64,000 nt of DNA from Pseudomonas sp. SDI (GTDB lineage Bacteria > Pseudomonadota > Gammaproteobacteria > Pseudomonadales > Pseudomonadaceae). The translations under genes were made by a program, and so were the position numbers. The stretch is taken from contig NZ_QETK01000010.1 of the NCBI RefSeq assembly GCF_003105155.1, positions 62,001-126,000 on the forward strand, read 5' to 3'. The notes under the pieces are model-generated. The model was not told the DNA's origin, made no database searches, and saw only the letters and a list, made by a program, of their open reading frames with translations. Below, piece by piece: positions 1-64,000 of the stretch. The number at the start of each line of letters is the position of its first letter. Position 1 is the stretch's first letter.

Positions 1-1
1 C

Positions 2-700
2 AAGCGGGTCGAGGAGAGCAGCGAGATCGTCTCGTTCTACTTCACGCCGGTCGACGGCGAGGCGATCCTCCAGGCCGAACCGGGCCAGTACATCGGTTTG
101 CAGCTGTTTATCGACGGTGTCGAGCAGCGCCGCAACTATTCGCTGTCGGCCCTGAGCGACGGTGGCGAGTACCGCATCAGCGTCAAGCGCGAGCCGCAAG
201 GCCAAGTGTCCAACTACCTGCATGAGCAGTTGCAGGTCGGCGACACGCTGAACCTGTTCCCGCCTTCGGGTGAGTTCACCCTGGCGGCCAGCAGCAAGCC
301 ACTGGTGCTGATCAGCGGCGGCGTGGGGATCACGCCGACCCTGGCGATGGCCGAGGCGGCACTGGCGAGCGGGCGGCTGGTGCACTTCATCCATTGTGCG
401 CGCAACGGTGCGGTGCATGCGTTCCGCGACTGGGCCGACGGGGTGGCGGCGCGCAACCCGCGATTCAAGCGCTTCTATTGCTACGCCGAGGATGACGGCG
501 TAAGCCCGGCGGCCGATGCGCTGGGCATGCTCAGCCGCGACCAGCTCGGCCAGTGGCTGCCGCAAGAGCGCGATGTGGATGCTTACTTCCTCGGGCCGAA
601 AGGCTTCATGGCCGCGGTCAAGAAGCACCTGAAGGGGCTGGGCGTGCCGGAAGGGCAGAGCCGCTATGAGTTCTTCGGCCCGGCCGCGGCACTCGAATAA
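2..700 (+). CDS. hmp: Flavohemoglobin / nitric oxide dioxygenase, C-terminal part
   Basis: The reading frame is open from the window edge, so only the reductase half is present and the globin domain lies upstream. The visible part is an FAD/NAD(P)H oxidoreductase module. It has the FAD-binding RNYSLS motif, an NAD-binding stretch ISGGVGITPT near residue 103 of the fragment, FLGPKGFM near the end, and the closing RYEFFGP typical of Hmp. Hmp converts nitric oxide to nitrate with O2 and NAD(P)H in the cytoplasm. An in-frame TTG at 98 is internal, not a start. Confidence 0.9.
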   Translation, partial: KRVEESSEIVSFYFTPVDGEAILQAEPGQYIGLQLFIDGVEQRRNYSLSALSDGGEYRISVKREPQGQVSNYLHEQLQVGDTLNLFPPSGEFTLAASSKPLVLISGGVGITPTLAMAEAALASGRLVHFIHCARNGAVHAFRDWADGVAARNPRFKRFYCYAEDDGVSPAADALGMLSRDQLGQWLPQERDVDAYFLGPKGFMAAVKKHLKGLGVPEGQSRYEFFGPAAALE

Positions 701-825
701 GGCTGGGCGGCGACGCTGTTAATGCTCTTTTAATGGTCCTGGCCTTCACTGCCTGCTTTGGGCAACGTGTAAACTGCGCCCGATCACTATCGGCGGTTGT
801 TTACCACTAGACGAAGGACACAGGA

Positions 826-1332
826 ATGAATGAGCAAACACAGCGCCTGAACAGGGAACGGCGCTTTCTGGTACTGCTGGGCATCATCTGCCTGGCACTG
901 ATCGGCGGCGCGCTGTACATGCAGATCGTTCTCGGCGAGGCGCCATGCCCGCTGTGTATCCTGCAACGTTATGCGCTGCTGCTGATCGCCGTGTTTGCCT
1001 TCATCGGTGCGGCCATGCCCGGCAAGCGCAGCCTGACTGTGCTCGAAGGCCTGGTGGTGCTCAGCGCTATCGGTGGTATTGCCGCTGCCGGCAACCATGT
1101 CTATATCCTCGCCAACCCCGCGATAAGCTGCGGTATCGACACCTTGCAACCGATTGTCGACGGCCTGCCGCTGGCCTCGGTGTTGCCGCTGGTGTTCCAG
1201 GTCGACGGGTTCTGCTCGACGCCCTACCCACCGGTACTCGGGCTGTCGCTGGCGCAATGGGCGCTGCTGGCCTTTATAATGACCGCCGTTCTGGTACCGC
1301 TGGGTATCTGGCGCAACCGTCGTCAGCCTTAG
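826..1332 (+). CDS. dsbB: Disulfide bond formation protein DsbB
   Basis: Inner-membrane quinone reductase that reoxidises periplasmic DsbA. The 168-residue protein has four hydrophobic segments. The first periplasmic loop carries the CPLC motif (C41, C44) and the second carries C102 and C130, the two redox pairs expected of DsbB. Length is normal for the family. The ATG at 826 follows an AAGGA-type ribosome binding site. It lies upstream of cyoA but is separated from it by about 560 bases, so it is probably a separate unit. Confidence 0.93.
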   Translation: MNEQTQRLNRERRFLVLLGIICLALIGGALYMQIVLGEAPCPLCILQRYALLLIAVFAFIGAAMPGKRSLTVLEGLVVLSAIGGIAAAGNHVYILANPAISCGIDTLQPIVDGLPLASVLPLVFQVDGFCSTPYPPVLGLSLAQWALLAFIMTAVLVPLGIWRNRRQP

Positions 1333-1892
1333 ACAAAAGTCCTGCGTCAATGCAAGCCAATGGGGTAACGGAATTTTCACATCGGCTCGCACCGAGACCT
1401 CTTCGGGAATGCTCGCAGCCCTTGTAGTACGTGCGTTCCAGGGGGGTGGCAAAGGGTGCGACAAACTGTCGCGAAATTGATTTTCAGCGGCTTATTGTTA
1501 CCGATCCTGTAAAGGACTGTTGCGCAATAAGTCATAGTCAATGGGGGGCGACCTATCTACAATCGCCCCCAATTTCCGCTCGGCGCCGCTTGTGAGTCGC
1601 AGGATAAAAGGAGCTTCTGGCTCTTTTCGCTGACTTTGACGAGCATCGCCTGCGGCGATGCCGGGCTGACCCCCCTCCGTGATTTCCCGCACCAAATGGA
1701 ATTGGTCTGAACGCAGGCCTGTTGCCTACTGAAATCAAAACAATAAACACCGCATGACCGGTTTTGCCGAGCAGCCCAGCTGGACGCAAGGCACGACCGC
1801 ATTCGATCCCAAAATGCTAACGCTTGGCAGGACGAAGTGTTGGCGACCAAAACACAAATTGCATTGAAGCAAGCTGCTCTAGAGGTCGTGAG
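1333..1892 (+). other. Long leader/promoter region upstream of cyoA
   Basis: About 560 bases without an established gene. It should hold the cyo promoter and a long 5' leader. An A-rich site AACAATAA at 1739-1746 fits the AAnAAnAA pattern bound by Hfq/Crc in Pseudomonas, and a short open frame (1754-1867) lies between it and cyoA. I could not pick a convincing -35/-10 pair or an ANR box by eye. Confidence 0.5.
1754..1867 (+). CDS. Possible 37-residue upstream ORF in the cyo leader
   Basis: ATG at 1754, TGA at 1865-1867, 25 bases before the cyoA start. The product begins MTGFAEQPSW and has no recognisable domain. There is no strong ribosome binding site. It could be a leader peptide coupled to cyoA or a chance frame. 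It is listed because it sits just downstream of a Crc/Hfq-like A-rich site in a long leader. Confidence 0.2.
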   Translation: MTGFAEQPSWTQGTTAFDPKMLTLGRTKCWRPKHKLH

Positions 1893-2843
1893 ATGAGTAA
1901 AAAGCGTTACCCCAGACTGTTTGGCATTCTGCCCTTTTTAGGCATGCTTTTACTCAGTGGGTGCAACTGGACCCTGATCGACGCGAAGGGCCAAGTCGGC
2001 ATTGAGCAAAAGAACCTGATCCTGATCGCTACCGGCCTGATGTTGCTGGTGGTGATTCCTGTCATTTTCATGACCATCGCGTTCGCCTGGAAGTATCGCG
2101 CCTCCAACAAGGCCGCTACCTACACGCCTGACTGGTCGCACTCGACCAAGATCGAAGTCGCGGTCTGGACCATTCCAGTACTCATCATCATTGCCCTGGG
2201 CTGGGTCACCTACAAGACCACCCACGAGCTGGATCCGTATCGTCCGCTGGTGTCCGACGTGAAGCCGGTGCAGATCGACGTGGTCGCGCTGGACTGGAAA
2301 TGGCTGTTCATCTACCCGGAACAAGGCATTGCCACGGTCAACAAGATCGTCTTCCCGGCCAACACCCCGGTTAACTTCCGTGTTACCTCCGACGCTGTGA
2401 TGAACTCGTTCTTCATCCCGGGTCTGGGCGGGCAGATCTACGCAATGGCTGGCATGACCACCAAACTGCACCTGATCGCCAACGAGAACGGTGAGTTCGA
2501 CGGTATCTCCGCGAACTACAGCGGCGCCGGTTTCACCGGTATGAAGTTCAAGGCAATTGCTACGTCCCAGGCCGATTTCGAGGCGTGGGTCAGTGAAGTC
2601 AAACAGGCCCCGAAACAGCTCGACAAAGCCGAGTACGACGCCTTGGCCAAACCTAGCGAAAACAACCCGGTTGCGCTCTACAGCGTCGCCCCGGAAAACC
2701 TGTTCCAGACCATCGTCGACAAGTACGAAGGGATGAACCGTGGCAAGCCGGTGGTGCACGAGAAGAAAGAGCACAAAGAAGAAGCGGCCGGTACCGAAGG
2801 GATGGACGTGAGTATGCATTCAGCTGCTGGGGCAGAGGAGTAA
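1893..2843 (+). CDS. cyoA: Cytochrome bo3 ubiquinol oxidase subunit II
   Basis: Subunit II of the proton-pumping quinol oxidase. The start at 1893 is preferred over an in-frame start at 1824 because it follows an AGAGG ribosome binding site and gives a proper lipoprotein signal, with the lipobox LSGC and its cysteine at residue 24. Two membrane helices follow, then a periplasmic cupredoxin-like domain that lacks CuA ligands, as expected for a quinol rather than cytochrome c oxidase. The charged C-terminal tail (KKEHKEEAAG) is usual. First gene of cyoABCDE; cyoB starts three bases after its stop. Confidence 0.95.
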   Translation: MSKKRYPRLFGILPFLGMLLLSGCNWTLIDAKGQVGIEQKNLILIATGLMLLVVIPVIFMTIAFAWKYRASNKAATYTPDWSHSTKIEVAVWTIPVLIIIALGWVTYKTTHELDPYRPLVSDVKPVQIDVVALDWKWLFIYPEQGIATVNKIVFPANTPVNFRVTSDAVMNSFFIPGLGGQIYAMAGMTTKLHLIANENGEFDGISANYSGAGFTGMKFKAIATSQADFEAWVSEVKQAPKQLDKAEYDALAKPSENNPVALYSVAPENLFQTIVDKYEGMNRGKPVVHEKKEHKEEAAGTEGMDVSMHSAAGAEE

Positions 2844-2846
2844 AAG

Positions 2847-4865
2847 ATGTTCGGTAAATTAACGCTGGATGCGATTCCGTATCACGAGCCGATTGTCATG
2901 GTGACGCTTGCCATGATCGCGCTCGGCGGTATCGCATTGGTTGGTCTGATCACCTATTTCCGCAAGTGGACCTACTTGTGGACCGAGTGGTTGACTTCGG
3001 TCGACCACAAGAAAATCGGGGTGATGTACATCATCGTCGCGATGATCATGCTGCTGCGCGGCTTTGCCGACGCCATCATGATGCGTACCCAGCTGGCTGC
3101 GGCCACTGGCGGCGCCGAAGGCTACCTGCCGCCTGAACACTATGACCAGATCTTCACCGCTCACGGTGTGATCATGATCATCTTCATGGCGATGCCGTTC
3201 TTCACCGGCCTGATGAACCTTGCGGTTCCGCTGCAGATCGGTGCACGTGACGTTGCCTTCCCGTTCCTGAACTCCCTGAGCTTCTGGCTGCTGGTTTCCG
3301 GCGTGGTGCTGGTGAACGTGTCCCTGGGTGTTGGTGAATTCGCCAAGACCGGCTGGGTTGCGTATCCACCGCTGTCGGGTATTCAGTACAGCCCTGGCGT
3401 AGGTATGGACTACTACATCTGGGCGCTACAGATCTCCGGTCTGGGTACAACGCTGACCGGCGTCAACTTCCTTGCCACCGTGCTGAAAATGCGCGCGCCA
3501 GGCATGAAGCTGATGGACATGCCGATCTTCACCTGGACCTGCACCTGGGCAAACGTTCTGATCGTGGCGTCGTTCCCGATCCTGACCGCTACCCTGGCGC
3601 TGCTGACTGTTGACCGTTATCTGGACTTCCACATCTTCACCAACGAGCTTGGTGGGAACCCGATGATGTACGTCAACCTGTTCTGGGCCTGGGGTCACCC
3701 TGAGGTTTACATCCTGATCCTGCCGGCCTTCGGTGTGTTCTCGGAAGTCACCTCGACCTTCACCGGCAAGCGCCTGTTCGGTCACAACTCGATGATCTAC
3801 GCATCGGGTGCGATCGCGGTACTGGGCTTTGCGGTATGGCTGCACCACTTCTTCACCATGGGTTCTGGCGCCAGCGTCAACACCTTCTTCGGTCTGGCAA
3901 CGATGCTGATTTCGATCCCGACCGGGGTAAAGCTATTCAACTGGCTGTTCACGATCTACCAGGGCCGTCTGCGCTTCACCGCGCCGATCATGTGGACCCT
4001 GGGCTTCATGGTTACCTTCTCGATCGGTGGTATGACCGGCGTTCTGCTGGCTGTTCCAGGTGCTGACTTCGTTCTGCACAACAGCCTGTTCGTGATTGCC
4101 CACTTCCACAACGTGATCATCGGTGGTGCGGTGTTCGGCTACATCGCCGGCTTCGCCTTCTGGTTCCCGAAAGCCTTCGGTTTCACCCTGAACGAGAAGT
4201 GGGGCAAAGCTGCCTTCTGGTTCTGGATCTCCGGCTTCTATGTGGCCTTCATGCCGCTGTACGCGCTGGGCTTCATGGGTATGACCCGTCGTCTGAACCA
4301 CTCGGACAACCCGGCCTGGGAACCGTACCTGTACGTTGCCGTCGTCGGCGCCGTGCTGATCCTGTTCGGTATCGCTTGCCAGCTGATCCAGCTGTACGTT
4401 TCGATCCGCGACCGCGAGCAGAACCGCGACGTGACCGGCGACCCATGGGGCGGCCGTACCCTGGAATGGTCGACTTCGTCGCCACCACCGTTCTACAACT
4501 TCGCCACCATGCCGGAAAAAGTCGGCCTGGACGCCTGGCACGAAGCTAAAGAAGCCGGTGTTGCGTACAAGGTTCCGGCCAAGTACTCGGCGATCCACAT
4601 GCCTAACAACACTGCCACTGGCGTGTACATGGGCGCACTGATCACCGTGTTCGGCTTCGCTTTCATCTGGCACATCTGGTGGCTGGTAGCTGTCGGCCTG
4701 ATTGGCACCATCGCGGTCTTCGTTGCTCACGCTGCGCGTGACGACCAGGGCTACATGGTTCCTGCCGAGGAAGTGGCGCGCATCGAAGGTGAGCGCATGA
4801 AGTCCCTCGGTCTGGCCACCGGCTCGCCAACTGGCGCGCGTGTCGAATCGTTTGAACGGGTTTAA
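2847..4865 (+). CDS. cyoB: Cytochrome bo3 ubiquinol oxidase subunit I
   Basis: Catalytic subunit of 672 residues holding low-spin heme b, heme o3 and CuB. Ligands are visible at positions known from the E. coli enzyme: H106 (HGVIM), H284 and the cross-linked Y288 in HPEVYIL, H333-H334 (WLHHFF), K362 of the K-channel (GVKLF), and H419/H421 in IAHFHN. Around fifteen hydrophobic helices are present. It oxidises ubiquinol, reduces O2 to water and pumps protons. Confidence 0.97.
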
Positions 4866-4868
4866 TCA

Positions 4869-5492
4869 ATGTCCAGTCATGTAATTAATGCTGATGCTGC
4901 TCATGGTCACGACCATGGGCACGAGGAACACCACGACGCCGGCGAGATGACCGTATTCGGTTTCTGGCTGTACCTGATGACCGACTGCATCCTGTTTGCA
5001 TCGATCTTCGCAGCCTACGCGGTGCTGTCCGGCAACTTTGCCGGCGGCCCGTCGGGTCACGACATCTTCGAACTGAACTACGTACTGGCCGAGACGGCGC
5101 TGCTGCTGTTCTCCAGTATCACCTTCGGCTTCGCCATGCTGCAGATGTACAAGGGCAACAAGAAGGGTGTACTGGCCTGGCTGGCAGTCACCTTCCTGTT
5201 GGGCGCCGGCTTTATCGCGATGGAGGTCAACGAGTTCCATCTGCTGATCTCCGAGGGCTACGGCCCTCAGCGTAGCGGCTTCCTCTCGGCCTTCTTCGCC
5301 CTGGTCGGCACCCACGGTCTGCACGTGACCGGCGGTCTGATCTGGATGGCGGTGATGATGTACCAGATCAACAAGCACGGCATCACCGGGACTGCCAAGA
5401 CCCGCATGAGCTGCCTGAGCCTGTTCTGGCACTTCCTGGACGTGGTCTGGATCTGCGTGTTCACCGTTGTTTACCTGCTGGGGGTTCTGTAA
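4869..5492 (+). CDS. cyoC: Cytochrome bo3 ubiquinol oxidase subunit III
   Basis: Subunit III of 207 residues with five hydrophobic helices and a histidine-rich N-terminus ([12 protein letters not shown]). The final helix contains [10 protein letters not shown], characteristic of heme-copper oxidase subunit III. It starts three bases after the cyoB stop, and its own stop directly abuts the cyoD start. Confidence 0.95.
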
Positions 5493-5825
5493 ATGGCAAA
5501 CGCTCATAACGGCCACGCCGAAGCCAACCACGGCAGCGTGAAGTCCTACGCGATCGGTTTCATCCTGTCGGTAATCCTGACGGTGATCCCGTTCGGCCTG
5601 GTGATGTTCCCAACCCTGCCGAAGGACACCACGATCATGATCGTGGTTGCCTTCGCGGTTATCCAGGTCATGGTTCACCTGTACTACTTCCTGCACCTCG
5701 ACACTTCGCCTGCACAACGGTCGAACGTCAGTGCAGGTCTGTTCACCGCAGTGGTTATCGCCCTGCTGGTCGGCCTGTCGCTGTGGATCATGTTCAGCAT
5801 CCACACCAACATGATGGCGAAGTGA
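5493..5825 (+). CDS. cyoD: Cytochrome bo3 ubiquinol oxidase subunit IV
   Basis: Small subunit of 110 residues with three predicted helices and the family motif VHLYYFLHLD in the second half. It stabilises the CuB site during assembly. It starts at the base after the cyoC stop, consistent with translational coupling. Confidence 0.94.
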   Translation: MANAHNGHAEANHGSVKSYAIGFILSVILTVIPFGLVMFPTLPKDTTIMIVVAFAVIQVMVHLYYFLHLDTSPAQRSNVSAGLFTAVVIALLVGLSLWIMFSIHTNMMAK

Positions 5826-5836
5826 GGTAAGTCTGC

Positions 5837-6724
5837 ATGTCCGTTAAGCACTTTATCCAAATCACCAAACCGGGGATCATTTTCGGTAACGTGCTTTCTG
5901 TGGCAGGCGGTTTCTTCCTTGCCGCGCAAGGGCATGTCGACTTCCTGCTGTTCCTGGCCACGGTCATTGGTACTTCGCTGGTGGTGGCGTCCGGTTGCGT
6001 GTTCAACAACTGCATCGACCGCGACATCGACATCAAGATGGAGCGCACCAAGAACCGTGCGATGGTGCAGGGGCAGATCTCGCTGAACGTCGCGCTGGTC
6101 TACGCCACCCTGCTCGGGGTGGCCGGGCTTGGCCTGCTGTATGTGCAGGCCAATGCCCTGGCGGCGTTGTTCGGCCTGATCGGCTTTGTCATCTACGTCG
6201 GTTTCTACAGCCTGTACCTGAAGCGTAAATCGGTGCACGGCACCCTGGTTGGCAGCCTGTCCGGTGCCATGCCTCCGGTGATCGGTTATTGTGCCGTGAG
6301 CGGTACCTTCGACCTGGCTGCACTGACCCTGCTGGTGATGTTCAGCCTGTGGCAGATGCCGCATTCCTACGCCATTGCGATCTTCCGCTTCAACGATTAC
6401 CTGGCGGCATCGATTCCGGTGCTGCCGGTGAAGCGCGGGATCCTGGTGGCCAAGAAGCATATCCTCTGGTACATCGTGGCCTTCCTCGTGGCGACCCTGA
6501 TGCTCACCTTCGGCGGTTACGCCGGCATGAGCTACCTGGCCGTTGCTGCGGCGATGGGCATGTACTGGCTGTACATGGCCTGGACCGGCTACAAGGCAGT
6601 GGACGATCGTCTGTGGGCACGCAAGCTGTTCGTGTTCTCGATCTTTACCATCACCGCGCTGAGCGTGATGATGTCGCTGGACACCAAGGTGCCCGCCGAG
6701 CTGCTGCTGACCTACGCACACTGA
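5837..6724 (+). CDS. cyoE: Protoheme IX farnesyltransferase (heme O synthase)
   Basis: Membrane prenyltransferase of the UbiA superfamily (295 residues, multiple helices) that adds a farnesyl group to heme b to make heme o for CyoB. The aspartate-rich motif [14 protein letters not shown] near residues 58-71 binds the prenyl diphosphate and Mg2+. Last gene of the operon, eleven bases after cyoD, followed directly by a strong terminator. Confidence 0.95.
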
Positions 6725-6740
6725 GTGTGACGGTCTGACG

Positions 6741-6777
6741 AAAACGCCCCGCGCCGCAAGGTTCGGGGCGTTTTTGT
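6741..6777 (+). terminator. Rho-independent terminator of the cyo operon
   Basis: GC-rich hairpin with arms ACGCCCCG and CGGGGCGT followed by a T run. It begins 17 bases after the cyoE stop. Confidence 0.9.
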
Positions 6778-6861
6778 TTGTGTGCAGGTAGCGCTCCCCT
6801 CTGATCCCGAGCGTGCTGGCGCTTGTAGCGTGACGCCCTTCACTGAGCAAGGGAGAGCGCC

Positions 6862-7989
6862 ATGAGCGTATTGACGGTTTATTTCTGTGGCACCGGTTCG
6901 CACCGCTTCGACGTTCGCAACCCCAACTTCTGGAACGGCGAACTGATCTCGACGCTGGCCGATAACGACCAGGGCAAGGAGTTCGCCGACTGGGTGGCCA
7001 TCGATGGCCCTGGCAGCGGCAACCTGCAGGCCGACGAGCTGTTCGTGCGCAGTGCGGTGTATGGCTTGATGGGCACGCTGTTCGGCACGGGCTGGGAAGA
7101 GAACGTCAGTCATGCGCTGCACATGATCAAGGGGCGCTGCGACTGGCAGCGCATCGAGTTGAGCGAACAGGCGTACAACCGCCTCAAGGACGCCGGGGTG
7201 CCGATTGCCGACCTGGAGCAATCTGGCAGTTGGCTGTGGCGGCGCTACAGCTACGGCAAGCGCGGGGTCACGCCGCAGCAGTTGCAGGAGCAGATCATCA
7301 AGATCTTCCGCAAGGACGGCGTGATTCCGACGCAGGTCAATATCGTTGGCTGGAGCCGGGGCGGGATCAGTTGCCACATGCTCGCCAATGCGATGTTCAA
7401 GGACCCGCAGCTCAAGCACATTCCGGTGAATATCTTTGTTGTGGATCCGGTGCCGGGGGTGCTGAACCTGCAGCAGCATCGGGTTGAGTTGGCAGCGAAC
7501 GTCAAGGAATACGTTGGCTTCTATTCGCGTGACGAGCGTTCCAAGGGGTTTGCCTGTGTGGTTCCGCGAACGCAGGCCAGCACCCGCGTGCATGTGTATC
7601 CGCTGCCGGGGCGGCATGCCACGCTGGTGGGCAACGCGTCGCTGGACGGGGCCGGGGAGGGCCAGGCGCTGACCCACCCAGGTCTGCTTGTGCGGCACTT
7701 TGCCGAGGTGTGCTTGAGTCGCTGGGGGGTGAAGCTGGAGAAGAAGTTGAACCTGAGCGACAAGCAACTGATGGAATATCACCTGGCAATGTCGCGTGAT
7801 GACGGGCGCTATCAGGCGATGCGCGGGCAGTCGTATACGCTGCTGACCGAAGGTGAGCCCTCCGAGCGCTTTGTTCATCAGGGGAGCCAGGGGACTGGGT
7901 TTGGCCAAGTGAAGGGCACGCGGTTTCAGCCTGAGGCCGGGCTGGCGCTGAATGCCTGGGATGTAGGGTCGTATCGGCACCTTCGGTAG
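6862..7989 (+). CDS. Serine-hydrolase-like protein of unknown role (alpha/beta-hydrolase fold)
   Basis: 375 residues with no signal peptide. A nucleophile-elbow motif GWSRGG (S165) follows a hydrophobic strand, an aspartate lies in FVVDPVPG (D195), and a candidate histidine in GRHATLVG (H252). These could form a Ser-Asp-His triad. The N-terminal FCGTGSHR resembles the opening of large lipase-like hydrolases, including some type VI secretion lipase effectors, but no secretion genes are nearby. The ATG follows GGGAG. Known: GxSxG elbows mark lipases and esterases. Inference: esterase or phospholipase; substrate unknown. Confidence 0.6.
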
Positions 7990-8182
7990 TCGAGGGCCGG
8001 GGCCGGACTTGGGGACTGACATGTTTCTCTGGGGGCCGGCTCCCGCACGCTCCAAGCAGAACCCCGGCCAATCGGGGTTGCCTCTTTACAGCCCGCCCCG
8101 CAAAGCACTATCTTCTGCTTCGGCCACCGCAGTGGCCAACGTCGCTCGGACGGTTCCGGGCGCTTACGTCTTCGAGGAAGCC

Positions 8183-9394
8183 ATGGCTGACCAAGGTTCG
8201 CCGCGCCGCTTTGCGCGCATTGATCGTCTCCCCCCTTACGTCTTCAACATCACCGCCGAACTCAAGATGGCCGCGCGCCGTCGTGGCGAGGACATCATCG
8301 ACCTGAGCATGGGCAACCCCGACGGGGCCACCCCACCGCACATCGTCGAAAAACTGGTGCAGGTCGCCCAGCGTGAAGACACCCACGGCTACTCCACCTC
8401 GCGCGGCATCCCACGCCTGCGTCGGGCCATCTCGCGTTGGTACAAGGAGCGCTACGAGGTCGACATCGACCCGGAAAGCGAAGCCATCGTCACCATCGGC
8501 TCCAAAGAGGGCCTGGCCCACCTGATGCTCGCCACCCTCGACCACGGCGACACCGTGCTGGTACCCAACCCGAGCTACCCGATCCATATCTACGGCGCCG
8601 TCATCGCCGGTGCCCAGGTGCGTTCGGTGCCACTGGTACCCGGCGTGGACTTCTTCAACGAGCTGGAGCGGGCGATCCGCGAGTCGATTCCCAAGCCGAA
8701 AATGATGATCCTCGGCTTCCCGTCGAACCCGACCGCACAGTGCGTGGAACTCGACTTCTTCGAGCGCGTCGTGGCCCTGGCCAAGCAATACGACGTGCTG
8801 GTCATCCACGACCTGGCCTACGCCGACATTGTCTACGACGGCTGGAAAGCCCCGTCAATCATGCAGGTGCCGGGCGCCAAGGACATTGCGGTGGAGTTTT
8901 TCACCCTGTCCAAGAGCTACAACATGGCCGGCTGGCGGATCGGTTTCATGGTCGGCAACCCGGAGCTGGTCAGTGCCCTGGCACGGATCAAGAGCTACCA
9001 CGACTACGGCACCTTCACCCCGTTGCAGGTCGCGGCGATTGCCGCGCTGGAGGGCGACCAGCAGTGTGTGCGCGACATCGCCGAGCAGTACCGGCAACGC
9101 CGTAACGTACTGGTCAAGGGCCTGCATGAGTTGGGCTGGATGGTCGAGAATCCGAAAGCATCGATGTATGTCTGGGCAAAAATTCCCGAGCAGTACGCAC
9201 ACCTTGGCTCGCTGGAGTTCGCCAAGAAGATGCTGGCCGAGGCCAAGGTCTGTGTGTCGCCGGGGATCGGTTTCGGCGATTACGGCGACGACCATGTGCG
9301 CTTCGCCCTGATCGAGAACCAGGACCGGATCCGCCAGGCCGTACGTGGCATTCGCCAGATGTTCCGGGCGGATGGCATCGGCAAAGGCCAGTGA
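8183..9394 (+). CDS. alaC: Alanine-synthesising aminotransferase (AlaC-type)
   Basis: Class I/II PLP-dependent aminotransferase of 403 residues. PLP lysine K244 lies in [11 protein letters not shown]; the substrate-anchoring FPSNPTA and HDLAYAD motifs precede it. The AlaC family makes alanine from pyruvate with glutamate as donor. ATG 8183 is chosen because it follows GAGGAAG; the frame is open further upstream but that extension looks non-coding. It stands alone and is followed by a REP pair that could act as an end signal. Confidence 0.88.
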
Positions 9395-9398
9395 ATGC

Positions 9399-9474
9399 CA
9401 TCGCGGGACCAGCCCGCTCCCACAAGGCGTAGTGCAACACCTGTGGGCGTGGGCTGGTCCCGCGATGAGGCCTG
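9399..9474. repeat. REP-like palindrome pair
   Basis: Two inverted copies of a REP-like unit: ATCGCGGGACCAGCCCGC with flanking CTCCCACA, then its complement ending GGTCCCGCGAT, separated by about 13 bases. The pattern matches the abundant P. putida REP elements found between genes. Here it sits between convergent alaC and the following minus-strand gene. Confidence 0.8.
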
Positions 9475-9494
9475 TGGCCGGTGCAGGTCATGGT

Positions 9495-9887
9495 TTACAT
9501 GCAGGAGTGATACCCGGCGCCGGGAATCCGCCCGGTGACTTTGTCGGCCTGGGCGTAGCTCACCGTATGCGAATCCTCGTTCGCGTCCAGGATGCGGAAG
9601 CTATCTTGCGTCCCCCAGCTACCGGCGCCAGTGCCTGCCGCGTCCCAGCCGAACAATAGGCAGATGCCACTCCGACCGTCGGCCTCATTAAATTTCGCGC
9701 GGGCATCTTTCATGGCCTGGTCAGCGGGTTCGCCGCGATCATTCTTGCCAATTGGCAGCAATGAACAGTCGTAACCTTCAATCAGGGTTCGGCCGCCATT
9801 GCAAATTTGCCCATTGGGCGTCGCTGCGGCCAGGGTCTGGCCGACGAAGCAGGCAGCCAGCAGGCCAATAGCCAGTTTTTTCTTCAT
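9495..9887 (-). CDS. Small secreted protein of unknown function
   Basis: 130 residues with a clear Sec signal peptide (MKKK then a hydrophobic run ending before ATPNGQ). The mature part has four cysteines (ICNGG, YDCSL, ICLLF, HSCM) that could form two disulfides. The start follows AGGTGAAAGC. I do not recognise the family. Export to the periplasm or outside is inferred from the signal peptide only. Confidence 0.7.
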   Translation of the reverse strand: MKKKLAIGLLAACFVGQTLAAATPNGQICNGGRTLIEGYDCSLLPIGKNDRGEPADQAMKDARAKFNEADGRSGICLLFGWDAAGTGAGSWGTQDSFRILDANEDSHTVSYAQADKVTGRIPGAGYHSCM

Positions 9888-10234
9888 GCTTTCACCTTTG
9901 CTGATATTGAGTGGGAGAGTCAGGTGACGTTGCCCTGAGCACTACAGCTAGATGGTGATGCAGGCCTTAAAAGCTGACTACTGGCAGAAATATCAGGTCG
10001 CCCCTGCACGCTGCAGTGGACCCTGGCGTTGCTGCTATCCGCGATATGCCGCACACGCTCTAGGTGAGTGCTGCCGGGGGCGTCGGCCCAGACGCCTGAC
10101 ACAACTCCTTCCGTCGCCGCCCCGATTTTTCTTTCTTTCCCCCTCTTCTCAATACCCGGCGCTTGCATAAGAATAGCCACCGGGTTCTCCCAATAACGAT
10201 AACTCCCCCCTCCCTCCCTAGATCCCCGTAGATC
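9888..10234. other. Intergenic region, no gene seen
   Basis: About 350 bases between the divergent small secreted protein and the cysteine-cluster protein. It should contain both promoters. A pyrimidine-rich stretch precedes the plus-strand gene. No convincing coding frame or structured element was seen. Confidence 0.4.
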
Positions 10235-10612
10235 ATGTCTGATAACAATCCGTGTATGAGTTGTGGCGCCTGCTGCGCGCATTTTCGTGTGTCTTTTTTC
10301 TGGGGTGAATGCACATCGTCCGGGGGAATTGTGCCCGATGACCTGGTGGTGCAGATCAATCCGACCCGCGTGGCGATGATCGGCACCGATGCCAAGCCAG
10401 CGCGCTGCATCGCCCTGGCCGGCGAAGTCGGTAGCTGCGTCAGTTGCACTATTTATGAACAACGCAGCTCGCCGTGCCGCGAGTTCGACGCCGCCTGGGT
10501 CAATGGCCAGCCCAACCCCAGCTGCGACGCCGCACGCGCCGCCCACGGGCTCCCGCCGCTGGAGGCCAACGAGCCGTTGTGGCCGTTGGAGGAGGACAAC
10601 GCGGTCGCCTGA
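10235..10612 (+). CDS. YkgJ-family cysteine-cluster protein
   Basis: 125 residues. The N-terminal CMSCGACC cluster plus further cysteines (SCVSC, SPCREF, PSCDA) match the CxxCxxCC family (UPF0153/YkgJ) thought to bind a metal or an Fe-S cluster. No biochemical role is established. The start at 10235 gives the usual family N-terminus, with the cluster within the first 15 residues. It stands alone. Confidence 0.8.
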   Translation: MSDNNPCMSCGACCAHFRVSFFWGECTSSGGIVPDDLVVQINPTRVAMIGTDAKPARCIALAGEVGSCVSCTIYEQRSSPCREFDAAWVNGQPNPSCDAARAAHGLPPLEANEPLWPLEEDNAVA

Positions 10613-10859
10613 AAAAGATCGTTCGGCGGCCCCCCTCAGCAACCAGCTGTTCCTCAGCTCGCAACTGAACCAGGCGCCAAGGATGTCAGCCTGTCGCTGG
10701 GGCGCAGTCAGTTGGCCTTTGCCGATGCCGCGAGCCTCCGCACCCGGCGCGGTGTGACGGTGTTCGACGCATCGCCGGCAAGGCCGACGATAGGGCCCTT
10801 GCAGACACACCGCAGCCCATACGGTATCGTCGCCACCTCATCCGCCCCGAGGTCGCCGC

Positions 10860-11414
10860 ATGGCGCGTTACTACGTTTCCATCACCCTGTTGGTCTACCT
10901 GCTGGCCCTGTGTTTCGTTGGGGTCCGGCTGGAGGGCGATGGCAGCATGCTGGCCTTGCAGATCTTGCTGCTGGGCCCATGGGGCATCGTCATGGGGCTG
11001 TTTGGCTGGTTCGCCAACCCCTTGCTCGGCCTGGCCGTGCTGTTGCGTCGGCGGCTGCGCTGGTTATCCCTGGCACTCGGCGGCTGGGCGCTGTACCTGG
11101 CCCTGGCCTGCCTGAACATCGATACCCTGCCGGACAACCACAGCTACAACTTCCTTGCCGTAACCCGCTTCGACGTCGGCTACTACCTGTGGGCGCTGGC
11201 CATCGCCATTTTCTGCGCCGGCCAGGCCTGGTGGTGCGGCCGTGGGCGCAGCGTCGAGATACCGCGCTGGCAATGGCCCGATGCAGGGCTGGGGCTGTTG
11301 CTGGTGGCCGTGGTGGTGATTGCCAGCCAGCAGGAAAGCCTGCACTTCAAGGTCGAGCGGGTTTTTGAAATGCCGCCGCCGATCGAGGCCCCGCGCCACG
11401 ACGAGGCGATCTAG
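10860..11414 (+). CDS. Predicted inner-membrane protein of unknown function
   Basis: 184 residues with about five hydrophobic helices and a short hydrophilic C-terminal tail ending PRHDEAI. I do not recognise the family. The stop codon overlaps the stop of the convergent minus-strand YdcZ-type gene by two bases. The 250 bases before it contain no intact gene. Confidence 0.6.
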   Translation: MARYYVSITLLVYLLALCFVGVRLEGDGSMLALQILLLGPWGIVMGLFGWFANPLLGLAVLLRRRLRWLSLALGGWALYLALACLNIDTLPDNHSYNFLAVTRFDVGYYLWALAIAIFCAGQAWWCGRGRSVEIPRWQWPDAGLGLLLVAVVVIASQQESLHFKVERVFEMPPPIEAPRHDEAI

Positions 11415-11890
11415 CGTTGGCTGCGGGTGCCCCATTGCACCACCAGCATGCCGACCACGATCAGTACCACCCCGCTCACCCGCAAGCCGTTGACCGGGCG
11501 TACCGGCAAGCCCATCAGCCCCCACTGGTCGATCAGCAGCGACGACAGCACCTGCCCGGCAATCACGCAGACGATGAAGCCGGCTGCGCCCAGGCGTGGG
11601 GTGAGGATCAGCGCGGCGGTGATATACGCGACCCCGGCCACCCCACCAAACCATACCCACCACGGCGCCTGTCCGAGGTTCGAGAGTTGTGGCGCCGGCG
11701 CGCGCATCAGCAGCAGGGCCGGCAGCACCATCAGTACGCTGACGCTGAGCGAGACCAGCGTCGCCCATAACGGGTGACCCAGCAGCCGGCCCAGCGCAGC
11801 ATTGCTGCCGGCCTGGAAGGGCACGGCAGCGCCGGCCAGCAGGGCGACGATCAGCGGCAGGACAACGGCGGGGGCGAGGCTCAGGTTCAT
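11411..11890 (-). CDS. YdcZ-type small transporter (DMT superfamily)
   Basis: 159 residues and five hydrophobic helices, with the family features PFQAGSNAALG near the N-terminus and ITPRLGAAGF-like spacing (here LTPRLGAAGF). DUF606/YdcZ proteins belong to the drug/metabolite transporter superfamily; the substrate is unknown. Start chosen at 11890, where the hydrophobic N-terminus begins after GGAGT. It is divergent from the LysR gene, which probably controls it. Confidence 0.8.
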   Translation of the reverse strand: MNLSLAPAVVLPLIVALLAGAAVPFQAGSNAALGRLLGHPLWATLVSLSVSVLMVLPALLLMRAPAPQLSNLGQAPWWVWFGGVAGVAYITAALILTPRLGAAGFIVCVIAGQVLSSLLIDQWGLMGLPVRPVNGLRVSGVVLIVVGMLVVQWGTRSQR

Positions 11891-11983
11891 GACAACTCCT
11901 TGCAGTGAATGACGCACCGGTGCAGTCTTGGCTATTCGCTGGGATGATGGAAATTCAAACTCTGCACATGGGCTATTCGTCTG

Positions 11984-12910
11984 ATGGATGATCTGCGCCG
12001 TATCGATCTCAACCTGCTGCTGACCTTGCACGCCTTGCTGGCCGAGCAGCACGTGTCGCGCGCGGCGGTGCGCCTGCACCGCAGCCAGCCGGCCGTGAGC
12101 CATGCGCTGGCGCAGTTGCGCGAGCTGTTCGGCGACCCGTTGCTGGTGCGTCGGGGCGGGCGCCTGCAGCCGACCAGCCGGGCGCTGGAATTGGTGCAGC
12201 CGCTGCAGGAGGCATTGCAGCAACTGGATGCCCTGCTCAGCAGCCCCGGCTTCGATCCGGTGCGGGCGCAGCGCAGTTTTCGTCTGGCCATGTCCGACTA
12301 TGGCGCGCGTGTTGTGCTGCCGGGCTTGCTGCGCGGTTTGCGCGAGGAGGCGCCGGGGGTGGATCTGGTGGTGACCCAGGGCAGCCGCGAGGCGATGCTC
12401 AGCCAGCTGTTCGACGGTGAGATCGACCTGGCCCTGGGGGTGTTTCCCAGCCTGGCCGGGCCGTTGCGCGCCGATGCGTTGTTCGAGGAGCGCTTCGCCT
12501 GCCTGGCCGACCGCGACAGCCTGCCGCCCAGCGGTGTCCTGAACCTGGCGCAGTGGCTGGCGCGACCGCATGTGCTGGTGGCCGTGCGTCCGGGGGCCGA
12601 CAACGAGATCGACCTCGCCTTGAGCGCGCTGGGGCAGGTGCGGCGGGTCGCCTTGGCGCTGCCACACTGGACCGCAGCGACCGAGGTGATTGCGGGCACC
12701 GATCTGGTATTGACGGTGGCCCGGCGCAGTTTGCCGGGGCTGGCGCAGTTGCCGCAGCTACGCTGCTTCGAGCCGCCCCTGGCGATCCGGCCTTTCGAGT
12801 TTCAGCAGGCCTGGCACGAGCGCCGCGAGGGCGATGCGGCGCATCGCTGGTTGCGTGGGCGGGTGATGCAGGCGTGCCGTCATGAACAATCAATAGAGGG
12901 AGAGTGCTGA
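11984..12910 (+). CDS. LysR-type transcriptional regulator
   Basis: 308 residues. The N-terminal winged helix (about residues 5-64) includes the recognition segment SRAAVRLHRSQPAVSHALAQ and FGDPLLVR. The rest is a substrate-binding-like effector domain. It is divergently arranged with the YdcZ-type transporter gene 93 bases away, the classic arrangement for a LysR regulator and its target. The effector is unknown. Confidence 0.88.
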   Translation: MDDLRRIDLNLLLTLHALLAEQHVSRAAVRLHRSQPAVSHALAQLRELFGDPLLVRRGGRLQPTSRALELVQPLQEALQQLDALLSSPGFDPVRAQRSFRLAMSDYGARVVLPGLLRGLREEAPGVDLVVTQGSREAMLSQLFDGEIDLALGVFPSLAGPLRADALFEERFACLADRDSLPPSGVLNLAQWLARPHVLVAVRPGADNEIDLALSALGQVRRVALALPHWTAATEVIAGTDLVLTVARRSLPGLAQLPQLRCFEPPLAIRPFEFQQAWHERREGDAAHRWLRGRVMQACRHEQSIEGEC

Positions 12911-13281
12911 TGAAGGTTGCAATGAGTGGCTTGCTGTTGCTGTTGGGTTCGACGCTGGTGCACGCCGAATCGGCGGCGTTCGGTAGTTGCATGAAAGCGG
13001 CGCAGACCACGGCGAGCATGAGCGAATGTTCGCAGGCCGAGCTCAAGCGCGAGGACGCGCGCTTGAACCAGGCCTACAAGCAGGCCATGGCCAGCCTGGA
13101 GCCGGCGCAGCAGGGCAAGCTGCGCGATGCACAGCGGCTGTGGCTGAAATACCGCGATGCCAACTGCGCGCTGTATTACACGCTGACCGGTGGGACCCTG
13201 GACATCCTCAATGGCGGTGCCTGCACCCTGGACATGACCAAGGCGCGGGCCGACGAACTGGCAGGCTTGCCGGAGCACTGA
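12910..13281 (+). CDS. LprI-like secreted protein (DUF1311)
   Basis: About 123 residues. A signal peptide ends at VHAES, followed by the lysozyme-inhibitor LprI-type core: conserved cysteines (GSCMKAA, SECSQAE, ANCALY, ACTLDM), LNQAYK and LRDAQRLWLKYRD. Homologues are periplasmic; some inhibit lysozyme. ATG 12910 overlaps the lysR stop (TGATG), suggesting coupling. An in-frame GTG at 12904 is less likely. Confidence 0.8.
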   Translation: MKVAMSGLLLLLGSTLVHAESAAFGSCMKAAQTTASMSECSQAELKREDARLNQAYKQAMASLEPAQQGKLRDAQRLWLKYRDANCALYYTLTGGTLDILNGGACTLDMTKARADELAGLPEH

Positions 13282-13446
13282 GCCGGCGATGCGCCGCCGC
13301 GGATCGGGAACACGCCTACCAAGCCTGTCGATATTCTCCGGCATTACTGACGATCAGGCTTGCCCATCGTATCCAGCCAGCCTTCCGGGGGGGCTGGTTT
13401 ACCGACCAGGCTGCAAGCGGTTACCCGTCATCTGCCGCTTGCCAGT

Positions 13447-13466
13447 CTGTATCTCAAAGGATACAG
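13447..13466. promoter_or_regulatory. Inverted repeat, candidate autoregulatory operator
   Basis: Perfect inverted repeat CTGTATC-N6-GATACAG immediately before the toxin remnant and 173 bases before the antitoxin. Toxin-antitoxin modules with HTH antitoxins are usually autoregulated from such palindromes. Confidence 0.5.
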
Positions 13467-13636
13467 TGAGCGCGTCCTATGACTTGCACCACCGAGCCAA
13501 CGCCCAGCTTCAGGCGCTGGCTTGGGTCGATGCTAGCGGGGTTGTCGGGGTTGTCATCATCTTGTTGGCAGGCGCTGACACGTCGTCCCAGGCGGTCGAT
13601 AGTCGACAGGCCAGGCAGTTGGCCAAAGAGGTTTGA
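13466..13636 (+). pseudogene. Truncated RelE/ParE-like toxin (HI1419-type) remnant
   Basis: A frame beginning with GTG 13466 ends in VVIILLAGADTSSQAVDS and RQARQLAKEV. This matches the C-terminal strand and helix of HI1419-type addiction toxins, in which VVLLLAGGDKSTQ is typical. The N-terminal two thirds of such toxins (about 100 residues) is missing, and nothing upstream restores it. The stop lies two bases before the intact antitoxin. The most likely history is an internal deletion that removed the toxic part. Confidence 0.6.
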
Positions 13637-13638
13637 AC

Positions 13639-13944
13639 ATGAGCGAAGTACTTATCCCCTTCGACATGGCCGCACTGCTCGATAGCGACGCGGCCATCAG
13701 CGCGTACCTGTCCCAGGTGCTCGAAGACGGTGACACCGAAGAACTCCTGCGTGCCATTGGTCATGTGGCCCGGGCCCGTGGCATGGGCCAGGTGGCCCGC
13801 GACACCGGGCTGGGCCGTGAAAGCCTGTACAAGGCCTTCGCCCCCGGCGCCAAACCGCGTTTCGATACCGTGCTCAAAGTGCTTCGCGCGCTCGGCATCG
13901 GCTTGCGTGCGCAGCCTCACGCCACTGCCCATGCGCCCGCCTGA
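13639..13944 (+). CDS. HI1420/HigA-type addiction-module antitoxin
   Basis: 101 residues. A helix-turn-helix lies around GMGQVARDTGLGRESLYKAF, followed by DTVLKVLRALGIGL, the signature of the putative addiction-module antidote family that follows RelE-like toxins. It starts three bases after the toxin remnant stop. With the partner gutted, it is either a passive survivor or an antitoxin acting on a toxin elsewhere. Confidence 0.8.
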   Translation: MSEVLIPFDMAALLDSDAAISAYLSQVLEDGDTEELLRAIGHVARARGMGQVARDTGLGRESLYKAFAPGAKPRFDTVLKVLRALGIGLRAQPHATAHAPA

Positions 13945-13956
13945 GCCGGCGCCTTC

Positions 13957-14478
13957 ATGATCGCTCACGTTCTGCTGTTTCTCGGCACCCTGGTTGCCAT
14001 GGAAGGTGTCGGCTACCTGGCGCACAGGTATGTGATGCACGGCTGGGGCTGGTTCCTGCACCGTTCGCACCATGAGCCGCAACTAGGGGTGGTAGAAACC
14101 AACGACGTGTACCTGCTGGTGCTGGCGCTGGTCGCGATCTGCCTGATCGTGCTGGGTAACGCTGGGCATGATCCGTTGCAGTGGGTCGGCGCCGGGGTAG
14201 CGGCATTCGGCATCATCTATGTGTTCGTCCACGACGGCATCGTGCACCGGCACTGGCCGCTGCGCCCCAAGCCGCGCAACCCTTACCTGCGGCGTCTGTA
14301 TCAGGCGCATTTGCTGCATCACGCGGTGAAGGGGCGGCGCAACAGTGTGTCGTTCGGCTTTCTGTATGCGCCGCCGATCTGGGTATTGAAGCGGCAACTG
14401 AAGGCCAGGCGTGCGCCGGTAAAGGCCGCGGTGGAGCACGCTGTGGAAGCTGGCCTGGCGGGTGATGGGGCCGCGTGA
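13957..14478 (+). CDS. crtZ: CrtZ-like carotenoid hydroxylase / fatty-acid hydroxylase superfamily
   Basis: 173 residues, four hydrophobic helices and the histidine clusters of beta-carotene 3-hydroxylases: HRYVMHG, LHRSHHEP, HDGIVHRHWP and HLLHHAVKG. CrtZ uses a di-iron centre and O2 to hydroxylate the beta rings. No other carotenoid genes (crtE, crtB, crtI, crtY) are in the window, so the substrate here is open. It starts 12 bases after the antitoxin stop. Confidence 0.8.
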   Translation: MIAHVLLFLGTLVAMEGVGYLAHRYVMHGWGWFLHRSHHEPQLGVVETNDVYLLVLALVAICLIVLGNAGHDPLQWVGAGVAAFGIIYVFVHDGIVHRHWPLRPKPRNPYLRRLYQAHLLHHAVKGRRNSVSFGFLYAPPIWVLKRQLKARRAPVKAAVEHAVEAGLAGDGAA

Positions 14479-14518
14479 TCGTTAGCCGGTCAATTGTCGG
14501 CATTCCGGCACCCGCAGG

Positions 14519-15025
14519 CTATTTCCGTTGTACACCGGCAAATGTCGACTCGTTGCGTGCCTCCTCCTGTGGTGGCGCCACCGCCCCGACCCTTCCGCGT
14601 CGGGCCGTGTGACATGGCATGCGCTCTTCGCGTGGTGGAATGCCGAAGTGCTCCCGATAACATTTGGAAAAATGCGGCGTCGACACAAACCCGCACACCG
14701 CTGCCAGCTCGACGATCGACATCGACGTCTCTTTAAGCAACTGCCGCGCCCGCGTCAGCCGCAGCTTCAGGTGATAATGCGAGGGCGAACACTGCAGGTA
14801 TTTCTGGAATAGTCGCTCCAGCTGACACCGCGGCACCGCCACCTGCAATACCAGTTCGTCCAGGTCCAGCGGCTCTTCCAGGTTCGCCGCCATCAACGCC
14901 AACAGTGCCTGCAGCGGGGGCAGCATTCTGTCCAGCGGTGCCGTACCGCCGGAGCGGGGCGGGCGCTTACGCACCAGCAGCAGAATGCCCATGGGCTGCG
15001 GCGCAGCGGTGTCATCTTGAGCCAT
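14519..15025 (-). pseudogene. AraC-family regulator fragment (GlxA/ArgR-type C-terminal half)
   Basis: 168 residues containing the two helix-turn-helix motifs of AraC proteins. The second is a strong match (LKETSMSIVELAAVCGFVST then HFSKCYREHFGIPP). Relatives of this type are about 300-330 residues with an N-terminal DJ-1/PfpI-like sensor domain. Here only a short unrelated N-terminus precedes the DNA-binding domain. It is probably a truncated remnant, although a start at 15025 could still express a bare DNA-binding domain. Confidence 0.6.
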
Positions 15026-15361
15026 CGCGGAGTCTCCCTATACCAGGTGCAGGTGCCTAACCGAGGGTGTGGGCCCGTGCCGGTTGACCCTTCGAATCCC
15101 TGGCGATCCCCTCGATCATGCTGCTTGTTCTCATGGTTTGGCGGGTGGCCACCTCACCTTACTCGGGGTCGTACCCGAACAAATTGCTTGAGAACGTCCT
15201 CCCTTCGCTTCAATGCGACAGGTGACCGAGCACGAATTGGCCCTTAAATCGAATCAGTGATTCCGTATTTTGCCGGATTGTCTGGTTTTAGGGCTCGCTC
15301 CAAAATGGCCCCATACCGCGACAACAACGCAAACCCACACACACATACACGTCAAAAGGAA
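15026..15361. other. Intergenic region, no gene seen
   Basis: About 335 bases between two decayed genes. No coding frame with family resemblance was seen. The expected N-terminal domain of the AraC-type fragment is not recognisable here. Confidence 0.4.
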
Positions 15362-15837
15362 ATGACCATGTCCAGGCGCGAACTGCTGAACCCGAGCAAC
15401 GCCGCCCTGGTCCTCATCGACCACCGGCCCCTGAAGAACAACACCGTCAAACAGCTGGGAAGACGCCAAGCTGGTCGAGGCGGTGAAGGCCACCGGGCGC
15501 AAGAAGCTGATTATTGCCGCCCTGTGGACCGAGCTCTGCCTGACCTTCCCGGCGCTGGAAGCGATGGACGAAGGCTTCGAGGTGTACATCGTCACCGACG
15601 CCTCGGGCGGTACCACCCAGCAAGCGCACGACATGGCCGTGCAGCGTATGGTGCAGGTCGGCGCGATTCCGGTCACCTGGCAGCAAGTGCTGCTCGAGTT
15701 CCAGCGCGACTGGGCGCACAAGGACACCTACGAGGCGGTGATGGGCCAGGTGCTGGAACACAGTGGCGTCTATGGCATGGGGAGTGGATTACGCTTGCAC
15801 CATGCTGCACAAGGCGCCGCAACGCACCCTGGCGTGA
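15362..15837 (+). pseudogene. ycaC: YcaC-type isochorismatase-family hydrolase, disrupted
   Basis: The start region (LLNPSNAALVLIDH) and the later segment (AVKATGRKKLIIAALWTELC, then YIVTDASGGTTQQAHD) are clearly YcaC-like but lie in different frames. The stretch between them, normally about 45 residues including the catalytic lysine region, is missing after KNNTV. A second one-base shift near 15780 moves the tail (VDYACTMLHKAPQ) to a third frame. The gene cannot make a working enzyme. Confidence 0.8.
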
Positions 15838-15935
15838 ATGCCTGAACGCTTCAGGCTGTGAACAAGCCGGCCTGGCGCACGTCTGGCGGGCTTTGTGATG
15901 TGCAAACTGCTTTCAGTATGTATGGAGAATGAGCG

Positions 15936-16124
15936 ATGCCAGATGAAGGCAGTCTGCTACAAAGCGCGGTGATATTTCTCTGCGCCGCAGTGTTTGCCGT
16001 GCCACTGGCCAAGCGCCTGAAGCTGGGCGCGGTGCTCGGTTATCTACTCGCCGGTGTGCTGATCGGGCCACAGGTGCGTGTTCGTATGCACGGTTGCCTG
16101 ATGCAATGTCTTGCCCAGGTATGA
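15936..16124 (+). pseudogene. Stub of a Kef-type K+/H+ antiporter
   Basis: The 62-residue frame starts [15 protein letters not shown] and continues [20 protein letters not shown], the N-terminus of glutathione-gated KefB/KefC antiporters (normally about 600 residues). After LIGP the sequence departs from the family and soon stops. Nothing downstream to 16270 resembles the remaining protein, so this is a 5' fragment left by deletion. Confidence 0.75.
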
Positions 16125-16278
16125 CGGCTTCTTCTGTGGGCTGAGCGCACTGCCAAGTACGTGTCGATGGCCCTGGGCATGGCGGCGGCCAAGGTCTCTA
16201 GTGCCAGTCTGGCGAGCCTGGTTTTCTGGGTAACAGGCTTCGAGGCAAACCATGGAGATTCGGCCGATCCTTCACCGC

Positions 16279-17643
16279 TCAGTTTCGCAGCAGGTGTACA
16301 GTCAGGCCGAGCAGCGCGCAGCCCACCAGCACCTGGATCACGCCACGTTTGAAGCGAAACAGGGCGATGGCAGCCGCCAGTGCGATCAGCGCCGATGGCC
16401 AGTCGAAATGATCATTGAAGCCTTGCGGCCAGAGCACGTGATAGCCGAAGAACAGCGCCAGGTTGAGGATCACCCCGACCACCGCTGCCGTGATGGCGGT
16501 CAGCGGTGCAGTGAACTTCACCTCGTTGTGGGTCGATTCCACCAGCGGGCCGCCGGCCAGAATGAACAAAAACGACGGTAGGAAGGTGAACCAGGTGACC
16601 AGGCTGGCCGCAACCGCGCCGGCCAGGAAGGCCTGGTCGGCACCGAATACGTGCTGTACATAGCCGCCGACAAAGCCAACGAAGGCAACCACCATGATCA
16701 ACGGCCCTGGTGTGGTCTCGCCCAAGGCCAGGCCATCAATCATCTGCGTAGGGGTCAGCCAGCCATAGTGGCCGACTGCGCCCTGGTAGACATAGGGCAG
16801 CACCGCATAGGCTCCGCCAAAGGTCATCAGCGCGGCTTTGGTGAAGAACCAGCCCATCTGCGTCAGTGTGCCTTCCCAGCCGAACAGGGCGGTCAGCAAG
16901 CCCATCGGCAATGCCCACAGCGCCACGCCGATCAGCGCCAGCAAGGGCAGGCGCAGCCAGCGCAAGCGCGCATGCTCCGGTGTCGGGGTGTCGTCATCGA
17001 TCAGCGCCGGGCCGAAGGACGGCGTGGCGGCGCTGTGGCCGCCACCGACACTGAATTTCTCTGGAGCGAATCGTCCACCGAAGTAACCGATCACCGCTGC
17101 GCCCAGCACGATCAGCGGGAATGGCAGGTTGAGAGCGAAGATGGCCACGAAGGAGGCAGCGGCAATTGCCCACAGCCAGTTGTTTTTCAGCGCACGTGAG
17201 CCGATGCGGTGCGCGGCCTGGACCACAATGGCGGTCACGGCGGGCTTGATTCCGTAGAACAGTCCGGCCACCACCGGCACCTCGCCGAAGGCGATATACA
17301 ACCAGGACAAGCCGATCAGGATGAACAGCGACGGCAGCACGAACAGCACACCAGCAACCACCCCACCCCACGTGCGATGTAGCAGCCAGCCAATGTAGGT
17401 GGCCAACTGCTGGGCCTCTGGGCCGGGCAGCAGCATGCAGTAGTTGAGCGCATGCAGAAAGCGTCGCTCAGAGATCCAGCGCCGCCGCTCCACCAACTCC
17501 TGGTGCATGATCGAAATTTGCCCGGCCGGGCCGCCGAAACTGATAAAGCCCAATTTGAGCCAGAAGGCGAAGGCCTGCCAGAAGCTGATCGGCTGTGGCG
17601 CTTTCGCCGGTGTTTCCGCATTCGGTTCGGCGGTTTGCGTCAC
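16279..17643 (-). CDS. chrA: Chromate transporter ChrA
   Basis: 454 residues made of two homologous halves, each a chromate-transport domain with about six helices. Characteristic motifs are FGGPAGQISIMH and LPGPEAQQLATYIG in the first half, and FGGAYAVLPYV with GETTPGPLIMV in the second. ChrA exports chromate, driven by the proton motive force. The start is a GTG at 17643 preceded by AAAGGAG. No chrB-like regulator is adjacent. Confidence 0.92.
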   Translation of the reverse strand: MTQTAEPNAETPAKAPQPISFWQAFAFWLKLGFISFGGPAGQISIMHQELVERRRWISERRFLHALNYCMLLPGPEAQQLATYIGWLLHRTWGGVVAGVLFVLPSLFILIGLSWLYIAFGEVPVVAGLFYGIKPAVTAIVVQAAHRIGSRALKNNWLWAIAAASFVAIFALNLPFPLIVLGAAVIGYFGGRFAPEKFSVGGGHSAATPSFGPALIDDDTPTPEHARLRWLRLPLLALIGVALWALPMGLLTALFGWEGTLTQMGWFFTKAALMTFGGAYAVLPYVYQGAVGHYGWLTPTQMIDGLALGETTPGPLIMVVAFVGFVGGYVQHVFGADQAFLAGAVAASLVTWFTFLPSFLFILAGGPLVESTHNEVKFTAPLTAITAAVVGVILNLALFFGYHVLWPQGFNDHFDWPSALIALAAAIALFRFKRGVIQVLVGCALLGLTVHLLRN

Positions 17644-18048
17644 GTCGTTGGTACTCCTTTGTCGAAGCTGTACAGCAAGCCGTCGAAAATGACGGAAGCG
17701 GCGGTCGGTCGTTGATCGTCCTGGCTCAGGTGGGGGCGCAGGCCGGCGATGGCGTGAGACTCATCCGGGGAAAGGGCCCGGGTGCGGGCCGGCTCCCGTG
17801 CTTGCACGGCTTCATTCTGTAGCGATTCATTCAGTTGTGAATAAGTGTCTACATATTGGTCGTCGGGTAAGGCGATCGCAAGCGTTTACGCGGCACGGGC
17901 GTTTTTGGGGGGAAGTACTTCGCTGAAGGTAGAACACAGGCGCCCGTTCGTTGCATGCAAACCCATTCGGTTCTTATGGGAATAGTCAAGCGTCTTGTTA
18001 ATTCAAGCGCTAATGGGTATTTATTGAAGACAAGCAAAGGCGAGGAGT
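17644..18048. other. Intergenic region before the AT-rich patch
   Basis: About 400 bases. The first half is GC-rich and presumably holds the chrA promoter. Base composition falls sharply from about 17.8 kb onward, marking the edge of a horizontally acquired patch. No gene was seen. Confidence 0.4.
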
Positions 18049-18150
18049 ATGAAACAAAATCAAAAGGCTTGGGTAATCAGTTCTCGACTTTCAAAACAGC
18101 GCTGGGCGTTGATGAATGATGTGTTTTCCATCGCATACGGAAAACTGTAA
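18049..18150 (+). CDS. Possible 33-residue small protein
   Basis: ATG preceded by GAGGAGT at ideal spacing, giving MKQNQKAWVI and a basic middle (SRLSKQRW), stop TAA at 18148. No family recognised. The good ribosome binding site is the only support. It may be the 5' end of a gene broken by frameshift, because the next 190 bases contain protein-like sequence in another frame (tail GYPAGPAPVAKLKAFEG). Confidence 0.3.
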   Translation: MKQNQKAWVISSRLSKQRWALMNDVFSIAYGKL

Positions 18151-18432
18151 TCACTACATTAGCGCGTGCAGACGTGAAGAGCCTTGTTGTTTTTCCTTGA
18201 TAGGCCATAAAGCAGATGGCTTTTTGCGGATGACTTTTGATGGGTATCCCGCAGGGCCGGCCCCAGTGGCAAAGTTGAAAGCATTTGAAGGGCTTACGTA
18301 TAATTTACAGTTTGAATGCCGTGCTCTCTGGAGGTTGGAGTGATGAGGTTTAACTGTTGCTGGTGTTGTGATAGCATTTTGCCTTGGTGGCAGGACTTGG
18401 CTCCCGCGATTTAACTGAATGGATAAGTAAAA

Positions 18433-18978
18433 ATGGATAAAATTAAAAGCGTTGTGCTTGCATCGTTGATTGCCGCTTTTTCGTTCGCAGCATCAGCAGA
18501 AACCTTTGAGCACGTCGAGCTTGATAAGGACAGAAGAAGTGTTGAGTATTCTGGTCCTATCAATAAGACAATCAATGCTATTAAGGAACGTAAATGGCTA
18601 GGTCAAACCAAGGACATGAATGGTGGAGTCGTATTCACCCCTTATGTGAACCCCCAGTTTGGTAAGAATAATACTGAATCCGGTGGTGCTATTATGGTAA
18701 CTGCTACATTCTATCTCTATGACAAACCTGTAAAAGAAGCTTTGATGGTTGCACGTCAAAGTCAAATTCCCGGTTTTGTTGAATTTTATGGTTATGATTC
18801 AAGAGAGCTTCAGTTGCACATAAGAATGATTGATGATGATACGTTTCAAGCTTTCTCAAGTGATAAGCAGTATCGGTCTCCTGAGGAGTTGAATACTTAC
18901 AGGAAGGTTGAAGGTTTCAGTGAAAACCCATATAAAAGTCAATTGAAGTCGGCTAGTGATAGCGGGATGGTGTTCTAA
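18433..18978 (+). CDS. Secreted protein of unknown function, tandem copy 1
   Basis: 181 residues with a signal peptide ending AASAE. The mature protein contains LDKDRRSVEYSG, AIKERKWLGQTK and FYGYDSREL. I do not recognise the family. Codon use and base composition are AT-rich, unlike the flanking core genes, which indicates transfer. The next gene is a near-identical copy of the same length. A weak hairpin with a T run follows the stop. Confidence 0.75.
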   Translation: MDKIKSVVLASLIAAFSFAASAETFEHVELDKDRRSVEYSGPINKTINAIKERKWLGQTKDMNGGVVFTPYVNPQFGKNNTESGGAIMVTATFYLYDKPVKEALMVARQSQIPGFVEFYGYDSRELQLHIRMIDDDTFQAFSSDKQYRSPEELNTYRKVEGFSENPYKSQLKSASDSGMVF

Positions 18979-19049
18979 GACTTTTAAAATTCAAAAGGGC
19001 TGTTTAGGTGGTCTTTTTGTTTTGTTGTGGGTTGAGTTGTGGGGGAGCA

Positions 19050-19595
19050 ATGAAAAAAGTTATCGGTTTGGCATGTTCATTAGTGTTGGCTGCTTCCGCT
19101 ATGGTTGCTAGTGCGGAAGTTTTTAATCATGTTGATTTGGATAAAGATAGGCGAAGTGTTGAGTATTCTGGCCCTATCAATAAGACAATCAGTGCGATTA
19201 AAGAGCGTAAGTGGTTAGGCCAAACCAAGGATATGAATGGTGGCGTTGTATTTACGCCTTATGTAAACCCCCAGTTTGGTAAGAACAATACTGAATCAGG
19301 TGGGGCGATTATGGTCACTGCTACATTCTATCTCTATGATGAACCAGTCAAAGAAGCTTTGATGGTTGCACGCCAAAGTGAAATTCCTGGATTTGTTGAA
19401 TTTTATGGCTATGATTCAAGAGAGCTTCAAATGCATATAAGAGTGATAGATGATGAAACATTTCAATCTTTCACAAGCGATAAGCAATATAGGTCTCCTG
19501 AAGAGCTGAATACTTACAAAATCGTTAAAGATTTTAATAAGGGCAGTTATAAGAGTGAATTGAAGTCTGCGCTAGATGATGGCACCGTTTTTTGA
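19050..19595 (+). CDS. Secreted protein of unknown function, tandem copy 2
   Basis: 181 residues, signal peptide ending VASAE, start ATG 19050 after GGGGGAG. It aligns without gaps to the preceding gene. About nine in ten residues are identical from LDKDRR to the EELNTY segment, while the signal peptides and the last 25 residues differ. A recent tandem duplication with diversification of the ends is the simplest reading. Function unknown; periplasmic or secreted location inferred. Confidence 0.75.
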   Translation: MKKVIGLACSLVLAASAMVASAEVFNHVDLDKDRRSVEYSGPINKTISAIKERKWLGQTKDMNGGVVFTPYVNPQFGKNNTESGGAIMVTATFYLYDEPVKEALMVARQSEIPGFVEFYGYDSRELQMHIRVIDDETFQSFTSDKQYRSPEELNTYKIVKDFNKGSYKSELKSALDDGTVF

Positions 19596-20203
19596 TGGGT
19601 GTAAGCGGCAATAAGGATGCGTCAGTGTTTTTATTTTGAGGTCAATGAGGAAGTGATAGACCGCGTTCGTAGCATGTATTGGTGAATGTCAGGCTGCCTT
19701 CAGGGTGGCCTTTTTAATGCCTGCTATACACTGTTGTACGTTGCAGCACAACGTTGCCGCTTGCTTGCTATGCCGTTACCAGGCTTGTTGTTTTTGCTCG
19801 TTTTTTCGCACTGCGTTTGAAAGGCTAAAGTCAACAGCCATGAGGCGTGTATGGGTGATAATAAAAGCCAGGGTGGATGTAAGTGTGTTCTGGCGTGGTT
19901 GCGAAAAAATGAGCGCTAAAGAAAGGTGGTGCACAAAAGCCCGTCTGGCTTTCTTTTTCATATTATCAATGATGGCATCAGTTCAATTATTGAAATCACC
20001 AATCCTAAGCTTGGATAAGACATTGTTAAATCAGGTCTCGTAACGGCCTTTATCGTGCCGTGAGGCACCCTTTGTGAATATCTTCTGCCCATTAGCCCCA
20101 TCACTAAAATGGTGCCAAGGATCGTTTGCAATGAAGTCTTGAACATTAGAAGGGACGGCAGCTAACGCTAGGGGGGAAGCGGCAGCCATGATGAGTGTAA
20201 ACC
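19596..20203. other. AT-rich intergenic region with remnants
   Basis: About 600 bases. A 22-residue frame (19617-19685, ATG after AATAAGG, product starting MRQCFYFEVN) ends just before a terminator-like hairpin at 19691-19715. It could be the tail of a lost gene or a micro-protein. A second T-rich hairpin lies near 19936-19960. Longer frames here lack ribosome binding sites and look like chance. Confidence 0.4.
19691..19715 (+). terminator. Probable terminator after the tandem secreted-protein genes
   Basis: Stem AGGCTGCC / GGTGGCCT (two G-U pairs) followed by TTTTT. Confidence 0.6.
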
Positions 20204-20488
20204 TTATTTGGTTAGCAGTTCCCCGACCTCTTTTTTCAATTGTTCAACCACCACGTCAAGCAGTTGTGGGAACGTTTCACCGTAGAATTTCGCTTCGGTC
20301 TTGAATGGGTGACCCCTTGATGCTTTGTTGACACCGAAGGCTTCACCCTGCTCGGTAAGTTTTCTGAACGACTTCATCACACCATTACCCGTGGTGCTCG
20401 CATACTCAAAATTCTCTGCATAACCAGCTTTCAAGAGAGCATTCATGATGGTGCTTGCCTCGAATGAGACGCCATGGTCAGCAATCAA
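20204..20488 (-). pseudogene. Gene fragment of unknown function
   Basis: The minus-strand frame is open from a stop about 35 bases beyond 20488 but has no ATG or GTG until internal codons; only TTG and CTG are available at the beginning. The product (SFEASTIMNALLKAGYAENF, GHPFKTEAKFYGETFPQLL, EQLKKEVGEL) looks like real protein with an acidic helical tail. It is likely the 3' part of a gene cut by rearrangement, perhaps phage-derived. No family recognised. Confidence 0.4.
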
Positions 20489-20713
20489 GGCTTTTAGCGA
20501 TTTGGCTTGCAGGGGGGCTTTCCTTGCGTGATGGCTATGTGCTTAGGCTGATGGTCGCCTGAGCAACGCACGCTATGCAAGGGATGGTTGGCCTTCGGTC
20601 GCAGTGCAACGAACGGTCAGGGTCAACAAGGATGGCTTGAACGGAAAGCAAGGCCGGTGTTAGAGGCCGCTGTTCGCGCCAAAAATGGGCGCGGGAGGGT
20701 AGATGTTCTGAAT

Positions 20714-20750
20714 AGAAAAAGGGGTAGAAATTTCTTTCTACCCCTTTTCT
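20714..20750. terminator. Strong bidirectional hairpin, probably the displaced tRNA-Leu terminator
   Basis: Arms AGAAAAAGGGGTAGAAA and TTTCTACCCCTTTTCT around a few bases, with T-rich ends on both strands. On the minus strand it follows the tRNA-end copy at 20777-20794 by 26 bases. That is where the terminator of the uninterrupted tRNA-Leu would be before the element inserted. Confidence 0.65.
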
Positions 20751-20776
20751 AAATCCTTGGTTTACAAGGAAAATTT

Positions 20777-20794
20777 TGGTGCCCGAGGGAGACT
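20777..20794 (+). repeat. attL core (copy of tRNA-Leu 3' end)
   Basis: TGGTGCCCGAGGGAGACT matches the tRNA-Leu 3' end at 38762-38780 in the same orientation except for one missing C. It marks the left end of the element. Confidence 0.85.
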
Positions 20795-20850
20795 GAAACA
20801 CATGTAATATGGGGCAATGGTTATGGGGTTTCAGTGGTTTGTGGTTTTTT

Positions 20851-20872
20851 ATCTACTCACAAATCTACTCGC
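20851..20872 (+). promoter_or_regulatory. Arm-type integrase binding sites, left end
   Basis: Two direct copies ATCTACTCAC and ATCTACTCGC, 12 bases apart, 57 bases inside the left att core. The same motif with the same 12-base spacing occurs near the right end, between integrase and tRNA. Confidence 0.7.
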
Positions 20873-21188
20873 TTTTTCTCGCGTGACTCCCATAGACGGC
20901 TCCAGATTAGGTAAATCGGCCCAGCCTCCTAGAGGTGGCAGGTATGCCGCTTCAGGTGGTGCGATGACAGCAATCCCTTTGTTTAGGTTGCCTGAGGATC
21001 GATGGCGTAGCACCATAGTTACGACCCTAGCACTCGTTAGTACAGATATATCGTGCTGGACAACTTTTGACGGCGATGTAGTAAAACTTGAGCTGCAATC
21101 GGTCAAGCGCTACCCTATTTCGGGTAGCACTCCTATGAACCGTTAAAGGCACTCATATTTTAATTGAAATTTCAGGCATGCGCTTAGT
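20873..21188. other. Non-coding left margin of the element
   Basis: About 315 bases between the left arm sites and the end of the ATPase gene. No gene with a ribosome binding site was seen on either strand. Confidence 0.4.
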
Positions 21189-23264
21189 CTAAGACGCCGA
21201 TTCAATCTCCCTCTGAAGTGCAAGCAATAGCCTATCTAAAAGGCGCTGCTGCAAGAGAAAATATGGCTCCGATATTTGTGAAAACTGCTTACCCTCAAAA
21301 TCCGAATCCAAGAACTCAAAAAAATTCTTGGTAGTAGCATTGTTCAAGTGGAGATGATCAACGTCATTCCTATAAACCTTAATTCTATGCAAAACAGGCC
21401 ACAAGCTTTCATAGGCAGCTTTAACATCATTCCAAAAATACTGTTTATTGCCCAAGTCAACCCCGTATTTTTCGACTGACTCGACGAAACACCTGTTCAA
21501 GGTGTTGATGAACACTGAAAAACTATCCTTGTCCCGAACAACTTTCGACTCGTGAAGTCTAACACCCTCAGGGAAGGAATTAGCCCCGAAAAGTTTGCAT
21601 GACTTTGCACCTTGGCTTATCAGTCGCTCTAGCACGCCAAAGTCTGTTGAAATTTCCTCGATCCTACGCTGCAACCAACTGTTTCGATTAGGAATATCAA
21701 TCAGAGGGTAAAGGAGTTCTCGGCCATCTTTTTTCATGGAATCGAGCGCCACTCTCTGAGCGATCACTGGGATATTCACCTCATAGCCGTACTCGCTCTT
21801 CCTAATTAGCTGATAACTGCAAAGATGAGAAATGAAAGCAGATTCCCTGGAAAGCTCTTTGAACTCTAGCTCCCTGCCTGTTGCCAGCAACTCAAACAAA
21901 TAGTACTCATCGGGGTAGAATTCGCGTATTTCGGAAATCGCGTGATTACTGTAAAAAGTTAATTCTTGATCGATTCGTGACTTTAACCCTTCAAAGGACT
22001 GAACATCCACCTTGAATGGATGATCCATATTTTCTGCCATGAATGAGTTCAAAGTGCTGCAAGCTTGACGAATGAGCAGCGGATGCCCACCGTACCAGTC
22101 ACGAATGTAGTTGCATGCATCAAACTCAAAAGCCATACCCATCCGCTTGCCAAGTTTGCGAAGCATCATTCGCGATTCTTCTTGACTAAAGCCGGTGAGA
22201 TACTTGTGAGGTACAATTCCAAACAGTGGATTCTGAACTCCATCAACCAAGTCTGATTCAACGACACTGGGGTTCACACCTGCTATTATAAAACTCAAGC
22301 ACTTGAATTGGCTTTGCGAGGACCACAAAGTCTGCCAGAGCTCTATGTAATCATCTCTCCAGTGCTTATCTCTCGGCGATATAAACGAAATATACTCAAT
22401 TTCGTCGAACATTATAGAGATTCTATGACCAGCATCTTTACAGCTTTTTATTAAGTCCACGAAACTTCTGGAGGCATGCCGCTCAGTATAATTACTTGCA
22501 GTTAGAGCGTTAAGTTTTTGAGATATCTCTGCAGCCAAGTCCTCAAGCAATTCAAACCAGCGCGCCTTTCGGATATGAGGCTGTTTACAGTCTACGTAAA
22601 AAACCGCTGCTACTTTTTCTGATTCACACAATCGCTTTATTTTAAACAGAAGCGAAGTCTTACCAGTTTTTCGAAGCCCGAATATCGCTTTGTTCTCACT
22701 ACGTCTGATGGAGTCGTAATACTCCATCACTGTACTCTGGCGTCCAAAAAAGTAAGTATCCTCAACGAGGGGTAGTGAATAGTTGAACAGGTCTCTCCCG
22801 AAAAATTTTTGATTAAGCCGATTCCTTACAAACCAGTTATCTCCCTTTGCAGCATCCAGTTCGGAAATTGAAAAAGGTACAATTATTCGAGCTTCTTGCC
22901 GTGACGATAGGAAGGAGTCAAGCCATTCGGCGACATTTTCATCGTCTGATACTAGAAAATAGTTTAATGTTTCAACTCTTCCTTTGGCTGGAGCAGCAGA
23001 AAATATCTGCTCTACCGCCTGAAGCGTTCTAGGCTCCATAGTTTGGAATGGGGAGTAGATAAGTAATATTTCATTTTCAAAACCATAAGACTCTTTGTAG
23101 TGGGGCTCTGGTGAAAGGAAGAAAATCGAGACCTCTGTATTGAATCCCCTAGTTCTTCTTCCCCATGTAACATCAAATCCATCTAGAAAAGGCAGTAGAA
23201 TATCTTTTTCTTTAGGATGACTTTTCAAATGCTGCTCTAGCACTTCAGTGCGTATGACCCCCAC
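21189..23264 (-). CDS. STAND-like AAA ATPase with C-terminal HEPN-type motif, putative defence protein
   Basis: 691 residues, AT-rich relative to neighbours. Residues 1-160: unrecognised domain. About 165-420: P-loop ATPase with FFGRQ entry (172-176), Walker A GLRKTGKTS (196-204), Walker B ISIMFDE (282-288), sensor-like FIIAGVN (325-331) and GGHPLLIRQ (392-400). This order is typical of STAND/AAA_35-like ATPases. About 430-520: winged-helix-like. About 525-691: helical domain with YRNDVDH (R632...H637), fitting the Rx4-6H RNase motif of HEPN domains. GTG start at 23264 follows AGGAGGT. Inferred role: an abortive-infection sensor whose ATPase senses a phage cue and whose HEPN domain cuts RNA. 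A regulatory ATPase without nuclease activity remains possible. Confidence 0.65.
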   Translation of the reverse strand: MGVIRTEVLEQHLKSHPKEKDILLPFLDGFDVTWGRRTRGFNTEVSIFFLSPEPHYKESYGFENEILLIYSPFQTMEPRTLQAVEQIFSAAPAKGRVETLNYFLVSDDENVAEWLDSFLSSRQEARIIVPFSISELDAAKGDNWFVRNRLNQKFFGRDLFNYSLPLVEDTYFFGRQSTVMEYYDSIRRSENKAIFGLRKTGKTSLLFKIKRLCESEKVAAVFYVDCKQPHIRKARWFELLEDLAAEISQKLNALTASNYTERHASRSFVDLIKSCKDAGHRISIMFDEIEYISFISPRDKHWRDDYIELWQTLWSSQSQFKCLSFIIAGVNPSVVESDLVDGVQNPLFGIVPHKYLTGFSQEESRMMLRKLGKRMGMAFEFDACNYIRDWYGGHPLLIRQACSTLNSFMAENMDHPFKVDVQSFEGLKSRIDQELTFYSNHAISEIREFYPDEYYLFELLATGRELEFKELSRESAFISHLCSYQLIRKSEYGYEVNIPVIAQRVALDSMKKDGRELLYPLIDIPNRNSWLQRRIEEISTDFGVLERLISQGAKSCKLFGANSFPEGVRLHESKVVRDKDSFSVFINTLNRCFVESVEKYGVDLGNKQYFWNDVKAAYESLWPVLHRIKVYRNDVDHLHLNNATTKNFFEFLDSDFEGKQFSQISEPYFLLQQRLLDRLLLALQREIESAS

Positions 23265-23509
23265 AGTACCTCCTTGTAAACCGCTTTGTTAAAAGCTACA
23301 TGAGCCTAACCTGTTTATTGACGTTAGGGTCTCCCCCAGCCTTAAGACTGTAAATATACAGTGGATTCTCAAGTTGGAAAGCGGTATTGGCCGCTACCAG
23401 CGGCGGGCCGAGGCGGTGAGTACCCTTGGAGATGTAATCTCACAGTGGATCGTGTCGAGTCTATCGACATTGGTAGATTCGCCAAGGCTGGCCGGACTAA
23501 TCTACAGGG

Positions 23510-23725
23510 CTATCGGATGCTCGCCGCCACCAATTCCGCGATGCCCTGTCGCACGGCGTCGATGTTGTCATCCATGGTCGCCAACGCGCCATTGACGTTA
23601 CCCACCACCGCATCCGATCCGCGCTCGCCAACCCACTTGGCCAGTTCCTCTACTGAGGCCCGCAGTGCCTCCTGGTTGTGACTGAGGCGCTCAAGTACCT
23701 CCGCGACGGTCCGTAGCTCTTTCAT
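23510..23725 (-). CDS. Small helical/coiled-coil protein of unknown function
   Basis: 71 residues beginning MKELRTVAEVLERL, with heptad-like leucines and ending QGIAELVAASIR. It has no cysteines and no signal peptide. ATG 23725 follows GGAGAG. The upstream open frame extends further but without a start signal. It lies between the large ATPase and the repeat-rich region. No family recognised. Confidence 0.55.
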   Translation of the reverse strand: MKELRTVAEVLERLSHNQEALRASVEELAKWVGERGSDAVVGNVNGALATMDDNIDAVRQGIAELVAASIR

Positions 23726-24958
23726 CCATGCCTCTCCGTTGGTTTGTCGATGAACCATAGTCGGCCGGCAGCGGCTGGCAAATGCACTGGGAATCTCCGC
23801 CGCAATGGTGTGGTGATCTTCACCATTCCCCGTGCGTGGTGGTGACCCAAGTTCGCACTTCCACGGGATACGCCCTCGGATTGAGGGCGGGTCACTTTGG
23901 TCACCCCCTTCCAGGCTTTCCATGTCAGGTTTTGTCAGGTCCAGAGCGCCCGAATTTCCCTTGACGAGCCTGCGCGGAAATTTTTGACGGCGGCCGCTCC
24001 CACAGAGCCACCAGACCTCGCGTCAGCCCTTGTACAGCAAGGCTTACAGCCGATCATGCTCAAGCGCCAGCGGTCCAATCCGTCAAGAAGGGTCAAGAAT
24101 TTCTGTCAAGGATGGTCAAGGGCAGGTCAAGGCTGGCGCCATTCTGGACGGGCATTCGCTCGACGCTCGACCCCACCGACCCGCACCCCGCTCTCGACGT
24201 GCTCCCCAGCCCGGCTGGCCACCTGCTGGCGCCCTGAATCCGTCCAGAGCCTGTCCAGAATAGGCGGCCGGCAATATTTGACGAGGCGTAGCCATGTTTA
24301 TGCAACGGAAAGAGCTGTAGCCCAGGCCTGCTGAGGGATTCATCGATTGAGCCGCCAGGCGACCTGTCTGATTTCGTCTAATGCCTGTCTAATATTTTCG
24401 CGGATTCTTGACGGCAATCAGACCGAAGCATGCTCGGCACCAGGCTGAATGTTCAACACCGCCAGGCTTCGCCGCAATAGTCCCTATCCACTGCTGCCGC
24501 TCGACCCGTCTAGTGCCTGTCTAGAATCCGTCAGGGGTCTGTCAGGGGTATGAGACGGCAAAAGCCCTTACTTTGACGGCCTCCCGCATAGGCCGGGCCT
24601 CTGACGCCCACCCGGTGCTGGTTCCGTATCATGCCTGTCTCACATTCCGTCAAAGCGTGGTCAAAGTGCTGGCTGGCGCTGGGCAGCGAGCACTGTGGTT
24701 TTCATGTGGTCGTTCGATGCTCGGAGCACTGGACCGGTTGCCACTGGCAAGGCTCCATTACCGTGGAAACCAGGGTGGAAACCGCCGGCTGGCAACCTCA
24801 ACATTTCTCACCAGGCGGGCCGCCCAGGTTCGCACGGAAGGTTCGCGCATAGGGGGTTGCGAACCCCGCGTGCGAACCACCGATATGAACTTGCAGCGCC
24901 AGCTACATAATCGACTTGAGCAGGCGTTGGCATCGGATTTGACCAATAAACTGGGCAG
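23726..24958. repeat. Repeat-rich non-coding region with tandem short-motif pairs
   Basis: About 1.2 kb without a credible gene. It holds clusters of tandem GTC-led motifs with 10-12 base period, the bases after GTC shared within but differing between clusters. Clusters lie at 23924-23940 (GTCAGGT), 24082-24132 (GTCAAGA, GTCAAGG), 24242-24260 (GTCCAGA), 24366-24394 (GTCTAAT), 24508-24551 (GTCTAG, GTCAGGGG) and 24626-24670 (GTCAAAG). A GTGGAAACC pair lies at 24773-24793. It ends with a GGTTCGC array at 24827-24887. Confidence 0.7.
24827..24887. repeat. GGTTCGC array, left flank of the AbiU2-like gene
   Basis: Two direct GGTTCGC copies separated by six bases, then after twelve bases two inverted copies GCGAACC separated by six bases. 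A closely related array (24 of 26 central bases identical) lies at 25783 on the other side of the AbiU2-like gene. Confidence 0.75.
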
Positions 24959-25729
24959 TCATGACCGGGAAAGCGCTGAAGGTGGTGGACGATAATCGGG
25001 GTGCCCCTCAGTGCGCTCACCGTGGGCAGACGCCCAGAAGAATTTTGCGTGATGCTTGTAGACATTGGCGGCTTCCGATAGATCGTAGGCCATGCCATTA
25101 ACCACGCTCAACAGCAGACATATTATTTCGAGATTGTCTTGATAAAACGCTTCGATCTCATCATCGGTCGCCCAGACTGCTGACTCACCTTCAACGTTTT
25201 TCTGCGCCTGCGTATCCGACCCTGCCACAGCCGCTGGGGCATCTGGCAGTTGTCGGTGAGCCAGATGCTGGTGACGCAACGTCTTCAGTTTCTTCAGAAC
25301 GTCAAAGGCAACCCCACCCGCGCTATACTTTCCAATCAAATCCAATATCTGATCACGCCTAGGAATCAGCTCTTCCCTCATACGATCCGGGACGAATACT
25401 GAGCTGAGACCTAGCCGCCTAGCCCTGAACTGTACCAGTGCTTCAAAAAAATTCTTATCACGCAGACGGTCCGCAATCAGGCTCATCCTCACAGCTTGGG
25501 TGTTCGTATCCCATAAGCGCGTCAGAGCTAGAAGCAGCTCGCGACGCAGAGACAATCGGATGATCTGAAAAGTATGAGTAGCATAAGAAGTGCCTATACG
25601 TGAATGAAGATCCGCATCATATGCAGTAGGTCGCCATGTTTCGTGGAACATGATCGCCAACTCGATCTCCTGTCGAGCCGTCTCAACCATATTTCGTATT
25701 TTCTCGATCTCTTGTCGGAGGTTTTCCAT
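24959..25729 (-). CDS. AbiU2-like HEPN-domain protein, putative abortive infection factor
   Basis: 256 residues, almost entirely helical. The N-terminal part (FHETWRPTAYDADLH, then RIGTSYATHTFQIIRLSLRR) and the central LRHQHLAHRQ, with R152 and H158 fitting the HEPN Rx4-6H motif, resemble the AbiU2 HEPN family. Known: AbiU2 is one half of the lactococcal AbiU abortive infection system, and HEPN proteins are often RNases. Inference: stand-alone defence or toxin-like gene. Start ATG 25729 after AGGCGG. It is framed by related GGTTCGC repeats on both sides. Confidence 0.65.
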   Translation of the reverse strand: MENLRQEIEKIRNMVETARQEIELAIMFHETWRPTAYDADLHSRIGTSYATHTFQIIRLSLRRELLLALTRLWDTNTQAVRMSLIADRLRDKNFFEALVQFRARRLGLSSVFVPDRMREELIPRRDQILDLIGKYSAGGVAFDVLKKLKTLRHQHLAHRQLPDAPAAVAGSDTQAQKNVEGESAVWATDDEIEAFYQDNLEIICLLLSVVNGMAYDLSEAANVYKHHAKFFWASAHGERTEGHPDYRPPPSALSRS

Positions 25730-26241
25730 TTATGCCGCCTATTAACCAAGTTGACTCTGTAATCCGCAGATATCAATGGGGCCGAGAGGTTCGCGCATTG
25801 GAGGTTGCGAACCTGTACGGTGCGAACTGGACCAGCACCAGCGCCATAATGCGTACCGGCAGCGCGTACCTGGCTTCGTAACGCGCGGCGGGTTCACGCA
25901 CTCCAACTGCGTGACGATAGTGCGTGAAGCGCTGCGCGAAGCTCTGTTACACCCGCTAGCAGGCTGGAATGATGGCAAACCGTGGATACCGTAGTGGATA
26001 CCGAGCAATCTGGTCAGCGCTCCAGCCGGTTAACAATTATCAAGGTTGGGCGCTGGCGCTGGGAGTATCGGCACCGCGGCCAGTTGGTTACCAAGCGCGG
26101 TTACCACCAATGGTTACCACTACGCATGGCCAGCTCAACGAGACAGACGATATGGTCTGAGTCAGACGTTTAGGTCTTTCTCGCGCCACGATTTCGTGAG
26201 GTCGCATTTCGTGGCACGGTGTAGAGGGAGGCCATGGCAGG
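25730..26241. repeat. Repeat-rich non-coding region between AbiU2-like gene and lipoprotein
   Basis: About 510 bases. Contains the right GGTTCGC array (25783-25825), a GCGTACC pair at period 13 (about 25850-25870), TGCGTGA pairs with inverted TCACGCA (about 25890-25930), a GTGGATACC pair at period 12 (25982-26005), three GGTTACC copies at period 13 (26084-26120), an AGACAGACG/GTCTGAGTCAGAC cluster (26140-26175) and the 38-base CGCGCCACG palindrome at 26182-26219. No credible gene. Confidence 0.7.
26182..26219. repeat. 38-base palindromic repeat, copy 1
   Basis: Starts CGCGCCACG and ends CGTGGCACGG, with two internal TTTCGTG-type segments. It matches the copy at 27765-27802 at about 31 of 38 positions by eye. 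The two copies bracket the lipoprotein/tail-protein/116-residue gene module. Confidence 0.7.
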
Positions 26242-26658
26242 CTAGAACGCTGTCGGCGAGAGGTCCATGCTCATGCTGGTATCAATAGAGATCCGATATT
26301 TTTTGGTTGCGCCAGCATCCATCACAAACGACCTCTCCTTAAGCCCGCCTCCGCATAAGGACGTTGAGTTAACTCCGATAATGCGCTCACCAGCAGGCAG
26401 GTAAAACTTCGCGGTCTCTCCAGAACCAATTTCTGCAGATTGTTTGCCATCGATGTAAACCAGCGTATTGCATGCAGACCCCGTAAACCCGGTATCCCTG
26501 GTAACAACTAGCGTTCCATGACCAGTCGTTGGCTTGACCTGATATCCAGTCAACCTGGAAGTTGGTACTGGGTCAGCCTGGTTAGAAGGGATCGGGGAGG
26601 TGGCGCAACCGGCCAGCGAAGTAGCGGCAGCCAAAATTAATCCTGCAAGACGCATCAT
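26242..26658 (-). CDS. Small lipoprotein, possibly phage-exclusion type
   Basis: 138 residues with a lipoprotein signal peptide (lipobox LAGC). The mature domain contains GSGETAKFYLPAGERIIGV and paired cysteines (SACNTL, SLCGGG). It lies 67 bases downstream of the tail-assembly protein gene. Known: lambdoid phages often carry small lipoproteins near tail genes that block receptors against superinfection. Inference: a similar role here. The family itself is not recognised. Confidence 0.6.
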   Translation of the reverse strand: MMRLAGLILAAATSLAGCATSPIPSNQADPVPTSRLTGYQVKPTTGHGTLVVTRDTGFTGSACNTLVYIDGKQSAEIGSGETAKFYLPAGERIIGVNSTSLCGGGLKERSFVMDAGATKKYRISIDTSMSMDLSPTAF

Positions 26659-26725
26659 GCTTCATCCATTCTTAGCGCGGAAAGGAGCATGAAATTATCA
26701 CGCTCCCGCCGCGAATGAACACCCG

Positions 26726-27313
26726 CTACATTTGGTCTTCAGCGTAAATACCAGCACTGATGATAGCTCCGCCCCATCGCCTACGGCCGATGCAGATAGG
26801 CACCGGGTTTCCGCTAGCGGTGGTGTTTTTTGCACTACCAAACGCGTAGCTCGGGGTGTTTTCTGGGGCAGCGCTGTTGCTCAAGCCTCTTACCTGTGGG
26901 CTGAGCATCTGTACAACCCCACCAGCCGCCAATGCGATACCTGGTGCCATTGTGGCACCTCCGGTGAACGGGCTCGCGATAATCAAGGCGATCCCGATGA
27001 TGGTCTGAAGGAGGCCGGCGCGCTTGCTTCCATGGATGACTGGCACAAACTTGAGCTCTTTCGCTCCGCCCAGATCGAGCTCGTCCTCGCCGATGTTTTT
27101 ACCATTCTTGAAAACCGCGAATCGAAGCCCCTTTAGTTGGGCATCGGCAATGTCTTTGGCGAGCCCGGGGAAGTTCGCATCTAGCGCGCGTACGGCCTCC
27201 CTTGGGTCGCCTCGTCCGAGAAGCAAGTTGTACTCTTTGCCATATTTTTTACCCAAAAAACCGCCGAGTATGATTCTTGTTTTTGGGGTGTAGTTGATAG
27301 CTAAAGTAGACAT
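26726..27313 (-). CDS. Lambda gpI-like tail assembly protein
   Basis: 195 residues. N-terminal ubiquitin-like part (LGRGDPREAVRALDANFPGL), hydrophobic glycine-rich middle (IIGIALIIASPFTGGATM, then GGVVQMLSPQVRGL) and C-terminal SYAFGSAKNTTASGNPVPIC are the hallmarks of the phage lambda tail assembly protein I family. In phages it lies next to K and J, which are absent here. Its ATG overlaps the stop of the upstream gene (TAATG). Confidence 0.75.
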   Translation of the reverse strand: MSTLAINYTPKTRIILGGFLGKKYGKEYNLLLGRGDPREAVRALDANFPGLAKDIADAQLKGLRFAVFKNGKNIGEDELDLGGAKELKFVPVIHGSKRAGLLQTIIGIALIIASPFTGGATMAPGIALAAGGVVQMLSPQVRGLSNSAAPENTPSYAFGSAKNTTASGNPVPICIGRRRWGGAIISAGIYAEDQM

Positions 27314-27663
27314 TAGACAGCCTCCTGAGCTGGGTTAGTGGGAGACGGAACATTGAGCCGGCAAGCCAGCAGAGAGCGCGACATGCGAGCTTGGTCGCGG
27401 ATCAGTTGCTCCCGCTTCGGATCTGGATTCCATGTCGCGCAGTGGCAGACGGAATAGGCCCTAGCGCCGCTGAATGTGCCGCGGAGCAAATCAGCAGAAA
27501 TTCGGGCTTCGTCCTCGGTGAAGAAGGGACCGTCGATTTCGACGTGCTTACCATCCCGGACATAGCGCACATCCCACACGTCGTAACCGCTGATGGCCTT
27601 CGAATTGTCGGCGAAGTCGGTGGCCTTGCAGGCCTCTGTGAATCGTTCTTGGAACGTGGTCAT
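27313..27663 (-). CDS. Hypothetical protein, 116 residues
   Basis: Starts MTTFQERFTEACKATDFADN at 27663 after AAGGAG. Contains DVWDVRYVRDGKHVEIDGPF and a CHCATW cysteine pair. Mixed alpha/beta composition. Translationally coupled to the tail-assembly protein downstream (TAATG overlap), so it probably belongs to the same module. Family unknown. Confidence 0.65.
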   Translation of the reverse strand: MTTFQERFTEACKATDFADNSKAISGYDVWDVRYVRDGKHVEIDGPFFTEDEARISADLLRGTFSGARAYSVCHCATWNPDPKREQLIRDQARMSRSLLACRLNVPSPTNPAQEAV

Positions 27664-27764
27664 AGATTGCTTTCTCCTTGGTATTGATCGTTCATGGATA
27701 TCTCTTTCGCATGGGCGCCACTGGCGCTGGTCATGGGCTGGTGCCCGGTGGGGTTGCTCTATGT

Positions 27765-27802
27765 CGCGCCACGTTTTCGCGCAGTTGCGTTTCGTGGCGC
27801 GG
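27765..27802. repeat. 38-base palindromic repeat, copy 2
   Basis: Starts CGCGCCACG and ends CGTGGCGCGG. It is related to the copy at 26182-26219 and lies just beyond the other end of the same three-gene module. Confidence 0.7.
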
Positions 27803-27803
27803 C

Positions 27804-28745
27804 TTATCCAATCAGGTTGCAAAGAATTGCCTCAGACTCCGCCATGTCATCGCGCTGGCTGGCGATCAGGTAACGGAACACGGCCAGCGCTTCGGCCTTG
27901 TCGCGGGGCCGGATCTGCGCCAGCAGGCCGAACACGAACCAGTCACGCGCCGTCGCTTCTGGCGGCCCCTCGCTGGCGTCCCGGTCCACGGCGTTGCGCA
28001 GCCGGTAGAGCTGGTCCCAGTAGCCCAACTCGTATAGGCAATCCGCCAAGGTGTGAGGCAGCAGGTCAGGGTGTGTGTTGAATCGGGCAGCTATCTGGGC
28101 CTTGTCGAAGTCCAGCAGGGGGCCGCTTTGCTCCAGGCCGCGCAACGCCTCGATGCAGAACGATTCCGCCTCGGTGTCGGCCAGCAGGTCGTCACCGAAG
28201 CGGGCGGCACCCTCCTGTCGTAGGTGGTGCTGCTCGATGGCCCGGCTGGCCAGCGCCTCGAGGTCAGCGAAGCCGAACGACGACATGGCAGCGAACAGGT
28301 GACCGGGGTTGGCGGCCACCAGGTAATCGCGGTAACGCTTCTCCAGCACATCGAGCGGCGTCCTGATCTTCTTGGCGCCCTCCATGGCCCGGTCAATCAG
28401 AGCGGTTTGGCCGGTACTGATGATCGAACGCAGCCAGAGCACCGCATCCACCTCCTTGTCCCCGGTCACGACCTCCTGCGGCGGCAGCTCGGGCACGCTC
28501 GGCAGGGTCTCGGTGCTGGCGCTAATCAGTGGCAGGGTGAACATGGCGCGGTGCTGCTCGTTATCGCGGAATATCCCGGAGCGTGAAACCAGGGTCTTCA
28601 CCGTTCCCAGCGGCAGGCCGGTCGCTTCGGCCACTTCGCGCAGCGAGTGACGGCGGCGCAACTCCAGCACCAGGTGCCGCTGCTCGTCTGAAACCCGTTG
28701 TTTCGTCTTGGCGGCTGAATCCGCCTGTTTCATTGGCGTGGTCAT
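27804..28745 (-). CDS. HTH-domain protein of unknown function
   Basis: 313 residues. A helix-turn-helix around residues 30-55 (REVAEATGLPLGTVKTLVSR) suggests DNA binding. The rest is helical with a C-terminal segment DQLYRLRNAVDRD and YLIASQRDDMAESEAI. Three bases downstream of the preceding gene, so co-transcribed with it and the 100-residue protein. Possibly a regulator or a replication accessory protein of the element. Confidence 0.6.
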   Translation of the reverse strand: MTTPMKQADSAAKTKQRVSDEQRHLVLELRRRHSLREVAEATGLPLGTVKTLVSRSGIFRDNEQHRAMFTLPLISASTETLPSVPELPPQEVVTGDKEVDAVLWLRSIISTGQTALIDRAMEGAKKIRTPLDVLEKRYRDYLVAANPGHLFAAMSSFGFADLEALASRAIEQHHLRQEGAARFGDDLLADTEAESFCIEALRGLEQSGPLLDFDKAQIAARFNTHPDLLPHTLADCLYELGYWDQLYRLRNAVDRDASEGPPEATARDWFVFGLLAQIRPRDKAEALAVFRYLIASQRDDMAESEAILCNLIG

Positions 28746-28748
28746 GGC

Positions 28749-29348
28749 TCACACCACGCTCAGCTTGGGTGGCAGCTTCGGCCCGAACGGTGCCCCGGGT
28801 GCGAAGGGATCGGGCAGCAGATGCTTGGGGCACTCTCTGATGAAGTTCGCCATCGCCGCATGGCAGGCGTTGAACAGCGGCGCGTCATTCCACCCTTGCT
28901 CCCGGCGTTCTGCGCTGTCCTCCAGGGCATGGGTGAACACCAGGCAATCCAAGCTGGTGGAGCAATCCCGCCTGGCCCGTTCGCGCTCCACCGTGTTTAC
29001 ACTCAGCAGGTCGCACAAGCGATCGAACCCCAGGGTTTGGGCCAGTCCTTCATGGTCGAACAGCAGCGACCGGCCAAACCCGGCCAGCGCCACCAGCGCC
29101 TTGGCGCGCTCAAGCGATCGGTGCTTCTGCGCCTGCTGCTCCAGATCGGCAATGGCCTTGAGCGTGAACGGCAGGAACGCTTTCAGCTTGCCCGCCTGGC
29201 GGCGCATGGCACGTCGCTCAGCGTGGATCGCATCGAGGTTGCGGCTGATGTTGCGGCAGATGCGCCGGGTGGTGATGAGTTGCGTGCTGGCGCTGATACC
29301 CGGCTTCGAGGCGATATCGCACAGGCGCATGGTCGGGGTGAGCGTCAT
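28749..29348 (-). CDS. Hypothetical helical protein, 199 residues
   Basis: Start ATG 29348 follows GGAGG at seven bases and overlaps the stop of the upstream gene (ATGA). The sequence is basic and helical (TTRRICRNISRNLDAIHAER, LPFTLKAIADLEQQAQKHRS) with HACHAAMANFIRECPKHLLP-like histidines and cysteines near the end. No family recognised. Confidence 0.6.
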   Translation of the reverse strand: MTLTPTMRLCDIASKPGISASTQLITTRRICRNISRNLDAIHAERRAMRRQAGKLKAFLPFTLKAIADLEQQAQKHRSLERAKALVALAGFGRSLLFDHEGLAQTLGFDRLCDLLSVNTVERERARRDCSTSLDCLVFTHALEDSAERREQGWNDAPLFNACHAAMANFIRECPKHLLPDPFAPGAPFGPKLPPKLSVV

Positions 29349-29647
29349 GGGTGGGCCTCCATGGGCGTGTTGTCGTAGGTGGCGCGCAGCTCGGCACCGA
29401 TCAGGCAATGGCGACCACCAGGCGCATAGCAGCCCCGGCAGGTCATAACGTGGTTGATGTACCGGTCACGGGCCTGGCGCCACTCGGGCGTGGCATTGGC
29501 GGCGTTGGTGTAAGGGCTGAACGGCAATTGCGCAGGCTCAACCAGCATCAGGCGTGGGCGATCCTGGGCGCGTTTCGCCACGGATGATTTGCCAGCGCCA
29601 GCAACGTTCGGCGGCATGTGATTGAGCAGGTCAGCAAGGAGGCTCAT
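29345..29647 (-). CDS. Small protein with a cysteine cluster, 100 residues
   Basis: Start ATG 29647 after GAGAGGTGA. Contains VMTCRGCYAPGGRHC, a Cys-x2-Cys-x7-Cys pattern that may bind zinc. First gene of a three-gene chain running left from the candidate origin; the chain is tightly overlapped. Function unknown. Confidence 0.6.
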   Translation of the reverse strand: MSLLADLLNHMPPNVAGAGKSSVAKRAQDRPRLMLVEPAQLPFSPYTNAANATPEWRQARDRYINHVMTCRGCYAPGGRHCLIGAELRATYDNTPMEAHP

Positions 29648-29702
29648 GGCGTCACCTCTCCCTGATTTCCATAACTCCCAAATGTGTCTGTGAAAAAAAA
29701 TC

Positions 29703-29936
29703 GGGGGAACGGGGGAACGCGGGGAACACCCAGTGTTTCCGGGGCCTCCAGCGGGGGTACGTGTTCCCCACGCGAAAAACGGGGGAACAGTGATAACCAA
29801 ACATCAGGAAAGGCACAGGCGCTTATATTCAAAAACATGTTTGTGTTCCCCCTGTTCCCCAACACTTCAATAAGGGGGAACGGCTACAGCCCGCGTATTT
29901 ACTGGCTGTTCCCCCGTTCCCCCTGTTCCCCACGTT
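29703..29936. other. Iteron-rich candidate replication origin
   Basis: Eleven copies of GGGGAAC or its complement GTTCCCC in about 235 bases, in tandem groups of two or three with 8-9 base period. They surround an AT-rich segment at 29810-29845 (GCTTATATTC followed by A-rich sequence). It lies directly beyond the stop of the primase/helicase operon. In satellite P4 the primase-helicase binds GGTGAACA-type iterons at ori and crr, a similar arrangement. Confidence 0.6.
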
Positions 29937-29983
29937 TTTAGGTTCCTGTGGATTCGGGCATTGGCGTTGGATGGTGATGACGG

Positions 29984-31783
29984 TCATAGGCCACCGCCTT
30001 CGCTATCCATGGCGTCGGGATCGATCACATACAGGCGGGCAGACCCACCAGCAGGCAGGCGGTATTTCTTGGTTCTGCGGCTGTCACGGTCGGTATCGTG
30101 CTTGGCGAGAGCGGCAGCGCCTTCCAGCGCCTTCACGACACGCGCCAGCCCGTGCCCATGAGCGGCCTCAGTCAGTGCGGACTTGTTGAACAGGTACAGG
30201 CGCTTGGCGCCCACCACCTCCCAGTACCCGGCCCGGTTGAACACCTTGGTGTCCGGTGTCTGGTCTTCTACGTCCGAAAACCGGCTGGTGCCGTGCTTGT
30301 CGATGAAGTCGAGGATGCCGGCCAAGATCTGGCGGTCCTCGGCATTACCACCGCCCACCCGACTCAGCCACTCGCCGTACAGCAGTTGGCAGTCGGCCAG
30401 AGCGGCGCCCGGCGTCCACGGCAAGAGGCCGTAGGCAATGGCCATTTCGCCGGCCAGGGCAATCACCGCGAAGCGATCGGCCACCCGCCCGGCTTGGGCG
30501 TTGTCCTCAGCAAACTGGGCGCGGATACCGGCGAAGTCCTCGAGTAGGCCGGGGCGGTCATCGCTGGCCAGCAGCTTCTCCACGAATGCCGGCCCGATAT
30601 GCCCATGGTTTGCTCCCACGGCTACAGTGAGCTGGCGGTGGAAGTCGGCGCCCTCCAGTCCGTGCAATTCATCGAAGGCCCGGTGCGTGCGGGTGCCGGC
30701 GTTCACGTCCACCATGCGTAGCTCGGCGCCAGCGTGGGCAGCGTTACCACTGATGGCCGCGTGCTCAGATAGGGAGCGCTCGCCGCTGGAAAGCGCCAGC
30801 AGGCGCCAGCTCAGTTTCCCGCGGGCCTCCCGGTCACGGGTCATGGTGCCCTTGCCCTGGCCGTTGGCGAGCGAGTAGGCCATCTCCTGTACGCGCTTGG
30901 GGTCGGCCCGCTTGATTTCGTCCAAGGGCAGCATGGTGTCGTTACGGCTGGATGCCTCGATCTCCAGGCCGCCTTTGGTCATGTCCCACGACGCGGCGAA
31001 TATGCCTGGGTCACCCCATACGGACGAGCCGATCAGCTGCGCCAGCGACTTGCCGCTGGAACTGTCGCCGACCAGGTGAACACCACCACCCAGCACGCCC
31101 ACCAGGCTCAGCAGCGGGCCAGCGAGGGCGCAGCCAATGGCCAAGGTCAATACTGGGTTGCCCTCGCACTTGGCCGCTACTTCGGCCTTCCAGCCCTCTA
31201 GGCTGCCGCGCACGCTGAACAGGTTCTGCCCCTTGGCGCTGGCCTGATAGCGCACCTTGTCGCTGCCGATGGTGCGCCCTGGCAGCACAAAGGCACCTGA
31301 CTCGTGCCAGCCGGGCCGGCAGGTGGTGGCGAACACCTCTGCAGGACGCTGGTCCAGCAGGTACTCCATGAACTGGCCGCGCTTCTTCAACGCGATGATG
31401 ACGCCCATGCCGAACAGCGTCCGCCTGGCGTCCTCTCCGCTACCGCCGAACACCTCCATGGGAATGATCCACTCCTTGGGCCCGCTGTCGGTGAGCAGGC
31501 GCAGAAACCGGCCCTCGCTGCCGTCGTCGCTGTTGGTGGTGCGAGCGGCGACAGTCACGGGCGTGGATATCCACTCGTCAGTGATCGGGCGGTCGGCCTT
31601 GTCGTCGTCGCCGTCATCGTCGCTGGCGCTGCGCTTAAAGCCGTGCCAGTACACGCCAGGCTTGAGCCTGCGGCCTTTCTCGTTCGTGACCCAGTGCTCG
31701 TATACGCCCCAGCTCGGGCGATCAGGCTCGACCTTGGGCGCCTCTGGGCGCAGGTTGATGACGTTGGTATCAGGCGGGCGCAT
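29984..31783 (-). CDS. DUF927-type helicase of the satellite replication module
   Basis: 599 residues. N-terminal region of the DUF927 family followed by a P-loop: Walker A GDSSSGKS (about residue 240), Walker B MLPLDEIK, and SSRNDTMLPL. Such proteins act with a primase as the replicative helicase in satellites and integrated elements. Its start overlaps the end of the primase gene by 14 bases, so the pair is coupled. It lies next to the iteron array. Confidence 0.8.
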   Translation of the reverse strand: MRPPDTNVINLRPEAPKVEPDRPSWGVYEHWVTNEKGRRLKPGVYWHGFKRSASDDDGDDDKADRPITDEWISTPVTVAARTTNSDDGSEGRFLRLLTDSGPKEWIIPMEVFGGSGEDARRTLFGMGVIIALKKRGQFMEYLLDQRPAEVFATTCRPGWHESGAFVLPGRTIGSDKVRYQASAKGQNLFSVRGSLEGWKAEVAAKCEGNPVLTLAIGCALAGPLLSLVGVLGGGVHLVGDSSSGKSLAQLIGSSVWGDPGIFAASWDMTKGGLEIEASSRNDTMLPLDEIKRADPKRVQEMAYSLANGQGKGTMTRDREARGKLSWRLLALSSGERSLSEHAAISGNAAHAGAELRMVDVNAGTRTHRAFDELHGLEGADFHRQLTVAVGANHGHIGPAFVEKLLASDDRPGLLEDFAGIRAQFAEDNAQAGRVADRFAVIALAGEMAIAYGLLPWTPGAALADCQLLYGEWLSRVGGGNAEDRQILAGILDFIDKHGTSRFSDVEDQTPDTKVFNRAGYWEVVGAKRLYLFNKSALTEAAHGHGLARVVKALEGAAALAKHDTDRDSRRTKKYRLPAGGSARLYVIDPDAMDSEGGGL

Positions 31784-32660
31784 GGCGGCACCTCCAGGCG
31801 GCGAGGTCGTTGAAGTCGGAAAGGGTCAGCGGCGCATCGGCTGGCCACTCGGGGGAGGTCACCAGGCCACCGCATGCGGCTGCGGCGTCATGGGCTGCGG
31901 CGCGCCCCGGGTTGCCCTTGCCTTCGGCTTCGGTCTGGCGGTCGTCGTCGCCGGCGATGATGATTTCGGTGTTGGGGTAGTCGGCCCGTAGCGCCAGCGC
32001 CACCGGTTTGAGGTTTCCGGCGTTCATCGCGCAGGCGACGGTGTAACCGCTTTCGTGAAGCGTGGCGCCCGTTGCCCAGCCTTCGCAGATGCAAAGCGGC
32101 TTGCCCGGTGTAATGCGCCCCAGTGGCGAGTAGACGCCCTTGATCCGCCCGCCATACAGGAAGCGCTTGTCGCCGTCCGCAGCGATCCGTTGCAGGTTCA
32201 CCAACACACCACGGGCATACAGCGGGATCAGCAGGTCGTCACCGCGCTGGCGCAGGCCGTGAGCACGAATGCCCTTGGCGACCAGGTAGGGGTGGGCCGG
32301 GTCAGCACGGCGAGCGTCACGCCACCAGCGTTGTGCCAGGCCCGCGGCCTTGAGCTGGCGCCGTTGCCGTTCGGCCTCCCGCTGGCGCCGGGCCTGCTCG
32401 ATGCGCTGGCGCACCTGCTCGGCTTCGCGGGCGTCCACCGGTTCGCGGCTACACCATGTACTGGTGCCGCCCGTCTTCCAGCTCCCGAACGCGCCTGAGG
32501 CGATGCCATCGGCAAACAGGCAGTACCAGCCATTGAACGTGCCGGACTTGTCGCCGGGGATGTGGAAGCGGTGAATGTCGCCATCGTCCAAGGGCAGCCA
32601 GTCGAGCGGCCCATAGACCGACTGGAGCGCGTCACGGAAAAGGATCGTGGCATCGGTCAT
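31770..32660 (-). CDS. TOPRIM-domain primase
   Basis: 296 residues. The N-terminal part resembles the element-type zinc-binding/primase leader (FNGWYCLFADGIASGAFGSW). A long basic helix follows (RQRIEQARRQREAERQRRQ). The TOPRIM core has CEGWATGATLH (catalytic glutamate) and IIAGDDDR (acidic DxD). Synthesises primers for element replication. ATG 32660 follows AGGAGG and overlaps the upstream stop. Confidence 0.85.
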   Translation of the reverse strand: MTDATILFRDALQSVYGPLDWLPLDDGDIHRFHIPGDKSGTFNGWYCLFADGIASGAFGSWKTGGTSTWCSREPVDAREAEQVRQRIEQARRQREAERQRRQLKAAGLAQRWWRDARRADPAHPYLVAKGIRAHGLRQRGDDLLIPLYARGVLVNLQRIAADGDKRFLYGGRIKGVYSPLGRITPGKPLCICEGWATGATLHESGYTVACAMNAGNLKPVALALRADYPNTEIIIAGDDDRQTEAEGKGNPGRAAAHDAAAACGGLVTSPEWPADAPLTLSDFNDLAAWRCRHAPA

Positions 32661-32914
32661 GCGTCCTCCTTGTCGAAGAAATCGATGACTTGCTCGGCAC
32701 TGAGCTCGTAACGCTCGCCGGCCTCAACGCAGTTGGTCGAGACCTCCACCAGCATGAAGCCACCGCGGTTGTCGGCAGACAGGCTGCGCTTGCGACTCTT
32801 GGTGGCCAGGAAGCCATGGCGGGCCGCCACGCGCCGGGCGCGGGCCTCCAGGGCGCTATGCTTCACCGGTGACAAACTGTTCATGGGCTTAGCCATTTGT
32901 TGAAGGTGAGTCAT
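32657..32914 (-). CDS. Hypothetical small protein, 85 residues
   Basis: Starts MTHLQQMAKPMNSL, with a basic middle (ARRVAARHGFLATKSRKR) and an acidic C-terminus (AEQVIDFFDKEDA). ATGA overlaps with both neighbours place it inside the operon leading to primase. Function unknown. Confidence 0.6.
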   Translation of the reverse strand: MTHLQQMAKPMNSLSPVKHSALEARARRVAARHGFLATKSRKRSLSADNRGGFMLVEVSTNCVEAGERYELSAEQVIDFFDKEDA

Positions 32915-33138
32915 GCGGCCCCCTGTGGTGGCGTAAAGCGCTTGGCCAGCCCTTCCAGTTGATTGGTCAGGCGCTCCAATTCGGGGCAGTGGCGGCCCGC
33001 GTCGCCCTCGGCAATGCGTAGTTCGAGAAAGCCCACCAGGGTTTGCACCAGCAGCGCATAGCTGGCGCTGTCGATGTAGGCGCCAGCAGTCGGCGGGCCA
33101 CCGGCGCACTTGCGGCGAATGGGCGTGACCTTACTCAT
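32911..33138 (-). CDS. Hypothetical small protein, 75 residues
   Basis: Starts MSKVTPIRRKCAGGPP at 33138. A helical segment LVQTLVGFLELRIAEGDAG follows. ATGA overlap with the next gene. Function unknown; part of the early operon. Confidence 0.6.
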   Translation of the reverse strand: MSKVTPIRRKCAGGPPTAGAYIDSASYALLVQTLVGFLELRIAEGDAGRHCPELERLTNQLEGLAKRFTPPQGAA

Positions 33139-33418
33139 GGTCCACCCCTTGGCGATCAGCGCCAGCAAAGGCCCGGCTAACCTGGCCGTTGTTCACTGCG
33201 TGCCAGTAGGTCAGCTCGTCCAGCGACTCAACGAGGCAGGCCGTCACCACCGCATCAGCGCTACGCAAAACTACGCGCCCGCACTCGGCGTCGGACTGGC
33301 TTAGGAAAGGCCCCAGCAAGGCCCGCTTGGCCTTCGGATGGCTCACGTAAAACAACTCGGTGGCTTTCTTCGGGCAAGCCGATCCCGTCAGCGCTTGCGC
33401 ACTGTTTTGAAGTTTCAT
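33131..33418 (-). CDS. Hypothetical small protein, 95 residues
   Basis: Starts MKLQNSAQALTG at 33418 after AAGGAT. Contains FYVSHPKAKRALLGPFLSQS and SLDELTYWHAVNNG. Overlaps the following gene by eight bases. Function unknown. Confidence 0.6.
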   Translation of the reverse strand: MKLQNSAQALTGSACPKKATELFYVSHPKAKRALLGPFLSQSDAECGRVVLRSADAVVTACLVESLDELTYWHAVNNGQVSRAFAGADRQGVDHE

Positions 33419-33442
33419 CGTCTTTATCCTTAGGCTATTGGC

Positions 33443-33703
33443 TTACGCCGGGATGCCTAGATCGGTTGCAAGGTCGCAAAAATCGCTATGGGCCATTCGA
33501 GCAATGATGTTGATTGCAGACTGAATACCTGACTCACCACGGTCATTGATCTGAGCAGGAACATCCCCACTATCCGGGTCGCCTTTGTACCCGCCGTTGT
33601 TCAGCAGAACCTCAGCCAGGATTCCAATGGCATCCAGCGATTCCTCGACGCGCTTGGCGATCAGTTTGTGATTCAGCTGGTTGGCTTTCAGATTGGCGCT
33701 CAC
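33443..33703 (-). CDS. Hypothetical small protein, 86 residues
   Basis: GTG start at 33703, overlapping the upstream stop (GTGA) and preceded by GGGGGTGA. Sequence MSANLKANQLNHKLIAKRVE and later SAINIIARMAHSDFCDLATD, mostly helical. Function unknown. Confidence 0.6.
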   Translation of the reverse strand: MSANLKANQLNHKLIAKRVEESLDAIGILAEVLLNNGGYKGDPDSGDVPAQINDRGESGIQSAINIIARMAHSDFCDLATDLGIPA

Positions 33704-33915
33704 AGGTCACCCCCTTGTTCGGCGATCACGCCGTCCAGCATTTCGGCCCAGGCCATGGCGGTGTGCTGCGCCATCACGGCGGTGACGCGGGCGACGATGA
33801 CTGGCGTAGTGGGTGCGGCGATCAGCGCCAGAGCCATGCTCAGTAGTACCAGCACGCCTTGTACGTCGCGCAGATCGTCTTGGGTGTCCTCAGCCATGTG
33901 AGTAAGGGAAGTCAT
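33700..33915 (-). CDS. Hypothetical small protein with a hydrophobic segment, 71 residues
   Basis: A hydrophobic stretch (VLVLLSMALALIAAP) could be one membrane helix, followed by an alanine-rich helix ending MLDGVIAEQGGDL. ATGA overlap with its upstream neighbour. Function unknown. Confidence 0.55.
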   Translation of the reverse strand: MTSLTHMAEDTQDDLRDVQGVLVLLSMALALIAAPTTPVIVARVTAVMAQHTAMAWAEMLDGVIAEQGGDL

Positions 33916-34211
33916 ACAAGACCTCCATCAGCAGCGGGCTGCCCAACAATTCCGTGTGAGGCGCCAAGGTGACGGTGGCGCCAGCAGTAATTGCCACTGA
34001 ACGACTGGATTTGCTCGAGGTGCCGGGCAATGTCGCAGGCCAGCTCGTTGTCATATCCGCCCATCGCAGGGATCACCAGCGTCAGCAGGATTTTCTCCAG
34101 CTTCTTGTGCTCTTCGCGGGCGAAATTCATGTAGCACATCTCGCGAGCATCCAGCACTGCCTCAGACAGAACCTCACCATCAAGAGCCGCTACTGCCAGG
34201 AAGCTAGTCAT
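33912..34211 (-). CDS. Hypothetical small protein, 99 residues
   Basis: Starts MTSFLAVAALDGEVLSEAVL at 34211. Contains MCYMNFAREEHKKLEKILLT and a C-terminus rich in His and Trp (YCWRHRHLGASHG). ATGA overlaps on both sides. Function unknown. Confidence 0.6.
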   Translation of the reverse strand: MTSFLAVAALDGEVLSEAVLDAREMCYMNFAREEHKKLEKILLTLVIPAMGGYDNELACDIARHLEQIQSFSGNYCWRHRHLGASHGIVGQPAADGGLV

Positions 34212-34540
34212 TGGGCACCTCCGACTTGGGCTGCGGCCTTGAAATGCTCCACCAGCGCAGCGCCTGGGCGCAGCTGGCGCTGGCATTCCACAAACGTGGT
34301 GTGGACCTCATCAGACATGCGCAAGGCGTCGTCCAAGCCTGCCAGGGAGTCACGACAACGACCTTGAATGCTGATCGAAGCGTGCGGGAACTCGGTTCTC
34401 ACCAAGGTGGCGATGCCACCGGCAAGGCTGCGACCGACCACCGGAGGAAGGCAGATCGATTGCTGGCCGGGGATGGTGAGCACGACCTGAGATTGGATGA
34501 AGCCCTGTACCGCTTCGGCGTTGCGTTGAGCCGGAGTCAT
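34208..34540 (-). CDS. Hypothetical small protein, 110 residues
   Basis: Starts MTPAQRNAEAVQGFIQSQVV at 34540. Mixed alpha/beta. Its start overlaps the stop of the Ash-like frame (ATGA). Function unknown; element operon. Confidence 0.6.
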   Translation of the reverse strand: MTPAQRNAEAVQGFIQSQVVLTIPGQQSICLPPVVGRSLAGGIATLVRTEFPHASISIQGRCRDSLAGLDDALRMSDEVHTTFVECQRQLRPGAALVEHFKAAAQVGGAQ

Positions 34541-34695
34541 TGAGCACCGCCTTGCCCTTCCAGGGCGCGGGCGATATCGGTGTTATGGTTGTAGCGGGCG
34601 AGGCGGACGGACAGGGAAGAGTTTGCGCGAAGAGCGGCCAGGGCCAGGCGCCTGTGAGCGTATGCGCGAACTTTGGACGGATTGAGGGCGTGCAT
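34537..34695 (-). CDS. Ash/Icd-like small protein, nested short frame
   Basis: 52 residues starting MHALNPSKVRAYAHRRLALA, ending RALEGQGGAQ. ATG 34695 is preceded by TAGGAG at good spacing. The same frame stays open to 35016, but the extra 107 residues run through the antisense-RNA gene and structured leader, so the short form is probably the real product. The tail (LRANSSLSVRLARYNHNT) resembles the Ash-family tail seen in P4-like elements. Confidence 0.6.
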   Translation of the reverse strand: MHALNPSKVRAYAHRRLALAALRANSSLSVRLARYNHNTDIARALEGQGGAQ

Positions 34696-34699
34696 GGGT

Positions 34700-34790
34700 G
34701 TAGCTCCTAACGTAATGAGGGAGCTACCACGTTCGTTACCAAGCGAATGGGTGGTAGCTGTGCGCAGGTTGGTAAACCGGGACGTTAGGA
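34700..34790 (-). promoter_or_regulatory. Structured leader, antisense target with occluded ribosome binding site
   Basis: On the minus strand the order is CCTAACGT-CCCGG-TTTACCAA (34789-34769), AGCTACCAC, CTTGGTAAC, GTGGTAGCT and then ACGTTAGGAG (34713-34704) before the ATG at 34695. AGCTACCAC pairs with GTGGTAGCT. CCTAACGT pairs with ACGTTAGG, which includes the TAGGAG ribosome binding site. The 5' part is complementary to the C4-like RNA just upstream. Confidence 0.65.
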
Positions 34791-34848
34791 ACCCGGCAGG
34801 CACGAGTGCCTCCCACGCACAGCCACCATAAAACGGATTTGCGGGCGT

Positions 34849-34881
34849 AAAAAAAGCGCCTGCAATCGTAATGGGGGCGCT
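34849..34881 (-). terminator. Terminator of the C4-like RNA
   Basis: Hairpin AGCGCC / GGCGCT with loop, followed on the minus strand by seven T. Confidence 0.75.
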
Positions 34882-34940
34882 GTTGCGCCTAACGTTCAGC
34901 GGGTTACCAAGCCCGGTCGCTGAATTTGCAGCGACGGGCG
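34849..34940 (-). ncRNA. C4/CI-type antisense RNA
   Basis: Minus-strand RNA with a stem TTCAGCG/CGCTGAA topped by loop CTTGGTAA (34924-34895), then ACGTTAGG (34895-34888), ending in a terminator (AGCGCC/GGCGCT plus seven T, 34881-34849). The loop and ACGTTAGG segment are complementary to TTTACCAA and CCTAACGT in the leader immediately downstream. This matches the two-site pairing of P1 C4 and P4 CI RNAs, which switch off antirepressor or early operon expression. The exact 5' end is unknown. Confidence 0.65.
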
Positions 34941-35012
34941 AACCATACCGAGCATCACGATTGCCTGCAACCAGAAATATCGACCGTTCATCGTCGGTCT
35001 TGAGCGCCAGCG

Positions 35013-35528
35013 TCATTGGCCGCCCCCTTCCAGATCGAGCGGGAGTTTCAACTGCTCCCGCAAGTGGGCGACGTGCTGGTAAGCACCTGGCTTGTCATAG
35101 CGCCAGTGGGCCAAGCGACGGCCGCATTCGCTGACCTGCTGCTGGCGAACTTCCAGAGCCTGGCGGGCGTACCCGTACCGGGCTTCGCGGAATGCCATTA
35201 TGAGGTCGGCTTTCAGACCGACCACGCGGTCACTGTTGCGGGACAGCGCCAGCAGGAAAAACGCCTGGTCCTCATTCAGTAGGGCGAAGCGCTCCGGCCT
35301 ACCGCCAGTAGTGCCGGCCAAGGGTTTCTCCGTTTGAAACGGAACAACCCCTAACTCTTCGAACTTGGCCAGGTAGCGGTCGATCAGCGCCATGGAGTTC
35401 TTGTGCTTGTTCTCCAGCTGTTCAGCCAGCAGGCGGCTATCCACGCGCGGCTCACCGTTGTACTGGGTCAGGGTAACAGGGAGCTTGTCGTTGCCAGGCT
35501 CTGCCGGTGGCATAGTCGTCTTTTTCAT
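35013..35528 (-). CDS. Rha-type phage regulatory protein
   Basis: 171 residues. The N-terminal half (VDSRLLAEQLENKHKNSMAL, RPERFALLNEDQAFFLLALS, NSDRVVGLKADLIMAFREAR) matches the phage regulatory protein Rha family, in which LNEDQA-type and FREAR-type motifs recur. Known: Rha proteins interfere with infection in some host backgrounds and act as phage regulators. Start 35528 chosen at MKKTTMPP. Overlaps the upstream stop (ATGA). Confidence 0.75.
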   Translation of the reverse strand: MKKTTMPPAEPGNDKLPVTLTQYNGEPRVDSRLLAEQLENKHKNSMALIDRYLAKFEELGVVPFQTEKPLAGTTGGRPERFALLNEDQAFFLLALSRNSDRVVGLKADLIMAFREARYGYARQALEVRQQQVSECGRRLAHWRYDKPGAYQHVAHLREQLKLPLDLEGGGQ

Positions 35529-35878
35529 GCGGCCACCCGCTGGCGCTGCTTCAAGGGCGAGCACAATATCTCCAGCACGGCGCTGGCGCGGTGGCGTTCG
35601 CCGGCAGGAAGTGTGTACCGGGTCACGGTGCAAGGCTCACCCCAGTGATTCGGCACGCGCTCGAGCTGGCGCTGGAATTTCAAGCCGTAGCCGTTGGCCA
35701 GACTGCTGATAGTCGAATGCAGGCAGTGGTCGCCCAGGCGCTCTGCCTCGAAGCGTTGCAAGCTGCCATCATTGAGCATGTACGCCAGCACTCGGGCGAT
35801 CTTGCTTGGTGGCTTGCCGGTGGTAGTATCGCCTTGCGACTGGCTGCGTTTCTCTTCGGGGATCGTGGCCTTTTTCAT
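35525..35878 (-). CDS. Hypothetical small protein, 117 residues
   Basis: Starts MKKATIPEEKRSQSQGDTTT at 35878. The middle (KIARVLAYMLNDGSLQRFEA then HDCLHSTISSLANGYGL-like) looks like a winged-helix domain. C-terminal VTRYTLPAGERHRA. Probably a DNA-binding regulator of the element; family not recognised. ATGA overlap with the rha-type gene. Confidence 0.55.
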   Translation of the reverse strand: MKKATIPEEKRSQSQGDTTTGKPPSKIARVLAYMLNDGSLQRFEAERLGDHCLHSTISSLANGYGLKFQRQLERVPNHWGEPCTVTRYTLPAGERHRASAVLEILCSPLKQRQRVAA

Positions 35879-35879
35879 T

Positions 35880-36101
35880 TCAGGCCACCGCTCGGCATTC
35901 GGCGATGCGGGCGTCCATCCAAGCGATAATTTCGCTCTCGTCCCACACCACGGATTTAGGGCCAAGCGTGATTTGGGGTGGGAAACGCCCATCGGCAATA
36001 CGGCGGTAAATTTCTGTGGTGGAAAGACCGGTACGGTCTTTAACTTTGGGGAGTTTGATGAAGCGGCGGGGGGGCTGGGTTGGGCTGGTTTGCATTGCCA
36101 T
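35880..36101 (-). CDS. alpA: AlpA-family transcriptional regulator
   Basis: 73 residues of the MerR-like excisionase/AlpA family: FIKLPKVKDRTGLSTTEIYR followed by IADGRFPPQITLGPKSVVWD and the closing helix SEIIAWMDARIAE. AlpA proteins activate excision and early genes of P4-like elements and PICIs. ATG 36101 after AGGAGG. First gene of the long minus-strand operon that ends in the primase and helicase. Confidence 0.9.
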   Translation of the reverse strand: MAMQTSPTQPPRRFIKLPKVKDRTGLSTTEIYRRIADGRFPPQITLGPKSVVWDESEIIAWMDARIAECRAVA

Positions 36102-36226
36102 CGTCGGCGCCTCCTAGGGCGGTTTGGGTAATCGACGATGAAAAGGTTGGCAGGGAGTGCGCGCAGTTAAAATTGCTGAGCGGCGCCGGATATTCTGTTA
36201 TCCGGTCGGATGTGTGATTTATTCTT

Positions 36227-37183
36227 TTATTTTTCATTACGAGGGCGACCAGGCCGCCTTGCAAACTCCGGCGCAGAACTTGAAATCCACCTGGCTAGCA
36301 CCGCATCATTTTTCGGCAAATTCCAATCGGGTTCCGAGTCAGCAAGTCGCCTGATAACGTTAACCATATCCGTGGTTCTATGCTTGGCGTAATCGTCATG
36401 CAGCCATAGGGATGTAGCCCGCTCCTTTACCTGCGCCTGGCACGCCCTGGCTTTTTCGTTTCGCACCTCCACATTGGATAGCTTTCTGGGCTTAGTGTCT
36501 GGCCTTCTGGTCGCGATAGACGCTGGGGGTAACTGCGTGCTGGACCGCTCCTTACGTAGCTGGTCGTTCTCGCGGGTGAGTATTTTTATCGCTTTGTCGG
36601 ACGCGTCGACTGTAGCAGCAAGGTATTTTTCCCTCACAGAAGACGCATCCAATTGGATTCGTAGGCGCTCAATTTCGGCGTCTCGCTCGTCGTCTGGGCG
36701 TATTACCAAGCTCCGCTCTATGCGGATATTTAGTTTGCGAAGCTCTGCGCGTGCCGCTTTCGGGTCTTGATCCTCAAGCTGTCGCTGAATAGGGCTAACA
36801 GTTGCGCCTTTCGATACGCGGTATCGCATGGCTATTTCTTTAGCCACCTCTGGCTGCCGTACTGCGTGCTCGCGTTGGCGAGCCAACCAATCTCGGTTGA
36901 CGACTACATAGGCAGATTCAACTACGCCCATTTCGGTTTCGATGAGGACGGAAGCGTACTTGCTCACAGCTAGGTTCAGGTAAGCGCCAAGCTGCCCATA
37001 AGTGATAGCGAAGCCAGGAATACTGTCTCCGTGCTTTGAGGCGGTGATTGTTTCGCGGTTGAACTCGGCGTTAGGATCGGCCGAGTTGATGGTGTTGGCG
37101 ATGCCCTTCAGTACTTCCGGGGATTCGCGCCTGAGCGATGCTATGGCGCCCTCAAGCGATACGTATTCTCCCTTTGAAATCAT
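36227..37183 (-). CDS. Coiled-coil protein of unknown function
   Basis: 318 residues. N-terminal folded part (SLEGAIASLRRESPEVLKGI, PGFAITYGQLGAYLNLAVSK), central coiled coil (DAEIERLRIQLDASSVREKY, AIKILTRENDQLRKER) and a basic C-terminus (EFARRPGRPRNEK). It sits between integrase and alpA in its own unit. It may bind DNA through the ends, with the coil as dimeriser. Family not recognised. Confidence 0.6.
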   Translation of the reverse strand: MISKGEYVSLEGAIASLRRESPEVLKGIANTINSADPNAEFNRETITASKHGDSIPGFAITYGQLGAYLNLAVSKYASVLIETEMGVVESAYVVVNRDWLARQREHAVRQPEVAKEIAMRYRVSKGATVSPIQRQLEDQDPKAARAELRKLNIRIERSLVIRPDDERDAEIERLRIQLDASSVREKYLAATVDASDKAIKILTRENDQLRKERSSTQLPPASIATRRPDTKPRKLSNVEVRNEKARACQAQVKERATSLWLHDDYAKHRTTDMVNVIRRLADSEPDWNLPKNDAVLARWISSSAPEFARRPGRPRNEK

Positions 37184-37344
37184 TAGTCAGTTCCGTCCGC
37201 TCATTCTTGGGGGAGGCGGTCTGGAAGGGAAGCCGCCTTGCTGGAACACCCGGTGGATACGCAGGCTGTATGAATATCCAGCGATGAGGCGATGTTACCA
37301 GCAGGAACCAGCAATAACCAAGCGCACAAATCTGTGGATAACTC

Positions 37345-38553
37345 TTAGGCGTGACGTTTGATAGTCGCCACGTTCACGCCAGCACACAGGGCGTCTACCG
37401 AGTCTGCCCACGTTTGCATCATTTCCCGGCGTTGCTCCAGGTAGTGCGCGTGGTTGTAGGTATGGCGGATCGAGTCTTGATCGCCGTGGGCAAGCTGTCG
37501 CTCGATCCAGTCGCGGTTGTAACCCCGGCTGTTGAGGCTGGTGCTCAGCAAGTGGCGGAACCCGTGGCCCGTCTGGCGTCCCTCGTAGCCAATCGTGGAC
37601 AGGGCCTTGTTCACGGTGTTCTCGCTCATCGGCCTGGATCGATCATTGCGACCAGGGAAGGCGAGGGGGTACGTGCCGGTAAGCTCATACAGGGTGCGCA
37701 GCAGCACCACGGCCTGACGTGGTAGCGGGACGATGTGAGGGCGCCGTGCCTTCATCCGTGCTGCTGGGATCGTCCAGGTCGCGGCATCCAGGTCGAACTC
37801 ATCCCAGGGCGCCAGTCGTAGTTCACCAGGGCGTACCGCTGTCAGCAGCAGCAGACGAATGGCGATCTTGCTGGTGATATCGCATTGCGCTGCCTCCAGC
37901 CTTTCCAGCAGTCCGGGTAGCTCGGCTTCGGATACGTGCGGGTGATGGCGAGTGCGCGGGGCGTGCGCGGCAACCACGTCCAGATCGGTGGCGGGGTTGC
38001 CCGGCACCACACCCTTGGCCAGCCCGAAGCGGAATATCTGGCTCAGCCATTGGCGAACCTTACGGGCGACGTTGAATGCCTCACGCCGTTCGATCTTGCG
38101 CACCAAGTCTACCAGTTCGGGGCGCTGGACTTCGGCGGCAGGCCGCTTGCCAATCACTGGAAAAATGTCCGACTCCAGGTACTGCAATGCCTTCGACGCA
38201 GTGGCCGGCGCCCATCGTGGTTGGTTGTAGGAGTACCACTCCCGCGCCAGAGATTCGACCGTCAGTGCCTGGATCGCAGCCGCTACCTTTTCCTGCTGTT
38301 TATAGGCGCTTGGGTCTACCCCCTGTGCCAGCAGCTTCTGTGCGGCATCACGGCGCTCGCGGGCCTGGGCGAGCGTGACTGAGGGGTAGGCACCCGCGGC
38401 CAGCATCTTCGCCTTCCCTTCGAATCGGTAGCGCACGCGCCACAGCTTGCTGCCGGTAGTGGTCACCTCGAGGCATAAGCCGTGAGCGTCAGCCAGGCGA
38501 TACAGCTTGTCCCGGGGTTTGGCGGTACGGATGGCAGTGTCGGTTAGCGCCAC
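37345..38553 (-). CDS. int: P4-type tyrosine integrase
   Basis: 402 residues. N-terminal arm-DNA-binding DUF4102 domain (LTDTAIRTAKPRDKLYRLAD, AAGAYPSVTLAQARERRDAA), SAM-like core-binding domain, then catalytic domain with arginine in LTAVRPGEL, HGFRHLLST (HxxR), LAHGD and the nucleophile tyrosine in the HTYNHAHYLEQRREMMQ region. It integrates the element into the tRNA-Leu 3' end 210 bases away and should bind the ATCTACTCAC arm sites. Confidence 0.93.
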   Translation of the reverse strand: MALTDTAIRTAKPRDKLYRLADAHGLCLEVTTTGSKLWRVRYRFEGKAKMLAAGAYPSVTLAQARERRDAAQKLLAQGVDPSAYKQQEKVAAAIQALTVESLAREWYSYNQPRWAPATASKALQYLESDIFPVIGKRPAAEVQRPELVDLVRKIERREAFNVARKVRQWLSQIFRFGLAKGVVPGNPATDLDVVAAHAPRTRHHPHVSEAELPGLLERLEAAQCDITSKIAIRLLLLTAVRPGELRLAPWDEFDLDAATWTIPAARMKARRPHIVPLPRQAVVLLRTLYELTGTYPLAFPGRNDRSRPMSENTVNKALSTIGYEGRQTGHGFRHLLSTSLNSRGYNRDWIERQLAHGDQDSIRHTYNHAHYLEQRREMMQTWADSVDALCAGVNVATIKRHA

Positions 38554-38600
38554 GGCGTTTCCCTTGCGGTTGCCTGAGCACGCTGGAATGCGGTCAGTGT

Positions 38601-38648
38601 GTGAGTAGATTTCTGGACCTAACTCGTCCTACTCACAAATCTACTCAC
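38601..38648. promoter_or_regulatory. Arm-type integrase binding sites, right end
   Basis: One inverted copy of ATCTACTCAC (38601-38610) and two direct copies TCCTACTCAC and ATCTACTCAC (38627-38636, 38639-38648), the direct pair 12 bases apart as at the left end. Between integrase and attR. Confidence 0.7.
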
Positions 38649-38691
38649 ATACTTTCGGGCTTACAAGGGAATCACTGGGAACGGTGGGCAC

Positions 38692-38717
38692 AAAAAAACC
38701 GGCTCAGTGGCCGGTTT
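38692..38717 (-). terminator. Terminator downstream of tRNA-Leu, supplied by the element
   Basis: Minus-strand hairpin AAACCGGCC / GGCCGGTTT-type with loop ACTGA and seven T. It lies inside the element and replaces the original terminator displaced to 20.7 kb. Confidence 0.8.
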
Positions 38718-38761
38718 CTCTGGTGTTCCGGGTCTTGTAGGGACCGCTTGGAACTATATGA

Positions 38762-38780
38762 TGGTGCCCCGAGGGAGACT
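38762..38780 (+). repeat. attR core (3' end of tRNA-Leu)
   Basis: TGGTGCCCCGAGGGAGACT, the complement of the tRNA-Leu 3' end including CCA. Direct repeat of 20777-20794. The intact tRNA is on this side. Confidence 0.85.
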
Positions 38781-38846
38781 CGAACTCCCACTCCTTTCGA
38801 AAACGGATTTTGAATCCGCCGCGTCTACCAATTCCGCCATCAGGGC
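38762..38846 (-). tRNA. tRNA-Leu (anticodon CAA)
   Basis: 85 bases on the minus strand from GCCCTGA to GGGGCACCA with encoded CCA. The anticodon stem-loop GGATTCAAAATCC carries CAA, and there is a long variable arm typical of leucine tRNAs and a TTCGAGTC T-loop. The acceptor arms pair apart from one G-U. Serves as the integration site of the element, and its 3' end remains intact. Confidence 0.95.
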
Positions 38847-38858
38847 TTGTGGGCGCGA

Positions 38859-38887
38859 AGTATAGAGACGTGCCTACCGTTGGTCAA
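38859..38887 (-). promoter_or_regulatory. Sigma-70 promoter of tRNA-Leu
   Basis: Minus-strand TTGACC-N17-TATACT, with the -10 box ending 12 bases before the tRNA 5' end. Near-consensus spacing. Confidence 0.75.
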
Positions 38888-38954
38888 TCAGCTTTCATGG
38901 TCAATTTTCGCGGTTTCCGCTAAACTTTCCGGCCCTGTCGAACCGAACACCATC

Positions 38955-41134
<2,180 letters not shown>

Positions 41135-41179
41135 TGTTCTGTCGATCCTGACAAGTAAAATTGCAACCTGGAGTGCTAA

Positions 41180-41518
41180 ATGAGCTTTCTGATTCCTGCC
41201 GCCTACGCGGACGCCGCTGCCCCTGCTGCTGCCGGCCCTGCCGGTACCGGCTTTGAATGGATCTTCCTGGTCGGTTTCCTGGTCATCTTCTACCTGATGA
41301 TCTGGCGTCCACAGGCCAAACGTGCCAAAGAACAGAAGAACCTGCTGAGTAACCTGCAAAAAGGTGACGAAGTTGTCACCAACGGCGGTATCGCCGGCAA
41401 GATCGTCAAAGTTGCCGACGACTTCGTCGTGCTGGAAGTGTCCGACAACGTTGAGCTGAAGTTCCAGAAGGGCGCCGTTGCCGCGACCCTGCCTAAAGGC
41501 ACGCTCAAAGCGATCTAA
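41180..41518 (+). CDS. yajC: Sec translocon accessory subunit YajC
   Basis: 112 residues with one membrane helix (FEWIFLVGFLVIFYLMIW) followed by RPQAKRAKEQKNLLSNLQKG and the conserved GDEVVTNGGI of YajC. Partner of SecDF-YidC. 61 bases upstream of secD. A GC-rich hairpin sits in the gap but has no T run after it, so read-through into secD is expected. Confidence 0.95.
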   Translation: MSFLIPAAYADAAAPAAAGPAGTGFEWIFLVGFLVIFYLMIWRPQAKRAKEQKNLLSNLQKGDEVVTNGGIAGKIVKVADDFVVLEVSDNVELKFQKGAVAATLPKGTLKAI

Positions 41519-41579
41519 GTTTCAGTTTTTTTAATCGACGGGGCGCGCAAGGCGCCCCGCGTCTTGAACGGGCGGCGTG

Positions 41580-43448
41580 ATGCTGAACAAATACCCTCTG
41601 TGGAAATACGCACTGATCCTGGCGGTACTGGCGATCGGTTTTATTTATTCCGCTCCCAACCTCTACCCTGATGATCCGGCGGTCCAGATCAGCGGTGCCA
41701 GCACGGCCCTGCAGGTCAATCAGGCCGATCTCGATCGCGTCAGCAAAGCGCTGGTCGATGCCGGGATCACCGTCAAGGGTGCAAGCCTGGGTGAGAAAGG
41801 CAAAGGCGCACTGGTGCGTCTGAGCAAGCAGGAAGACCAACTCCCTGCCAAGGACGTGGTGCGCAAGGCACTGGGCGACGACTATGTAGTAGCGCTGAAC
41901 CTGGCCCCGACTACCCCGCAATGGCTGCGCAATTTGGGCGCAAGCCCGATGAAACTTGGTCTCGACCTGTCCGGTGGTGTGCACTTCCTGCTTGAAGTGG
42001 ACATGGACAAGGCCATGGCTGCGCGCCTGAAAGTCTACGAAGGCGAAGTCAAATCCCTGCTGCGCAAGGAGCGTGTTCGCTACCGCAGCCTGCCGCAACT
42101 CGACGGCGGCATCCAGCTGGGCTTCTCCGATGACGAATCGCGCGAACAGGCACGTGCCCTGATCCGCAAGAATTTCAACGATTTCGAGTTGACCACCACC
42201 GAGCGTAACGGCCTGTCCGTACTGCGCCTGGCGATTACCCCGGCCAAGGTCGCGGAAATCCGTGAATACTCGATCAAGCAGAACCTGACCACGGTGCGTA
42301 ACCGGGTCAACGAGCTGGGCGTTGCCGAGCCGCTGGTTCAGCGCCAGGGTGCCAACCGCATCGTGGTCGAGCTGCCAGGCGTGCAGGATACCGCCGAAGC
42401 CAAACGTATCCTCGGCAAGACCGCGAGCCTGGAGTTCCGCCTCGGCGCCGAGCCGGGTGCTTCCAAGGCGACCACCGAATCCTTCGAATTCCGTGAGGGC
42501 AACCGTCCGGCCGCCGCCGTTGAACGTGGCCTGATCATCACCGGTGACCAGGTCACCGACGCCCAGGCCAGCTTCGACGAACACGGCCGCCCACAGGTGA
42601 ACATTCGCCTCGACGGCCATGGTGGCGAGCTGATGAGCCGCGCTACCCGCAGCAACGTCGGGCGCAGCATGGCGGTGATCTTCATCGAGCAGAAGCCGGT
42701 GACTCGCTACGAGAAGAAGCTGGTCAATGGCGTCGAAAAAGACGTGCCGGTACAGACCTTCAAGGAAGAGAAGCAGATCATCAGCCTGGCGACCATTCAG
42801 TCGCCACTGGGTAGCCAGTTCCGCATCACCGGCCTGAACGGCCAGGGCGAATCGTCCGAACTGGCCCTGCTGCTGCGTGCCGGTGGTCTGGCCGCGCCAA
42901 TGTACTTCGCCGAAGAACGTACCATTGGCCCAAGCCTGGGTGCTGACAACATCACCAAGGGTATCGACGCGTCGCTGTGGGGCATGCTGTTCGTCTCGCT
43001 GTTCATCATGGCCATCTACCGTGCCTTCGGCCTGATCGCCACGGTCGCGCTGGCGGGCAATATGGTGCTGCTGCTGGCCTTGATGTCGCTGCTGGGGGCC
43101 ACGCTGACCCTGCCGGGTATCGCCGGTATCGTACTGACCATGGGTATGGCGGTAGACGCCAACGTACTGATCTTCTCGCGGATCCGTGAGGAGCTGAATG
43201 CCGGGATGTCGGTACAACGCGCCATTCACGAAGGTTTCAACCGTGCCTATACCGCGATCATCGACGCCAACCTGACCAGCTTGCTGGTGGGCGGCATCCT
43301 GTTCGCCATGGGTACCGGTCCGGTGAAGGGCTTCGCGGTTACCATGTCCCTCGGGATTTTCACTTCGATGTTCACCGCCGTCATGGTGACCCGCGCTATG
43401 GTCAACCTGACCTGTGGTGGGCGTGACATCAAGAAGCTGTGGGTTTAA
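41580..43448 (+). CDS. secD: Protein translocase subunit SecD
   Basis: 622 residues. N-terminal helix, large periplasmic P1 domain, then five C-terminal helices with the RND-type D4 motif LGLDLSGGVHFLLEVD near residue 125, and GMAVDANVLIFSRIREE later. Uses the proton motive force to pull preproteins across the membrane. ATG 41580 preferred over the adjoining GTG 41577. Followed nine bases later by secF. Confidence 0.96.
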   Translation: MLNKYPLWKYALILAVLAIGFIYSAPNLYPDDPAVQISGASTALQVNQADLDRVSKALVDAGITVKGASLGEKGKGALVRLSKQEDQLPAKDVVRKALGDDYVVALNLAPTTPQWLRNLGASPMKLGLDLSGGVHFLLEVDMDKAMAARLKVYEGEVKSLLRKERVRYRSLPQLDGGIQLGFSDDESREQARALIRKNFNDFELTTTERNGLSVLRLAITPAKVAEIREYSIKQNLTTVRNRVNELGVAEPLVQRQGANRIVVELPGVQDTAEAKRILGKTASLEFRLGAEPGASKATTESFEFREGNRPAAAVERGLIITGDQVTDAQASFDEHGRPQVNIRLDGHGGELMSRATRSNVGRSMAVIFIEQKPVTRYEKKLVNGVEKDVPVQTFKEEKQIISLATIQSPLGSQFRITGLNGQGESSELALLLRAGGLAAPMYFAEERTIGPSLGADNITKGIDASLWGMLFVSLFIMAIYRAFGLIATVALAGNMVLLLALMSLLGATLTLPGIAGIVLTMGMAVDANVLIFSRIREELNAGMSVQRAIHEGFNRAYTAIIDANLTSLLVGGILFAMGTGPVKGFAVTMSLGIFTSMFTAVMVTRAMVNLTCGGRDIKKLWV

Positions 43449-43457
43449 GGGGCTGCC

Positions 43458-44369
43458 ATGTTACGTACCATCAACTTCATGGGCGTTCGCAACGTTGCGT
43501 TCGCCGTTACTGTGCTCCTTACCGTACTGGCGCTGTTCAGCTGGTTCCAGAAAGGGCTGAACTTCGGTCTGGATTTCACCGGCGGTACGCTCATCGAGCT
43601 GACCTACGAGCGTCCGGCCAACCTGGAAAACGTGCGTGAGGAACTGGCCAAGGCCGGTTTCCACGATGCCATCGTGCAGAGTTTCGGTGCGACCACCGAC
43701 CTGCTGGTGCGTATGCCGGGCGACGACCCGCTGCTCGGCAATAAGGTCGCCGATGCGCTGAAACAGGTCGGTGGCGACAACCCGGCGGTGATCAAGCGCG
43801 TCGAGTTCGTCGGCCCGCAGGTGGGTGAAGAGCTGCGCGACCAGGGCGGCCTCGGCATGCTCCTGGCGCTGGGCGGTATCCTCATTTACCTGGCCTTCCG
43901 CTTCCAGTGGAAGTTCGCTGTCGGTGCGATCATCTCGCTGATCCACGACGTGGTGGTGACCCTGGGGATCCTGTCGTTCTTCCAGATCACCTTCGACCTG
44001 ACCGTGCTGGCGGCAGTTCTGGCGATCATCGGCTACTCGCTCAACGACACCATCGTTGTGTTCGACCGGGTGCGTGAGAACTTCCGGGTACTGCGCAAGG
44101 CCTCGCTGATCGAGAACATCAACATCTCGACCACCCAGACCCTGCTGCGGACCATCGCCACTTCGGTATCGACCTTGCTGGCCATTGCCGCTCTGCTGTT
44201 CTTCGGTGGTGACAACCTGTTCGGCTTCTCCCTGGCGCTGTTCATCGGCGTTATGGCGGGTACCTACTCGTCGATCTACATCGCCAACGTGGTGCTGATC
44301 TGGCTGAACCTGAGCAGTGAAGACCTGATTCCACCGGTCAAGGCGGAAGGTGTGGACGACCGTCCGTAA
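43458..44369 (+). CDS. secF: Protein translocase subunit SecF
   Basis: 303 residues and six helices. FGLDFTGGTLIEL is the SecF counterpart of the SecD D4 motif, and GYSLNDTIVVFDRVREN is the conserved membrane motif. Forms the SecDF complex. Followed by a strong terminator, so yajC-secD-secF end here. Confidence 0.96.
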   Translation: MLRTINFMGVRNVAFAVTVLLTVLALFSWFQKGLNFGLDFTGGTLIELTYERPANLENVREELAKAGFHDAIVQSFGATTDLLVRMPGDDPLLGNKVADALKQVGGDNPAVIKRVEFVGPQVGEELRDQGGLGMLLALGGILIYLAFRFQWKFAVGAIISLIHDVVVTLGILSFFQITFDLTVLAAVLAIIGYSLNDTIVVFDRVRENFRVLRKASLIENINISTTQTLLRTIATSVSTLLAIAALLFFGGDNLFGFSLALFIGVMAGTYSSIYIANVVLIWLNLSSEDLIPPVKAEGVDDRP

Positions 44370-44400
44370 GGGCTTTTCCTACGCATCTGGCTGAACAAAA

Positions 44401-44434
44401 GGGCGTGAGTATTGAACTCACGCCTTTTTTTTTG
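44401..44434 (+). terminator. Terminator of the secDF operon
   Basis: GGCGTGAGT / ACTCACGCC stem followed by nine T. Confidence 0.9.
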
Positions 44435-44488
44435 CTCCAAGGCTGGGAGAAGCGCGGGCATGACCCGCAGGTAAATCAGGAGGTTCAC

Positions 44489-45037
44489 GTGAACAAGTCG
44501 ATGCTGGTGGGGGCGGTACTGGGTGCTGTCGGTGTAACTGCCGGAGGTGCTGTCGCAACCTACAGCCTGGTTAAAAGCGGACCGGAGTACGCACAGGTAA
44601 CTGACGTGCAACCGATCAAGCAAACCGTCAAGACGCCACGGGAAGTCTGCAAGGATGTCACGGTCACCCGGCAGAAGCCGGTGCAGGACCAGCACCAGAT
44701 CGCCGGTACCGTGCTGGGCGCGGTGGCAGGCGGTTTGCTCGGTAATCAGATTGGTGGTGGTACCGGCAAGAAGATTGCCACGGTGGCCGGTGCGGTCGGC
44801 GGTGGTTATGCCGGCAACAAGGTGCAGGAGAACATGCAGAACAACGACACGTACACCACCACGCAAACTCGCTGCAATACCGTCAATGACCTGAGCGAGA
44901 AGGTGGTTGGTTACAACGTGACGTATTCGATCGGTGATCAGGTCGGCAAGGTCAAGATGGACCGCGACCCGGGCTCGCAGATCCCGCTGGACAAGGAAGG
45001 CAAGCTGATTTTGTCGCAAGCGCAGCCTGGTCAGTAA
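44489..45037 (+). CDS. Glycine-zipper envelope protein
   Basis: 182 residues starting with GTG 44489 after AGGAGG. N-terminal hydrophobic anchor or signal, then a glycine-zipper 2TM domain (GTVLGAVAGGLLGNQIGGGT, GKKIATVAGAVGGGYAGNKV) as in Rickettsia 17 kDa antigen-like and SlyB-like proteins, and a C-terminal domain containing VGYNVTYSIGDQVGKVKMDR. Probably outer-membrane or periplasmic. The exact role is unknown. Confidence 0.85.
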   Translation: MNKSMLVGAVLGAVGVTAGGAVATYSLVKSGPEYAQVTDVQPIKQTVKTPREVCKDVTVTRQKPVQDQHQIAGTVLGAVAGGLLGNQIGGGTGKKIATVAGAVGGGYAGNKVQENMQNNDTYTTTQTRCNTVNDLSEKVVGYNVTYSIGDQVGKVKMDRDPGSQIPLDKEGKLILSQAQPGQ

Positions 45038-45046
45038 GCCGGCGCC

Positions 45047-45080
45047 CACAAAAAAGCACCCGAATGGGTGCTTTTTTGTG
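45047..45080. terminator. Bidirectional terminator between convergent genes
   Basis: CACAAAAAAGCACCC / GGGTGCTTTTTTGTG perfect hairpin. Serves the glycine-zipper gene on the plus strand and the small lipoprotein on the minus strand. Confidence 0.9.
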
Positions 45081-45095
45081 GGCGCGAATCAGCGA

Positions 45096-45314
45096 TTACA
45101 GGTCGGAGATGGTCCGTACCTGATCTTTGTTGATGCGCGTGCGTTTGCCGTCGAGCTGTTCGAACTCGTAGAAGCCGGCGGCGCGGTCGTATTTCGGCGC
45201 ATCGATGGCCTGGATCTCGCGGCCGTCGTTCAGGGTGATCAGCGAGGGGGTGGAGCAGCCGGCCAGGGTGGCGAAAGCGCCGATCAGCAGGGCGGACAGC
45301 AGGCCGTTTTTCAT
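45096..45314 (-). CDS. YgdI/YgdR-family small lipoprotein
   Basis: 72 residues with lipobox LAGC and a short SH3-like core (LITLNDGREIQAIDAPKYDR, GFYEFEQLDGKRTRINKDQV) matching the YgdI/YgdR family of unknown function. Lipid-anchored envelope location inferred. It is 56 bases downstream of dolP but may have its own promoter. Confidence 0.85.
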   Translation of the reverse strand: MKNGLLSALLIGAFATLAGCSTPSLITLNDGREIQAIDAPKYDRAAGFYEFEQLDGKRTRINKDQVRTISDL

Positions 45315-45370
45315 TGCGGTATTCCTAGGGTTGAGAAAGCGGTGGATTTATCGCGGGACGGCAGCCGCCA

Positions 45371-46641
<1,271 letters not shown>

Positions 46642-46670
46642 TCAAAGGGTAAAGGTGCATCAGGGCGGGG

Positions 46671-47042
46671 TCAGCTATCGAAGGCGTTTTTCAGCCAGTC
46701 CAAGGGTTGACCCGCATGGCCATTGCCTTGCAGGGCGATCACGTCGAAACGGCAGGGATGGTTGGCCCACTGCGGTTCGTTCTGAAGGAAAGTCTGCGCG
46801 GCGAGCGCGAGTTTTTCCTGCTTGCGTGCATCGATACTGCCAAGTGCGCCACCAAAGCCCGGGTGCAGCCGGTATCGGACTTCGACGAATACTACTGTAT
46901 CGCTGTCGAGCATGACCAGATCAAGCTCGCCGCGGGTGCATCGCCAGTTCTGCGCCAGCAGGCTCAGGCCCTGCCCCTGAAGGTAGCGCAGGGCCTGAGC
47001 CTCGGCGGCCTTGCCGGCCGCCTGGCGCGAACTGTCGGGCAT
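46671..47042 (-). CDS. yraN: YraN-family predicted endonuclease-fold protein
   Basis: 123 residues of UPF0102. RGELDLVMLD and VVFVEVRYR form the D-ExK-like restriction-endonuclease core, and GSIDARKQEKLALAAQTFL follows. Role unknown, possibly DNA processing. Start overlaps the lpoA stop by one base (TGATG). Confidence 0.9.
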   Translation of the reverse strand: MPDSSRQAAGKAAEAQALRYLQGQGLSLLAQNWRCTRGELDLVMLDSDTVVFVEVRYRLHPGFGGALGSIDARKQEKLALAAQTFLQNEPQWANHPCRFDVIALQGNGHAGQPLDWLKNAFDS

Positions 47043-48856
47043 CAGCGCGGGGTGTCCGGCAGGCGTTTGACCTGACCGCCGGCAAACTCGGCCCACGGCA
47101 ACTGCCGCTCGACGCGCTGGTTGGGGTTCATGCTCAGGCTGCCGGAGAGGCCTTCGATACGGTTGTCCGGCAGCGTCTTGAGCTGACCCAGGCGTGGCGC
47201 CAGGCTGTAGGCGTCGACACCCATGGCGTACAGGCGGCCTAGGCTGCCGGCCGCTTGTGGCCACTGGCGTACTACCTGCTGACGCAGCGAGTTGCCACTG
47301 TCGAGCAGCCACGGGGTTTCGCAGAAGCGGATACCGGTCATGTCGTTGTACTGGTTAACGTCACCACTAGCGCTGTACACATTGGAGGTAGCGTAGACCG
47401 GCACGTCGCCGGCGTACTGGAAGTTCAGCGTCGGTTTGATCTGCTGGGCCTGCTGCGGGGTGGCGGCGAGGAAGATGAAATCGATGTCCTGGCGACGCGA
47501 CGGCTGCGCGGCGACGTTGCCGCCGACGGTGCTTTGCAGGCTCTTGGCGCGGCCTTCGCTTTGGCGCAGCTGGAACAGGTCGGCGATCTGCTGGGCCAGG
47601 GCCACCGGCTGGGCAACATGCTCGGCGGCGATCAGGGTGCCGCCATTGGCTTCCCAGTCCTGGCGGAAGGCTTTCAGTACGCGGTCGCCCCACTCGCCGC
47701 TCGGCACCAGGGCCACGGCACGGCGCATGCCGTCGGCACGGGCGCGGCGCGAGACTTCGCGGGCTTCGTCTTCGGCCGCGAGGCCGAACTGGAACAGCTG
47801 CGCCGGGCCGCTCTGGCCTGCGTCGCTGTAGTTCAGTGCGAGGGTGGTAATCGGCAGTTGCGGGCGCGCGGCCAGTTGCTTGACCAGCGGTTTTTCCAGC
47901 GGGCCGACGACCAGTTGCACGCCAGCGGCTTGCGCCTGACGATAGAAGTCATCAAGCGAGGTCAGGCGCGAGCTGTCGAACACCTGCACCTGAGGCGGCT
48001 TCTGGCCGGCCTGCTGGGCCTGGAAATGGGCGGCCATGAAGCCATCGCGCAGGGCACGGGCGACACCGGCCAGCGGGCCTTCCTGAGGCAGTAGCAGGGC
48101 AATCTTGGTCAGCGGCTGGCTGGCCAGCTCCTTGAGCTTGATCAATGGCAGCGGCAGTTGCACTGCGGCCGGGTGATCGGCGTGCTGGCTGCGCCAGGTT
48201 TCGATGGCTGCTTGCTGCTGTTCCAGGGTGCCGGCGCTTTTCACGGCCAGGGCCAGGCTGGTCCAGCCGGCCATCACGTCGGTACCGGCACCTTGCAGTT
48301 GCTCGCTCGGCAGGGCGGCGACCAGGCTCCAGATGGCTTCGTGGTTGGCGCTGGCGGCCGGGCCGCTGAGCAGCGGTGCCAGGGCAACGCGCTCCTGGGC
48401 GGCTGCCAGGATCTGGCCATCGGCTTCGAGGGCGGCGGCGCGCACGCTACGGGTGCGTGCCTGAAGGTCTGCCGGCAGCTCGTTCAGGCGCGCCAGGCTC
48501 GGGTGGCCGAGGGCGCTGAGGGCGGCTTTGGGTTGGTTGCGGATCATCGCCAGTTCTGCTGCCAGGGTGCTGGCGTAGACCTGCTGGGCTGGCTTGAGGG
48601 TGTCCAGCTGGACCTGCTCGAGAATGCGCGCGGCGCGTACGTTGTCCTTCTGCCGATAGGCCAGGTCAGCCGCGCTCAGGCGCAGCAGTGCGGCTTTTTC
48701 AGGTGTCTTGCTGGTGGCGGCCTGGTCGAGCAGTTGCTCGATGCTGGCATCCGGTGTGCGTGGCAGTTCACCCAGGCTGGACGAAGGCGAACTGGCGCAA
48801 GCTGCCAGCAGGGCAGCGAGACAGAGGGCTGAGAGCAGCCGCAGGCAAGCGATCAT
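47042..48856 (-). CDS. lpoA: Penicillin-binding protein activator LpoA
   Basis: 604 residues: lipoprotein signal (AALLAAC), N-terminal TPR-like helical domain, and C-terminal periplasmic-binding-protein-like domain (KIALLLPQEGPLAGVARALR; DFIFLAATPQQAQQIKPTLN; ending MNPNQRVERQLPWAEF). LpoA stimulates the transpeptidase PBP1A from the outer membrane. Divergent from rsmI across 186 bases, which must hold both promoters. Confidence 0.93.
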   Translation of the reverse strand: MIACLRLLSALCLAALLAACASSPSSSLGELPRTPDASIEQLLDQAATSKTPEKAALLRLSAADLAYRQKDNVRAARILEQVQLDTLKPAQQVYASTLAAELAMIRNQPKAALSALGHPSLARLNELPADLQARTRSVRAAALEADGQILAAAQERVALAPLLSGPAASANHEAIWSLVAALPSEQLQGAGTDVMAGWTSLALAVKSAGTLEQQQAAIETWRSQHADHPAAVQLPLPLIKLKELASQPLTKIALLLPQEGPLAGVARALRDGFMAAHFQAQQAGQKPPQVQVFDSSRLTSLDDFYRQAQAAGVQLVVGPLEKPLVKQLAARPQLPITTLALNYSDAGQSGPAQLFQFGLAAEDEAREVSRRARADGMRRAVALVPSGEWGDRVLKAFRQDWEANGGTLIAAEHVAQPVALAQQIADLFQLRQSEGRAKSLQSTVGGNVAAQPSRRQDIDFIFLAATPQQAQQIKPTLNFQYAGDVPVYATSNVYSASGDVNQYNDMTGIRFCETPWLLDSGNSLRQQVVRQWPQAAGSLGRLYAMGVDAYSLAPRLGQLKTLPDNRIEGLSGSLSMNPNQRVERQLPWAEFAGGQVKRLPDTPR

Positions 48857-49042
48857 GTAAGAATCCTGTTACTCGATCAAATTAACCTGCAATTGTACCC
48901 AAGCGCTGGCCGGGGCGCGATCTTGCTGGCGTTAATCCTTCAATATAGGTGCTCTCGGCCACCGCGAGCCCCCGCGCGGTTACGCATTGTTGCCGGCGAT
49001 CGGGCTACAATGGCGCTTTGATCAAATTGACAGGTGTGTGCT

Positions 49043-49921
49043 GTGACCGATGCTCCAGGTGCTTCCAATTCCGCTGCCGGTACTCTTTACGTGGTGGCCA
49101 CGCCGATCGGCAACCTGGATGACATGAGTGCACGGGCGCTGAAGGTGTTGAGCGATGTGGCGCTGATTGCGGCCGAAGACACCCGCCATTCCATCCGGCT
49201 GATGCAGCATTTTGGCATCAATACGCCGCTGGCCGCTTGCCATGAGCACAACGAACGTGAGGAGGGCAGCAGCCGCTTCATCGCCCGCCTGCTGGCCGGC
49301 GACAACGTTGCACTGATTTCCGATGCTGGCACGCCGTTGATTTCCGATCCGGGGTATCACCTGGTGCGTCAGGCGCGGGCTGCTGGCATTGCGGTGGTTC
49401 CGGTGCCGGGCGCCTGCGCGCTGATTGCCGCGCTGTCGGCGGCCGGCCTGCCGTCGGACCGGTTCATTTTCGAGGGCTTCCTGCCGGCCAAGTCGGTCGG
49501 TCGGCGTTCGCGTCTGAGCCTGCTCAAGGAAGAGCCGCGCACCCTGATCTTCTACGAAGCGCCGCACCGCATCCTTGAGTGCCTGCAGGACATGGAGTCG
49601 ATCTTTGGTGCCGAGCGCCCGGCCTTGCTCGCCCGCGAGCTGACGAAAACCTTCGAAACCCTCAAGGGCCTGCCGCTGGCCGAGTTGCGCGCGTTCGTCG
49701 AAGCCGACAGCAATCAGCAGCGCGGTGAGTGCGTGGTGCTGGTGGCTGGCTGGACTGCACCGGCCGATGAAGACGCGGTGGGGAGCGAAGCGATGCGTGT
49801 GCTCGATCTGCTGCTGGCGGAGATGCCACTTAAACGCGCGGCGGCGTTGGCAGCAGAAATTACCGGCGTTCGTAAGAATGTTCTGTATCAAGCGGCGCTG
49901 GATAAACAGAAAGACCACTGA
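49043..49921 (+). CDS. rsmI: 16S rRNA 2'-O-methyltransferase RsmI
   Basis: Methylates the ribose of C1402 in 16S rRNA. About 292 residues. Tetrapyrrole-methylase fold with TLYVVATPIGNLDD, AEDTRHSIRLMQHF, LISDAGTPLISDPGYHLV, VPGACALIAALSAAGL and FYEAPHRI. GTG 49043 is preferred because AGG lies eight bases upstream; GTG 49034 is also in frame. Stands 65 bases before rnpB. RsmH, which methylates the same base, is encoded 1.2 kb away. Confidence 0.94.
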   Translation: MTDAPGASNSAAGTLYVVATPIGNLDDMSARALKVLSDVALIAAEDTRHSIRLMQHFGINTPLAACHEHNEREEGSSRFIARLLAGDNVALISDAGTPLISDPGYHLVRQARAAGIAVVPVPGACALIAALSAAGLPSDRFIFEGFLPAKSVGRRSRLSLLKEEPRTLIFYEAPHRILECLQDMESIFGAERPALLARELTKTFETLKGLPLAELRAFVEADSNQQRGECVVLVAGWTAPADEDAVGSEAMRVLDLLLAEMPLKRAAALAAEITGVRKNVLYQAALDKQKDH

Positions 49922-49986
49922 TGTCACATTGATATTAATTGTTTTATCGCTTGTTCTCCGAGGCCTCTACCGTTAACCTTTGCAGC

Positions 49987-50346
49987 GGAGAGTCGATCGG
50001 ACAGTCGCTGCCTTCTTTTGTTCCGCAAAAGTAGGGGGAGGAAAGTCCGGGCTCCATAGGGCAGAGTGCCAGGTAACGCCTGGGAGGCGCGAGCCTACGG
50101 AAAGTGCCACAGAAAATAACCGCCTAAGCACTTCGGTGCCGGTAAGGGTGAAAAGGTGCGGTAAGAGCGCACCGCACGTCTGGCAACAGTTCGTGGCTAG
50201 GTAAACCCCACTCGGAGCAAGACCAAATAGGGTTCCATATGGCGCGGCCCGCGTTGGAACCGGGTAGGTTGCTAGAGGCGTCCAGTGATGGCCGTCGTAG
50301 AGGAATGACTGTCCTCGACAAAACCCGGCTTACAGATCGACTCTCC
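49987..50346 (+). ncRNA. rnpB: RNase P RNA (class A)
   Basis: The ends GGAGAGTCGAT and ATCGACTCTCC pair to form helix P1. The conserved core elements GGAGGAAAGTCCGGGC, GAAAATAACCGC-type and the 3' GGCTTACAGATCG are present, as is the GGTAAACCCC region. It is the catalytic RNA that trims tRNA 5' leaders. Length about 360 is normal for Pseudomonas. It lies between rsmI and mraZ. Confidence 0.95.
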
Positions 50347-50553
50347 ACCTCTTTTCCCTCCTGCTTGAATCGATAGCAGATGCGGCGTGGTAATACCGAA
50401 AAATTCTTACTCTTAATAAATCACTTTAACTTCGCGCTCTATCTGTTTGAGTGAGTTTGCTTTTTCCTGTCAAAAATCCCTCCGAATAGTCCATTCCTGT
50501 TGCGATGTTGAGCTAAATCTCCGTTCTGTAAGGGTTTTCCTTATAACCGCGCC

Positions 50554-50583
50554 TTGACGGTGTGGTAGGCGGATTCCTATAGT
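50554..50583 (+). promoter_or_regulatory. Sigma-70 promoter of the dcw cluster (Pmra)
   Basis: TTGACG-N18-TATAGT, about 75 bases before the mraZ start and directly upstream of the MraZ boxes. Confidence 0.8.
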
Positions 50584-50590
50584 GTGCGCA

Positions 50591-50620
50591 AGTGGCAGAA
50601 AGTGGCATGAAGTGGGTTTT
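50591..50620 (+). promoter_or_regulatory. MraZ operator boxes
   Basis: Three direct repeats TGGCA, TGGCA, TGGGT with exact 10-base period (50593, 50603, 50613). E. coli MraZ binds TGGGN repeats with five-base spacers in the same place. Supports autorepression of mraZ and the downstream genes. Confidence 0.75.
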
Positions 50621-50657
50621 CAGAGACAAAAAAGCTAACATTTAGGGATGAGCAGCC

Positions 50658-51113
50658 GTGTTCCGCGGAGCCAACGCAATCAACCTCGACGCAAAAGGCC
50701 GCCTCGCTATGCCGAGCCGGTATCGTGACGAGCTCGATTCGCGCAGTTCCGGGCAGTTGATCGTGACGATCGATGCGGTTGATCCCTGTTTGTGTGTCTA
50801 CCCACTCGATGAATGGGAACTGATCGAGGCCAAGTTGAGAGCCTTGCCGTCGTTACGCGAAGAGAACCGTCGCCTGCAGCGTTTGCTGATCGGCAATGCG
50901 GTGGATCTGGAGCTCGATGGCAGTGGGCGCTTTCTGGTGCCGCCACGCTTGCGCGAATACGCCAAGCTCGACAAGCGGGCAATGCTTGTGGGGCAACTGA
51001 ACAAATTCCAATTGTGGGACGAGGATGCCTGGAATGCTGTTTCCGCAGCGGACCTGGCAGCCATACAACAACCGGGCGCCATGCCTGATGAACTGCGTGA
51101 TTTGATCCTGTGA
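50658..51113 (+). CDS. mraZ: Transcriptional regulator MraZ
   Basis: 151 residues of two AbrB-like SpoVT domains, each with a DxxGR-type motif ([17 protein letters not shown] and [17 protein letters not shown]). Binds its own promoter and regulates division and cell-wall genes. GTG start at 50658 after GGGATGAG. Stop overlaps the rsmH start (GTGA). Confidence 0.94.
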
Positions 51114-52053
51114 CTATAGATAGCGGCTTTAACCACATCACCGTACTGCTTGACGAAGCCGTCGAGGCTCTCGCGGTGCGCGCCGATGGCTGCTACCTGG
51201 ATGGCACCTTCGGTCGCGGTGGGCACAGCCGGTTGATCCTCCGGCATCTCGGTCCGGATGGCCGGCTGCTTGGCTTCGATAAAGATCCTCAAGCGATTGC
51301 CAACGGGCAAGCGCTGGCGGCCGAAGACGGCCGCTTTGTCATTGTGCAGCGCAGTTTTGCCGAGTTGGGTGAAGAGGTTGCAGCACGCGGCCTGGCCGGC
51401 AAGGTCAACGGTATTCTGCTCGACCTCGGTGTGTCGTCGCCGCAGCTCGATGACCCGGAGCGCGGCTTCAGCTTCATGAACGACGGCCCGCTGGACATGC
51501 GCATGGACCCGAGTCGTGGCGTCAGTGCTGCCGAGTTCATCGCTACTGCGCCGGCCGAAGAAATCGCCCGGGTGTTCAAGGAATACGGTGAAGAGCGTTT
51601 TGCCAAGCGCATGGCCAATGCCGTTGTCGCCCGCCGTGAAATCACCCCATTTACCCGCACCGCCGATCTGGCCGAAGTGCTCAAGGTCGCCAATCCGGCA
51701 TGGGAAAAAGGCAAGAACCCGGCAACCCGTGCATTCCAGGGCCTGCGGATTCACGTCAACAACGAGCTGGGCGATCTGGAAGCCGGCCTGCAAGCCGCCC
51801 TCGATACACTGGAAATCGGTGGCCGGCTGGTGGTGATCAGCTTCCACTCCCTGGAAGACCGCATCGTCAAACTGTTCATGCGCAAGCTGGCCAAGGGTGA
51901 GGCAGATAATCTGCCGCGCAACCTGCCGGTTCAGCACAAACCGTTCGAGCCGAAAATCAAAGTGCATGGCAAGGCCCAGTTCGCTTCCGAAGCCGAGCTC
52001 AAGGCCAACCCGCGTTCGCGCAGCGCGGTCATGCGTGTGGCGGAGAAGCTTCG

Positions 52054-52057
<4 letters not shown>
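51110..52057 (+). CDS. rsmH: 16S rRNA m4C1402 methyltransferase RsmH
   Basis: 315 residues. SAM-binding motifs [16 protein letters not shown] and [18 protein letters not shown], plus the catalytic-region [13 protein letters not shown]. Methylates N4 of C1402. GTG start overlapping mraZ; its stop overlaps the ftsL start (GTGA). Confidence 0.96.
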
Positions 52058-54079
<2,022 letters not shown>

Positions 54080-54080
<1 letters not shown>

Positions 54081-55546
54081 TGACGATGCCATTGAGTAAA
54101 CTGTTTGCCCTGAGCGGCAACAACGACCCGTTGATCCGCGAGCTGACCCTCGACAGTCGCAGCGTGCGCGCCGGCGACCTGTTCCTGGCAGTGCCGGGCG
54201 CCAAGGTCGACGGTCGCGATCACATTGCCGACGCGCTCAAGCGCGGCGCGGCAGCCGTTGCCTATGAAACGGCCGGCGCCACCGTGCTGCCGATCACCGA
54301 CGTGCCGCTGATTCCGGTCAAGGGCCTGATCGCCCAGTTGTCCGACATTGCCGGGCGCTTCTACGGTGAGCCGAGCCGTCAACTGGACCTGGTCGGCGTC
54401 ACCGGCACCAACGGCAAAACCAGCGTGACCCAACTGGTGGCTCAGGCACTGGACATTCTGGGTCAGCATTGCGGCCTGATCGGCACCCTCGGCACTGGTT
54501 TCTACGGCGAACTGCAAAGCGGCCGTCTGACCACGCCCGACCCGATCGCCGTGCAGTCGACTCTTAACGACCTGAAGAAGGCCGGAGCCAAGGCGGTCGC
54601 CATGGAAGTTTCGTCCCATGCGCTGGAGCAGGGCCGGGTGGCAGCGTTGGCATTCGACATCGTGGTGATGACCAACCTGTCCCGCGATCACCTCGATTAC
54701 CACGGCAGCATGGAAGCCTACAAAGCCGCCAAGGCGCGCCTGTTCGCCTGGCCGAACCTGCGTTGCCGGGTGGTCAACCTGGACGACGATTTCGGCCGTG
54801 AGCTGGCTGCCGAGTCAGGCGAGTCGCGCTTGATCAGTTACAGCCTGAAAGACGCCGGCGCTTTGTTGTACTGCCGCGAAGCGCGCTTCACCGACGATGG
54901 CGTCGACGCGGTACTGGTCACCGCCCAGGGTGAGCGCCGCCTGCGTAGCCGTCTGCTTGGCCGCTTCAACCTGAGCAACATGCTGGCCGCGGTCGGCACC
55001 CTGATGGCCATGGACTACCCGCTAGACGACATTCTCAAGGCAACCCCGCAGCTTGAAGGGCCGGTCGGGCGCATGCAGCGTCTGGGTGGTGGTCATAAGC
55101 CATTGGTGGTGGTCGATTATGCGCACACACCGGATGCGCTGGAAAAGGTCCTCGAAGCCCTGCGTCCGCATGCACAAGGCAAGCTGCTGTGCCTGTTCGG
55201 CTGCGGCGGCGATCGTGATCGCGGCAAGCGCCCACTGATGGCCGAGGTGGCCGAGCGCCTGGCTGATGGCGTGCTGGTCACCGACGACAACCCGCGCAGC
55301 GAAGACCCCCAGCAGATTTTCGCCGACATCCGTCCGGGCTTCGCCCAGGCCGATGCCGTGCCGTTCGTTGCCGGGCGCGGCACCGCCATTGCCCAACTGA
55401 TCGCCAGCGCCCACGCAGACGATGTCGTGGTTCTGGCGGGCAAGGGCCACGAGGATTATCAGGAGATCAATGGCGAGCGCCATGACTTCTCCGACCTGGT
55501 CGAAGCCGAAAAGGCTCTGGCTGCCTGGGAGGCCGAAAATGCTTAA
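54080..55546 (+). CDS. murE: UDP-MurNAc-tripeptide synthetase MurE
   Basis: 488 residues. ATP-grasp P-loop GVTGTNGKTSVTQL near residue 113, lysine-carbamate region, and DDNPRSED, the signature for meso-diaminopimelate as substrate, consistent with Gram-negative peptidoglycan. Start at ATG 54080 after GGAGG, sharing one base with the ftsI stop. Confidence 0.96.
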
Positions 55547-56906
55547 GCCATTGACCCTCAGCCAGCTCAGCAGCGCCTTGCGGGGCACCCTGGTGGGCGC
55601 CGACGCAACCTTTACCGGGGTCAGCATCGACAGCCGCGCCATCGTTGCCGGGCAGCTGTTCGTGGCCCTGGCCGGGCCGCGCTTCGATGGTCACGATTAC
55701 CTCAATGAAGTTGCTGGCAAAGGCGCAGTTGCCGCCCTGGTCGAACGTGAAGTACCGAACTCGACGCTGCCGCAACTGGTGGTAGCCGATTGCCGCCTGG
55801 CCCTTGGCCAGTTGGGCGCCCTGAACCGTGCGGGCTTCAGCCAGCCGGTGGCGGCCATCACCGGCTCCAGCGGCAAAACCACGGTCAAGGAAATGCTCGC
55901 GAGCATCCTGCGCACCCGTGGTCCGGTGCTGGCCACCTGTGGCAACCTGAACAACGACCTCGGCGCACCGCTGACCCTGCTGGAGATCGCTCCGGAACAC
56001 AGCGCAGCGGTGATCGAGCTGGGGGCTTCGCGGGTAGGCGAAATTCGCTACACCGTTGGCCTGACCCAGCCGCAAGTGGTGTTGATCAACAACGCTGGCA
56101 CCGCCCACGTCGGTGAGTTCGGCGGACCGGAAAAGATCGTCGAAGCCAAGGGTGAAATCCTCGAAGGCCTGGGCGAAGGCGGTGTTGCCGTGCTCAACCT
56201 GGACGACAAGGCCTTTGCCATCTGGCACAAGCGCGCCGGCCAGCACCCAGTGCTGACCTTCGCCCTGAACAATGCTGCCGCCGACTTCCATGCCAGCAAT
56301 ATCGGTCATGACCGCCGTGGTTGCCCAGCCTTCGACCTGCACAGTCCGTTGGGTTGCGAGCGGGTGCAGTTGAACCTGCTCGGCATTCATAACGTCAGCA
56401 ACGCCCTGGCAGCGGCAGCCGCTGCGCATGCCTTTGGTCTGACACTGCCGGGCATCGTCGCCGGCCTCAATGCCGTGCAACCGGTCAAGGGCCGTACTGT
56501 GGTGCAGATGGCCCCGAACGGGGTGCGGGTGATCGACGACAGTTACAACGCAAACCCCACCTCCATGTGCGCTGCCGTTGATATACTCGCCGGCTTTTCC
56601 GGGCGCACCGTTCTGGTGCTCGGGGATATCGGCGAATTGGGCCAGTGGGCCGAGGAAGGGCATCGCCAGGTTGGCGAGTACGCCAAAGGTAAGGTTGCGG
56701 CGCTGTATGCCGTGGGTCCGATGATGGCCCACGCGGTCAAGGCGTTCGGTAACGATGCTCGCCATTTCGTCAATCAAGCTGACCTGATCGACGCCGTTCG
56801 CGCCGAGCAGGCCACCAACACCACTATTTTGATCAAGGGTTCGCGCAGCGCTGCGATGGAAAACGTCGTAGTGGCACTGTGTGGTTCCAGCGGGGAGAAA
56901 CATTAA
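55539..56906 (+). CDS. murF: D-Ala-D-Ala adding enzyme MurF
   Basis: 455 residues. P-loop [14 protein letters not shown], and [17 protein letters not shown] and [11 protein letters not shown] motifs of MurF. Adds D-Ala-D-Ala to UDP-MurNAc-tripeptide. The start overlaps the murE end by eight bases; the open frame upstream of 55539 is within murE and not used. Confidence 0.95.
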
Positions 56907-57988
56907 TGCTGCTGCTGCTGGCTGAGTATCTGCAACAGTTCTACAAAGGCTTCGCGGTCTTTCAGTACCTGACCCTGCGCGGGATTCTCGGTGTACTGAC
57001 CGCGTTGTCGCTGGCCCTGTGCCTGGGCCCCTGGATGATCCGTACCCTGCAGATTCGCCAGATTGGTCAAGCGGTTCGTAACGACGGCCCGCAATCGCAC
57101 CTGTCCAAGTCCGGCACCCCGACCATGGGCGGCGCACTGATTCTTTCTGCTATCGGCATCAGCACCTTGCTCTGGGCTGATCTGACCAACCGCTATGTCT
57201 GGGTGGTGCTGATCGTCACCCTGTTGTTCGGCGCTATCGGCTGGGTCGATGACTACCGCAAGGTGATCGAGAAGAACTCGCGTGGCCTGCCGAGCCGCTG
57301 GAAATACTTCTGGCAGTCGGTGTTCGGCCTGGGCGCGGCGATCTTCCTTTATATGACCGCACCCACCAGCGTCGAAACCACGCTGATCGTACCAATGGTC
57401 AAGGACGTTACCATTCCGCTGGGTATCGGCTTCGTGGTGCTGACCTATTTCGTGATCGTCGGTTCGAGCAACGCGGTCAACCTGACCGACGGTCTCGATG
57501 GCCTGGCGATCATGCCGACGGTGATGGTCGGTGGTGCTCTGGGCATCTTCTGCTACCTGTCGGGCAACGTGAAATTTGCCGAATACCTGCTGATCCCGTA
57601 CGTACCGGGCGCCGGCGAGCTGATCGTGTTCTGCGGCGCCCTGATCGGTGCCGGGCTGGGCTTCCTCTGGTTCAACACCTACCCGGCACAAGTGTTCATG
57701 GGCGACGTCGGCGCACTGGCGCTGGGCGCTGCACTGGGCACCATTGCGGTAATCGTCCGTCAGGAAATCGTCCTGTTCATCATGGGCGGCGTGTTCGTCA
57801 TGGAAACCCTCTCGGTGGTGATCCAGGTGGCTTCCTTCAAGTTGACCGGCAAGCGCGTGTTCCGCATGGCGCCGATCCATCACCACTTTGAACTCAAGGG
57901 TTGGCCCGAGCCGCGGGTGATCGTCCGTTTCTGGATCATCACCGTGATTCTCGTGCTGATTGGCCTTGCCACCCTGAAACTGAGGTAG
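56906..57988 (+). CDS. mraY: Phospho-MurNAc-pentapeptide translocase MraY
   Basis: 360 residues and ten helices. Catalytic motifs [21 protein letters not shown] and [11 protein letters not shown], and the cytoplasmic HHHFEL loop ([10 protein letters not shown]). Makes lipid I from UDP-MurNAc-pentapeptide and undecaprenyl phosphate. Shares one base with the murF stop. Confidence 0.97.
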
Positions 57989-57994
57989 AAACGC

Positions 57995-59341
57995 GTGTCC
58001 TTGATCGCATCTGACCACTTCCGCATCGTTGTCGGCCTCGGCAAGAGCGGCATGTCCCTGGTTCGCTTCCTGGCGAACCGGGGCGTTGCCTTTGCGGTGG
58101 CCGACACGCGCGAAAACCCGCCGGAGCTGGCGACCCTGCGTCGCGACTACCCGCAGGTGGAAGTGCGCTGCGGCGAGCTGGACATCGAGTTCCTCTGCCG
58201 CGCCGACGAGCTGTACGTGAGCCCCGGCCTGGCCCTGGCCACCCCCGCCTTGCAACAGGCCGCGGCCCGCGGCGTGAAGCTGTCCGGCGACATCGAGCTG
58301 TTCGCACGTAACGCCAGGGCGCCGATCGTCGCCATCAGCGGGTCCAATGCCAAGAGCACCGTTACCACCCTGGTCGGCGAGATGGCCGCAGCGGCAGGCA
58401 AGCGTGTGGCAGTGGGCGGCAACCTTGGTACGCCGGCGCTCGACCTGCTCAGCGACGATGTCGAGCTGTACGTGATGGAGCTGTCCAGCTTCCAGTTGGA
58501 GACCACCGATCAGCTCAACGCCGAAGTGGCCACCGTGCTCAACGTCAGCGAAGACCACATGGACCGTTACAGCGGCCTGCCGGCGTATCACCTGGCCAAG
58601 CACCGGATCTTCCGTGGCGCGCGGCAGGTGGTGGTGAACCGTCAGGACGCACTCAGCCGTCCGCTGCTGCTGGAGGGCCAGCCATGCTGGACCTTCGGCC
58701 TGAACACCCCGGATTTCAAAGCGTTCGGCCTGCGCGAAGAGCACGGCGAGAAGTACCTGGCGTTCGAATTCCAGAACCTCATGCCGGTGCGTGAACTGAA
58801 GATTCGCGGCGCGCACAACCAGGCCAACGCCCTCGCGGCGCTGGCCCTGGGCCATGCGGTGGGCCTGCCATTCGACGCGATGCTCAGTAGCCTGCGCAGC
58901 TTTGCCGGCCTGGCGCACCGTTGCCAGTGGGTCCGCGAGCGTAACGGCGTGAACTGGTACGACGATTCCAAAGCCACCAACGTTGGTGCCGCACTGGCTG
59001 CCATCGAGGGCCTGGGCGCGGACATCGACGGCAAGCTGGTGCTGGTTGCCGGCGGCGATGGCAAGGGTGCCGACTTCTCTGCGTTGCGTGCACCAGTAGC
59101 GGCACACTGCCGCGCCGTGGTGCTGCTCGGCCGCGATGCCGAGCGCCTGGCCGAGACCTTCGGCGATAGCGTGCCGCTGGTGCGCGTGCAGAGCCTCGAC
59201 GACGCCGTGCAGCAATGTGCCGCACTGGCCCAGCCGGGCGACGCGGTGCTGCTGTCGCCAGCGTGCGCGAGCCTGGACATGTTCAAGAACTTCGAAGAGC
59301 GTGGGCGCCTGTTCGCCCAGGCGGCGGAGGGCCTGGCATGA
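57995..59341 (+). CDS. murD: UDP-MurNAc-L-Ala:D-Glu ligase MurD
   Basis: 448 residues. P-loop AISGSNAKSTVTTL, LSSFQLETT, NVSEDHMDRY, WYDDSKATNVGA and the C-terminal LLSPACASLDMFKNFEERG. GTG start at 57995; stop overlaps the ftsW start (ATGA). Confidence 0.96.
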   Translation: MSLIASDHFRIVVGLGKSGMSLVRFLANRGVAFAVADTRENPPELATLRRDYPQVEVRCGELDIEFLCRADELYVSPGLALATPALQQAAARGVKLSGDIELFARNARAPIVAISGSNAKSTVTTLVGEMAAAAGKRVAVGGNLGTPALDLLSDDVELYVMELSSFQLETTDQLNAEVATVLNVSEDHMDRYSGLPAYHLAKHRIFRGARQVVVNRQDALSRPLLLEGQPCWTFGLNTPDFKAFGLREEHGEKYLAFEFQNLMPVRELKIRGAHNQANALAALALGHAVGLPFDAMLSSLRSFAGLAHRCQWVRERNGVNWYDDSKATNVGAALAAIEGLGADIDGKLVLVAGGDGKGADFSALRAPVAAHCRAVVLLGRDAERLAETFGDSVPLVRVQSLDDAVQQCAALAQPGDAVLLSPACASLDMFKNFEERGRLFAQAAEGLA

Positions 59342-60552
59342 TCTTCGGCATCATCAAGCCTTACCCGTCGCCGCTGATCAGCGGCCGTGGCATCGACCTT
59401 GACTTCGCCTTCCTTGCCGGTTGCCTGGCGTTGCTCGGCCTGGGCCTGGTGATGATCACCTCGGCCTCGTCGGAAGTGGCTGCGGTGCAGTCGGGTAACC
59501 CGCTGTATCACATGTTCCGCCACCTGGTGTACGTCGGCCTGGGCGTTGCGGCCTGCGTGGTCACCATGATGGTGCCGATTGCCACTTGGCAGCGCATGGG
59601 CTTCATGATGCTGGTCGGCGCCTTTGCCTTGCTGGTGATGGTGCTGGTACCGGGCATCGGCCGGGAAGTGAACGGTTCGATGCGCTGGATCGGCTTCAGT
59701 TTCTTCAACGTCCAGCCTTCGGAAATCGCCAAGGTCTTCGTGGTGATCTACCTCGCCGGTTACCTGGTGCGGCGCCAGACCGAAGTGCGTGAAAGCTGGA
59801 TGGGCTTCTTCAAGCCGTTCATCGTGCTGCTGCCCATGGCCGGCCTGCTGCTGATGGAGCCAGACTTCGGCGCCACCGTGGTGATGATGGGCGCGGCTGC
59901 GGCCATGCTGTTCCTCGGTGGGGTGGGGCTGTTCCGCTTCAGCCTGATGGTGGTGCTGGCGGTGGTGGCGGTGTTCGTTCTGGTACAGGCACAACCGTAC
60001 CGGATGGCGCGTCTGATTACCTTTACCGACCCGTGGTCCGATCAGTTCGGCTCCGGCTACCAGTTGACCCAGGCACTGATCGCCTTCGGGCGTGGCGAAT
60101 GGCTTGGCGTGGGCCTGGGCAACAGCGTGCAGAAGCAGTTCTACCTGCCTGAAGCGCACACCGACTTCGTGTTCTCGGTACTCGCCGAAGAGCTCGGCGT
60201 GGTTGGCTCGCTGGCCACGGTCGCACTGTTCGTGTTCGTCACCGTGCGCGCGTTGTACATCGGCCTGTGGGCAGAAAAAGCCAAGCAGTTCTTTGCCGCC
60301 TATGTGGCGTTCGGCCTGGCATTCCTGTGGATCGGCCAGTTCCTGATCAACATCGGGGTGAACGTCGGTCTGCTGCCGACCAAGGGCCTGACCCTGCCGT
60401 TCCTCAGCTACGGCGGCAGCTCGCTGGTGATCTGCTGCGCCTGCGTGGGCTTGTTGCTGCGTATCGAGTGGGAGAGTCGCACCCACCTGGGCAGTGAGGA
60501 ACATGAATTCAATGAAAGCGATTTTGCCGAGGAGCCGAATCATGGCCGCTAA
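59338..60552 (+). CDS. ftsW: Septal peptidoglycan glycosyltransferase FtsW
   Basis: 404 residues of the SEDS family with about ten helices. Conserved NGSMRWI, QPSEIAKV, QPDFG-type (EPDFGATVVM) and GLTLPFLSYGGSSL near the end. Polymerises lipid II at the septum with FtsI. ATG 59338 is chosen; an upstream open frame lies within murD. Confidence 0.96.
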   Translation: MIFGIIKPYPSPLISGRGIDLDFAFLAGCLALLGLGLVMITSASSEVAAVQSGNPLYHMFRHLVYVGLGVAACVVTMMVPIATWQRMGFMMLVGAFALLVMVLVPGIGREVNGSMRWIGFSFFNVQPSEIAKVFVVIYLAGYLVRRQTEVRESWMGFFKPFIVLLPMAGLLLMEPDFGATVVMMGAAAAMLFLGGVGLFRFSLMVVLAVVAVFVLVQAQPYRMARLITFTDPWSDQFGSGYQLTQALIAFGRGEWLGVGLGNSVQKQFYLPEAHTDFVFSVLAEELGVVGSLATVALFVFVTVRALYIGLWAEKAKQFFAAYVAFGLAFLWIGQFLINIGVNVGLLPTKGLTLPFLSYGGSSLVICCACVGLLLRIEWESRTHLGSEEHEFNESDFAEEPNHGR

Positions 60553-61613
60553 CGGCAAGAACGTTTTGATCATGGCTGGCGGTACCGGCGGGCACGTGTT
60601 CCCGGCCCTGGCCTGTGCCCGTGAATTCCAGAGTCGCGGTTACAGCGTGCACTGGCTCGGGACCCCGCGCGGCATCGAGAACGAACTGGTGCCGCAGGCG
60701 GGCTTGCCGCTGCACCTGATCAACGTCAGCGGCCTGCGTGGCAAGGGCAAGCTGTCGCTGCTCAAGGCGCCGTTCACCTTGTTCAAGGCTGTGCTGCAGG
60801 CGCGTCGGATCATCCGTCGGCTCGATCCGGTCTGCGTGGTCGGCTTCGGTGGCTATGTCACCGGCCCTGGCGGTGTTGCGGCAAAACTGTGCGGCGTGCC
60901 GGTGGTGATTCACGAACAGAATGCCAAGGCCGGTACCGCCAATCGGCTGCTGGTGCCACTGGCCGGGCGTGTTTGCGAAGCGTTCCCTGATACGTTCGAG
61001 GCCAGCGACAAGCGCCGCACTACCGGTAACCCGGTCCGTGGCGAGCTGTTCCTGGAACCGCTTCGCGCACCGCTGGCCGGGCGCCGCGCGCGCCTGCTGG
61101 TATTGGGGGGCAGCCTCGGCGCCGAGCCGCTGAACAAGCTCTTGCCTCAAGCCCTGGCCCTGGTGCCGGAGGCGCTGCGCCCGGAAGTGTTCCATCAGGC
61201 CGGGAAAAATCACGACCAGGTCACCGCCGAGCGCTATCGCGACGCCGGGATCGAGGCTCAGGTAGAGCCGTTCATCAAGGACATGGCCCACGCCTATGGC
61301 TGGGCCGACCTGGTGGTCTGCCGGGCCGGTGCGCTGACTGTCAGCGAGCTGGCGGCGGCAGGCCTGCCGTCGATGCTGGTGCCATTACCGCACGCCATCG
61401 ACGACCACCAGACCCACAACGCCCATTATCTGGCTCGCGAAGGTGCTGCCTTCCTGATGCCACAAGCGACAACTGGCGCAGCGCAGCTCGCTGAACGCCT
61501 GAACGAGGTGCTGATGCAACCGGAAAAACTCGACAGCATGGCCCGCACTGCGCGGCGCCTGGCCAAACCCGCTGCCACCAGCAACGTGGTCGATATCTGC
61601 CTGGAGGTGGCCC

Positions 61614-61621
<8 letters not shown>
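60542..61621 (+). CDS. murG: Lipid II synthase MurG
   Basis: 359 residues, GT-B fold. [12 protein letters not shown] near the N-terminus binds the lipid I diphosphate, [15 protein letters not shown] and [14 protein letters not shown] are typical, and the UDP-GlcNAc site includes [13 protein letters not shown] and [20 protein letters not shown] 60542 follows GAGGAG and overlaps ftsW by 11 bases. Confidence 0.96.

Positions 61622-64000
<2,379 letters not shown>

Follow-up and report, generated by a model that had tools for sequence, protein, structure and literature searches.

A satellite-borne STAND ATPase with a HEPN-like C-terminal domain, a candidate single-gene anti-phage protein of Pseudomonas

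Introduction

At one margin of an integrated element in Pseudomonas sp. SDI stands a gene for a 691-residue ATPase, which raises the question of what such a protein does there and whom it serves. We studied it in a window of 64,000 nucleotides, the whole stretch of DNA that was analysed, to whose first letter all positions refer. The first-pass annotation of this DNA had described a large STAND-like ATPase with a HEPN-type RNase motif near its C-terminus, and had proposed a single-gene abortive-infection system of possibly undescribed architecture. HEPN fusions to STAND modules were predicted in 2013 by Anantharaman et al., with a proposed function in biological conflict (PMC3710099). Remote HEPN similarity is reported for 6 of 21 validated systems in one survey (PMC9519451), and a DefensePredictor follow-up lists, among 31 further validated systems, four with HEPN and seven with P-loop NTPase domains (PMC13092281). 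Here, we argue that the gene probably encodes a single-gene anti-phage (abortive-infection) protein, carried as cargo of a phiAH14b-type satellite, in which an N-terminal module and a STAND switch are joined to an exchangeable C-terminal effector.

Results

The gene lies on the minus strand, which had been left unstated, and a genome search finds it once in its own genome. The Walker A, Walker B, GGHP and R632-NDVD-H637 motifs are all present at the residues claimed for them, the reported ribosome-binding site is in place ahead of the start codon (Table 1), and the gene is richer in AT than its surroundings, with 42.5% GC compared with 61.2% for the satellite core. Its 3' end falls approximately 0.4 kb inside the distal attachment repeat, that is, at the element margin opposite the integrase, as had been noted.

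Table 1 Features of the locus and their positions in the window.
Feature	Position	Strand	Basis
691-aa STAND protein with HEPN-like C-terminus	21189..23264	minus	691 codons, GTG start at 23264
Ribosome-binding site AAGGAGG	23269..23275	minus	read from sequence; ends 4 nt upstream of GTG
N-terminal module, residues 1-156	22797..23264	minus	model secondary structure and conservation
STAND nucleotide-binding and winged-helix region, residues 157-515	21720..22796	minus	Pfam and VIA-align
Walker A GLRKTGKTS, residues 196-204	22653..22679	minus	sequence
Walker B, residues 282-288, ending D287-E288	22401..22421	minus	sequence
GGHP motif, residues 392-395	22080..22091	minus	sequence
C-terminal all-helical HEPN-like domain, residues 519-691	21192..21710	minus	separate model
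R632-x4-H637 motif (R632-NDVD-H637)	21354..21371	minus	13/13 clade A rows
E595, acidic residue, second long helix of C-terminal domain	21480..21482	minus	13/13 clade A rows
Distal attachment repeat of satellite	20776..20799	no strand	18/24 bases as tRNA-Leu 3' end
Repeat near distal end, possible integrase arm site	20853..20881	plus	repeat family D3
AbiU2 HEPN protein, second HEPN-type cargo gene of satellite	24959..25729	minus	Pfam PF18734, E 9.4e-16
Lipoprotein (phrog_890), last gene common with phiAH14b before variable end	26242..26658	minus	
DUF927 primase/helicase of satellite	29984..31783	minus	domain/PHROG matches
Toprim primase of satellite	31770..32660	minus	domain/PHROG matches
Tyrosine integrase of satellite	37345..38553	minus	Pfam and PHROG
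Matching repeat near integrase end	38629..38657	plus	repeat family D3
tRNA-Leu(caa), attachment site; repeat at 38762-38785	38762..38846	minus	repeat comparison

The satellite location that had been proposed for the STAND gene is borne out by the attachment repeats and by the gene order of phiAH14b. Beyond the two element ends, no other site in the window, on either strand, has at least 17 of the 24 bases of the tRNA-Leu 3' end repeat. The integrase adjoins the tRNA-Leu gene, the D3 repeat pair lies just inside both element ends, and between these ends are found genes for Rha, the Toprim primase, the DUF927 protein, tail assembly protein I and the lipoprotein. Among INPHARED records, phiAH14b (KU708005) alone gives a near match at the DNA level, with 78% identity across 33% of the 18.2 kb used as query, and it has in common with the satellite the order integrase, Rha, Toprim primase, DUF927, tail assembly I, lipoprotein. 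In the literature, phiAH14b counts as a satellite-like phage, one that apparently uses phiAH14a capsids (PMC4936722). Given the attachment repeats, the integrase at the tRNA, the gene order and this description, the element is well supported as a phiAH14b-type phage satellite.

In the distal slot, phiAH14b has a gene annotated as a histidine kinase, whereas the satellite has the AbiU2 and STAND genes. DUF927 relatives at E ≤ 1e-50 are found in 38 of the 194 relatives searched (own included), and downstream of the 11 loci with the closest DUF927 genes (59-92% identity) no STAND or AbiU2 relative follows within the stretches examined (14 kb in nine loci; 11.6 kb and 5.1 kb in the two that run into a contig end). 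As the distal end differs from that of phiAH14b and both genes are missing after the 11 sibling loci, it is probably a variable cargo slot.

The STAND gene is foreign. A Pseudomonas oryzihabitans relative, 84% identical, has 40.6% GC in flanks of 65.9%, and the only copy among the 194 relatives searched is the one in the window. Matches of any kind at E ≤ 0.001 occur in 6/369 genomes of a class sample (three of the six being short), in 4/398 genomes of a phylum sample and in 2/398 genomes of a sample of the Bacillota relative's phylum, own or seed genome included each time. Judged by comparison with the relative L002, the gene is under purifying selection, with dN 0.10 (dS saturated beyond computing) and, over the N-terminal part, dN 0.123 and dS 1.87.

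Relatives were aligned as two clades. Clade A has 13 rows (the window protein, L002-L009, L022, L023, L037 and L038), among which L003-L005 are nearly identical and L009 is partial, and it is alignable across its full length. Clade B occurs on Klebsiella plasmids, in E. coli, on viral-collection contigs, on a Deinococcus plasmid and elsewhere; it can be aligned with clade A over the first ~500 residues, which comprise the N-terminal module, the STAND part and the winged helix, whereas the C-terminus cannot be aligned. Three short matches (L013, L014, L015) were excluded, three relatives with extra domains (L035, L036, L047) were kept out of the alignments, and the structure predictions left out L005, L022, L023 and part of the clade B rows, those from annotated records among them. 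The C-terminal domains of the two clades are 12-16% identical, and homology between them was dropped at an hhalign probability of 0.7% (E 0.08). In L035 and L036, both contigs, the N-terminus is longer and, as read by eye, the sequence stops after the winged helix. Since the clades align in front only and these two contigs end past the winged helix, the alignments suggest a family with a constant front and an exchangeable tail.

A family-specific model is absent from Pfam, NCBIfam and PADLOC, where all matches at E ≤ 0.01 fall within the ATPase part. At E ≤ 1, PADLOC gives only PDC-S60, PDC-S01 and Csx21, and no Avs model; PDC-S60, PDC-S01 and NCBIfam DS41_1 were rejected as names because they cover residues ~175-271 only. 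PHROGs matches are weak and unnamed (best 0.044 for the window protein and 0.0008 for a Klebsiella relative), INPHARED phages have no protein match to either of these two at E 1e-5, and the whole protein has no match by sequence in the PDB at E ≤ 1. A literature search by accession, covering the E. coli and Klebsiella clade B proteins, the Deinococcus relative and the integrase beside the Klebsiella copy, returned no paper, and the family may still be published.

The middle of the protein matches Pfam ATPase_2 over residues 193-399 (E 7.9e-10). K202 and T203 are invariant in the 12 clade A rows that cover them, and D287 and E288, as well as G393, H394 and P395, are present in 13/13. The full-length model has a mean pLDDT of 88.5 and a pTM of 0.82, and with VIA-align its residues ~157-519 match the archaeal ATPases 2qen (Z 21.7; residues 158-507, 321 aligned, 4.5 Å) and 2fna (Z 20.0), the NRC4 resistosome 9cc9 (Z 19.0; 308 aligned, 4.4 Å) and 2a5y (Z 18.8; 299 aligned, 4.3 Å), with the NLR-type proteins NRC4, CED-4, RPP1 and ROQ1 at Z 18-19. 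The ORC2 protein 1w5t reaches Z 19.2, so the fold match by itself cannot part STAND from ORC-type ATPases. The protein also has a conserved Walker A, an acidic Walker B, a GxP-type motif and a winged helix after the nucleotide-binding domain, together with the NLR-like fold. Motifs and modelled fold together support a STAND-type switch in the middle of the protein, and the earlier STAND-like call holds: in fold, NLR resistosomes and archaeal ATPases are matched at Z 18-22. Such a switch is related to immune receptors of plants and animals.

The C-terminal domain, modelled alone, is all helical over ~173 residues at a pLDDT of 90.4, in line with the separate helical domain that had been claimed. 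HEPN domains are defined by an Rx4-6H motif at the end of helix 3, typically with N, D or H after the arginine, and in many families by an acidic residue in helix 2, often as Ex3[KR] (PMC3710099). Of five R-x4-6-H pairs in the protein, only R632/H637 is kept throughout the 13 rows of clade A (the window protein among them), which agrees with the conservation anticipated for these residues, and residue 633 is N or H in every row. R632 lies near the end of the predicted helix 621-635, which by our own assignment would be HEPN helix 3, and H637 just past it. E595, within helix 579-603, is likewise present in 13/13 rows, and residue 599 is K in seven, N in five and I in one, giving the Ex3[KR] form in 7/13. 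When residue identities were shuffled over the 104 invariant columns, an invariant Rx4-6H arose within the C-terminal domain in 0.9% of cases and anywhere in the protein in 24%.

Comparison with known folds, which the first-pass annotation had named as a test, speaks neither for nor against HEPN. Foldseek gives no match to the C-terminal model at E ≤ 0.001 in the PDB and none in BFVD, and unrelated helical bundles lead the VIA-align matches, with Z up to 6.0. Among the 50 matches listed there are seven HEPN-type toxin entries (5yep, 6m6u, 6m6w, 7bxo, 7ae6, 8xeh and 8xdj), weak at Z 4.0-5.1 and within the described noise of the tool; 6m6u, 6m6w and 7bxo are HEPN-type (HepT) toxin complexes, with titles that name MntA-HpeT or a toxin-antitoxin. 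The best of the seven, 5yep, termed a HEPN toxin in the literature (PMC11087260), has Z 5.1 and an rmsd of 3.7 over 101 aligned residues, below the unrelated bundles, and pairs model residues 43-166 with chain residues 2-128, with the motifs not clearly in register. HEPN profiles do not match the domain (Pfam included, E ≤ 10), Pfam as a whole is silent on residues 529-691 at the same threshold, and a clade A C-terminal profile finds nothing convincing (best E 0.012, pyrin and then hemolysin). As solved structures give the C-terminal model no significant match, it is the sequence and the layout of the helices that carry the HEPN call, and from the conserved motif and this layout we lean towards a HEPN-like domain. 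Clade B has R-x3-H in 15/15 aligned rows, with an extra arginine that gives R-x4-H in three, and for this reason was not adopted as HEPN; its own C-terminal profile finds nothing convincing either (best E 0.38).

The N-terminal module is modelled as two helices and a beta hairpin followed by strands that alternate with helices. Judged by strand order alone, this order of strands and helices resembles a restriction-endonuclease-like core. E65, R79 and R96 are present in the 12 clade A rows that cover them, and a conserved PD-(D/E)xK pattern was not seen. A profile search found nothing convincing (best E 0.14), and residues 1-160 have no Pfam match at E ≤ 10, as expected from the earlier remark that they resemble no known family.

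These features also bear on the direction in which the protein would work. If the N-terminal module were the effector, with a nuclease-like fold that has diverged, and the helical domain at the C-terminus a sensor or assembly part, the layout would follow that of Avs, in which the effector is N-terminal. The modelled order of strands and helices would suit such a polarity, and the C-terminal domain is the part most variable between the clades, as sensors also are. The conserved residues of the module include E65, R79 and R96 rather than a PD-(D/E)xK pattern, however, and the C-terminal motif fits the HEPN catalytic pattern in 13/13 rows, and we judge the reversed order to be distinctly improbable. 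With the C-terminal domain as effector, as we prefer, an exchangeable part is expected, since this domain differs between the clades while the first ~500 residues align.

The surroundings of the relatives were then compared. Seven clade A loci are from Bacillota, six of them with upstream sequence (L005, whose contig begins 117 bases upstream, was not counted). In five of the six, the gene lies on the same strand downstream of restriction-type genes: type III mod-res genes in L003 and L004, which are close kin, type I S and M genes in L006, type I R-M-S genes and an intervening 208-aa ORF in L007, and in L053 a DUF4011-helicase-MTES_1575-DUF3320 gene with a Vsr-like nuclease part. The sixth, L008, is preceded by LuxE and LuxC genes, and L002 is flanked by pntB on one side and a curlin-repeat gene on the other, in a housekeeping-type setting; a recognised defence neighbour is absent from both. 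L037 has an integrase alongside and a P2-type replication gene A (GPA) on its contig, and the clade B locus L042 has a phage tape-measure-type gene nearby.

In E. coli, clade B copies were found in 5/5426 genomes with the Klebsiella clade B gene as DNA query, a search that reaches close clade B copies only. All five, which probably represent one lineage, lie between int and psu in a P4-like element at tRNA-Sec, and two are annotated as two pieces. The contig L026 has the same order of int, gene and psu. We take the int-psu interval to be the hotspot of P4-like satellites. An anti-phage gene hotspot has been described for such satellites (PMC9122126). Mobile or defence contexts, which the first-pass annotation had expected of homologues, are found for many of them (restriction operons, P4-like elements, L037) but not for L002 or L008.

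The Bacillota loci point to the strongest rival of a directly phage-sensing protein, namely a latent RNase that responds when restriction fails or is overloaded, the cue being, for example, an anti-restriction protein or unmodified DNA ends and not a phage structural protein. The precedent is PrrC, whose type I system keeps it silent until Stp of T4 intervenes (PMC3710099), and copies on satellites would then guard any restriction system of the host. Yet queries with the restriction genes of the relatives found none beside the gene in the window or in L037, and the annotation around the E. coli clade B copies contains none. Restriction types vary among the relatives, so that no single partner is fixed, and the ATPase of PrrC is of the ABC and not the STAND type. 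We regard a restriction guard as unlikely overall, and it could hold for the Bacillota copies yet not for the window copy.

The same surroundings leave room for a satellite or host gene without anti-phage function that would control the satellite, its helper or the maintenance of a plasmid. Members of the wider family occur on satellites, viral-collection contigs and conjugative plasmids, and L002 and L008 are without defence neighbours, which would fit such a role. Its sporadic occurrence in satellites (0/11 sibling DUF927 stretches, 0/193 other relatives) and its recurrence after unrelated restriction systems in Bacillota argue against it, and we give this view very little credence.

Discussion

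For the anti-phage protein that we favour, the course of events would be as follows. The STAND switch would keep the protein off until an infection cue arrives, which is most likely read by the N-terminal module common to both clades. The cue would lead to ATP-dependent oligomerisation, as in NLR-type STAND proteins, and this would unite the HEPN-like domains so that a HEPN dimer forms. The dimer would cut RNA via R632 and H637, and the growth stop or death that follows would come before the phage matures; from these steps we infer abortive infection by the STAND protein.

If this is true, the gene would be a compact one-gene NLR-like system with separable sensor, switch and RNase, and the relatives would form a natural set, either paired with restriction systems or alone on satellites. 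One could then ask if one and the same STAND switch serves as a guard of restriction or as a direct sensor of phages, and if satellites pick cargo against the rivals of their helper. More tentatively, and as a possibility that we would not yet call probable, the relatives may constitute an NLR-like immune family of inverted layout, in which a STAND switch and a conserved sensing module at the N-terminus take different C-terminal RNase-like effectors (Rx4H, Rx[DE]AH). Such a family would guard restriction systems in Bacillota operons and travel on its own as cargo in satellites of the P4 and phiAH14b types.

As in the window protein, a STAND switch is joined to a fused effector in Avs (AVAST) and in further NLR-like STAND proteins of bacteria. 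Avs proteins have an N-terminal effector, a central STAND module and C-terminal sensor repeats of TPR type. In the window protein, by contrast, such repeats are not seen, the candidate effector is C-terminal, and 691 residues end in a single helical domain of ~173. PrrC and RloC are alike in having a C-terminal HEPN RNase under the control of an NTPase, and PrrC adjoins restriction genes, but theirs is an SbcC/Rad50-like ABC ATPase as described (PMC3710099) and that of the window protein is ATPase_2/STAND.

The possibility of an undescribed architecture stands in part. The general idea of a STAND-HEPN protein is not undescribed, as such fusions were proposed in 2013 (PMC3710099), while the parts that no specific model covers in the libraries searched are the N-terminal module and the C-terminal domains that differ between the clades. 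Compared by description, the 2013 fusions have an N-terminal HEPN with STAND, sometimes with cold-shock parts, and the accompanying table gives STAND with TPR and S1 (PMC3710099), whereas the HEPN-like part of the window protein is C-terminal, past the winged helix, and its N-terminal module is different. STAND is also tied to HEPN in two-gene systems whose effectors are GT4 and HEPN, and these are predicted to act against invaders (PMC8195603). By their description they have one inactive STAND (PMC8195603), which sets them apart from the single window gene with its intact Walker motifs. Tha of Staphylococcus prophages is likewise a single element-borne gene for a C-terminal R-N-x3-H HEPN RNase; it is described as a protein of 301 aa without a discernible N-terminal domain, triggered by tail proteins, and its motif reads R-N-S-I-M-H, with no protection by the H270A mutant (PMC11087260).

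Relatives of the STAND gene in other genomes

The clade A relatives, which match the 691-aa STAND protein over its full length, include a copy in Pseudomonas oryzihabitans (L002) with a GC content of 40.6%, against 65.9% in its flanks. Two further loci, L003 and L004, carry near-identical STAND genes. Comparing the two gives E 0 for res and a less complete match, at 2.3e-248, for mod, as if the specificity gene changes while res and the STAND gene remain. In the sister clade B, which shares the N-terminal module, STAND domain and winged helix, two of the five E. coli copies (L051, E. coli C5; L052, UPEC-245U) have an annotation that splits the gene in two. Among the contigs whose relatives have extra domains ahead of the shared N-terminal module and STAND, reading by eye suggests that these are a cold-shock-type domain in L035 and L047, and TPR-like repeats in L035 and L036.

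Genes in and beside the satellite

The two paralogues outside the satellite are AT-rich and 86% identical over 300 nt, and a Pfam search of them returned no match. Inside it, the cargo slot of the STAND gene also houses a second HEPN-type gene, AbiU2, which lies upstream at a distance of 1.7 kb. Besides tail assembly protein I and the lipoprotein, no structural genes were seen among the satellite genes scanned. This pair, which perhaps has a tail-tip or exclusion function, is also present in the related satellite phiAH14b, and a tail assembly I relative occurs in 3 of the 11 sibling loci, those with the closest DUF927 genes.

Coordinates of the genes discussed
Feature	Location	Strand	Remarks
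Two tandem paralogues	window 18433-19595	+	Immediately outside satellite
AbiU2 HEPN-type gene	window 24959-25729	-	Pfam PF18734, E 9.4e-16
Lambda-type tail assembly protein I and lipoprotein genes	window 26242-27313	-	Satellite
STAND gene, P. oryzihabitans	L002:8001-10076		84% identical; flanked by pntB and curlin-repeat gene
Type III systems and near-identical STAND genes	L003:3735-7969, L004:3573-7969		STAND gene after type III system in each
Relatives with extra domains	L035:8757-11045, L036:357-2858, L047:9671-11980		Extra domains ahead of N-terminal module and STAND
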